In this document: one piece after another, positions 1-38,814 of the stretch | How the letters are laid out: every line of letters begins with the position of its first letter | Numbering within the stretch: position 1 is the stretch's first letter | Assembly (NCBI GenBank): GCA_003222535.1 | Contig: QHWJ01000252.1 | Coordinates: 1 to 38,814 of the forward strand | DNA length: 38,814 nt | Origin: Acidobacteriota bacterium | GTDB lineage: Bacteria > Acidobacteriota > Vicinamibacteria > Vicinamibacterales > CAVVIG01 | Direction: 5' to 3' | Program-made: the position numbers and the translations under genes | The notes under the pieces: generated by a model | The model's database searches: none | Told to the model about the DNA's origin: nothing | The model's input: only the letters and a program-made list of their open reading frames with translations

Positions 1-150
1 AAAAATCGTTATCAAATGCGCTGTCTTGACCAAAATATTTAGCGACGGGCTAATTCAACTCTGACAATGTGTGCGTCATAGGCTCCAAAGCCTATGAAAT
101 TCCTATCTGAACGTCAATTTCAACAAAATTGCTTATCCGTGACGGGTTTC
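1..150. other. AT-rich segment with a perfect hairpin
   Basis: The first 150 bases are visibly much richer in A and T than the rest of the window and hold no supportable gene. Positions 77-84 (CATAGGCT) and 89-96 (AGCCTATG) form a perfect 8-bp stem around the loop CCAA. The hairpin lies about 170 nt downstream of the TIGR03790-type gene read on the minus strand. No U-tract follows it on either strand, so a terminator role is weak. The composition change may mark the edge of foreign DNA or a decayed element that continues outside the window. Confidence 0.45.
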
Positions 151-210
151 GCTTGGTTAGCGGCGCGTGTTGGGGTAAGCGCTGCTATCCCGATCGCGAA
201 GGTGAGCACA

Positions 211-247
211 TCGTCTGGCACCAACGCGATCGTCGCGTTCCAATAGC
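211..247 (-). repeat. Partial duplicate of a TPR-coding segment, beyond the stop codon
   Basis: This 37-bp stretch matches 800-836 with two mismatches by eye. Positions 800-836 lie inside the TPR-coding part of the gene and encode the peptide ERDDRVGAR. Read on the minus strand, the copy at 211-247 can encode the same peptide, but it lies just after the stop codon at 266-268. It looks like the leftover of a tandem duplication of a TPR unit, or of a longer ancestral 3' end cut off by a premature stop. Confidence 0.6.
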
Positions 248-265
248 CGGTCGAGGGCGTGATCT

Positions 266-2122
266 TCAGGCAGCGCGATGCGGCTCTTCATCAACAACTG
301 GCTTGACTGCTGCTAATCCCTGCCGAAGCTGACGCACCTCGTCTCGCCCTTCCAATGCGGGATCAAGGCGGAGCGCCTCTTTCAATTCCATTTCAGCGCG
401 GTCGCTCTTGCCGCTCGCCATGTAGACGATGGCCGCATGCAGCCGGATCTCAGCTTGACCAGGCTCGAGCCGTACGGCCTGCCCTAATAGGTTTGCAGCG
501 ACATCGTGGTTGCCGAGCAGATGTTCAACCCAACCAAGTGTATCGAGGACAGTGCCCGAACGGGGTGCAAGACCAACGGCTCGTCTCGCGAGCGGCAGCG
601 CCTCGGCAGCCGCGTTGTGGCGTACTGCAAGGGCGAAAGCCAGGTTGTTCAACGCGACGACATTCGCAGGCTGCACATCCAGAATGCGCCGGTACCGGGC
701 TATGGCAGCGTCGTCCTCGCCTGCTTGCTCCTCGAGTTGCGCAAGGCTGACCATGAGGCCTACTGCTCGTGGCGCCAACCTGAGCGCCTCTTCCAGCGCT
801 CGTCTGGCACCAACTCGATCGTCGCGCTCCAATAGCGTCTGAAACCGGACCACCAGCGGCCCGGCTGCCTCGGGGATTTCCTGATTGGCAGCAAGGAGCA
901 CGGCCAGGCGTCGCTTCGCGAAAAGCCCGGGGAGTCCCGTCGCGGCGTCGGTCACGTCCTCCAACTGTTCGCGGGCGAGAGGCTTCCGGCCAAAAGGGGC
1001 GCACAGCGGATCGCCAACAACGACCGTCTGCCAGCTCAGTGCCGGAACGGCCAGGTAGAACGCTTCCGCGAGGTTGAAGCCCGCCAGATACGCGGGAAAC
1101 AGAACCTCCGGCCGGACGGCGCCAAGCACGTAGGCCTCGGCCACCTGCCCTGAGACCCCGGTCACTCCGTCGCGAATGAGATCGCCGATGAGCGCGTCCC
1201 CGGATCCCTCGAACCATGTCGCTTTGTCAGGCGCTACCGTCGGACGCCAGTCGTCAGGCGGCTGACGAAACGTCCGCGCGTCGAAGCTCGCGAGATTGGC
1301 GGCAATCGACCCGGGAGTGAACCCCATCCCGACGCTCCGAACCCGATTTGCGGGATCCGACGCCCCCGACGAGTAGTATCCGAGGACGGCTTTTTCGTCG
1401 CGAGCGGGCTTAGCCGTGGTTTCGAGGACCACACGTGACTGCTGTCCCTGATCCGCCAGGCGCCTGGCCGCCTGCTCGAGCCACTTGTCACCGCTGCCCG
1501 CCGCCCCACGCTGGTCGAGGACAATACGTCCCTCCATGGCGCGTCCTTCCTTGGCGCGCCCCTCCATGGCCGGTGATTGCGCGCGGTCGATCAGAGCCAG
1601 CGCCTGATCGACGGTAAACGCGTCAATCCGCGTAACCAGGTAAATGTCGTGCTCACGGTGTGAAAAGGGCCGCGCCTCGCCAATCTCACGAACACCCAGG
1701 TAGTACGGATTATCGATCTTCCCCTGCAGCAAAATGGGCTGACCCACCAGCCGCCGGTAAAGCAGGGTGAGCTCGGAATCCACGCTGGCGAGCGTGCCGT
1801 TCACCCCGGTGGTGCCGACGATGCGCAGCGGAACCCCCTTGGTGAGCACCAGATAGAGCAGTCGGTCCTGAAGCCCCGCGCGCCTGATGGCCAGACCCAA
1901 TGGCTGCTCGATGGTCCTGACGTACGTGTCCCGTTCGATCGCGTCTTCGGAGGACGTCTGAATCCGCAAGACGTTTGATTGGGGCAAGCCGCGTGTGCGC
2001 GCATAATGCTCTGCAATGCGCTGCGAGTCCGCGCTGTTGTCGTTGATGACGACGGCCACGTTTTCAGCCGATTGCCCATGGACAACTGCCGCCAACGCCA
2101 GCCAGAATGTCAGACACGTCAC
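266..2122 (-). CDS. Secreted TIGR03790-type protein with C-terminal TPR repeats
   Basis: From the proposed GTG start at 2122 the product is 618 aa. It begins with a signal peptide (hydrophobic stretch, then VVHG-QSAEN). Roughly residues 20-400 match the pattern I know for TIGR03790 proteins: an early VVINDNS segment, TKGVPLRI, ASVDSELTLL, LVTRIDAF, a GYYSSG block, SFDARTF, and AEAFYLAVPALSWQTVVVGDPLC near the domain end (cited in parts). The last 180 residues are TPR-like helices rich in LARRAV/LAPRSG motifs. The frame stays open to 2329, but that extension is encoded by a palindromic repeat (2175-2240) and would bury the signal peptide, so I reject it. An imperfect EGRA repeat sits mid-protein. 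The family's function is unknown; a periplasmic or surface role is inferred. Confidence 0.8.
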   Translation of the reverse strand: MTCLTFWLALAAVVHGQSAENVAVVINDNSADSQRIAEHYARTRGLPQSNVLRIQTSSEDAIERDTYVRTIEQPLGLAIRRAGLQDRLLYLVLTKGVPLRIVGTTGVNGTLASVDSELTLLYRRLVGQPILLQGKIDNPYYLGVREIGEARPFSHREHDIYLVTRIDAFTVDQALALIDRAQSPAMEGRAKEGRAMEGRIVLDQRGAAGSGDKWLEQAARRLADQGQQSRVVLETTAKPARDEKAVLGYYSSGASDPANRVRSVGMGFTPGSIAANLASFDARTFRQPPDDWRPTVAPDKATWFEGSGDALIGDLIRDGVTGVSGQVAEAYVLGAVRPEVLFPAYLAGFNLAEAFYLAVPALSWQTVVVGDPLCAPFGRKPLAREQLEDVTDAATGLPGLFAKRRLAVLLAANQEIPEAAGPLVVRFQTLLERDDRVGARRALEEALRLAPRAVGLMVSLAQLEEQAGEDDAAIARYRRILDVQPANVVALNNLAFALAVRHNAAAEALPLARRAVGLAPRSGTVLDTLGWVEHLLGNHDVAANLLGQAVRLEPGQAEIRLHAAIVYMASGKSDRAEMELKEALRLDPALEGRDEVRQLRQGLAAVKPVVDEEPHRAA

Positions 2123-2174
2123 GGCCAGCAGGCCATGGTGAAAGTCGACACGCGCTGCCAGGCACAAGGAATAC

Positions 2175-2240
2175 GGCCACAGAGACTCAGAGACACTGAG
2201 AAAACCCAACGATTCTCTGTGTCTCGGTGTCTCTGCGGCC
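2175..2240. repeat. Imperfect palindromic repeat of CTCTGTGTCT type
   Basis: Left arm 2175-2202 starts GGCCACAGAGACTCAGAG. Right arm 2213-2240 ends GTGTCTCTGCGGCC. They are reverse complements over 28 bp with a few mismatches, around a 10-nt loop. The island lies just upstream of the proposed start of the TIGR03790-type gene. The same kind of wording (CTCTGCGTGCTCTGCG) recurs at 16381-16397. Confidence 0.75.
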
Positions 2241-2503
2241 GATTCTCGTTGGCTCGCAGCCTGTGAACGACTTCCGCCACGGGCTGCCAGGGCCCGAAGG
2301 ATGGCGATGGCCTTTGTTGGACTGTGCATTGCTGTCTTTTCGACTCGTGATTACCTCGACGCCGTGACATTCCCTCGCGCCGTGCCGGCGACCGCAACGA
2401 CTCATCATGGCCGCCGGACCAATGTCATCTTAGCCTCAATGCGTCAAAACGCTGGGGTACGACGTGTTAGCTGATCGTGCAAAAGGCGGGTAAACTGAGG
2501 GCA

Positions 2504-2959
2504 ATGCCTGTGATTCGCCCCTTCGTCATCGGCTTCGCCACCACGCTCAAGCACCTGTTCAAGAAGCCGGTCACCGTGAACTATCCGGAACAAAAGGTTC
2601 CGATGTTCCCGAAATACCGCGGCAAGCAGGTGTTGATGCGGGACGAAAACGGTCTCGAGAAGTGCGTCGCGTGCGGGCTCTGCTCCGTGGCCTGCCCTGC
2701 GGATGCGATCTACCTCGAGGCGGCAGAGAACGACGGGACGGTCCATGCCGGTCCGCGCTACGCCTCGGTCTACCAGATCCACAAGACGCGCTGCATCTTC
2801 TGCGGCTACTGTGAAGAGGCCTGTCCGGTCGGTGCGATCTTCATGGGCAAGGACTACGAGCTCGCCGTCTACAGCAAGGACGACTTCGTCTGGGACAAGG
2901 CCGATCTGCTCGTGCCGGCGGCAACGACCGGACCGGCACTCGCTCCGCAGGGCAGGTAG
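2504..2959 (+). CDS. nuoI: NADH-quinone oxidoreductase subunit I (NuoI-type 2[4Fe-4S] protein)
   Basis: This 151-aa product has the two ferredoxin motifs of NuoI: C54-x2-C57-x2-C60-x3-C64-P and C97-x2-C100-x2-C103-x3-C107-P. Each binds one [4Fe-4S] cluster. In complex I this subunit passes electrons from the peripheral arm to the quinone site. The N-terminal GFATTLKHLFKKPVTVNYPE is typical of NuoI. I chose ATG 2504 over GTG 2477 because GAGGG lies at good SD distance from the ATG and NuoI proteins start near this point. No other nuo gene is nearby, which is unusual, since nuoI normally lies inside the nuoA-N operon. The stop codon is part of a GGGCAGGTA repeat. It could instead be a NuoI paralogue serving another enzyme. 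Confidence 0.88.
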   Translation: MPVIRPFVIGFATTLKHLFKKPVTVNYPEQKVPMFPKYRGKQVLMRDENGLEKCVACGLCSVACPADAIYLEAAENDGTVHAGPRYASVYQIHKTRCIFCGYCEEACPVGAIFMGKDYELAVYSKDDFVWDKADLLVPAATTGPALAPQGR

Positions 2960-3176
2960 GGCAGGTGAGTCAGGTTGGCCTCGTAGGTTTGCTGCGTCCC
3001 CACGTGCCTTACGCGCCCCACCCGTCCCATCTGACCCATGCGACTCACCCGACCCAGCTGATCCGCGCGCCCCACCCGTCTCATCTGACCCACGCGACCC
3101 ACCCGACCCGCGCGCCCCATCCGTCCCATCCGACCCATGCGACCCATCCGACCCACGTGACCCACCCGACCCACGC
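2951..3176. repeat. 9-bp minisatellite island (GACCCANNN) with inverted left arm
   Basis: Positions 3015-3176 are 18 consecutive 9-bp units without slippage, mostly GACCCATGC, GACCCACCC, GTCCCATCC or GCCCCACCC. A short left arm at 2951-2977 carries the unit in opposite orientation (GGGCAGGTA, GGGCAGGTG). The spacer contains GTAGGTTTGCTGC at 2983-2995. A nearly identical spacer word sits in the sister island at 10185-10197. The period is a multiple of three, so all frames stay open and spurious ORFs appear. Read on the minus strand, the array spells Gly-Arg-Met and Gly-Arg-Val triplets. Confidence 0.9.
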
Positions 3177-3190
3177 GACGACCTACTGAG

Positions 3191-3886
3191 ATGCAGATCG
3201 GCGCCTTGGGCGACATTCACGGCGAGTTCGAAACCGTTCACGGCATCATGAGGAGGCACGTCGAGGTGCCGCTGTGGGTTTGCGTGGGTGACGTGGCAAG
3301 CAACGACGGCGAGTATTTTACGCCCGAGGTCCCGATCTACTTCATCAAGGGCAACAACGAAGACTTCGACGTCCTCGCGGCGGCGATCAACGGACACCTG
3401 CCCGCGCCGAGGCTCCACTACCTGCGCAACGGCGGACCTCACCTGGTCGGGCCGTGGCGCGTCGCGGCACTTGGCGGGACCTTCGCGCCAAGCTGGTACA
3501 ACACGCCATCGTCCGCGCTCCCGCCCTCGAAGGGCCGCAAGACCTCGGCCTGGACACTCAAACTGGGGAAGGCCCGCGACGACAAGCGCCGGCACTTCGT
3601 CCGCGACGAGGTGATCGCCTGCAGGACGCTGACCAACATCGATCTGTTTCTGACGCACGAGGCGCCGCGCCCCTTCTATCCGGCGGGGCGACGCATCGAC
3701 GCCGGCAAGACGGTGTTGAACGACGTGCTCACCGCGATGAAGCCGCGGCTGCATCTGTTCGGCCACCACCACGAGTTCACCGATTCGGTCCGCCAGGGAG
3801 TCCGGTCGATCGGCCTCGACGTCGTGACGAAATCGTACCTGCTGATCGACGCCGTGACCTTCAAGACCGAGCGGCTCGACACTTGA
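3191..3886 (+). CDS. Metallophosphoesterase (calcineurin-like)
   Basis: The 231-aa protein shows the metal-binding blocks of calcineurin-like phosphoesterases: GDIHG (residues 7-11), VGDVASND, GNNED in the GNHE position, a His in LTHEAP, and GHHHEF near the C terminus. These residues normally hold two metal ions and hydrolyse phosphomono- or diesters. There is no signal peptide or membrane segment, so it is probably cytoplasmic. The substrate cannot be read from sequence. The ATG at 3191 follows a weak TGAG and is the first start after the minisatellite. An ATTACC-type island begins immediately after the stop. Confidence 0.85.
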   Translation: MQIGALGDIHGEFETVHGIMRRHVEVPLWVCVGDVASNDGEYFTPEVPIYFIKGNNEDFDVLAAAINGHLPAPRLHYLRNGGPHLVGPWRVAALGGTFAPSWYNTPSSALPPSKGRKTSAWTLKLGKARDDKRRHFVRDEVIACRTLTNIDLFLTHEAPRPFYPAGRRIDAGKTVLNDVLTAMKPRLHLFGHHHEFTDSVRQGVRSIGLDVVTKSYLLIDAVTFKTERLDT

Positions 3887-4004
3887 AATCTGGTAATCTG
3901 GTAATTTGGTAATCTGGTAATTGAATTGACTTATTGACGATCAATCTACCAATCAATTACCAGATTACCAGATTACCCAATTACCAGATGCTCCCAATTA
4001 CCAG
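3887..4004. repeat. GGTAAT/ATTACC inverted simple-repeat island A
   Basis: The left arm (3887-3928) repeats AATCTGGT units, a spacer follows, and the right arm (about 3947-4004) repeats the complement, ATTACCAG. The arms can pair over several units. The island fills the whole gap between the metallophosphoesterase stop and the next start codon, and its last CAGATG supplies the ATG at 4005. Confidence 0.9.
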
Positions 4005-5846
4005 ATGCTGAAGCCGTTTATCGAAGCTCTTGACGACCGGGTCCTCGTCTGTGACGGCGCGATGGGGACGATGCTCTATGCGAAGGGCGTCTTCATCAAC
4101 AAAAGCTTCGACGCGCTGAACGTCACGCAGCCCGATCTCGTGGCCGAGGTGCACCAGGAATACGTCCGTGCCGGCGCCGACATTGTCGAGACCAACACGT
4201 TCGGCGCGAACCGCATCAAGCTGGGCTCGTTCGGCCTTGCCGAGCGGCTCTACGCGATCAACGCGCAGGGCGCGAAGATCGCGCGCCATGCGGCGCTGGA
4301 GCACGCGTACGTCGCCGGGGCGATCGGCCCGCTGGGCATCCGCATCGAGCCGTGGGGGAAGACCGGCCTCGACGAAGCACGCGAATTCTTCCGCGAGCAG
4401 GCCCATGCGCTCGTGGAGGGCGGCGTCGATCTGTTCATCCTCGAGACCTTCCGCGATCTCAACGAAATCGGCGCGGCGATCGACGCCGTGCGGAGCGTGT
4501 CCGGCCTGCCAATCGTCGCCCAGATGACGACGGAGGAAGACGGCAACACGCTGGACGGCACGCCGCCGGAGCGCTTCACACCCGACCTCGAGCGCCGCGG
4601 CGCGACGGTGATCGGCGTCAACTGCGCCGTCGGTCCCGCCCCGATGCTCGACACCATCGAGCGCATGGCGGCCGTCACGAAGCGCAGGCTCTCGGCGCAG
4701 CCCAACGCCGGCCAGCCGCGCGATGTCGAAGGCCGCAACATCTACCTCTGCTCGCCCGAGTACATGGCGTCGTACGCGAGGCGGTTCATCATGCACAACG
4801 TGCGCGTGGTGGGCGGCTGTTGCGGGACGACGCCCGAGCACATCCGCCAGATCAAGGCCGCGGTTCGCGGGATGGCGCCGGCGGTGGGGCGTGCCGCTGA
4901 CACCGGGGCCGGCACCAGACCGATGCCCGCGATCTCGGCGCCGCCGGTCGCTCGCGAGCACAAATCGCGACTGGCCAACGCCGTGGCGCGTGGCTCGTTC
5001 GTCGTCGCCGTGGAGCTGCTGCCGCCGCGCGGCTACCAGACCGATCAGGTCGTCGAGTGGGCGAAGCGGTTGAGTATCTCGGGCGTGGACGTCGTCAACA
5101 TCCCGGACGGCCAGCGCGCCGGCGCGCGCATCAGCGCCCTGTCTCTCGCCGTGCTGATCCAGCAGCAGGCGGGCATCGAAACGCTGCTGCACTACTCTTG
5201 CCGCGACCGCAACCTGTTGGGCATCCAGTCCGATCTGCTCGGCGCGCACGCCATGGGCCTGCGCAATCTCATGCTCGTCACCGGCGATCCGGGCCGCGTC
5301 GGCGACTATCCCGACGCGACGGCCGTCTTCGACGTCGATTCGATCGGCCTCACCAACCTCGTCTCGCGGCTGAACCATGGATGCGACGTCGGCGGACAGG
5401 CGATCGGCGCGCCGACCGGCTTTCACATCGGCGTCTCGGTGAATCCCGCGGCATCCAACCTGGACGAGGAGCTGCGGCGGTTCGAGTACAAGGTCGAAGC
5501 CGGGGCCGAATTCGTCGTCACGCGGCCGATTTTCGACGTGCGCGGCTTCGAGCGGTTCTTGAAGCGGGTCGAGACCGCGCGGCTGCCGATCATCGCCGGC
5601 GTGTTTCCGTTCGAGAGCTCGCGGAACGCGGAATTCATGGCCAACGAGGTGCCAGGCGTCCAGGTACCGGATTCGCTGCTCGACCGCATGGCGCGCGCGG
5701 ATGGCCACGAGGCGGCCACGCAGGAAGGCATTGCGATTGCCCGCCAGATTGCGGCAGAACTGCGCGGCGCCGTGCAGGGCGTACAGGTGTCGACGCAGTC
5801 GGGCGACATCGAAGCGGCCCTGGCAGTCCTCGATGGACTTCGTTAA
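4005..5846 (+). CDS. Fused homocysteine S-methyltransferase / methylenetetrahydrofolate reductase
   Basis: This 613-aa protein joins two one-carbon enzymes. Residues 1 to about 290 form a homocysteine methyltransferase domain: GAMGTMLYAKGV near the start, VNCAVGP, and the zinc-binding VGGCCGTTPEHI. About residues 320-613 form a MetF-like domain: AVELLPPRGY, then LLHYSCRDRN, LVTGDPG, and GVFPFESS near the end. Such fusions (for example Bacillus YitJ) make 5-methyl-THF and pass its methyl group, or one from another donor, to homocysteine to give methionine. The cobalamin-binding domain of MetH is absent. No Shine-Dalgarno is visible, because the ATG sits at the edge of the ATTACC island. Expression may be leaderless or carried through from upstream. 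Confidence 0.92.
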   Translation: MLKPFIEALDDRVLVCDGAMGTMLYAKGVFINKSFDALNVTQPDLVAEVHQEYVRAGADIVETNTFGANRIKLGSFGLAERLYAINAQGAKIARHAALEHAYVAGAIGPLGIRIEPWGKTGLDEAREFFREQAHALVEGGVDLFILETFRDLNEIGAAIDAVRSVSGLPIVAQMTTEEDGNTLDGTPPERFTPDLERRGATVIGVNCAVGPAPMLDTIERMAAVTKRRLSAQPNAGQPRDVEGRNIYLCSPEYMASYARRFIMHNVRVVGGCCGTTPEHIRQIKAAVRGMAPAVGRAADTGAGTRPMPAISAPPVAREHKSRLANAVARGSFVVAVELLPPRGYQTDQVVEWAKRLSISGVDVVNIPDGQRAGARISALSLAVLIQQQAGIETLLHYSCRDRNLLGIQSDLLGAHAMGLRNLMLVTGDPGRVGDYPDATAVFDVDSIGLTNLVSRLNHGCDVGGQAIGAPTGFHIGVSVNPAASNLDEELRRFEYKVEAGAEFVVTRPIFDVRGFERFLKRVETARLPIIAGVFPFESSRNAEFMANEVPGVQVPDSLLDRMARADGHEAATQEGIAIARQIAAELRGAVQGVQVSTQSGDIEAALAVLDGLR

Positions 5847-5945
5847 CAAACCAGAGGTATAGTCGCTGCTCCGCGCTCATGGCTCGCACTCAGCTTGAAC
5901 GTTTTCAACTAGTTAGCGGCTTTTGGCGCCGCTCGCGAGGCACTG

Positions 5946-6647
5946 ATGGCCCTTTTTGAGCCGCGTCGTTCGCGCGAAAGCGAAGAGATCGTGGGCTCCG
6001 ACGCCGCCACGCGCGCGCTGTCGGTGACCGTCGTCGAGAAGGATTTCGTCGCGCGCGTCTACGAGAATATCGCGTGGTTCTACGACCTGACGTTTGGCCC
6101 CGCGCTGCATCCGGGGCGCGTCGACGCGATTCAGCGGATGGCCATCAAGCCGGGCGATCGTGTGCTCGAAGTGGGCGTCGGGACCGGAATCAACGCGCCG
6201 CTGTATCCGACCGACTGCTCGGTGACGGGTATCGATCTGTCGAGCTCGATGCTGGAAAAGGCGCGCGAGCGTGTGGCCCGCAAGGGCGTTGAGAACGTCC
6301 GGCTGCTGCAGATGGACGCGGCGAACCTCAAGTTCGCCGACGACACGTTCGACATCGTCTACGCACCATATGTCATCAGCGTGGTGCCGGACCCCGTGGC
6401 CGTCACGCGCGAGATGTGGCGTGTCTGCCGTCCCGGCGGCCGCATCGTCATCCTCAACCACTTCCGCAGCAAGAGCCGCGTCGGCGCGCGGCTCGAGCGC
6501 ATGATCGCGCCGTTCACGCTCTACCTCGGCTTCAAGTCCGATCTCGATCTGCCGGCGTTTCTCGTCCAGGCCGACCTGAAGCCGGTGTCGATTGAAAAAG
6601 TGAATATCCCGCGGATCTGGTCGCTCGTCACCTGCGTGAAGGACTAG
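5946..6647 (+). CDS. Class I SAM-dependent methyltransferase, PmtA-like
   Basis: The 233-aa product has SAM motif I (VLEVGVGTG, residues 73-81), an acidic motif II residue in VTGIDLS, QMDAAN, and a post-I block FDIVYAPYVIS followed by RPGGRIVILNH. The segment IAWFYDLTFGPALHPGR before motif I resembles Rhodobacter-type phosphatidylethanolamine N-methyltransferase (PmtA), which methylates phosphatidylethanolamine towards phosphatidylcholine. A ubiquinone/menaquinone-type C-methyltransferase is the main alternative. A GAGG lies a few bases before the ATG. The 99 bases upstream of the start show no strong promoter. The gene converges with the M24 peptidase gene across an inverted-repeat island. 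Confidence 0.8.
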   Translation: MALFEPRRSRESEEIVGSDAATRALSVTVVEKDFVARVYENIAWFYDLTFGPALHPGRVDAIQRMAIKPGDRVLEVGVGTGINAPLYPTDCSVTGIDLSSSMLEKARERVARKGVENVRLLQMDAANLKFADDTFDIVYAPYVISVVPDPVAVTREMWRVCRPGGRIVILNHFRSKSRVGARLERMIAPFTLYLGFKSDLDLPAFLVQADLKPVSIEKVNIPRIWSLVTCVKD

Positions 6648-6649
6648 CA

Positions 6650-6757
6650 ACTCTCAACTCTCAACTCTCTGGTGTGAGAGTTGAGACTTCACACTTGAGA
6701 CTTGACAACTCTCAACTGTCAGGGGTGAGAGTTGAGAGTTGAAACTTGAGAGTTGTT
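6650..6757. repeat. CAACTCTC/GAGAGTTG inverted simple-repeat island
   Basis: CAACTCTCAACTCTC units on the left face GAGAGTTGAGAGTTG units on the right, with further copies of both orientations between (GTGAGAGTTGAGAC, ACTTGAGACTTGACA). The whole gap between two convergent genes is built from this word. It can form a long hairpin in either transcript, so it may serve as a two-way terminator. Confidence 0.85.
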
Positions 6758-6758
6758 T

Positions 6759-8072
6759 TCAAGCCCCGAAGGGGCTTTCAATCGACGGACTCTGCGGAGT
6801 GAGCAGCTCGGCGCCGTCGGCGGTAATGTGCATGTCGTCCTCGAGGCGCACGCCGAACTCGCCCCGGATGTAGATACCCGGCTCGTCGCTGAACACCATT
6901 CCCGGCTGCAGCTTCAGCGCTTTCTCCCACCCGTACATATTGTTCTTCACGAGATACGGCCACTCGTGGCCGTCCATGCCCATGCCGTGGCCGAGCCGGT
7001 GCGAGAAGTACTTGTACCCGGGTCCGTAGCCGCCATCGACGACGACCTTCCGGCCGGCGGCGTCGATGGCTTCGAGCGCCACGCCGGGCCGCGCCGCATT
7101 GAGCGCCGCGGTCTGGGCCTGGTGGACGATGTCGAACACCCTTTTCATCTTGTCGGTCGCCCTGCCGAGCACGAATGTGCGGGTGATGTCCGACTGATAG
7201 CCTTCGACGGTGCATCCGTCGTCGATCATGATGATCGTGCCCTCGCGGATGGTCTGCGGCGTAATCGAGCCGTGCGGGAGCGCTGTATACTCGCCGACCT
7301 GCACGCTCGCAAAGCCGGGGAATCCAAGGCGCCCGTACGCCGCGGCGATCAGGCTGGTCACCTGGTTCTGCGTCATGCCCGGTTTCAGTGCTTTGAACAC
7401 CGCCTCGTAGCAGTTCAGCGTCGCCTCGCACGCGAGCCGCATCAACGCGACTTCGTGGGCGTCCTTTATCATGCGGCAGCCGGCGGTGACCGGTGTCGCG
7501 CTCGTCACGTGCAGCGCGGGCGCGGCTGCGGCGATGCTGTCGGCGAACACGAACTTGGCGGTCTCCTCGACGCCGACCCGTCCGGCCCCGATGCCGCGGT
7601 CTTTCAGGCCCTGGACGACACGCTCGAACGGGCTTTCGTCTTCCTGCCACACGGCCACGTCGGTGTGCACGAGCGGTCCGAGCGCGAGTTGTTCGCGTGC
7701 CCGATCTTCTTCGAACCCCGGGCACACGACGTAGGGGTTTCCGGTCTTCGGGATGACCACGGCAAAGAGCCGTTCGCTGTTGCCCCAACGGATGCCGGTG
7801 AAATACAGCAGTGACGTGCCGCCGGCGAGCACGATGGCGTCGATGTGCTGTTCCCCCATGATCTTTCGCGCGCGCTCGATGCGCGCACGGCGTTCGTCAG
7901 CGGTAATGGGCCGGGCGCGGTCTCGCATCGACGTCAACGCGGCGATGCTCGGCGCCAGGGCGCCGGGTGCGACATCACTCCCGGGACTGCGGCCGCGCTG
8001 CGCCGAGACGCGGGTGACCGACAATCCGGCTGCTGCGCCGGTCAGCCACATGAACGAACGGCGAGACACCAT
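6759..8072 (-). CDS. Tat-exported M24 family metallopeptidase (Xaa-Pro aminopeptidase-like)
   Basis: The product is 437 aa from ATG 8072. It opens MVSRRSFMWLTGAAAGLSVT, a twin-arginine signal, so it is exported folded. The C-terminal half has the pita-bread metal ligands in order: Asp in MIDDGCTV, Asp in YQSDITRTF, His in HRLGHGMGMDGHE, Glu in SDEPGIYIRGEF, and Glu in VRLEDDMH. The N-terminal half is the creatinase/prolidase N domain. These enzymes remove N-terminal residues before proline using two metal ions. The frame runs open to 8153, but that extension is encoded by the ATTACC island. ATG 8072 has GGAG at good distance and starts exactly at the Tat signal. Confidence 0.9.
   Translation of the reverse strand: MVSRRSFMWLTGAAAGLSVTRVSAQRGRSPGSDVAPGALAPSIAALTSMRDRARPITADERRARIERARKIMGEQHIDAIVLAGGTSLLYFTGIRWGNSERLFAVVIPKTGNPYVVCPGFEEDRAREQLALGPLVHTDVAVWQEDESPFERVVQGLKDRGIGAGRVGVEETAKFVFADSIAAAAPALHVTSATPVTAGCRMIKDAHEVALMRLACEATLNCYEAVFKALKPGMTQNQVTSLIAAAYGRLGFPGFASVQVGEYTALPHGSITPQTIREGTIIMIDDGCTVEGYQSDITRTFVLGRATDKMKRVFDIVHQAQTAALNAARPGVALEAIDAAGRKVVVDGGYGPGYKYFSHRLGHGMGMDGHEWPYLVKNNMYGWEKALKLQPGMVFSDEPGIYIRGEFGVRLEDDMHITADGAELLTPQSPSIESPFGA
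6761..6777 (-). terminator. GC-rich hairpin overlapping the stop codon of the M24 gene
   Basis: AAGCCCC (6761-6767) and GGGGCTT (6771-6777) pair perfectly over 7 bp with a 3-nt loop. On the minus strand the stem includes the last codons and part of the TGA stop of the M24 peptidase gene and is followed by GAAAAC, not a true U-tract. It probably ends or stabilises the minus-strand transcript. Confidence 0.5.
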
Positions 8073-8086
8073 ATGCGCTCCTGCAT

Positions 8087-8213
8087 TGGATAATCTGGTA
8101 ATCGAGTAGTCTGGTAATTGGATTGGGAGATTGATTGGAAGATTGGCGGCCAATTACCAATCCAATTACCAATTCAATTACCAGATTACCAGATTACCCA
8201 ATTACCAGATTGA
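8087..8213. repeat. GGTAAT/ATTACC inverted simple-repeat island B
   Basis: The left arm (8087-8125) reads TAATCTGGTAATCGAG and similar. The spacer has GATTGGGAGATTGATTGG words. The right arm (about 8150-8213) repeats ATTACCAATCCAATTACC and ATTACCAGATTACC. The end of the glycosyltransferase gene lies inside the right arm, so its stop codon and last residues are encoded by the repeat. Confidence 0.9.
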
Positions 8214-9243
8214 TGATGGTTTCTGCGGCGACGCGTGCGCCGTCGACGCGCGGCCGTTCGGCGGGCGCGGGCTGGGCGAGGAGGGCCTCGACCGCATGCG
8301 CCCACCGGCCGGCGAGCAGATCTTGCTGCGAAATGTACCTGCACCGCAAGACGTGCGGCATTTCCGCGACAAAGACGTCGTATTCGATGAACCGGCCGCG
8401 CGAGGTATACAAGAGCGCCGTGTCGTTCGCGACGCACTCGGACACGATGCCGTACCCCGGCTTGCTGACGACGACGTCGGCGGCGGCGACGAGGTCCTGG
8501 TAGAACCATCCCGGCGGCGGATCGGGCGCCGGCTCGACGAGTGCGAAGGAATCCGAGCGCCTGAGCAGTGCAAGCGGCAGATCGGCGCCGTACGCGCCGA
8601 ACGATGGGAGCACTGCGGGCCGATCGCCGGTCAGCCCGAGCGCGCGACGTGTGTCGCCAGCGTCGCGGGTCGATCGGCGGGCGATGAACGGGATGTCGCG
8701 CGTGACGGCGGCCATCGGCTCGAACCCGCCGTGAAGCGGCAGCCGCAGCGCCAGCGTCGCGGACGCGTAAGCGTGGCGGATTGCCGGAATCACGCCGGGC
8801 GCCAGCCGGTCGAACGCGGGATACACGCTGTAGATCCAGTCCCACGTGAAGTTGCCGACCGCCACTGACGGCACTCCGGCCCGGGCGGCGGACGCGAATG
8901 CCAGCGGCGGTGTGTCGCCGACGACGACATCCGCCTGCACGCGGTCAAGGAGCTCCGCTTCTTCGGCGACACGCCGGTCGAAATCCGCATGGAAGCGCGC
9001 CGCCTGCCGGGCGGATTCCTCCTCGTCGATCTGCAGGCTGTCGATCTGCACCAGGCCCGTATCGGCCTCGAGCGGCTGCACATCGACCTGTGCACCGGCG
9101 ATCGGCCCAAACAGCCGTTCTGGCGCGGCCGTGCGCACGACAATGCGCGCGTCAGCGCGAAGCGCACACATGGCGCGAATCAGTTCAACGTCCCTCGAGG
9201 CGTGACCGAATCCATGACCTGAGACGTAGAAAACGATCTGCAT
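8194..9243 (-). CDS. Glycosyltransferase with N-terminal SGHGFGH motif
   Basis: The 349-aa protein starts MQIVFYVSGHGFGHASR, the glycine-rich loop of a family of GT-B glycosyltransferase-like proteins. The same motif opens the N-terminal half of plant L-arabinokinase. A C-terminal Rossmann half contains FYQDLVAAADVVVSKPGYG and a following TRGRFIEYDVF, which resemble the nucleotide-sugar-binding region of MurG-like enzymes. It has no membrane segment. Donor and acceptor are unknown. The ATG at 9243 is preceded within 5 nt by a TAGAAT box created by the neighbouring repeat. The last residues (INLVIG) and the stop come from ATTACC island B. Confidence 0.8.
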   Translation of the reverse strand: MQIVFYVSGHGFGHASRDVELIRAMCALRADARIVVRTAAPERLFGPIAGAQVDVQPLEADTGLVQIDSLQIDEEESARQAARFHADFDRRVAEEAELLDRVQADVVVGDTPPLAFASAARAGVPSVAVGNFTWDWIYSVYPAFDRLAPGVIPAIRHAYASATLALRLPLHGGFEPMAAVTRDIPFIARRSTRDAGDTRRALGLTGDRPAVLPSFGAYGADLPLALLRRSDSFALVEPAPDPPPGWFYQDLVAAADVVVSKPGYGIVSECVANDTALLYTSRGRFIEYDVFVAEMPHVLRCRYISQQDLLAGRWAHAVEALLAQPAPAERPRVDGARVAAETIINLVIG

Positions 9244-9375
9244 TGCAGATTCTAGATTTCAGATTTCAGATTGGAGTGTCCGCGATCCCGGAATGCGTGT
9301 GCGCGCTCAAAGTCGCCCTGCATCAATCTGCAAATCAGCGATCAATCAGAAATCTGCAATCAGAAATCTGCAATA
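9244..9375. repeat. CAGATTTC/GAAATCTG inverted simple-repeat island
   Basis: The left arm (9244-9274) reads TAGATTTCAGATTTCAGATT. The right arm (about 9323-9373) repeats AATCTGCAAATCAG, AATCAGAAATCTGC. The spacer of about 50 bases is ordinary sequence. The right arm contains the stop codon of the lon remnant at 9360; the left arm contains a TAGAAT box for the glycosyltransferase gene (9249-9254, minus strand). The same wording recurs at 32423-32456. Confidence 0.85.
9249..9254 (-). promoter_or_regulatory. Possible -10 box (TAGAAT) of the glycosyltransferase gene
   Basis: TAGAAT on the minus strand ends 5 nt before the ATG at 9243, so any transcript would be practically leaderless. It is part of the repeat arm. 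No convincing -35 was found. Confidence 0.35.
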
Positions 9376-10118
9376 AAGGACTGCGTCGCCACCGGGACCT
9401 GGGGCAGCGCGACCTTGAGCACGTCTTCGAGCGTGTGGACCGGGAAGAAACGCATCGATGCGCTGATGATCCGGCGAATCGCAGCGTCCGCGAACGACAC
9501 GATGTCCGGCGCGAGGCCGTTCTCTTCGAGCTGGCGCGGAACGAGGTAGCGCGAGGCGATGTGCAGCTTCTCGTCCTCGCTGTATCCGGCGAGCGGGATG
9601 ATCTCCATGCGGTCCAGCAGTGCCGGTTGAATCGTGCCGAGCTGGTTCGCGGTCGCGATGAACAGCACGCGCGAGAGATCGATGTTGACCTCGAGATAGT
9701 GGTCGCGGAACGAGTGGTTCTGCGTCGGATCCAGCACCTCGAGCAGCGCCGACGCGGGATCGCCCTGAAAGCCGCCGGAGGTGACTTTGTCGATCTCGTC
9801 GAGCATGAAAACCGGATTCATCGCGCCGGCCTGTTTGAGGGCCTGCACGATGCGGCCGGGGATCGCGCCGATGTAGGTCCGGCGGTGCCCGCGGATTTCG
9901 GCTTCGTCGCGCACGCCGCCGAGCGAGATGCGGACGAACCGGCGATTCATCGCGCGCGCGATCGACTGGCCGAGCGACGTCTTGCCCACGCCCGGTGGGC
10001 CGACGAAGCAGAGAATCGGGCCCCTCATCTGCGCCGTCGCGCTCTGCCGCGCCTTCAGCTTCCGCACCGCCAGGTACTCGACGATGCGATCCTTGACCTT
10101 GTCGAGAGCATGATTCAA
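9360..10118 (-). pseudogene. lon: Remnant of Lon protease: AAA+ module without N-domain or protease domain
   Basis: The open frame encodes 252 aa, against about 800 for Lon. It starts [20 protein letters not shown], the linker just before the Lon AAA+ module. It has Walker [10 protein letters not shown] (residues 40-48), Walker B FMLDEID, and the Lon-typical [21 protein letters not shown]. It follows Lon up to [12 protein letters not shown] and then jumps to [16 protein letters not shown], which matches the extreme C terminus of Lon. The substrate-binding N-domain and the whole S16 Ser-Lys protease domain are missing. The join is in frame. Both ends abut repeat islands, and the stop codon is inside one. 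I infer deletion of a second lon copy. A functional ATP-driven unfoldase without proteolysis is possible but unlikely, since part of the AAA+ small domain is gone. Confidence 0.75.
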
Positions 10119-10144
10119 TCCTCAGGATCGCACGTTTCTCATGC

Positions 10145-10325
10145 GCCAGGTGGTCGCGCGGGTCGCGTCGGTCGGGTGCGTCGAGTAGGTTTCCTGCCCT
10201 ACCCGACCTGCTGACCTGCCTGACGCACGCGACCTACCCGACCCAACCGACCTGACCCACCCGACCCACCTGACCTACCCGACCTATCTGACCTACGCGA
10301 CCTACGCGGCCTACCCGACCCTGTC
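10145..10325. repeat. 9-bp minisatellite island (GACCTACCC) with inverted left arm
   Basis: The right arm runs from about 10205 to 10316 in 9-bp units such as GACCTACCC, GACCTACGC and GACCCACCC, with one 5-bp slip at 10249. The left arm (about 10150-10183) has the inverse wording GGGTCGCGTCGGTCGGGT. The spacer contains GTAGGTTTCCTGC (10185-10197), which differs by one base from the spacer of the island at 2951-3176. The island separates the divergent lon remnant and zinc-ribbon gene. Confidence 0.88.
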
Positions 10326-10330
10326 CGGCC

Positions 10331-10339
10331 TGTTATGAT
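10331..10339 (+). promoter_or_regulatory. Extended -10 promoter (TGTTATGAT) of the zinc-ribbon gene
   Basis: TG, one base, then TATGAT (10334-10339) match an extended -10 element. Only 6 nt separate it from the ATG at 10346, which implies a leaderless mRNA. It lies right at the edge of the minisatellite. Confidence 0.5.
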
Positions 10340-10345
10340 CAACCC

Positions 10346-10684
10346 ATGGCGCTCGACGAACGCGATTTCTTCCACAACAAGAACGAAACTCGGACCGACA
10401 GGCTCACGTGTCCGCGGTGCAGGCGCGACAACGACTACCAGATGCGCTGGGTCGTCCGGACAAAGAAAGACCGGTTGCCACCGGGCGCCGACGAGCGCGA
10501 CAAAGCGCTGTACGCCAAGCTGCGCGACTACATGATCCGCGTCGACGATTCAGTCACCTGCAAGACGTGCGGCAAGAAGTTCGACATCCCCTCGCAGCAC
10601 TCCATGGTGTTCATCGAGAAGGGCGGGGTGGTGCCGGCGGCGCGCGCCCCGCAGGGCGACGACGACTCGCGGTTCAATAGATGA
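10346..10684 (+). CDS. Small zinc-ribbon protein, function unknown
   Basis: This 112-aa acidic, soluble protein has two Cys pairs, CPRC at residues 22-25 and CKTCGKKF in the second half. That is the layout of a four-cysteine zinc ribbon. Between them are a basic stretch (RWVVRTKKDRLPPG) and a charged helix. The tail is Asp-rich and probably disordered. I do not recognise a named family; nucleic-acid binding is a guess from the fold type. The reading frame overlaps the 3' end of the convergent methyltransferase gene by 11 bp. Codon usage matches its neighbours, which supports a real gene. Confidence 0.7.
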   Translation: MALDERDFFHNKNETRTDRLTCPRCRRDNDYQMRWVVRTKKDRLPPGADERDKALYAKLRDYMIRVDDSVTCKTCGKKFDIPSQHSMVFIEKGGVVPAARAPQGDDDSRFNR

Positions 10685-11408
10685 AGGGGATCATCCGCCA
10701 CTTCACCTCGCGCACGTACTGCGCGTAGTCCTCGCCAAAGGTTCGCATCAGCGATCGCTCTTCCCAGGGAACCGCCACGACAAGGTAGGCCGTGGTGATA
10801 ACGGCGAACGCCAGTCGATCGCCCGTCATGTGCGCCGCGCCGAACACCGCCAACACCCACCCGAGATACACCGGGTGCCGCACCCAGCGGTACACGCCCG
10901 ACGTCTGCAGGCCGCCGGACGCCGACGGTGGTCGGATGCCGGCCAGCTCCAACGGGTCGATCCGGGCGACCGCGCGTGCGATGATCCACACGCCGGTGAG
11001 TTGAATCGCCGCGTGCGCAACGGCGCCGAAGCCGGGCGTGTCATACAGGTCGCCGCCAATCGGCCGCCACGCGAGACAGACGACGATGAGCAGGAGGCCG
11101 GCAATCCAGACGTACACACACCGAAGCAGGCCGGCGGGCACGACCTCGGCGAGCGAGGCTTTCACGCGGTCGCGCGCGAAGATGCTGTGATGCGCGGCAA
11201 ATAGCGTGACGAGCAGCACGTCGACGACGATCCCGCCAAGCGGAATGACGTAGCCACCGACGATCACATCCGTGTCGGCGACGCCGCGCGGCACCGCATG
11301 AGCGACCGGCCGCTCCCACACGACGAGGTAGGCGTATCCGCAGACGGCGAGGGATGTGGCGAACATCACACCGCCGGCCCAGACGAAGACGCGCTCGAAT
11401 GTGGTCAT
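10674..11408 (-). CDS. Isoprenylcysteine carboxyl methyltransferase-like integral membrane protein
   Basis: The 244-aa protein has about five or six hydrophobic helices. Near the C terminus is the conserved block VYRWVRHPVYLGW followed by WEERSLMRTFGEDYAQYVREV, the SAM- and substrate-binding signature shared by ICMT, phospholipid methyltransferase and NnrU-type proteins. An O- or N-methyl transfer to a membrane lipid is likely; the substrate is unknown. The ATG at 11408 begins MTTFERVFVW. The frame stays open far upstream, but that part is antisense to the ketoacyl synthase gene and is rejected. It is divergent from the ketoacyl synthase gene, a pairing that also hints at polyketide or lipid methylation. 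Confidence 0.82.
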   Translation of the reverse strand: MTTFERVFVWAGGVMFATSLAVCGYAYLVVWERPVAHAVPRGVADTDVIVGGYVIPLGGIVVDVLLVTLFAAHHSIFARDRVKASLAEVVPAGLLRCVYVWIAGLLLIVVCLAWRPIGGDLYDTPGFGAVAHAAIQLTGVWIIARAVARIDPLELAGIRPPSASGGLQTSGVYRWVRHPVYLGWVLAVFGAAHMTGDRLAFAVITTAYLVVAVPWEERSLMRTFGEDYAQYVREVKWRMIPFIY

Positions 11409-11410
11409 TT

Positions 11411-11442
11411 GGTTATAACCAGATAACCAGATGACCAAATAG
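11411..11442. repeat. Short TAACCAGA repeat (small relative of the ATTACC islands)
   Basis: GGTTATAACCAGATAACCAG and ATGACCAAAT fill the gap between two divergent genes. GGTTATAACC is a perfect 10-bp palindrome at 11411-11420. The wording matches the larger ATTACC islands. Confidence 0.6.
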
Positions 11443-11448
11443 TATAGG
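11443..11448 (+). promoter_or_regulatory. Possible -10 box (TATAGG) of the ketoacyl synthase gene
   Basis: TATAGG ends 8 nt before the ATG at 11457. There is no Shine-Dalgarno between them, so a leaderless start is likely. Confidence 0.35.
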
Positions 11449-11456
11449 TTCTCAAC

Positions 11457-12734
11457 ATGCGTCAGGCTGCCGATCCGCGCATCGTCATCACCGGGATCGG
11501 CGTCGTGTCGCCGTTCGGCGTCGGGCGCGAACGCTTCTGGGACGCGGTGAGCCGCGGCTGCAGCGGGACCCGCGCGATCACCGAGTTCGACGCATCCGAG
11601 TTCGCGTGCCGCGTCGCTGCCCCGGTCGGCCACGTCACGATCGATGACGTGCCGGCGCTCGCGGGCGACGATGTCTGGGACGCTGACTACCGCGCCGATC
11701 CGAAGCGCTACTCGCGTGCCGCGCTGATCGGCGTGATCGCCGCGCGCGAGGCATGGGCCGATGCCGGTCTGCGCATCGCCGAGCCGAACGCCGGCGTCGT
11801 GATCGGCAGCGGGGGCGGCGGCATCGACGTCGGCGAGCGTCAGTACTACGACTTCTTCCTCGATCGCGGGAAGAAAGTGACGCCTTACGCCATCCCGATC
11901 TCGATCGTCGGGATGGTCTCGAGCGAAATCTCGATTTCGCTCCGCCTGCGCGGCGTCAGCCACGTGTTGTCGTGCGGCTGCACGAGCTCGACCGACGCGA
12001 TCGGATACGCGGCCTCCCTCCTCAGATCGGGGCAGGCGGACGTGATCGTGTCGGGCGGCACCGATGCGTGCGTCACGCCCGGCATGATCTTCGGCTTCTC
12101 GCGGATGAAAGTCGTGTCGATGGCGTACAACGACCGTCCGGCGCATGCCTCGAGGCCGTTCGACAAGGGCCGCGACGGCTTCGTGCTCGGCGAGGGCGCG
12201 TGGATGATGGTCATCGAGCGCGAGGACCGCGCGCTGGCCCGCGGCGCGACCATCTACGCGGCGATCGAGGGATACGCCTCGACGTGCGATGCGTACCACC
12301 GCGTCCAGATGGCGCCGCACGGGGAGGAAATCGTCCGCGCGATGTCGCTCGCCCTCGAGCGATCCGGACGCCGCCACGACGAGATCGGCTACGTCAACTA
12401 TCACGGCACCTCGACCGTGATGAACGACGCCGTGGAATCGCGCTGCGTGCGCCAGGTCTTCGGCGATCACGCCGACCGCCTGGCGGGCTCGTCGGTGAAG
12501 TCGATGATCGGCCATCCCCAGGGCGCGAGCGGCGCCGCGGGTGTCGTGACCGCCGCGCTGGCGCTGTCGCGCGGATTCCTCCCGCCGACCATCAATCAGC
12601 ACGATCCCGATCCGGCGTGCGATCTCGACGTCATTCCGAATGAGGGCCGCGCCGCCGAGGTCGAGGCCGCGCTGTGCAACTGTCTTGGGTTCGGCTCCAA
12701 GAACAGCGCGATCGTCATTGGTAGAGCACAGTAA
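11457..12734 (+). CDS. Beta-ketoacyl-ACP synthase (KAS I/II type)
   Basis: The 425-aa enzyme has the full thiolase-fold condensing-enzyme set. It starts RIVITGIGVVSPFGVG. The nucleophile is Cys175 in SCGCTSSTDAIGYA, the second Cys of CGC when aligned with FabF TACTSG. The two catalytic histidines are in NYHGTSTVMND and KSMIGHPQGASGAAG. It condenses malonyl-ACP with an acyl-thioester by decarboxylation. The unusual CGC active site and the neighbours (ICMT-like methyltransferases and an FAD reductase instead of acpP/fabD/fabG) suggest a specialised lipid or polyketide synthase, not housekeeping FabF. That role is inference. The ATG follows a -10-like box closely. Confidence 0.88.
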   Translation: MRQAADPRIVITGIGVVSPFGVGRERFWDAVSRGCSGTRAITEFDASEFACRVAAPVGHVTIDDVPALAGDDVWDADYRADPKRYSRAALIGVIAAREAWADAGLRIAEPNAGVVIGSGGGGIDVGERQYYDFFLDRGKKVTPYAIPISIVGMVSSEISISLRLRGVSHVLSCGCTSSTDAIGYAASLLRSGQADVIVSGGTDACVTPGMIFGFSRMKVVSMAYNDRPAHASRPFDKGRDGFVLGEGAWMMVIEREDRALARGATIYAAIEGYASTCDAYHRVQMAPHGEEIVRAMSLALERSGRRHDEIGYVNYHGTSTVMNDAVESRCVRQVFGDHADRLAGSSVKSMIGHPQGASGAAGVVTAALALSRGFLPPTINQHDPDPACDLDVIPNEGRAAEVEAALCNCLGFGSKNSAIVIGRAQ

Positions 12735-12945
12735 ATCGGGTAATCGGGTAATCGGGTAATCTGGTAATTGGATTGAACGATTGAAGAATTAGATTGAGCG
12801 ATTGAAAGTAATTTGACTGAGCGATTGAGGGTAATTGGATTGAGCGATCGACCGCACGAATCAATGACCCAACCCAATTACCCGATCGCCCATTTACCCA
12901 ATCCAATTACCAGATTACCAGATTAACCAGTAACCAGATTACCCG
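12735..12945. repeat. GGTAAT/ATTACC inverted simple-repeat island C
   Basis: This 211-bp gap is entirely repeat. The left arm has ATCGGGTAATCGGGTAAT and CTGGTAATTGGATTGA. An inner tract repeats GATTGAGC/GATTGAA. The right arm has ACCCAATTACCCGAT and ACCAGATTACCAGATT. It is the longest ATTACC island and has a distinct inner GATTGA array absent from the others. Confidence 0.9.
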
Positions 12946-14130
12946 ATGTTTGATGTGTTGATTGTGGGTGCGGGCCCCGCGGGTGCGATCGCCGCGCTCG
13001 TGTTGGCGCGCGCCGGCGCGCGCGTGCGGCTCGTCGACCGCGCCACGTTTCCGCGTGACAAGCTGTGCGGCGACACGGTCAACCCGGGAACCCTGGCCCG
13101 CCTCGAGTCTCTCGGCGTGGCGGAAGACGTCGAAGCTCGTGGCTTGCGCATCGACGGCATGCTGGTGACCGGCGCGCGCGGTGTCGCGATCGAAGGGAGC
13201 TATCCGGGCGGCACCTCGGGCCGCGCGATCATCCGGCGTGATCTCGACTGGCTGCTGTTGCAGCGCGCGATTGCGGCCGGGTGTCAGTTCGAAGAGGGCG
13301 TCTCGTCGCGCGGCGCGATCCTCGACCACGGCGGTCACCTGCCGATGGTGCGAGGCGCACGCGTCTCCCACGGTGGGTCGGCGCGCGATCTGCGCGCAGG
13401 CGTGACAATCGCCGCGGACGGTCGCCGGTCCCCGATCGCGTTCGGTCTCGGCCTCGCACGCCAGCCCGATCGTCCGCGACGCTGGGCGATCGGCGCGTAT
13501 TACGAGAACGCGCTGCCGCCCGCTCAAGACTCCACCGGAACCTACGGCGAGATGCACGTTCGGCGCGGCCGCTATATCGGTGTCGCACCCGTGCCCGGCG
13601 GCTTGACGAACGTCTGCGTCGTGAAGCCTTCGGGCCGGGGCGATGCCGAGCTCGCCGATCCGGCGCGGATGCTCGCGCGGGAGCTCGAGGAAGATCCGGT
13701 GCTGCACGATCGCTTTGCCGGCGCGCACCTCGCGGGGGCGCCGGTCGTGCTCGGTCCACTGGCCGTCGATGTCCGCAGCACCGCGATCGATGGTCTGCTG
13801 CTTGCGGGGGATGCGGCGGGGTTCATCGACCCGATGACGGGAGACGGCCTGCGCTTCGCAACGCGAGGGGGCGAGCTTGCGGCCTCGGCGGCGTTGCAAG
13901 CGCTCGAGCACGGATGGCCCGGTGTCCACGCGCGTCTGGCTGCCGACCGCCGCCGCGAGTTCGGCGCCAAGTGGCGGTTCAACCGCGCCCTGCGCGCCGT
14001 TGTCGCCTCGCCGCGGGCTGTCGACGCGGCAACAATCGCCGCACGCGTCGCGCCTTCGGTGCTTCGCGCCATCATCGCGACAGCCGGCGACTGTGCCGTC
14101 GCTTATTACTCGAAATTCTGTAATAAGTAA
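12946..14130 (+). CDS. FAD-dependent oxidoreductase, geranylgeranyl reductase-like
   Basis: The 394-aa protein begins MFDVLIVGAGPAGAIAALVL, a GxGxxG dinucleotide-binding fold, followed by PRDKLCGDTVNPG, the conserved CGD block of geranylgeranyl reductase-family flavoproteins. The second FAD motif is LLLAGDAAGFIDPMTGDG in the C-terminal half. Members reduce isoprenoid double bonds or oxidise and reduce lipid-like or polyketide substrates. It follows the ketoacyl synthase gene in the same orientation, across a repeat island. With the two ICMT-like methyltransferases it suggests one biosynthetic pathway. The C-terminal end (YYSKFCNK) looks slightly irregular, but no frameshift is obvious. Confidence 0.85.
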   Translation: MFDVLIVGAGPAGAIAALVLARAGARVRLVDRATFPRDKLCGDTVNPGTLARLESLGVAEDVEARGLRIDGMLVTGARGVAIEGSYPGGTSGRAIIRRDLDWLLLQRAIAAGCQFEEGVSSRGAILDHGGHLPMVRGARVSHGGSARDLRAGVTIAADGRRSPIAFGLGLARQPDRPRRWAIGAYYENALPPAQDSTGTYGEMHVRRGRYIGVAPVPGGLTNVCVVKPSGRGDAELADPARMLARELEEDPVLHDRFAGAHLAGAPVVLGPLAVDVRSTAIDGLLLAGDAAGFIDPMTGDGLRFATRGGELAASAALQALEHGWPGVHARLAADRRREFGAKWRFNRALRAVVASPRAVDAATIAARVAPSVLRAIIATAGDCAVAYYSKFCNK

Positions 14131-14208
14131 CCGATCCGCCGATATGGCCTTTCGTCTGTCGTCACATCCGCGCGCCGCCTGGCGAGACTCGGTCGAGAAA
14201 GAGGCAAG

Positions 14209-15240
14209 TCAGCGCAGCTCAACGACCGAAAACGACAGCATCGAAACCGATGTTCCGAAGAAGCTTTCAGAGGAATCGGTTGCGCACTGCACCGCAAATT
14301 GATGCGGTCCGGCCGGAATCGAGGCATACACGCGAGAGGTTGACCACTGCATCTGGCTCGCCCTACTGCCCCAGGGCGCGACGGCTGAGACGACCCCTTC
14401 CTTGTGGAAGTCATCCGAAACCGCCTGGCCGAGAGAGTAGGAGCCTGCCCAGTTCCCGTCGACGGTTGGCTGACACGCGAGCAGGCCGGGACTGCTTGCG
14501 CTGATCGGAATGTTCACCTGAATCAGAAGCGGCCCGCCCGACGTCGTCCCCCTGAAGCCGTTCATTACCGTCGTCCACGACGTTCCAAGAACCCATTCAG
14601 ATTCCGGAATGAGATTCTGGGCGCCAATGAGCGTTGAACCAGCCGCGCCTTTGGGACCCATTGGCCCCGCCGGACCTGGAGGTCCCGTCACACCCGGAGG
14701 CCCCGTCGCACCTGAAGGCCCCGCTGGACCCGGAGGCCCCGTCGCACCCGAAAGCCCCGTCGCACCTGGAGGCCCCGTCGCACCTCGAGGCCCCGTCGCG
14801 CCAGGAGGCCCCGTCGGGCCTGCAGGGCCCACTGGACCCTGCGGCCCTGGTGGTCCTGGCGGTCCTTGAGGACCAGGGGGACCGATCGGCGGGACCACAC
14901 CTGAGTCGAGTGGGGTCGTCACTTCCGCTGAGAAAGCGCTTCTGACGCCGGCGATGTCATAGGCCTGCACCGCAAGGTAGTACACCCTTGTGGGGTCCGG
15001 CGGCGTGAACCGAAACGATGTTTGGTTCGCAACGTCCACCGAGTCCGAGTACTGGCCCGAGATCGTTCCCCACGAGACCACGTAGCCTGCGACGTCGGGT
15101 CCGGGACTCGCGTCCCATACGATGGTAAACGTGGCCGCCCCCGCGGCTTCCGCCGAAAGGCAAGCCAACAGCATGACCACGCCAGCGAGACGGAGCTGTT
15201 CCAAGATTTCCAGACAACCGTTTCTTGGCCGCTCGAGCAT
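14209..15240 (-). CDS. Secreted collagen-like protein with fibronectin type III domain
   Basis: From ATG 15240 the protein is 343 aa. A signal peptide ([18 protein letters not shown]) leads into a fibronectin type III-like domain (about residues 35-120: [18 protein letters not shown], then [11 protein letters not shown]). About 27 uninterrupted Gly-X-Y triplets follow, mostly GPP, GAT and GPA, encoded at about 14640-14888. The last 145 residues are a beta-rich C-terminal head ending [16 protein letters not shown], which may trimerise the triple helix. A surface fibre or adhesin is the likely role. The frame is open to 15555, but those 105 residues are hydrophilic and would bury the signal peptide. 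The gene converges with the FAD reductase gene. The triplet array has an exact 9-bp DNA period. Confidence 0.82.
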
Positions 15241-15617
15241 GAATTGAATCAAAACCTGACGAGCGAATGGCGGTACAGCGACCGCCGCATGAGCGCACTC
15301 CTGGGCGAAGATTCCCGCGTCGGCGGACGCGACGCGGCCACCGAGGAATTCAATGTCTGGCTTTTTCTCGATGGAAGGCCTAGCAATAGCAGAAGCATTC
15401 GAAAATAGCAACGACGAATTGGAGTTGTCGGCATTCAGCTTCGAGGAAAACGACGGGCGCACATCAGAGCGCTCGACTTCAATTCGAGCGGCGTCGCGAT
15501 AGACTTCTCTAAGTCCCATAAGCCGGACCAATCGGTGCCGTTTCCGGAGATACAATTTCCGGTCTGACCTTACTGCGCACGGTTCGATCGGGAATCGACG
15601 TCTACCTTCTCGGCGCG
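15241..15617. other. 377-bp interval without a supportable gene
   Basis: The interval separates the collagen-like gene from the truncated membrane glycosyltransferase. It is less GC-rich than its flanks around 15350-15480. On the plus strand an open stretch ends at 15566 with protein-like wording ([19 protein letters not shown]) but is broken by a TAG near 15406-15408, so it may be a decayed gene end. Nothing recognisable was found on the minus strand. Confidence 0.4.
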
Positions 15618-16430
15618 ATGCTCCTCGCGACCCTCGTCGCGCAGCAGTCGCTGAACAACGGCATCACCAGCGATGGTGCGTTGTACTTCGCGCACCTGCG
15701 GAGCGTCGTCTTCGATGGCGATCTCGACATCGGCCCCGAGATCGCCGCTCTCGGTCAACCGGCCCGTCCTCATCACGTCGTCCCGATAGGCCCGGCTATC
15801 GTCTGGGCGCCGGCGTATCTGCTCGTTGCCTCCGGCGACTGGAGCGGCGCGGCCGCCGGCATGTGGACGCGACCGGCCGGCGTCGCGCTCGGCCTTGGGC
15901 GGTGGTACATCCAGGCGGCGTTCTTGTCGTCGTGGCTGGCGATGGCCGCCGGGCTGGTTGTCCTGCATTTCCGCCTGCGGCGCGAGTTCGGCGGCGCGAT
16001 TGCGCTTCTGACGTGCGCGCTGACGCTCGGCGCGACGACCCTCGCGTGGTACGTGATTTACGAGCCGTCCATGACGCACGCCGTGTCGTTCGGCGTCGTG
16101 GCGGCGGCGCTGATCCTGACGGAGCGCTGGTTCGTCGACCGTCCGCCGTCGTGGCGGCACGCCGTCTTTCTCGGGATGTGCTTCTCGCTCGTCATGGTGG
16201 TGCGCCCGGAAGACGGTGTGTACCTCGTGTTTCCCCTTGCGGCGCTCCTGTTCGCGCCGGCTTTTCGCGACGCACCCGTTCGCGCACGCTTGCGGCTCGC
16301 GGGCACCACGCTCATCGGCGCGGCGCCGTTGATTCTCTTGCAAAAGATGTCCTGGCGTGACGTCGGATCTGTCTTTGCGGACTCTGCGTGCTCTGCGTTC
16401 AACGTCGTGACTTCAATCGCAGCAGTCTGA
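15618..16430 (+). pseudogene. Truncated integral membrane glycosyltransferase-like protein
   Basis: The 270-aa product has several hydrophobic helices and an N-terminal loop with SDGALYFAHLRSVVFDGDLD and PHHVVPIGPAIVWAPAYLL. This pattern is familiar from uncharacterised GT39/PMT-like membrane proteins of about 500 aa or more, in which the first extracytoplasmic loop binds a lipid-linked sugar. Here the homologous part stops near residue 240. The final residues (VFADSACSAFNVVTSIAAV) are encoded by a CTCTGCGTGCTCTGCG repeat, so the gene was probably cut by that repeat or by a deletion ending in it. The true start may lie upstream of 15618, because the frame is open with YLLGAM before it. Function is probably lost. 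Confidence 0.6.
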
Positions 16431-16513
16431 AAAGCAAGAATCTGGACTACGAAGCACGGAGAAACATAGAAACGGCGAAGCCATTGTCTACGACTGAAAC
16501 TCCGTTGCTTCGT
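16373..16513. repeat. CTCTGCGTGCTCTGCG repeat and ACGAAGCACGGAG inverted pair
   Basis: Positions 16373-16400 contain TTTGCGGACTCTGCGTGCTC and its continuation, a relative of the palindrome at 2175-2240. Farther on, ACGAAGCACGGAG (16449-16461) and CTCCGTTGCTTCGT (16500-16513) are reverse complements apart from one extra base, around a 38-nt spacer. The island lies between the truncated glycosyltransferase and the next methyltransferase gene. Confidence 0.7.
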
Positions 16514-16521
16514 TGCTCTGG

Positions 16522-17082
16522 GTGAACCCGTTGACTCTGCCCATTCCGCTATCTGTGCTCGCCATCCTCACCTTCGGCGCGCTCCTGGTGGAAGCGCGCC
16601 GCGCGTCGCGGAACGAGCGCGCTCAGCGATCCCGCGGCGGCGTCGAGCCCGCGGATGACGTGTACAAAATAATGCGCGTCGCGTATCCAGGCGCCTTTCT
16701 GTCGATGTTCGCAGAAGGCGCCGTGCGTGGCGCCCCCCCGGCTACCGTGCTCCTCGCGGGCGCGGGTGTCTTCGCCGCCGCGAAAATCCTCAAGTGGTGG
16801 GCCATTCTGTCCCTGGGTCCGTTCTGGACCTTCCGCGTCATCGTGGTGCCAGGCGCTCCGCTGACCGTAAAAGGACCGTATCGATGGCTTCGGCATCCCA
16901 ATTACGTGGGGGTGATGGGCGAACTGGCCGGTGTCGCGGCGGCCGCCGGCGCTCCCGTGTCCGGATCCCTGGCCGTCGTCGCGTTCGGCGCGCTGATGAT
17001 CAAGCGAATCGCGGTCGAGGAGCGTGCGCTCCGGAATCGCGTCGACAGGCCCGCTGACCCGAAACGGCGTCTAACGCCGTGA
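16522..17082 (+). CDS. Second ICMT-like membrane methyltransferase
   Basis: The 186-aa protein has four or five hydrophobic segments and the family blocks YPGAFLSMFAEGA, KWWAILSLGPFWTFRVIVVPG, GPYRWLRHPNYVGVMGE, and a final Glu in RIAVEERAL. This is the isoprenylcysteine carboxyl methyltransferase family, which also includes Bacillus BpsB-type enzymes that O-methylate alkylpyrones beside type III polyketide synthases. I prefer GTG 16522 to TTG 16513, since the latter is in the inverted repeat. It differs clearly from the ICMT-like protein at 10674-11408. Two such enzymes near a ketoacyl synthase suggest methylation of a lipid-like product; the product is unknown. Confidence 0.82.
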   Translation: MNPLTLPIPLSVLAILTFGALLVEARRASRNERAQRSRGGVEPADDVYKIMRVAYPGAFLSMFAEGAVRGAPPATVLLAGAGVFAAAKILKWWAILSLGPFWTFRVIVVPGAPLTVKGPYRWLRHPNYVGVMGELAGVAAAAGAPVSGSLAVVAFGALMIKRIAVEERALRNRVDRPADPKRRLTP

Positions 17083-17193
17083 TGCAAGTCACGACGAGCC
17101 TCGAATGCCGGGCGGCTTGGGTGGACCACGGGCTGCTCAAGATCGCCCGCCATCAACCCACACAGCTCAGCCCTCGGCACCTGACTTGCAGCC

Positions 17194-17199
17194 TATAAT
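17194..17199 (+). promoter_or_regulatory. Consensus -10 box (TATAAT) upstream of the MoxR-type operon
   Basis: A perfect TATAAT ends 10 nt before the ATG at 17210. No good -35 hexamer lies 16-18 bp upstream. It probably drives the eight-gene operon from a near-leaderless transcript. Confidence 0.6.
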
Positions 17200-17209
17200 A
17201 CGGATCGCG

Positions 17210-19765
17210 ATGGCTTCTCATCAGCGACCGGCGTTCGGATGGTCGGATTCTCCGCCGTCGCGCCGGATCTCTGTCTGCCTGCTGGTCGCCGCGCTCGCCT
17301 TCCTGGTTCTGCCCTCCTACGGCACGGCCCAGGCTCCCCGGCGTCCGGCCACGCCGCTGCAGACCGCCACCCGGGCCTTCATCGAGGGCCGTTACGACGA
17401 AGTCGATGCGACGACGGACAAGCTTGACGCGCGCGATCCGAACGTCGTGGCGCTCAAAGCACGCGCCGCGATCGCGCGCGGACGCTACACTCCGGCCGAG
17501 TCGCTGCTGCGGCCGATCGTGTCGCGCGCGCCGGCGAGCGAGGCGGCGCTGGAGCTCGGCCTCCTGCAGCAGATGCTCGGGCGACCCGACGCCGCCGGCA
17601 TCCTCGAGAAAGTCGCCGCGCTCGCGGACACGACCAACGATGCGATCGAGATGGCGCGTGCCGCGCGGGCGCTGCGCGCGCTGGAACGTTTCGACGAAGC
17701 CAACGCCGCGTACCGCGACGCGGCGAACGCCCTGCCCGGCGATCCGGCCGTTCAGACCGGGTGGGGCGAGCTGTTCCTCGAGAAGTACGAGAAGGCGGAG
17801 GCGCTGAAGTCGTTCCAGATGGCGCTGCAGGCCGATCCACGATGGACGCCGGCGCTCGTCGGGTCGGCGCGCGCGCTCGCCGACGACAACCCGCCGCAGG
17901 CTGTCGCGCTCGCGAAACGCGCGCTCGAGCTGAATCCCTCGTCGGTGGACGCGCTCGTCTTTCTGGCGGAAGAGGCGGCCGACGCCAGCCACCACGACGA
18001 GGCGCGGCAATCCCTGGACAAAGCGCTGGCGGTGAACCCTTCGAGCCTCGCCGCGCACGCACTCAGCGCCGCTTTGTCGTATGTCGAGGACAAGCCGCAG
18101 GACTTCGAGGCCGCGGCCGCGAAGGCGCTCGCCATCGCCCCCGGCTACGGGGAGGTCTACCGGGTGGCCGGCGAGCTCGCCGGGCACAATTACCGCTTCG
18201 ACGAAGCCGTCGAGCTGACGCGCCGCGGTCTCGTGCTCGACAGCCGCAATCCGCGCGCGCTGGCCGACCTCGGCTCGCATCTGCTGCGCACCGGCGACGA
18301 GCCGGGCGCGCGTGTCGCGCTCGAGGCGTCGTTCAAGGCGGATCCGTACAACAAGCTCACCTACAACCTGTTGACGATGATGGACACGCTCGACAAGTTC
18401 GTCACCGTGCGCGACGGCGACGTCGTGATGCGCCTGCACAAGGACGAGGCGCCGGTCCTGCAGGACTACGCGATGGCGCTCACGCACCAGGCGCTCAGCA
18501 CGCTGTCGGCGCGCTACGAGTTCACGCCGCGCGGACCGATCCTGATCGAGATCTTTCCCAAGCACGACGATTTCGCCGTCCGGACCGCCGGCCTGCCCGG
18601 CATGATCGGTGCGCTCGGCGTCTGCTTCGGCCGCGTGGTCACTTTGGATTCGCCCAAGGCGCGTCCGCCCGGCGAGTTCCAGTGGGAGGCGACGCTCTGG
18701 CACGAGCTCGCGCACGTCATCACGCTGCAGATGTCCAATCAGCGCGTGCCGCGGTGGCTCACCGAAGGGATCTCGGTCTACGAGGAGAAGAAGGCGCGAT
18801 CCGAGTGGGGCCGCGAGATGGACGTGCAGTTCGCCGGCATGCTGAATCGCGGCGAAACGCTGAAGCTGCGCGATCTGAACGCCGCGTTCCAGAACCCGAA
18901 GACGATCTCGCTGGCCTACTACCAGGCGTCGCTTCTGGTCGAGCACATTGTCAGCGCGTACGGCGACGCGGGGATGCGCAGGCTGCTGCGCACCTACGGT
19001 CAGGGAATCGATACCGACGCCGCGCTCAAGGCCGCGCTGAACACCGACCTGGATCAGCTGCAAGTGGGATTCGACCAGACCATCGAACGGCTCTTCGGCG
19101 ACATGCGGCGCGCGATGACGGCGCCGGGCGATCGGGAAGCGCTGCGCGCGCCGACCGCGGTGCTGCGCGCGCTCGCCAGCGAGAACCCGCGCAGCTTCCC
19201 CGTTCAGATGGCGCTCGGCACCGCTCTGCGGAAGGAGAACGCGCTGGACGAAGCGATGCAGGCGTTCGAGCGGGCGGCGGCGCTCGTGCCCGTGGCGGGA
19301 GGGAAGGACAGCCCGCACGAGCAGATGGCGGCCATCGCGCTCGAGAAGAAGGATCGCCCGCGGGCGATTAAGGAGCTGACCGCTCTGGTCGCCGTCGACT
19401 TCAACAACGTCGAGGCCGCGCGGCAGCTCGCCGCGATGCTGCGGCAGGACAACGTCGAGGATCCCGCGAAGCTCGTGCCGGTCTATCAGCGGATTGTCGC
19501 CATCGACCCGTTCGACGCCGACGCCCACACGCTGCTTGGCCGGTTCGCGCTGCAGCGCAATGAGGCGGACGTCGCGGCGCGCGAGTTCCGCACGGTGATC
19601 GCGCTGGGCCCCGTCGACCGCGCCGCGGCGTACACGGACCTCGCCGAAAGCTACTTCAAGGGCGGGAAGCGCGCGGAGGCGAAGAAGCAGACGCTCGCGG
19701 CGCTGGAGATCGCGCCCAGCTACGAGCGCGCCCAGGACCTGTTGCTGAAGCTGGTGGATCGATGA
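17210..19765 (+). CDS. TPR protein with central gluzincin metallopeptidase domain (peptidase MA-like)
   Basis: From ATG 17210 the product is 851 aa. A signal peptide (VCLLVAALAFLVLPSYGTAQA) sends it to the periplasm. About ten TPR units occupy residues 45-400. A metallopeptidase domain follows, with H498-E499-x2-H502 in LWHELAHVITLQM and E519 in WLTEGISVYEE, the HExxH...E zinc site of gluzincins. C-terminal TPRs fill residues 640-851. The site looks intact, so proteolysis is likely; the substrate is unknown. The stop overlaps the next ATG by 4 bp (ATGA), so it leads an operon of MoxR/vWA genes. The frame is open upstream to 17105, but ATG 17210 fits the signal peptide and follows a consensus TATAAT. 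Confidence 0.85.
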   Translation: MASHQRPAFGWSDSPPSRRISVCLLVAALAFLVLPSYGTAQAPRRPATPLQTATRAFIEGRYDEVDATTDKLDARDPNVVALKARAAIARGRYTPAESLLRPIVSRAPASEAALELGLLQQMLGRPDAAGILEKVAALADTTNDAIEMARAARALRALERFDEANAAYRDAANALPGDPAVQTGWGELFLEKYEKAEALKSFQMALQADPRWTPALVGSARALADDNPPQAVALAKRALELNPSSVDALVFLAEEAADASHHDEARQSLDKALAVNPSSLAAHALSAALSYVEDKPQDFEAAAAKALAIAPGYGEVYRVAGELAGHNYRFDEAVELTRRGLVLDSRNPRALADLGSHLLRTGDEPGARVALEASFKADPYNKLTYNLLTMMDTLDKFVTVRDGDVVMRLHKDEAPVLQDYAMALTHQALSTLSARYEFTPRGPILIEIFPKHDDFAVRTAGLPGMIGALGVCFGRVVTLDSPKARPPGEFQWEATLWHELAHVITLQMSNQRVPRWLTEGISVYEEKKARSEWGREMDVQFAGMLNRGETLKLRDLNAAFQNPKTISLAYYQASLLVEHIVSAYGDAGMRRLLRTYGQGIDTDAALKAALNTDLDQLQVGFDQTIERLFGDMRRAMTAPGDREALRAPTAVLRALASENPRSFPVQMALGTALRKENALDEAMQAFERAAALVPVAGGKDSPHEQMAAIALEKKDRPRAIKELTALVAVDFNNVEAARQLAAMLRQDNVEDPAKLVPVYQRIVAIDPFDADAHTLLGRFALQRNEADVAAREFRTVIALGPVDRAAAYTDLAESYFKGGKRAEAKKQTLAALEIAPSYERAQDLLLKLVDR

Positions 19766-20553
19766 AGGTCCGGCTGCGGCTCGCGGCGATCCTGCTCGCC
19801 GCCTTCACGCTCGTGCCGGTCCTGCAGCCCGGCCTCGATGCGCAGCTCCCGGCGGCTCCCGACGATCGCTTCGCCGGGCTGCAATGGCGCTTCGTCCGGA
19901 TCAAATACCACCACATGTTCGAGAGCGGGCGGGTCACGCAGGATTTCTACGGCGAGCCCTGGGGTATCGACGCGCCAGCCGCAGAGCAGAACCTGACGCG
20001 CCGCGTCAAAACGGCGACCGCCATCCAGGTCGAGGACCCGATTCTGCTGACCATGGACGATCCGCGCCTGTTCGAATATCCCTGGATCTATTTCGTCGAG
20101 CCGAGCAGCTCGCGCCTGCTCGACAGCGAGATCGCGATCCTTCGCGAGTTCCTGCTCCGCGGCGGCAGCGCGATGATGGATGATTTCCACGGTCCCGCGG
20201 AATGGGCCATGTTCGAGCACGAGATGAAACGGCTGTTCCCGGATCGGGAAATCATCGAGGTCCCGAAAGACCATCCGGTTTTCAGCTGCTTCTACAAGAT
20301 CGACGGCTATCCGCAGGTGCCGGGCCTCGGATCGTTTCTCGCCGGACGCACGTGGGAGCGTGGCGGCGTGGTGCAGCATCTCCGGACGATTCTCGACGAT
20401 CGCGGCCGTCCCATGATCTTCATCAACTTCGACACGGACATGGGCGACGGGTGGGAGTGGTCCAACGCCGTCGACTATCCCGGCTACATCAAATACACGG
20501 CACTGGCCTATCGCATGGGGATCAACGAAATCATCTACGCCCTCACGCACTAA
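19762..20553 (+). CDS. DUF4159 domain protein
   Basis: The 263-aa protein has a signal peptide (LAAILLAAFTLVPVLQPGLDA) and one compact domain typical of DUF4159: RFVRIKYHHMFESG, DPILLTMDDPRLFEYPWIYF, LREFLLRGGSAMMDDFHG, DHPVFSCFYKID, and a C-terminal MGINEIIYALTH. The fold resembles a glutamine-amidotransferase-like Rossmann domain without an evident catalytic Cys. DUF4159 genes regularly sit beside MoxR, DUF58 and BatA-like genes, as here. The ATGA overlap with the previous gene and the short gap to the MoxR gene show one operon. The protein is probably periplasmic. Its role is unknown. Confidence 0.87.
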   Translation: MKVRLRLAAILLAAFTLVPVLQPGLDAQLPAAPDDRFAGLQWRFVRIKYHHMFESGRVTQDFYGEPWGIDAPAAEQNLTRRVKTATAIQVEDPILLTMDDPRLFEYPWIYFVEPSSSRLLDSEIAILREFLLRGGSAMMDDFHGPAEWAMFEHEMKRLFPDREIIEVPKDHPVFSCFYKIDGYPQVPGLGSFLAGRTWERGGVVQHLRTILDDRGRPMIFINFDTDMGDGWEWSNAVDYPGYIKYTALAYRMGINEIIYALTH

Positions 20554-20564
20554 AAGGACTCTAC

Positions 20565-21566
<1,002 letters not shown>

Positions 21567-21568
21567 GT

Positions 21569-22474
21569 ATGCCGAGGCCCGCGCGCGACCGGCCGTTCCT
21601 GGACCCCACGGTCGTCGCGCGCCTCGGGACGCTCGAGCTGAAGGCTCGAACGATCGTCGAAGGCTTCTTATCGGGCCTGCATCGCAGCCCGTTCAAAGGC
21701 TTCAGCGTCGAGTTCGCCGAGTACCGCCAGTACATTCCCGGCGACGCGCTCTCCACCATCGACTGGAAGGTGTACGCGCGCAGCGACCGTTACTACGTCA
21801 AGAAGTTCGAAGAGGAAACGAACCTCGACTGCCATCTGCTGCTCGACGTCAGCGGCTCGATGGCCTACGGCTCGCACCACGCCCTGTCGAAGTTCGAGTA
21901 CGGCGGGTGTCTCGCGGCGGCGCTCGGCTACCTGATGAACCGGCAGCGCGACGCCGTCGGCCTCACCGCCTTCGACGAGAACATCGTCACGATGCTGCCG
22001 GTGAGCTCGCGTCCCGGACATCTGCTCGCCCTGCTGGTCACGCTCGACCGGCTGCAGTGCGGCCGCAAGACGAACGTGGCGAAGCCGCTCAATCTGCTCG
22101 CCGACACGTTGACCAAGCGCGGGATCGTGGTGCTCATTTCGGATCTGCTCGACAATCCGGACGAGATCATCCGCGGGCTGAAGCATTTCCAGTTCCGCGG
22201 CATCGACGTCATCGTGTTTCACGTGCTGGATCACGACGAGATCGAGTTTCCGTTCGATCGTGCGACGCGCTTCGAGGATCTGGAGACCAGCGAGGAGATC
22301 ATGGCGGTGCCCGGCGCCGTACGCGGCCATTACCTCAGGGAGATCGGCGCGCTGATTGAGCGCTACCGCCGCGAGCTGGGCGCGAGCGGCATCGACTACC
22401 AGTTGCTGGACACGAATCGCCCGCTCGAGCTCGCCCTGTTGTCGTATCTCTCCACCAGATCGAGGGCGTTGTGA
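21569..22474 (+). CDS. DUF58 protein with vWA-like domain
   Basis: The 301-aa protein carries the DUF58 signature GFSVEFAEYRQYIPGD followed by DWKVYARSDRYYVKKFEEE, then a vWA-type metal site DVSGSMAYG. LISDLLDN later in the domain fits the vWA fold. There is no signal peptide, so it is cytoplasmic or membrane-associated. DUF58 proteins pair with MoxR ATPases; here they are 2 nt apart. It probably presents a metal-dependent adhesion site to the ATPase or to the BatA-like membrane protein that follows. Confidence 0.92.
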   Translation: MPRPARDRPFLDPTVVARLGTLELKARTIVEGFLSGLHRSPFKGFSVEFAEYRQYIPGDALSTIDWKVYARSDRYYVKKFEEETNLDCHLLLDVSGSMAYGSHHALSKFEYGGCLAAALGYLMNRQRDAVGLTAFDENIVTMLPVSSRPGHLLALLVTLDRLQCGRKTNVAKPLNLLADTLTKRGIVVLISDLLDNPDEIIRGLKHFQFRGIDVIVFHVLDHDEIEFPFDRATRFEDLETSEEIMAVPGAVRGHYLREIGALIERYRRELGASGIDYQLLDTNRPLELALLSYLSTRSRAL

Positions 22475-22483
22475 GCCGTTGAC

Positions 22484-24376
22484 ATGTTGTCCTTCCTTTC
22501 TCCCTTGTTCCTCGCAGGCGCGGCAGCGGCCGCCGTGCCGATCGTGCTGCACCTCCTCAAGCGCGAGCCCGAGGCTCGCATGAAGTGGGCCGCCGTCAGG
22601 CTGCTCAAACGTGCGCCGGTCGAGCACACCGCCAGGCGTCACCTGCGCGAGCTGATCCTGCTGGCGCTGCGTGTTGCGGCGTTCGTGCTGCTGGCGCTGG
22701 CGTTCGCTCGTCCGTTTTTTGCGACGGGCGCAGCCGTTGCCTCGTCCAGCGTGACGATCGTCGCGCTCGATACGTCGTACAGCCTGTCGGCCCCCGGCCG
22801 ATTCGAGCGCGCCAGGCAACTCGCGAAGGATGCCATTGCGCGCGCGCCCGCCGGCGATCTCGTCGGCGTGGTGAGCTTCGCCGACGAAGCAGAGATTCTG
22901 GCGAAACCGGGAGCGGACCGGGTACTGGCGGCCGCTGCGATTGATGAAGCAGCGCCCGGATTCGGCGCGACGCGCTACAGGGCGGCCTTGTCCGCGGCCT
23001 CGCAGAATCTCGACGGCCGCCGGGGCACCATCGTTGTCGTCACCGATCTGCAGGAGAACGGGTGGGATGCGGGCGACCACGCATCGGTGCCGGCCGGAAC
23101 GACGATCCAGCTGGCGGATGTCGGAGCGCTGCCTCCGAATCTCGCGGTGACCGCAGTCAGGACGCTCGCGGATCGGGTGGTCGCCACGATTCACAACGGC
23201 GGCGCGCGTCCCCGCGACGCGCGTGTGCACTTGACGATCGACGGCCGTCCCGCGGGCGACGCCATCGTGTCGCTCGGCCCCAATCAGTCCGCCGACGCGA
23301 CGTTCGCCGGCGCGCCACGCGGCTCGTCGGCGGCCGTCGCGGTCGACGATCCCGGCGGCATTCAGGCCGACAACGTCCGCTACGCCGTGCTCGGCGGTAC
23401 GAGCCGGCCGACGGTCCTCGTCGTCACCGGCTCGGGCGACCTCGGCCGCGAAGCGTTCTACGTGCAGCACGCGCTGGCCGCCGGGACGGCGGCGAACGCC
23501 GCGTTTCAAGTCGCGAGCGTGGGTGGCGCGCCGCTCGCGGCGTGGACCGACGACCGTCTGGCCGCGCACGCGGCCGTGCTGCTGCTGTCGACCCGCGGGC
23601 TCGAGCGCCGGGGACGCGAGCTGCTGGCGTCCTACGCGCAGAACGGTGGGGGCATCTTCATCGCGGCAGGCCCTGACGTCGATGGCGACGTGGTCGGCGA
23701 CGTCCTGGGTGCCGGCTCGACGCTTCGTATCGTCACCGTGAACGGCACCCGGCCCGCGCCGCGCGCGCTGGCGCCGGGGGACGTCCGGCATCCGGTGTTC
23801 CAGGCGTTTGCGGGGAGCTCGGCGACCTTCGGGCTGGTGACGTTTCAGAACGCGGCGCGCATCGGTGGCAGTGCCTGTCAGACGCTGGCGCGCTTCACGA
23901 CCGGCGACACGGCGTTGATCGAATGTCCGGCAGGGGAAGGACGTGCGCTCGTCCTGGCGTCGGATCTCGACAATCGCTGGAGCGATTTTCCGCTGCACGC
24001 GACGTTCGTGCCGTTCCTGCACGAAGTCGTGCGATATCTGGCGAGCGCGCGCGCCCATGCGTCCGATTACGTCATTGCAGATGTGCCGCCCGGCGTGAAG
24101 AGAGTGCCGGGGGTCGTCACGGTGACCGGCGCCGGACGCGCGGGCACCGGGCCGCGCCCGATTGCCGTCAACGTCGATCCGCGCGAGACGGACCCGGCGC
24201 GCATGTCGGTCGACGACTTTCAGTCGGCCGTGACGCGGCTGAAGGACGCGGGCGGAGCGGAAGCGCGCGTCGAGGCCCGGCAGCAGGAGGATCGCCAGCA
24301 TCTCTGGCAGTACGCGTTGGCGTTGATGGCGGTGCTGCTGGCTGTGGAAGGCATCGTGGCGAGCAGGACGGTATGA
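22484..24376 (+). CDS. BatA-like membrane protein with vWA domain
   Basis: The 630-aa protein opens with the BatA N-terminal module: LSPLFLAGAAAAAVPIVLHLL, then KREPEARMKWAAVRLLKR, and a second helix ILLALRVAAFVLLALAFARPFF. A vWA domain follows with MIDAS motif DTSYS (DxSxS) and VVVTDLQENGWD. The long middle part has Rossmann-like GATase features (VLVVTGSGD, GGGIFIAAGPDV). A last helix (LWQYALALMAVLLAVEGIV) anchors the C terminus. The vWA domain is probably periplasmic. With the MoxR and DUF58 products it resembles the Bat complex of Bacteroidetes, whose role is only partly known. Two REP-like hairpins follow the stop. Confidence 0.88.
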   Translation: MLSFLSPLFLAGAAAAAVPIVLHLLKREPEARMKWAAVRLLKRAPVEHTARRHLRELILLALRVAAFVLLALAFARPFFATGAAVASSSVTIVALDTSYSLSAPGRFERARQLAKDAIARAPAGDLVGVVSFADEAEILAKPGADRVLAAAAIDEAAPGFGATRYRAALSAASQNLDGRRGTIVVVTDLQENGWDAGDHASVPAGTTIQLADVGALPPNLAVTAVRTLADRVVATIHNGGARPRDARVHLTIDGRPAGDAIVSLGPNQSADATFAGAPRGSSAAVAVDDPGGIQADNVRYAVLGGTSRPTVLVVTGSGDLGREAFYVQHALAAGTAANAAFQVASVGGAPLAAWTDDRLAAHAAVLLLSTRGLERRGRELLASYAQNGGGIFIAAGPDVDGDVVGDVLGAGSTLRIVTVNGTRPAPRALAPGDVRHPVFQAFAGSSATFGLVTFQNAARIGGSACQTLARFTTGDTALIECPAGEGRALVLASDLDNRWSDFPLHATFVPFLHEVVRYLASARAHASDYVIADVPPGVKRVPGVVTVTGAGRAGTGPRPIAVNVDPRETDPARMSVDDFQSAVTRLKDAGGAEARVEARQQEDRQHLWQYALALMAVLLAVEGIVASRTV

Positions 24377-24417
24377 GCAGGATTGGTCGTTGTCGTTCGT
24401 CGGCAGAACGGAATAAC

Positions 24418-24482
24418 CGCTCGTGGTGAGCTGGTCGAACCACGAGCGAGACTGCTCGTCCTTCGACAGGCTCAGGACGAGC
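24418..24482. repeat. Paired REP-like hairpins
   Basis: Hairpin 1: CGCTCGTGGT (24418-24427) and ACCACGAGCG (24439-24448), 10 bp perfect, 11-nt loop GAGCTGGTCGA. Hairpin 2: GCTCGTCCT (24454-24462) and AGGACGAGC (24474-24482), 9 bp perfect, 11-nt loop TCGACAGGCTC. Hairpin 2 has the TTCGACAGGCTCAGGAC wording of a widespread REP family. Hairpin 1 shares its TGGTCGA-like loop in reverse orientation, so the pair resembles a BIME. It sits in the 146-bp gap inside the operon and may reduce read-through or protect upstream mRNA. Confidence 0.8.
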
Positions 24483-24522
24483 GAGCGCAATAAACCGTCA
24501 GACGCGCGACAGTAAAACAGGT

Positions 24523-27500
24523 ATGGGCGTTATGCAGGACTACCAGGTCATTCACGAGCTGATTGGTCGCGTGCGATCGCGGTGGCGCGCGCTCTGCGCG
24601 CTTCAGGCACTCGTCCGAGGCGCGCTGATCGCAGCGATCATCGTCGGCGTGGCGGTCATCGCCGCGCGGTGGACCACCGGTGCGCCCGTCGTGTTGATGG
24701 TGATGGCCGCGATCGCGCTGATCATGGCCGTCGGGGCCCTGACCTGGTGCCTCGCGCCGCTTCGCCGCGTCCCGCTCGACAGCAGGGTGGCGCGCTACAT
24801 CGAGGAGCGTGCGCCGTCGCTCGACGACCGGCTCGTCTCCGCCGTCGATGTCGCGCAGACGAAGACCGCGCCGGCCTTCGCGAACGCGATGCTGGCCGAC
24901 GCCGCCCGCCGCACCGCCGCCATCGACATCGACACGATCGTGCCGGCCGCGGCGCTGCGCCGGGCGGGCTTCCAGGCTGCCGCCGCGGCGATGGCGCTCG
25001 GCCTCGTCCTGTTCGCGGCGCGCGGTCCCGCGCGGCAGGCCGCGGACGCCGCCTCGCTGACGCTCTTCCCCGCGCGGATCGGCCTCGATGTCACGCCGGG
25101 GGACGCGAAAGTCAAGGCGGGCTCGCCACTCGCCATCCGGGCGCGGCTGGTCGGCAATCGCGCGCCGGTGATCGCGCAGGTCCAGATCGCGGACGGCGAT
25201 CGGTGGCGCATTTCCGACATGTCGAGCGACACGCCCGGCTCCTTCAGGCTCGCGATGCCGTCGGTCGGCGCGTCGTTCAAATACCGCGTGGTCGCGGGCG
25301 CCGTCACCTCTCCTACGTATGAGATCGCCGTCGCGTTTCCGCCGCGCGTGAAGCGCATCGACGTCGATTACACGTATCCCGCCGGCCTTCGTCTCGAGCC
25401 GCGGACCGAGACCGACAGCGGCGACATCTACGCACCGGCCGGCACCGACGTTCGCGTGCACGTCTTCACCGATCGGCCCGCCGCGAACGGTCAGATGACG
25501 CTCGGCGACGGCAAGCCGATCGCCCTGGCCGCCGACAAGCCGAACGAGCTCTCCGCGTCGCTGAAGGTGACCGACGACAACTCGTACCGCGTGGCGCTCG
25601 CCGATCGCGATGGGATGGCGAGCCCGGGCGATACGGAATACTTCATTCGCACGCTCGAAGATCGTCCTCCCGAGGTGCGCATTTTGAAACCGGCGACCGA
25701 TCGGTCGGTGACGCGGCTCGAGGAAGTCGACATCGAAGCGCAGGCGGAAGACGATTACGGCGTCGATCGGCTCGACCTGGTTTACTCGGTGCGCGGCGCG
25801 GCCGACAAGGTGGTGCCGCTCGAGATCGCGCGCCGCAGCTCGGCGGTCAACGGACGTCACACCCTGTTCCTCGAGGATCTCGACGTCCAGCCGGGCGATT
25901 TCATCTCCTATTACGTGCGGGCCCGCGACCTCACGCGCGGCACGCGGCCGAACGAGGCGCGCAGCGACATCTTCTTCCTCGAGGTCAAGCCCTACGAGCA
26001 GGAGTTCGCGCTCGCGCAGAGCCAGGGCGGCATGCCCGGCGGCGGCCAGAGCTCGGTCGACGACCTCGTGACCGCGCAAAAGGAAGTCGTCGTCGCGACG
26101 TGGAAGCTCGATCGCCGCGCGCAGACCGCGAAGGGCGCGAAGTCCGAGCAGGACATCCGATCGGTCGCCCGCGCCGAGGCCGAGCTCAGAACCCGCGTCG
26201 AGCAGACCGCGAGCAGCTTCCGCGAGTCGACGATGAGGGATCCGCGGAAAAGGCAGCCTCAGCGTGGGCGCGGGGGCCAGCCAACGCCGCCGCCGCCACC
26301 CGAGCTGAAAGCCGGCGAGACGCTGCCGGAAGAGGACCACATGACCGCCGCCGCGGCCGCGATGGGCCACGCCGTTGTCTCGCTCGACGGCCTCAAGACG
26401 ACCGACGCGCTGCCGCAGGAGCTTGAAGCGCTCAACCACCTGCTCAAAGCGCAGGCCGACGTGAAGCGTCGCGAGGTCACGCGGCAACAGGCCGGCAACG
26501 GCAACGGCAACAGACCCAGCAACTACGACGTCTCGTCGTTGTTCGACAAGGAGCTGCAGAAGTCGCAGCAGACCAACTACGAAACCAAGTCGAGCGCCGA
26601 GTCGCGCGAGGATAACCGCGAACAGATGACAGAGGAGGAGCTGAAGCGCGAGCTCGCGAAGCTCACGCGCGATCAGTCCGAGCTCCGGCAGAAAGCCGAG
26701 GAGGTCGCCCGCCAGATGGCGAGCCAGCAGTCCGGCCAGAATCAGCAAGGGCAACAGTCGCAGCCGAACGAGAAGTCCGCACAGAAAAGTCCGTCGGGCC
26801 AGAAAGGGGAGTCCGGTCAACAGAGTCAATCCGGGCGGCAGGGACAGTCGGGCCAGCAGGGGCAGCAGGGACAGGCAGGAGAGGCGGGAAAGGCTGGACA
26901 GGGCAGTCAGCAGTCGTCAGCCGGCGGTCAGCAGAGCGAGAACAGCAAGCGCATGCGCGACGTCTCGGAGGAGATGCGGAACGCCGCGAGCGAGCTGCGC
27001 CGGCAGGATCCGGAACAGGCGAGCGCGCGCGGCAGCCGTGCGCTCGACAAGCTGCGCGAACTCCAGCATCAGCTCGAGTCGGTGCGCCCCGACGAGCGGC
27101 GCCGGGCCCTGGGCGAGATGCAGCTCGAGGCGCGTCAGCTCGCCGACGCGCAACGGCAGATCGCGTCCGAGCTTGCGAAAACGGCGCAGGGGGACGCCGG
27201 CAAGGACGCCGTGCGCCGGCTCTCCGGCGAGGAGGAGCGGCTGGCCGAGCGCGCGCGCAAGCTTCAGGGCTCGCTGAAACAGCAGGCCGAAGGGTCCGGT
27301 CAGCGGGCGCAGGGGACACCGGGGTCGGACGTCCGCGACAACGCGCGCACACAGGCCGCCGCGGGCGATGGCGCGAGGGATATGGACCGGCAGCGGCTCG
27401 CCGAACGGATGCAGCAGGCGGCGGACGGGATGCGCGCTGCGACCGAAGAGCCGCGGGGCAGCCGCGGCAACGCGGAGCCGCGATCCGGCGACGATGCGCG

Positions 27501-28254
27501 AGCGCTGTCGGCTCCGGAGCAGGATCTCGCGCGCGCGCTCGACAAGGTCGCCGATAAGCTCGCCTCGGCCTCAGGAACGCAGGACGGCCAGTCGCAAAAG
27601 CTGTCCGATCAGCGTGCGCGAGCGCAGGAGCTTCGGGACAAGTTGAACAACACCGGCCGCGAGCTCGACAGGATGGCGCAGGCGGGGAAGGCAGGAGAGT
27701 CGGGAAGGGCAGGACAGGCAGGACGGGCAGGACAGACGGGAGAGGCAGGAAGGGCAGCGGGACAAGCAGGACAGAACGGCCGCGGCGGGCAGGGTGAATC
27801 GCAGGGGTCCAGCTCCCAGAAATCGTCGGGAGAGTCGGGAAGAGCCGGAGCCGGGCAGGCAGGCGGAGGAAGAAACGGGACGGAGCTGGAGCGGCTGCGC
27901 GAGCAGTACGAGCGCCAGCTTCAACAGACCAGGGACCTCGTGGACCAGGTGCGCCGCGACGACCCGGGCTTCGCGCGCGGCGGCGGCGGTGGCTTCACGT
28001 TCGAAGCGCCGACCAGCGCGGGCCTGACCGCGCCCGGGACTGAAGCGTTCAAGCAGGACTTCGCGAAGTGGGAGGAGATGCGGAAGCAGGCCACGCAGGC
28101 GCTCGACATCGTCGAGTCGACCCTCTCCAAAAAAATACAGGCACAGCAGGCGCGTGATCGGCTAGCCGCGGGCGCGGACGACAAAGCGCCGCCCGGTTAC
28201 CAGAAGCATGTCGACGACTACTTCAAGGCGATTGCGGGGAAAAAGAAACCGTGA
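24523..28254 (+). CDS. Large DUF4175-like membrane protein with coiled-coil and Gly/Gln-rich tracts
   Basis: The 1243-aa protein has two N-terminal transmembrane helices (GALIAAIIVGVAVIAARW and VVLMVMAAIALIMAVGALTW), a large beta-rich region, and a charged helical C-terminal half. The pattern resembles DUF4175 proteins found beside MoxR/BatA-like genes. Two low-complexity tracts rich in Gly, Gln and Ser occur at about 26790-26922 and 27679-27775. The second is an in-frame 9-bp DNA repeat read as GKA, GES, GRA, GQA and similar triplets. Long EQQARQ-type helices flank them. Most of it is probably periplasmic, as scaffold or cell-wall-spanning protein. The start is ATG 24523, or ATG 24532 nine bases later. 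Tract length is likely to vary between strains. Confidence 0.82.
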   Translation: MGVMQDYQVIHELIGRVRSRWRALCALQALVRGALIAAIIVGVAVIAARWTTGAPVVLMVMAAIALIMAVGALTWCLAPLRRVPLDSRVARYIEERAPSLDDRLVSAVDVAQTKTAPAFANAMLADAARRTAAIDIDTIVPAAALRRAGFQAAAAAMALGLVLFAARGPARQAADAASLTLFPARIGLDVTPGDAKVKAGSPLAIRARLVGNRAPVIAQVQIADGDRWRISDMSSDTPGSFRLAMPSVGASFKYRVVAGAVTSPTYEIAVAFPPRVKRIDVDYTYPAGLRLEPRTETDSGDIYAPAGTDVRVHVFTDRPAANGQMTLGDGKPIALAADKPNELSASLKVTDDNSYRVALADRDGMASPGDTEYFIRTLEDRPPEVRILKPATDRSVTRLEEVDIEAQAEDDYGVDRLDLVYSVRGAADKVVPLEIARRSSAVNGRHTLFLEDLDVQPGDFISYYVRARDLTRGTRPNEARSDIFFLEVKPYEQEFALAQSQGGMPGGGQSSVDDLVTAQKEVVVATWKLDRRAQTAKGAKSEQDIRSVARAEAELRTRVEQTASSFRESTMRDPRKRQPQRGRGGQPTPPPPPELKAGETLPEEDHMTAAAAAMGHAVVSLDGLKTTDALPQELEALNHLLKAQADVKRREVTRQQAGNGNGNRPSNYDVSSLFDKELQKSQQTNYETKSSAESREDNREQMTEEELKRELAKLTRDQSELRQKAEEVARQMASQQSGQNQQGQQSQPNEKSAQKSPSGQKGESGQQSQSGRQGQSGQQGQQGQAGEAGKAGQGSQQSSAGGQQSENSKRMRDVSEEMRNAASELRRQDPEQASARGSRALDKLRELQHQLESVRPDERRRALGEMQLEARQLADAQRQIASELAKTAQGDAGKDAVRRLSGEEERLAERARKLQGSLKQQAEGSGQRAQGTPGSDVRDNARTQAAAGDGARDMDRQRLAERMQQAADGMRAATEEPRGSRGNAEPRSGDDARALSAPEQDLARALDKVADKLASASGTQDGQSQKLSDQRARAQELRDKLNNTGRELDRMAQAGKAGESGRAGQAGRAGQTGEAGRAAGQAGQNGRGGQGESQGSSSQKSSGESGRAGAGQAGGGRNGTELERLREQYERQLQQTRDLVDQVRRDDPGFARGGGGGFTFEAPTSAGLTAPGTEAFKQDFAKWEEMRKQATQALDIVESTLSKKIQAQQARDRLAAGADDKAPPGYQKHVDDYFKAIAGKKKP

Positions 28255-28281
28255 CCCGACTGACGGGCGACTGAAGACTGC

Positions 28282-30534
28282 ATGCATTTCGCCTATCCCC
28301 TCCCCTGGTGGTTGGTGGTCATTCTCGCGGCAGCCGTCGCGGCCGTCGTCCATGCCGAATACCGCCGCCCGCTCTCGCGGCTCACCGGCGTGCAGCGCGG
28401 CGTGCTCATCAGTCTTCGCGTGCTCACGCTTGCGGCGCTCGTGCTGTTTCTCTTCCGCCCTATCGTTATCCGGCCGCCGGCCGGATCGCGCGAAGCGATC
28501 GTGCCCGTGCTCGTGGATGTTTCGCGCAGCATGCGGCTGGCCGACGCCGACGGCCAGACGCGCGTTGCGCGGGCCAACATGCTGCTGAAGAACGAGCTCG
28601 GCCTCGCCCTCTCCTCACGCTTCACGACGGAGATCTTCAGCGTGGGTGAGAGGCTCGCGCCCGCAAAGATTGGTGACCTCGCGGCCGACGCGCGCCGCAG
28701 CGATCTCACCGGCGCGCTGGCGGCGGTGCGCGAGCGCTTTCGAGGCCAGCGCGTCGCCGGCATCGTCGTCTTGTCGGATGGGGGGGACACTGGAAGGGCG
28801 GGTGGGTCGGGTGGGGCAGGTGGGGCGGGTGGGGCCGCGGGGGATGCTGGAGGGCCGCCGGTGTTTGCCGTCGGCATCGGATCGCCCGATGGCCCGCGCG
28901 ATCGTGAAGTGCTCGGCATCACGACCAGCGATCCGCGGCTCGATCATTCGTCGGTCGATCTTCACGTGACGGCGGTCAGCACGGGCTTCGGGCGGACCCC
29001 GTTCGCGTTGCGCGTGCTCGGCAACGGCCAGGTGCTCGATGCTCGGCGGGTCGTGCCACCTGCGGACGGGTCGCCGATCGATGAGGTCTTCACGGTCTCG
29101 CCGGATCCGCTGAACTCCACGGTCTATACCGCCGAAATCCCTCGCGATGAATCCGAGCCGGTGGTGGAGAACAACGTCCGCCACGTGCTCGTGAGCCCCG
29201 CGGGTCGCAAGCGGCGGGTGCTCGTCGTCGAAGGCGCGCCCGGCTTCGAGCACAGTTTCATGACACGCGCGTGGGCCAGCGACTCCGGTCTCGAGATCGA
29301 TTCGGTCACGCGCAAGGGCAAGAACGCCGACGGCCAGGATACCTTCTTCGTGCAGGCGGGCGCCGGCCGCTCGGCGGCGCTGACCAGCGGCTTTCCGGCG
29401 AAGCGCGAGCAGCTGTACGTCTACGACGCGCTCGTCATCGCGAACGTCGAAAGCGACTTCTTTTCGCGGGCGCAACTCGCGATGGCGGCGGACTTCGTCG
29501 CCGAACGCGGCGGCGGCCTGCTGGTGCTCGGGGGCCGCTCGTTTGCACGGCGCGGCCTCTCCGCCACGCCGCTCGAAGAAGTGCTGCCGGTGGAGCTGAA
29601 CGATCGTCGCGGCGGCATCGTGCGCACGGCGCTTGGCGAAGGAGACTTGCCGGCCCATAACAAGCTGACGCTGACGGCGGAGGGCGAGACGCACCCGATC
29701 ATGCGCATCGGCGGATCGCCGGACGAGACCCGCCGGATGTGGGCGGCGCTGCCGGCGCTCGCGGCGAGCGCGACGCTGGGCGGTCCGCGGCCGGGCGCAA
29801 CGGTCCTCGCGTTGACGACGGCGCCGGGGGGCGGTGTCTTTCCCGTAGTCGCCGTCCAGCGGTACGGCCAGGGCCGGTCGATGGTGTTCGCGGGCGAGGC
29901 GGCGTGGCGCTGGAAGATGATGGTCGCCTCGTCTGATCGATCGTACGAGTTCTTCTGGCGGCAGGCCGCGCGCTGGCTCTCGTCTCCCGCCCCCGATCCG
30001 GTGACGATCGCGGTGCCCGACGCGCCGGAGCCCGGCGATGCGATTTCGATCGACGTCGACGCGCGCGACGCTGCGTACGCGCCGGTCGCCGACGCGGCAG
30101 TCGACGCGACGCTGACGGCGCCGGGCGGCGAAACCCGGACGATAAAGTTGCGCCACGCGGACCCCGCGAGCGGCCGCTATACGTCCGCGCTGGGGCCCGA
30201 GCAGCCGGGGCTGTACCGCATCCACGCAGAAGCGCGTCGCGGGACGACGCCCCTTGGCGCGGCCGATCGGTGGATGTATGTCGGCGGGGCGGACCGTGAA
30301 TTCGCGGACCCTCGCCTCAACGAAGGGTTCCTGCGCCGTGTGGCCCGAAACTCCGGAGGGCGCTACGTCCGCGCCGCCGAAGCGTCGCGCGTGACAGCGT
30401 GGCTCCAGGCGGCCGTGCCGCAGAATGCAGCGCCCGAGCGCCATGACCTCTGGCACGAACCGTGGGCGTTCGGGCTCGTCGTGCTGCTGCTGTCTGCAGA
30501 GTGGATCCTGCGGCGGCAATGGGGGTTGCGATGA
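28282..30534 (+). CDS. Membrane vWA protein with GATase1-like domain
   Basis: The 750-aa protein starts with two helices (WWLVVILAAAVAAVVHAEY and LISLRVLTLAALVLFLFRPIVI). A vWA-like domain has MIDAS motif DVSRSM, and VLSDGGDT. A Rossmann-like domain follows (VLVVEGAPGFEHSF, YDALVIANVES, LVLGGRSF), like the glutamine amidotransferase-like domains common in these operons, with no convincing catalytic Cys triad. A C-terminal helix (WAFGLVVLLLSAEWIL) anchors it. An in-frame 9-bp repeat at 28784-28850 encodes a Gly-rich loop (GGSGGAGGAGGAAGDAGG). It resembles a fusion of BatB-like and amidotransferase-like parts. The ATGA at 30531 may couple it to the following gene. Confidence 0.85.
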   Translation: MHFAYPLPWWLVVILAAAVAAVVHAEYRRPLSRLTGVQRGVLISLRVLTLAALVLFLFRPIVIRPPAGSREAIVPVLVDVSRSMRLADADGQTRVARANMLLKNELGLALSSRFTTEIFSVGERLAPAKIGDLAADARRSDLTGALAAVRERFRGQRVAGIVVLSDGGDTGRAGGSGGAGGAGGAAGDAGGPPVFAVGIGSPDGPRDREVLGITTSDPRLDHSSVDLHVTAVSTGFGRTPFALRVLGNGQVLDARRVVPPADGSPIDEVFTVSPDPLNSTVYTAEIPRDESEPVVENNVRHVLVSPAGRKRRVLVVEGAPGFEHSFMTRAWASDSGLEIDSVTRKGKNADGQDTFFVQAGAGRSAALTSGFPAKREQLYVYDALVIANVESDFFSRAQLAMAADFVAERGGGLLVLGGRSFARRGLSATPLEEVLPVELNDRRGGIVRTALGEGDLPAHNKLTLTAEGETHPIMRIGGSPDETRRMWAALPALAASATLGGPRPGATVLALTTAPGGGVFPVVAVQRYGQGRSMVFAGEAAWRWKMMVASSDRSYEFFWRQAARWLSSPAPDPVTIAVPDAPEPGDAISIDVDARDAAYAPVADAAVDATLTAPGGETRTIKLRHADPASGRYTSALGPEQPGLYRIHAEARRGTTPLGAADRWMYVGGADREFADPRLNEGFLRRVARNSGGRYVRAAEASRVTAWLQAAVPQNAAPERHDLWHEPWAFGLVVLLLSAEWILRRQWGLR

Positions 30535-30545
30535 CCCACGGCCGC

Positions 30546-30647
30546 GGCGACCCTGAAGGGGTTGCCCTAGACGACCACGTCCACGGTGACCCTGAATGGA
30601 TCGCCCTCGGTGACCACGTCCCAGGCGAGACTGATCGAGTCGCCCTG
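30546..30647. repeat. 39-bp imperfect tandem repeat (two full units plus part)
   Basis: Units at 30546-30584 and 30585-30623 match at most positions (GGCGACCCTGAAGGGG... and GGTGACCCTGAATGGA..., both ending GACCACGTCC plus two bases). A partial third unit starts at 30624. Each unit contains a small inverted GGCGACC/GGTTGCC or GGTGACC/GGATCGCC pair. Read in the frame from ATG 30531, it encodes a 13-aa repeat (GDPEGVALDDHVH, GDPEWIALGDHVP). Confidence 0.75.
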
Positions 30648-30673
30648 CCCCGCAACCAACCCTGCACTCGTAG

Positions 30674-30763
30674 GGCGACCCTTTCCCGCCTCCGCTGGCT
30701 CGCGGGACGAGCCAGCTTCGGCGTGGCTCGCCGAAGCGGCGGCGCGAAGGCGGCAGGGTCGCC
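30674..30763. repeat. Cloverleaf-like structured element
   Basis: An outer stem pairs GGCGACCCT (30674-30682) with AGGGTCGCC (30755-30763). A second stem pairs CCGCCT (30686-30691) with AGGCGG (30748-30753). Inside are two perfect 9-bp hairpins with 5-nt loops: GCTGGCTCG/CGAGCCAGC (30694-30702, 30708-30716) and GCTTCGGCG/CGCCGAAGC (30715-30723, 30729-30737). The hairpins share two bases, so both full stems cannot form at once. Nearly the whole 90 nt is paired. It lies just before the C13-like gene. Confidence 0.8.
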
Positions 30764-30764
30764 G

Positions 30765-31724
30765 GTGCGGCTGCTCGGGACGCTCGTCGCGCTCCTCGTG
30801 TTCGCGTCCCCGGCGCACGCCGGCGAGCGCTACGCGCTGATCGTCACCGGCGCGGCGGGCGGCGAGGCATACGAGCAGAAGTACCTCAAGTGGCGCGTGG
30901 CCTTCGCGTCGACGCTGCGCGAGAAGTTCCACTACGCCCCGGAGCGGATGATCGTGCTCGCGCAGAGCGAGAGCGACGGGGTGCAGATGGCGACGCGCGA
31001 GAACCTGCAGCGTGCGTTCATCGATCTCCGCAAGCGGCTCAACAAGGACGATCAGCTGCTCGTGCTGCTCATCGGCCACGGCACGTCGCTCGACGGCGAG
31101 GAGGCGAAGTTCAATCTCGTCGGTCCCGACCTGACCGCGACCGAATGGGCCGACCTCGTCAAGCCGATTCCCGGCCGCGTGATCTTCGTCGATACCACCG
31201 GCGCGAGCTTTCCGTTCCTTCGAAGAATGGCGGGACGCAACCGTGTCGTGCTCACCGCCACTGATTCGGCCGCCCAGCAGTTCGAAACGGTCTTTCCCGA
31301 ATACTTCCTCAAGGCGTTCGACGATGTGGCGGCCGACCTCGACAGGAACAATCGCGTGTCGGTGTGGGAAGCCTTCACCTACGCGAGCGCTGGCGTACGG
31401 CAATGGTTCGAGCAGAAAGGGCAGTTGCCGACCGAGCGCCCGCTGCTCGACGACACCGGCGCCGGCGTCGGCCGTGAAGCGCTGAACCCGGGCACCGACG
31501 GAGCCGTGGCGCGCGTGACCTACCTTCAACCGGACGCTGCGCTCGCGCTCCCGGCCGATACCGCCGTGGCGGTGCTCGTGAAGCGCCGCGCCGAGCTCGA
31601 GACACAGCTCGAAGAACTGAAGGCGCGCAAGGAGTCGACGCCCCCCGCCCAGTACGACGCCGATCTCGAGAAGCTGCTCATCGAAATCGCCAGAGTCTCA
31701 GTGCAGATCCGCACGAAATCCTGA
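30765..31724 (+). CDS. Secreted caspase-like (peptidase C13-like) protein with Thr at the nucleophile position
   Basis: From GTG 30765 the protein is 319 aa with a signal peptide (VRLLGTLVALLVFASPAHA). The caspase/legumain-like core has GERYALIVTGAAGG, the His block VLLIGHGTSLDG (H105), and VIFVDTTGASFPF, where legumains have the Cys of VEACESG. By this alignment the Cys is Thr145, so ordinary cysteine-protease activity is lost. EYFLKAFDDVAADLDRNNRVSVWEAFTYA, cited in part, is typical of this bacterial family. A C-terminal coiled coil (about residues 272-319) may mediate binding. The alternative start ATG 30531 (ATGA overlap with the vWA gene) would add 78 residues encoded by the 39-bp repeat and the cloverleaf, which I consider unlikely. 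It closes the MoxR-type operon. Confidence 0.75.
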   Translation: MRLLGTLVALLVFASPAHAGERYALIVTGAAGGEAYEQKYLKWRVAFASTLREKFHYAPERMIVLAQSESDGVQMATRENLQRAFIDLRKRLNKDDQLLVLLIGHGTSLDGEEAKFNLVGPDLTATEWADLVKPIPGRVIFVDTTGASFPFLRRMAGRNRVVLTATDSAAQQFETVFPEYFLKAFDDVAADLDRNNRVSVWEAFTYASAGVRQWFEQKGQLPTERPLLDDTGAGVGREALNPGTDGAVARVTYLQPDAALALPADTAVAVLVKRRAELETQLEELKARKESTPPAQYDADLEKLLIEIARVSVQIRTKS

Positions 31725-31749
31725 CCTCTCGGGCCTCAGCCATTAACAG

Positions 31750-32415
31750 CTAGAAGTCGACCCGTTCCCACGGATCGAGCTGGCGCTTCCGAAAGAGGAA
31801 CACCCCGCCGAGGCCTGCCACGAAGCCGACCACGTGGGCCGCGAAGGCGACGCCGCCGCTGCCGTGGGTGGACGCCGTCACGGCGATCGCGCCGGCGCTG
31901 AAGAGCTGCATCAGGAACCAGAATCCGAGCAGCACGATGGCGGGCAGCTCGATGATCTGGATGAAGATCCACGGCACGAGCGTCAACACGCGCGAATGGG
32001 GATAGAGAACGAAATAGGCGCCCATGACGCCGGCGATCGCGCCGCTCGCGCCGATGGTCGGCAGCATGGAGCTCGGGTTCACCGCCACCTGTCCGAGCGC
32101 CGCCGCAATCCCGCACAGCAGATAGAAGAAGATGAAGCGGCCGTGGCCGACGCGATCCTCGACGTTGTCGCCGAAAATCCACAGATACCACATGTTGCCG
32201 ATCACGTGCGACCAGCTTCCGTGGAGGAACATGGAAGTGATGAGGGTCGGCCACGAGAAGTACGCAGGCACTACTCCGTAGATGGTCAGGAACTCGTTCA
32301 GCACATCGTGCGGCAGCGACACCTCGAACAGCCACGCGAGCGCGTTGAGAACGATGATCGTGATGGTGATGTAAGGCGTCGTCCGGGACGGAATGACGTC
32401 CCGCAGCGGGATCAT
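31750..32415 (-). CDS. Rhomboid family intramembrane serine protease
   Basis: The 221-aa membrane protein has six predicted helices. The catalytic dyad is Ser124 in IGASGAIAGVMGAY and His194 in AFAAHVVGF. HGSWSHVIGNMWYLWIFG is the loop-1/TM2 block with conserved His and Asn. Rhomboids cut substrate transmembrane segments within the bilayer. Length and motif spacing are normal. The ATG at 32415 has a TACAAT box ending 7 nt upstream, made by the edge of a CAGATT-type repeat. The C terminus (FRKRQLDPWERVDF) is cytoplasmic. The gene converges with the operon above at a 25-nt gap. Confidence 0.93.
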   Translation of the reverse strand: MIPLRDVIPSRTTPYITITIIVLNALAWLFEVSLPHDVLNEFLTIYGVVPAYFSWPTLITSMFLHGSWSHVIGNMWYLWIFGDNVEDRVGHGRFIFFYLLCGIAAALGQVAVNPSSMLPTIGASGAIAGVMGAYFVLYPHSRVLTLVPWIFIQIIELPAIVLLGFWFLMQLFSAGAIAVTASTHGSGGVAFAAHVVGFVAGLGGVFLFRKRQLDPWERVDF

Positions 32416-32422
32416 GCGGTCA

Positions 32423-32456
32423 ATTGTAGATTGCGGATTTCAGATTGCAGATTGAT
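32423..32456. repeat. CAGATT-type simple repeat with embedded -10 box (TACAAT)
   Basis: The plus strand reads ATTGTAGATTGCGGATTTC and CAGATTGCAGATTGATT, the same wording as the island at 9244-9375. On the minus strand TACAAT (32423-32428) lies 7 nt before the rhomboid ATG. Confidence 0.65.
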
Positions 32457-32506
32457 TTCTCGATGGTCACCCGAAGCGGGCTGCGTGCGGCGTGATCGCG
32501 GTTCGA

Positions 32507-32525
32507 CGCGTCGCGAAGCGACGCG
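32507..32525 (-). terminator. GC-rich hairpin downstream of leuA
   Basis: CGCGTCGC (32507-32514) and GCGACGCG (32518-32525) pair perfectly with a 3-nt GAA loop, about 50 nt after the leuA stop on the minus strand. No U-tract follows, so it may stabilise or end the transcript. The rest of the 162-bp gap shows nothing recognisable. Confidence 0.45.
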
Positions 32526-32577
32526 CGTGACCGGATGCTTCACTTCGCCAGAACACGGCTTTGGAAGATGTCTATGT

Positions 32578-33807
32578 CTAGACCCCGTGTCCGTAGCCGA
32601 CCGCCTCGCCCGGCGCGGAACTGGTCGCGGCGACAGACGAGGAGGGGGTGCGGACGTGATCGACGATACGGCGCAGGTCGCCGTCGCCGATCGCCTTGCG
32701 GTGCTCGCCGAGCGAAATGACGGCGCGGTATACCTGATCGATTTCCGCGTGCGTGAGGGTGAAGCCGAGCGCCTCGCAGCACGACTGCACGGCGTGCCGG
32801 CCGGAGTGGCGACCGAGCACGAGGCGCGACGACACCGACTGGCCCACGTCCTCGGGCCGCATGATTTCGTAGGTTCGCACGTCCTTGAGCACGCCGTCCT
32901 GATGGATGCCCGCTTCGTGCGCGAAGGCGTTGCGGCCGACGATCGCCTTGTTCGCCTGGACCGGCTCGCCGGTGAGCGTCGAGAGCAGCCGGCTGGTTTC
33001 GAACATCGCCGGCGAGTGGATGCCCGTGTCGTACGGCAGGCGATCCTGTCTGACGCGCAGCGCCATCACGAACTCTTCGAGCGACGCGTTGCCCGCGCGC
33101 TCGCCGATGCCGTTCACCGAGCATTCGACCTGCCGCACGCCGCCCTGAATCGCGGCGAGGCTGTTGGCCACCGCGAGACCCAGGTCGTTGTGGCAGTGCG
33201 TGCTGAACACGGCGCGACCGGCATTGGGCACGCGGGCGATGATCTCGGCGAAGAAGTCCCGGATCTCGTCCGGCGTGGCGTAGCCGACGGTGTCGGGGAG
33301 ATTCACCGTGGTGCAGCCGGCCTCAATCACCGCTTCGATGACGCGGCAGAGGAAGTCGCGGTCGCTGCGCGTCGCATCTTCCGCTGAAAACTCCACATCG
33401 TCGGTGAACCGGCGGGCGAGCGCGACCGCGCTGACGGCGGCCGCGAGGCATTCCTCGCGCGAGATGCGAAGCTTGGTCGTGAGGTGCAGATCCGAGGTGG
33501 CGAGGAATGTATGAATGCGCGAGCGCTCCGCCGGGCCGAGCGCCTGGGCCGCCTCTTCGATGTCCTGCGGCCTGGTGCGCGCGAGCGCCGCGATGACAGG
33601 CCGGCGCACGCTCAGCGCAATCTTGTGCACGGCCTCGGAGTCGGCCGGCGACGCGATGGGGAACCCGGCCTCGATGATGTCCACGCCCAGCGTGTCGAGC
33701 GCCTGGGCCATGGCAAGCTTCGCCGGGACGTCCATCGAAAAGCCCGGGGCCTGCTCGCCGTCGCGCAACGTGGTATCGAAGACCGTGACGCGTGCCGGAG
33801 TACTCAT
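32578..33807 (-). CDS. leuA: 2-isopropylmalate synthase-like protein lacking the regulatory domain
   Basis: From ATG 33807 the protein is 409 aa. The catalytic TIM barrel is complete: [46 protein letters not shown], the metal-binding [13 protein letters not shown], and [16 protein letters not shown], then the subdomain [16 protein letters not shown]. It condenses acetyl-CoA with 2-oxoisovalerate in leucine synthesis. Typical LeuA is about 510 aa; the C-terminal leucine-binding domain is missing, and after [11 protein letters not shown] only a Ser/Ala-rich tail remains. It may therefore escape feedback inhibition, or it may act on another 2-oxoacid (citramalate or homocitrate synthase relatives are also short). 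leuC and leuD nearby favour leucine synthesis. The open frame to 33972 is rejected because ATG 33807 fits the family start. Confidence 0.82.
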
Positions 33808-33889
33808 GGCCCTGTTGTAGCCGCCTGCCAGGTAGAAGTCAAAGTGATAATTATTACTCAAAAATAATGACTTGTTATACCCTTCGGCT
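33808..33889. promoter_or_regulatory. Divergent leuA / LysR promoter region with operator-like dyad
   Basis: For leuA (minus): -35-like TTGACT (33837-33842), 17-bp spacer, -10-like TACAAC (33814-33819), 6 nt before the ATG. For the LysR gene (plus): extended -10 TGTTATACC (33873-33881), 8 nt before GTG 33890. An AT-rich dyad, ATTATT (33850-33855), 7 bp, AATAAT (33863-33868), lies between them, as expected for a LysR operator. This supports control of leuA by the LysR-type regulator and autoregulation. Confidence 0.55.
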
Positions 33890-34795
33890 GTGGATCTGGG
33901 CGCGCTGAAGGTCTTCCTCGCCGTCGCGCAGGAACGCAGCTTTTCACGCGCGGCCGCCAAGGTGCATCGCACGCAGCCGGCGGTCAGCCAGGCAGTGCGG
34001 CGTCTGGAGGTCGAGCTCGGCGAGCAGCTCTTCGATCGGTCGTCGAAAACCGGGACGCTGACCGAGGCGGGCCGGATGCTCCAGAACTACGGGCAGCGGC
34101 TCGTCCGGCTCGCCGAGGAAACGGAATCGGCCGTCCGCGAGCTGCGCGACCTGCAGCGCGGCCGCGTGCTGATCGGCGCCAACGAGGCGGCGGTGCACAC
34201 GCTGCTGCCGCTCGTCGGCCGCTTCCGCCAGCGCTACGCCGACATCACGATTGACGTGCGGCGCGTCCCCGCGCGCCAGATTGCCGTCGAAGTGCAGCAG
34301 GGGAGCCTCGACTTCGGCGCGCTCACGTTTCATCCGGCGGAAGGCGGGCTGCTCGAAGTGCCCATCGGCACCGACGAGCTCGTGCTCCTCGTGCCGCCGT
34401 CACACGGCCTGGCCCACCGCCGCCAGGTCGCCATGGAGGACATCGCGCTGGAGCCGGTCGTCGCCCACAACGATCCGTCGCCGGCGCGCGAGCGCGTCCT
34501 GCGCCTGTTCGAAGAGCACCACGTGCCGCTCAGGATGGTGATTTCGCTGCCGAGCCTCGACGGCATCAAACGCGCGGTGGAGCTGAAGCTGGGGGTCGCG
34601 CTGCTGCCCCGCCGCTGCGCGATCACGGAGATCGCGGGCGGACGGCTCGTCGCCGTGCCGGTCGCGGGCGTGTCGCGCAAGCGTCAGGTGATGCTGGTGT
34701 GCCGGAAGGCGCACCGCTCGCACGCGGCGGATGCGTTTCTGACAGTGGCGCAGGAGAAGGGATCTCGGGAATCGGGTAATCGGGTAATCGGGTAA
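33890..34795 (+). CDS. LysR-type transcriptional regulator
   Basis: The 301-aa regulator starts (from GTG 33890) with [20 protein letters not shown], then a winged helix-turn-helix ([24 protein letters not shown], cited in part) and a linker helix. The C-terminal periplasmic-binding-type fold has [14 protein letters not shown] and LDFGALTF. It is divergent to leuA across an 82-bp gap with a dyad, so it probably activates leucine genes in response to a pathway intermediate. TTG 33872 is an alternative start. The last residues (SGNRVIG) and the TAA stop are encoded by ATTACC island D, so the natural C terminus was probably slightly different. Confidence 0.93.
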
Positions 34796-34888
34796 TTGAT
34801 TGTGTTATCGGCAGGCAATCATCCAATCAATTACCCAATCAATTACCCAATCAATTACCAGATTACCAGATTATCCAATTACCCAATT
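34769..34888. repeat. GGTAAT/ATTACC inverted simple-repeat island D
   Basis: The left arm (34769-34800) repeats ATCGGGTAATCGGGTAAT. The spacer has TTATCGGCAGGCAATC. The right arm (about 34817-34888) repeats CAATTACCCAATCAATTACC and ATTACCAGATTACC. It lies between the convergent LysR and leuD genes, and both stop codons (34793-34795 and 34871-34873) are in its arms. Confidence 0.92.
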
Positions 34889-35476
34889 CATGTATGGCAG
34901 TCGATCCGCGACGGCGCGCACTTCATCGTACCGATCGAGGAGCATCAGGGTCGGATTCCATTGACCCGAGACGAACCCGTCGCGCAGCGCAGCGGGCAGC
35001 GTCGCGGCAATGCGCATCGTTCCCGCCGTGATCGCGCCGGACGTGACGTCGGCGGCAATCGCCACATCGGGCGTCGTTTCGATCAGCGTCTGCAGCCGTT
35101 CGACCGCCTCGTGGCTCGCGACGAAGCACGGCAGGCCGAGCATCGCGGCGTTGCCCTGAAAAATCTCCGAAAACGATTCGCCGACGATGGCGCGGATGCC
35201 GGCGCGCACCAGCCCCTGCGGCGCATGCTCGCGCGACGATCCGCAGCCGAAATTCGCGTTGACGACGAGGATCGAGGCGCCGGCATACCGCGGATCGTTG
35301 AACGCATGCCCCGGATCCGCGGCGCGGTCGTCCTCGAACAGATGCCGCTCGAGCCCGTCGAACGACACGGCGCGAAGGAAGCGCGCCGGCATGATGCGAT
35401 CGGTGTCGAGCTCGTCGCCTCGAAGTGGCAACGCCCGTCCTTCGATATGGCTGATGGCTGATGGCTGATGGCTCAT
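34871..35476 (-). CDS. leuD: 3-isopropylmalate dehydratase small subunit
   Basis: The 201-aa subunit has the aconitase swivel-domain blocks DELDTDRIMPARFL, NANFGCGSSREHAPQGL, and GIRAIVGESFSEIFQGNAAM. With LeuC it isomerises 2- to 3-isopropylmalate in leucine synthesis. The ATG at 35476 and first residues (SHQPSAISHIEGR) are encoded by a GGCTGAT repeat, so the original start may have been nearer the RALPLRGDELDTD block. The C terminus ends NWVIG, with a stop supplied by ATTACC island D. Core residues are intact. leuD follows leuC closely, with a gap of about 38 nt, so they form one operon. Confidence 0.92.
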   Translation of the reverse strand: MSHQPSAISHIEGRALPLRGDELDTDRIMPARFLRAVSFDGLERHLFEDDRAADPGHAFNDPRYAGASILVVNANFGCGSSREHAPQGLVRAGIRAIVGESFSEIFQGNAAMLGLPCFVASHEAVERLQTLIETTPDVAIAADVTSGAITAGTMRIAATLPAALRDGFVSGQWNPTLMLLDRYDEVRAVADRLPYMNWVIG

Positions 35477-35516
35477 AGTGGAGGGCTCAGGGCTGAGGGC
35501 TCAGGGTTGATGGCCT
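35447..35516. repeat. GGCTGAT / GGGCTCAG tandem repeat
   Basis: The plus strand reads ATGGCTGATGGCTGATGG repeated four times, followed by GGGCTCAGGGCTGAGGGCTC. It fills the leuC-leuD gap. On the minus strand, CAGCCAT units supply the leuD ATG region. Unlike the other islands, no long inverted arm is clear, but GGGCTCAG/CTGAGGGC is locally palindromic. Confidence 0.75.
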
Positions 35517-36903
35517 ATGCCGGCACGGCCTCGAGCATCTCCCGTACGTCGACGACTTCGCCGGCGATGGCCGCGGCCGCCACCATCGCGGGGCTCATCA
35601 GAAGCGTCCGTCCGGTGGGGCTGCCCTGGCGGCCCTTGAAGTTGCGATTCGAGGAAGACGCCGAGACCTGGCGGCCTTCGAGCCGATCCTGATTCATCCC
35701 GAGGCACATCGAGCAGCCGGCGCCGCGCCACTCGAAGCCGGCCTCGATGAACACGTCGTGCAGGCCACGGGCCTCCGCCGCCCGGCGCACCGCCTGCGAC
35801 CCCGGCACGACGAGCGCCTTGACGTGCGGCGCGACGTGGTGGCCGCGGACGACATGCGCCGCGTCTTCCAGGTCCGACAGGCGGCCGTTGGTGCACGACC
35901 CGATGAACGCGACGTCGATCCGCGTGCCCCGCACGCGCTGGCCCGGCCGGAAGCCCATGAACGCGAACGCCTCATCGTCCGGGTCGCCGTCGATCGGCTC
36001 GGAGACGGCGACCGACTGCCCGGGGTTGATGCCCCACGTCACCGTCGGCTCGATCGCGGTCGCGTCGAACGTCACGCGATCGGCGTAGGTCGCGCTTGTG
36101 TCGGACGCCATCTGCCGCCACCACGCTACCGCGCGGTCGAACGCGTCGCCCGCGGGCGAGAACCGCCGGCCGCGCAGGAAGGCGTATGTCGTGTCGTCCG
36201 GGTTCACGTAGCCGATGCGCGCGCCGCCTTCGATCGACATGTTGCAGATCGTCATCCGCTCGTCGATCGTCATCGCGTCGATCGTCGAGCCGCCGTACTC
36301 GTACGCGAAGCCGACGCCGCCCTGGACGCCGAGGCGGCGGATGATCGTCAGGATGACGTCCTTGGCGTAGACGCCGCGATTCAGCCGGCCGCTGATGTCG
36401 ATCCGCCTCACGTTCAGCGGATCGAGCGCGAGGCACTGCGACGCCAGCACGTCGCGCACCTGGGACGTGCCGATGCCGAACGCGATGGCCCCCAGGGCGC
36501 CGTGCGTGGACGTGTGGCTGTCGCCGCACGCAATCGTCATCCCCGGCTGCGTGAGTCCGAGCTCGGGGCCGATCACGTGGACGATGCCCTGGTTGTCGTT
36601 GTCGGGAGCCCAGAGCCTGATGCCCGCCTCGCGGCAGTTGCGCTCGAGGGCCGTCGTCATTTCTTCGGCCATCAGGTCGAGGAACGGCCGGCGCTGGCTG
36701 CTCGTCGGCACGATGTGATCGACCGTCGCGAACGTGCGCTCGGGGAACGCGACGCGCCACCCCTGCTGGCGCATCATGTCGAACGCCTGCGGCGTCGTCA
36801 CCTCATGTACGAGGTGCAATCCCACGAACAACTGTGTCTGTCCGCTCGGCAGCGTGCGGACGGCGTGAGCATCCCAGACCTTTTGAAAGAGTGTGGCAGG
36901 CAT
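35515..36903 (-). CDS. leuC: 3-isopropylmalate dehydratase large subunit
   Basis: The 462-aa subunit starts [15 protein letters not shown], the canonical LeuC beginning. It has [28 protein letters not shown], and the three [4Fe-4S]-cluster cysteines in [13 protein letters not shown] (one) and [11 protein letters not shown] (two). [14 protein letters not shown] is the C-terminal anion-binding block. With LeuD it catalyses the second step of leucine synthesis. The frame is open to 36924, but ATG 36903 fits the family start. A GGCTACAA octamer lies just upstream, also found before leuA. The stop is at the edge of the GGCTGAT repeat. Confidence 0.95.
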
Positions 36904-36910
36904 GTAAGGG

Positions 36911-36920
36911 TTTTGTAGCC
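36911..36920 (-). promoter_or_regulatory. GGCTACAAAA box upstream of leuC (also GGCTACAAC before leuA)
   Basis: On the minus strand, GGCTACAAAA lies 7 nt before the leuC ATG. GGCTACAAC lies 6 nt before the leuA ATG (33814-33822). TACAAA/TACAAC may be the -10 box, or the octamer may be a shared regulatory element. Confidence 0.4.
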
Positions 36921-36943
36921 GCACCCCCGATACGGCCTGCAGC

Positions 36944-36949
36944 TAGAAT
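36944..36949 (+). promoter_or_regulatory. Possible -10 box (TAGAAT) of the subtilase gene
   Basis: TAGAAT ends 6 nt before the ATG at 36956, so the mRNA would be practically leaderless. No clear -35 was found. Confidence 0.4.
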
Positions 36950-36955
36950 ACACGG

Positions 36956-38608
36956 ATGCGTGGTTTTCGTGCTCTTCCGGTGTGCGCGACCGTCTTGGTC
37001 GCCGCCGGACTCGTTTTGACGCTGCGCGGCCAGACGGCCGGCGACTGGCGGCTCCAGATTCTCGAACATGTCGGGCTGCCGGCGATCGACGAAGGGATGA
37101 TTGCCGATGAGAGCCATACGCCTTCGTCACCAGAAACGCTCAGGCGCGCCGCTCTGCTCGAAGCGCTGCTGCAGGATCGCGCCGGCGCGTCAGGCGGGCA
37201 CTACAGGCCGGGCCGGGTCATCGTGAAGTTTCGCGACGAGGCGGCGATGCCGGATCGCCGCGCCGCCGTACGGGCGGCCAGCGACACGGGTGAGATTGCC
37301 GTTCGTCCTTCTTACGCAGACTTCGACATCGTGCGGATCGACCCAGCCGAAGACGCCGAAGAGGCCGCGAGCGTGCTGCGCCAGCGGCCGGAGGTGCAAT
37401 ACGCGCAGGCGGCGTACCGGGTCCACGCGTTGTTCGTGCCCAACGACCCGGTGTACGCGCAGCAGTGGAACCTCCCGATGATCAATATGGAGAAGGCATG
37501 GGACATCCAGCCGCAGGCGGGATCGGCTATCACAGTCGCCGTGATCGATACCGGCATGGCGTACGAGAACGCCACCATCACCCCGACGCTCCAGTCGTTC
37601 AGGAGCAGGAACGGGACGGTGTATCCAGCGCTCGGGCCCGTCGTCATTCCATACTCCGCAGCGCCCCAGCTCGTGTCGGCCACGGGATCCAGCCGCATCG
37701 TCGCGCCGTACGATTTCGTGAACGAGAGAGCGACGCCGCTCGATTTCGACGGTCATGGGACGCACGTGAGCGGAACCATCGGTCAGTTGACAAATGACGG
37801 CATCGGGACCGCCGGCGTCGCGTTCAACGTCAAGCTGATGCCGGTGAAGGTGCTGGCGAGCGAGTGGGATCTGCTGTTTGCCGGCTTCACGAACATTTCC
37901 AACGTGGGCGGCAGCGACGACGATGTCGCGCGCGGCCTTCGGTACGCGGCGGACAACGGCGCGAAGGTCATCAACATGAGCCTCGGCAGCTCGGGTCCCG
38001 CCAATTGCGCCACGAACCCGAATCAGAACGACTGTTCCCCCGTCATCGAGGCGGCCCTGCGATATGCGGTCGGCAAAGGCTGCTTCATCACGATCGCCGG
38101 GGGGAACGAGTTCGAAGACAACGTGCCGCCCTTCGGCGTCAACCCCACGAGCGTCCTGGCCGAGATCGCGTCGCGCATTCCGGGCGTCGTGTCGGTCGCC
38201 GCCGTCGATCGCGGGAAGAACCATGCGTACTATTCGAGCACGGGCAGCTACATCGAGCTCTCAGCGCCGGGCGGATCGGAGCGGGGCTTCGGCAGCGCTG
38301 GATTCGTGCGCCAACAGACCTTCGATTCCAATCTCACGGACACGTTTCTGCTGTCGCCATCGGAGTTTCACGCGCCGCGCTTCGATGTGTTCGGCAACAT
38401 CGGATACATCGGTACGTCGATGGCGGCGCCGCACGTGGCCGGCGTGGCGGCGATGCTGATGCAGCAGGGCGTCACGGATCCGGCCGCGATTGAAGATCTC
38501 CTCGAGAAGACGGCGATCGATCTGGGTGCCGCGGGCCGCGACGATACGTTCGGGTTCGGTCTGGTGGATGCGCGCAACGCGCTGCGCGGACTGGGGCTCG
38601 CGAAGTGA
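36956..38608 (+). CDS. Secreted subtilisin-like (S8) serine protease
   Basis: The 550-aa protein has a signal peptide (RALPVCATVLVAAGLVLTL) and a propeptide region with an inhibitor-I9-like fold (RVIVKFRDEAAMPD, ADFDIVRIDP). The catalytic domain has Asp198 in VAVIDTGMAY, His267 in DGHGTHVSG, and Ser488 in GTSMAAPHVAG; the oxyanion Asn is in TIAGGNE. It begins with NDPVYAQQWNLPMI, typical of extracellular S8 proteases. A large insertion follows the Asp strand. It is exported, self-processed and likely degrades extracellular protein. It is divergent from leuC. The stop overlaps the next GTG by 4 bp (GTGA), so the following gene is co-transcribed. Confidence 0.95.
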   Translation: MRGFRALPVCATVLVAAGLVLTLRGQTAGDWRLQILEHVGLPAIDEGMIADESHTPSSPETLRRAALLEALLQDRAGASGGHYRPGRVIVKFRDEAAMPDRRAAVRAASDTGEIAVRPSYADFDIVRIDPAEDAEEAASVLRQRPEVQYAQAAYRVHALFVPNDPVYAQQWNLPMINMEKAWDIQPQAGSAITVAVIDTGMAYENATITPTLQSFRSRNGTVYPALGPVVIPYSAAPQLVSATGSSRIVAPYDFVNERATPLDFDGHGTHVSGTIGQLTNDGIGTAGVAFNVKLMPVKVLASEWDLLFAGFTNISNVGGSDDDVARGLRYAADNGAKVINMSLGSSGPANCATNPNQNDCSPVIEAALRYAVGKGCFITIAGGNEFEDNVPPFGVNPTSVLAEIASRIPGVVSVAAVDRGKNHAYYSSTGSYIELSAPGGSERGFGSAGFVRQQTFDSNLTDTFLLSPSEFHAPRFDVFGNIGYIGTSMAAPHVAGVAAMLMQQGVTDPAAIEDLLEKTAIDLGAAGRDDTFGFGLVDARNALRGLGLAK

Positions 38609-38814
38609 AGACGGCGATCCCCGCGCTGCTCGTCGCGGTGGCGCTGGCCGCCCCTGCCGCCGCGCAGCGTCCCCCGCAGCGTCCACCCGTCCGTGCGCCC
38701 GTACCGCCCGTGCCGCCTGCGCCTCCGATCTCGTTCAGGCCGTTCGTGGTCGGCACCGAGGAGTCGTTTGCGGCGATCGATACGTTCGACGCGGGGTTCG
38801 GACATACGTACGGC
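38605..38814 (+). CDS. Partial exported protein, probably outer-membrane beta-barrel (5' end only)
   Basis: Only 70 codons are in the window. From the GTG at 38605 the product starts MKTAIPALLVAVALAAPAAA, a clear signal peptide, followed by a Pro/Arg-rich spacer (QRPPQRPPVRAPVPPVPPAP) and FRPFVVGTEESFAAIDTF. The last part resembles the start of short outer-membrane beta-barrel proteins in related genomes. The GTGA overlap with the subtilase gene shows translation coupling. A substrate or partner of the protease is possible. Confidence 0.6.
   Translation, partial: MKTAIPALLVAVALAAPAAAQRPPQRPPVRAPVPPVPPAPPISFRPFVVGTEESFAAIDTFDAGFGHTYG

Follow-up and report, generated by a model that had tools for sequence, protein, structure and literature searches.

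Why does a 90-nt sequence with the appearance of a cloverleaf stand directly before a C13-like gene? The question is raised by positions 30674-30763 of the 38,814-nt stretch of DNA analyzed here (the window), a single contig of the draft genome G000 (8.06 Mb). The first-pass annotation described four nested perfect stems at this place and proposed a structured RNA, a REP/BIME-type element, or a recombination target. All four stems were confirmed (Table 1), as were the two bases (30715-30716) that hairpins 1 and 2 have in common. The minimum free energy of the 90-nt element was -62.5 kcal/mol, and none of 200 dinucleotide shuffles was as low (mean, -46.9; standard deviation, 3.6; z, -4.35). Furthermore, none of 1291 90-nt segments, taken every 30 nt along the window, folded as well. 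The helices are indeed far beyond chance, as had been claimed.

The 90-nt element is a composite, in which a GTAG REP stem surrounds a separate core. We consider it very likely that it represents a GTAG REP carrying an inserted mobile core.

Table 1. Features of the vWA–C13 junction (positions refer to the window)
Feature	Position	Strand	Sequence	Basis or remark
ATG sharing bases with the vWA-type gene's TGA stop	30531-30533	+	ATG	Candidate start; frame stays open across the repeats and on into the C13-like gene
Tandem array of three 39-nt units that each contain a short REP-like palindrome	30536-30652			Sequence repeat analysis
REP copy	30546-30566	-		Pattern search; 2 mismatches to GGCGACCCTTTCAGGGTCGCC
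REP copy	30585-30605	-		Pattern search; 3 mismatches to GGCGACCCTTTCAGGGTCGCC
Third REP copy, degenerate	30624-30644	-		By eye; unmatched at 3 mismatches
GTAG tag of the fourth REP	30670-30673	+	GTAG	Sequence; adjoins GGCGACCCT
Outer stem (REP stem arms)	30674-30682 / 30755-30763	+	GGCGACCCT / AGGGTCGCC	Fold and comparison with the empty REP
REP loop	30683-30685	+	TTC	Directly after the 5' arm GGCGACCCT
Inserted core, 69 nt	30686-30754	+	CCGCC...GGCGGC	Covariance-model hit at 30684-30756, 79.9 bits, this copy being itself in the model alignment
Core closing stem	30686-30691 / 30748-30753	+	CCGCCT / AGGCGG	Fold; kept across the family, zero double changes
Core hairpin 1	30694-30702 / 30708-30716	+	GCTGGCTCG / CGAGCCAGC	Loop length near-constant, loop sequence variable across the family
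Core hairpin 2	30715-30723 / 30729-30737	+	GCTTCGGCG / CGCCGAAGC	Alignment, covariation, sequence
Core hairpin 3, remnant	30736-30746	+		Alignments; 3 nt short of the family form GCGCC-NNN-GGCGC
Likely native start of the C13-like protein	30765-30767	+	GTG	Inferred from comparison with relatives

The outer stem is a GTAG REP

The empty form of the REP is GGCGACCCTTTCAGGGTCGCC, which has 38 exact copies in the genome of the window. At up to three mismatches, 127 forward and 110 reverse matches were found in this genome, and the reversed control gave none. Since GGCGACCCTTTCAGGGTCGCC is almost self-complementary, a single place may be counted twice, once per strand, and the number of distinct REP places therefore lies between 127 and 237. 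Compensated variants, for example GGCGAGCCTTTCAGGCTCGCC, are also present. With a GT[AG]G tag at the foot of the palindrome and many dispersed copies, the outer stem has the characteristics of a GTAG REP. The earlier assignment to a REP/BIME-type element applied to the outer stem and the upstream 39-nt units, but not to the core, a second, nested element that the first-pass annotation had not recognized.

The 90 nt would be a single element if a GTAG REP family with a long structured loop were copied whole by a REP-associated tyrosine transposase (RAYT). The GTAG tag and the matching arms of the window copy fit this idea, GTAG REPs with long self-complementary loops are described in PMC3733652, and the genome has many simple REPs together with one Y1 transposase gene. 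This gene (L031:1300-2030), the sole PF01797 (RAYT-like, Y1) gene found in the genome, is flanked by the palindrome CCGGCTTCAGCCGGACC twice on one side and by a relative of it on the other, a REP type that differs from that in the window. However, the outer stems vary widely among the copies while the cores are alike, and the same core occurs without an enclosing REP stem in heptamer arrays, in a GGGGCCCC/ACCCCC palindrome, and at REP bases. Moreover, the core-rich genomes G010 and G001 are without a PF01797 match, and, as a direct argument, a site in G026 has an intact heptamer array without the core. Whole copying of one REP with a long loop is disfavored by these data and very unlikely.

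The core is a dispersed repeat with conserved stems and variable loops

The core is a dispersed noncoding repeat, here found in one order, with conserved ends and stems and variable loops. BLASTN with a 116-nt region against the own genome gave 50 places at an E value of ≤10, of which 14, including the window, were at ≤1e-7. With R1, a covariance model built from 16 copies, we obtained 62 hits at E ≤ 1 in this genome, and 28 distinct loci at E ≤ 1e-3 after opposite-strand duplicates had been removed by eye. Among 60 genomes of the family and order, 41 (the own genome included) had R1 matches at E ≤ 0.01, with up to 64 hits per genome, in which one place can count on both strands. Nearly all genomes compared are draft assemblies. 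In a draw of 297 genomes from the phylum, the model R2 matched 15 of the 30 listed members of the order, again including the own genome, at E ≤ 1e-4; these 30 are taken to be all members of the order in the draw, since the negative list is arranged by kinship. At the same threshold, and with filters that lose weak matches, R2 matched none of the 267 phylum genomes outside the order. Viral contigs gave no exact match to two long core patterns, and plasmids gave no match of one core at E ≤ 1e-5. A phage or plasmid origin of the core was dropped because of these negative searches with the patterns and the core used.

The bounds of the core were set by comparison with the empty REP and with empty sites elsewhere, and by alignments. 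Alignment A2 comprises 76 copies from eight genomes, which are best hits and not a random sample (16 from G000, 20 each from G017 and G010, 4 from G024, 6 each from G016 and G001, 3 from G012, and 1 from G023). Eleven copies fetched from G047 and nine shorter copies from G024 and G016 stand outside it. A first alignment of the own genome (A1, 16 rows) omits L024 and L028 (damaged or truncated), L020 (short), and L006, L016, and L019 (with an insert). In A2, the consensus is CCGCCTCCGCTCGC-N11-GCGAGCTNCGGCGAGGCTCGCCGAAGCGCC-NNN-GGCGCGAAGGCGGC, the terminal inverted ends are CCGCCTYCGC and GCGRAGGCGG, and the core is exactly 72 nt long in 68 of the 76 copies. In being short and noncoding and in having terminal inverted repeats, the core resembles a MITE. 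The mean entropy was 0.23 to 0.28 bit in stem columns versus 1.3 to 1.95 bits in the columns of the hairpin-1 loop, for which 72 different sequences were counted.

Within the 76 copies, 95.9% of the cells pair in the cloverleaf structure. Changes on both sides of a pair were found in 8 pairs and 30 cells, compared to 2.8 pairs and 6.3 ± 2.2 cells in shuffles, and none of 500 shuffles was as high on any of five measures. Each of hairpins 1, 2, and 3 has such double changes, with 19 of the 30 cells concentrated in two pairs, and the closing stem has none. Unconstrained RNAalifold of the 76 copies retained hairpins 1 and 3, but the CCGC at the core's 5' end was paired with the 5' arm of hairpin 2, and the cloverleaf was left open. 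This lends some support to the competing folds that had been proposed. The three hairpins are supported by these data, and it is conservation that supports closure of the cloverleaf, which three covarying hairpins and a conserved closing stem can form. Because the window core is 3 nt short in hairpin 3, the first-pass annotation saw two inner hairpins; most aligned copies have three. It had named a joint lack of other copies and of covariation as speaking against the element, and both were clearly found.

Host repeats and empty sites of the core

The host repeats of the core belong to no fewer than three unrelated kinds, namely, REPs (with two distinct insertion points), heptamer arrays, and a longer palindrome. 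In G017, inspection by eye placed it in REP loops with various types of stem and, for another set of copies, at REP bases. In G047, the insertion point is the axis of CGGCTTC^AGCCG, and an intact REP of this kind is located beside copy L188. A REP base in G024, inspected by eye, is empty beside L200 (GCCTCGCGCTAC) and filled in L209 (GCCTC, core, and GCGCTACG). The core of G010 and G001 lies inside a longer palindrome with the empty form GGGGCCCC^ACCCC, which was intact in 12 of 14 among the matches listed for these genomes; L235 differs, and the stretch inspected for L236 was not the matched place. The filled palindrome was exactly GGGGCCCC, core, and ACCCC in four of the ten copies shown (L111, L219, L220, and L221) and a few bases off this form in the other six. 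Heptamer arrays hold the core in G010, G016, and G000.

A 123-nt variant of the core has a 51-nt palindromic module (ACCAGCCTCCGCC...GGCGG) between hairpins 2 and 3. It was present in six of eight own-genome stretches inspected (L051, L052, L055, L056, L060, and L019), and the stretches inspected for L053 and L054 did not show it. By eye, its settings included a heptamer flank as well as a REP loop and a REP base. Its occurrence at like places suggests that size variants with the same ends also spread.

The palindromic host repeat of G010 and G001 (L228 to L237) measures about 60 to 65 nt (CATTCTTCA...GGCGCCGGGGCCCCACCCCCGGCGC...GACGCTGATGCCTCG) and is dispersed in two genera. A further host repeat was observed in G012, where three cores (L224, L225, and L226) have the common long flanks ATTTCTC.GCGTGCTCTGCGAGC and TGCGTTCAAACGTCG.

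For the 10 of the 76 copies with a lag-7 flank identity of at least 0.5 (heptamer arrays), removal of the core in silico left the 7-nt register intact at offset 0 in 53 of 70 comparisons. The corresponding counts were 24 of 60 at offset -1 and 24 of 70 at offset +1, and the fraction was at most 0.40 elsewhere between -4 and +4. Offset 0 was the sole peak in eight of the ten copies; in L118 the best offset was -1, and in L117 offsets 0 and +1 scored equally.

In the copies without heptamer flanks, the outer arms pair in a run of at least 6 in 17 of 66 cases, compared to 48 of 806 mismatched flanks (from different copies of the same genome). That pairing runs occur in only 17 of the 66 suggests that many host repeats have decayed or never were palindromes. 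The means of the outer-arm duplex energies favored the matched flanks, with 10, 0, and 25 of 2000 permutations as low in G000, G017, and G010, respectively. The medians of matched and mismatched flanks (-7.15 and -8.10 in G000, -7.80 and -7.50 in G017, and -5.95 and -6.30 in G010) were not clearly better for the former, and energies of ≤-8 were not more common in matched flanks (7 of 16 versus 126 of 240 in G000; 7 of 20 versus 138 of 380 in G010).

Sister species provided empty sites at orthologous positions. Along a 7-kb region of G016 with two cores, G026 and G024 are colinear at 79 to 92% identity, and both cores are absent from them. At the first site, the heptamer array is present in all three genomes and the core in G016 alone; G026 aligns on both sides and G024 on the left side only, so that only G026 is a clean empty site. 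At the second site (L248:5650-5960 in G016), a heptamer array with the core lies between what we take to be ruvA and ruvB, and G024 and G026 have neither array nor core.

In summary, the clearest empty and filled sites differ by the core alone. The target duplication that marks MITEs failed to appear, and a 1-nt duplication of C at the joins is indistinguishable from zero duplication. Folded ends and joining without target duplication, as in elements of the IS200/IS605 type, were found for the core, with L117, L118, and the inexact palindromes as exceptions. That the core was inserted without target duplication is, in our view, highly probable. The proposed recombination target was borne out in the sense that the REP loop received an insertion.

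Search for a mobilizing enzyme

PF01797 was detected in 43 of the 60 genomes of the family and order. It gave no match in the core-rich genomes G010 (60 hits) and G001 (28 hits), both 97% complete; other core-rich genomes do have one. Among the matches listed, three of 30 Y1-transposase loci had an R1 match at E ≤ 1 (best E, 0.0022; 30.1 bits). RAYT/Y1 was rejected as the mobilizer because PF01797 gave no match in several core-rich genomes and R1 matched near just these three loci.

A site-specific recombinase of the IS110 type, or another one acting on double-stranded targets, could also move the core, the fold then having an RNA guide role or being incidental. According to PMC1525189, IS110 elements insert into REPs, and insertion without direct repeats is reported for ISPa11. 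PF01548 (IS110) genes were found in 31 of the 60 genomes, with 9 matches in G010, and there was a weak R2 match at the IS110 locus L267 in G017 (29.4 bits; E, 0.0015). This was the best of the R2 matches at E ≤ 1, which occurred in just three of the 30 IS110 loci among the matches listed. In contrast, G001 (28 hits), G040 (31 hits), G006, G042, and G047 have core hits and no PF01548 match, G006 being 66% and G047 74% complete; other core-rich genomes do have one. The targets of the core share, by eye, little beyond YC. IS110 was rejected as the mobilizer on the basis of the lack of a PF01548 match in G001 and G040 and of the few loci with R2 nearby, and we consider a recombinase of this kind unlikely. 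For each enzyme, absence is weak evidence, since a divergent gene can go undetected when draft genomes are searched with profiles.

A guide-RNA role was considered for the hairpin-1 loop because its length is nearly fixed and its sequence is not. It was dropped because the loops differ within one target type and, by eye, those of G017 and G010 drift around a consensus. An autonomous copy, with core ends around a gene, was dropped as well: in G010, the one genome inspected by eye in this way, no IS-sized pair of core ends bracketing a gene was seen. There, at least 22 of 24 matches to the 3' end lay inside core hits, and the 5' pattern gave 34 matches versus 12 for the control.

Could the copies be nonmobile and have been produced in replication, by gene conversion or template switching between GC-rich palindromes? 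The copies are very GC rich, many are located in palindromes, and the enzyme search was negative. However, such a process is difficult to reconcile with constant ends, with one length in most aligned copies (68 of 76), and with exact insertion in unlike targets, among them heptamer arrays with no resemblance to REPs. We regard it as highly improbable.

The vWA–C13 junction of the window

Two starts come into question for the C13-like gene (Table 1). The GTG at 30765 opens a signal-peptide-like stretch straight after the element, much as in the relative L127, and, at this G+C content, frames often stay open over long distances by chance. From these sequence features we infer that the GTG is likelier to be the start than the ATG at 30531.

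The eight C13-like homologues found were assigned to Acidobacteria bacterium (six, one of them 'gp6'), Terriglobia (one), and SAR324 (one). The junction was compared in seven relatives (L121 to L127), with L128 (SAR324, 32% identity) left out. In most of these seven, little sequence separates the vWA stop from the C13-like signal peptide, and the core is missing from the junction in all of them; R2 gave two weak matches (E, 0.64 and 0.80), both off the junction. Since the junctions of the relatives are mostly tight and without the core, the REP cluster at 30535-30764 is most simply explained as an insertion that was probably acquired at the window site.

Other small repeats were noticed at this junction in L123, L125, and L126. 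L126 has its own two-copy repeat there, and other relatives have short heptamer tracts; in L123, a palindromic heptamer tract was seen by eye within the coding sequence of the C13 signal peptide.

These comparisons bear on the proposal of a structured RNA. A transcribed RNA with a host function (mRNA stabilizer, attenuator, or small RNA) that spread as a module would account for covarying hairpins, conserved stems, and near-saturated loops, and many REPs are called plausibly transcribed in PMC3733652. Furthermore, GU cells exceed AC cells on the + strand (27 versus 15). However, this excess drops to 15 versus 12 without the two most variable pairs, Rfam gave no match at E ≤ 1 to either strand of 30000-31800, and the core is missing from the same junction in all seven relatives and from two sites in sister species. 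An RNA with a host function is thus very improbable. Being untied to one gene and missing from the junction in the relatives, the core is unlike an inherited cis-regulator of the vWA–C13 operon. What stands of the structured-RNA proposal is the covariation of the hairpins, which is real; a cis-regulatory role in this operon is not supported.

A model for the spread of the core

In our preferred reading, which we hold to be likely, the core is a nonautonomous mobile element that is acted on in trans and sits in a REP loop. A recombinase acting in trans would read the folded core ends, and the folded strand would be joined after a YC dinucleotide in the target, a motif beyond which little target commonality was seen by eye. 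DNA that is single stranded or opens readily, such as that on the lagging strand, could be the reason why REP loops, REP bases, and tandem arrays are preferred, since palindromes and slippage-prone arrays would supply exposed DNA for insertion. A single-stranded substrate, like that of IS200/IS605, is suggested by the precise joins without duplication, the folded ends, and the affinity for palindromes and for arrays that slip. Movement of the core by a single-stranded-DNA route is, in our opinion, a serious possibility.

For the window, the model suggests that the REP cluster grew at the vWA–C13 junction and that the core then landed in the loop of the last REP. The C13 start would then be immediately preceded by a hairpin of great stability, with possible effects on translation or on the stability of the mRNA. 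The nested layout explains how such a hairpin can come about at an operon junction without a regulatory origin.

Tentatively, the elements might form a new class of mobile elements of about 57 to 123 nt, in which the cloverleaf strand itself is the substrate for a recombinase, no duplication is left, and the insertion sites are slipping heptamer arrays as well as the loops and bases that other repeats expose. If so, they would be parasites of small repeats, confined in the genomes tested to one order, which probably belongs to Acidobacteriota. Small noncoding repeats are common in bacteria, and the manner of their spread is poorly known. The core family, with its constant ends, exact empty sites, restriction to one order in our sample, and sister species that differ by single insertions, makes the mover testable.

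Comparison with known systems

The outer REP is ordinary. The core is of a known broad kind, that of short nonautonomous repeats, and has unusual features: it lacks the target duplication of MITEs, has a three-hairpin fold, lives inside other repeats, and is one for which no parent was found. Among open-license PMC papers, the terms searched returned no published description of it.

GTAG REPs and the BIME or REPIN arrays associated with RAYTs share with the present locus the GTAG tag, the 9-bp palindrome, more than 100 copies, and clusters in both orientations, and they account for the outer stem and the upstream units. In contrast, the core has no GTAG tag, is about 72 nt long, has a multihairpin fold, and is also found in non-REP targets. 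IS200/IS605 transposons join their targets without duplication. In PMC6006769, they are characterized by secondary structures at their ends and by movement as single strands, to which the core can be likened; however, no linkage of the core to TnpA was found, it has no fixed target tetranucleotide (YC, by eye), and the whole element is a set of hairpins.

Bacterial MITEs such as Correia/NEMIS, ERIC, RUP, and YPAL, as presented in PMC2229807, are short, noncoding, and dispersed like the core, with inverted ends and size variants. The core differs from them in having no target duplication (or at most 1 nt), in being GC rich with three hairpins, and in entering small repeats, and its parent IS was not found. 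Specific insertion into REP palindromes is shared with IS1397, IS621, ISPa11, ISPpu9/10, and ISRm22; according to PMC1525189, ISRm22 inserts at the palindrome axis, and ISPa11 lacks direct repeats. Those elements encode a transposase, whereas the core, at about 72 nt, is too short for one and also occurs in heptamer arrays and another palindrome.

The nearest published precedent that we found is the nesting of REPs in palindromes, described in PMC3733652 for GTAG-23 of T. roseum and GTAG-15 of A. variabilis. There, too, a small repeat lies inside another palindrome, and hundreds of empty targets are reported for T. roseum. However, in those cases the REP is the inserted part, while in ours it is one of several hosts, and the insert is a different and larger element.
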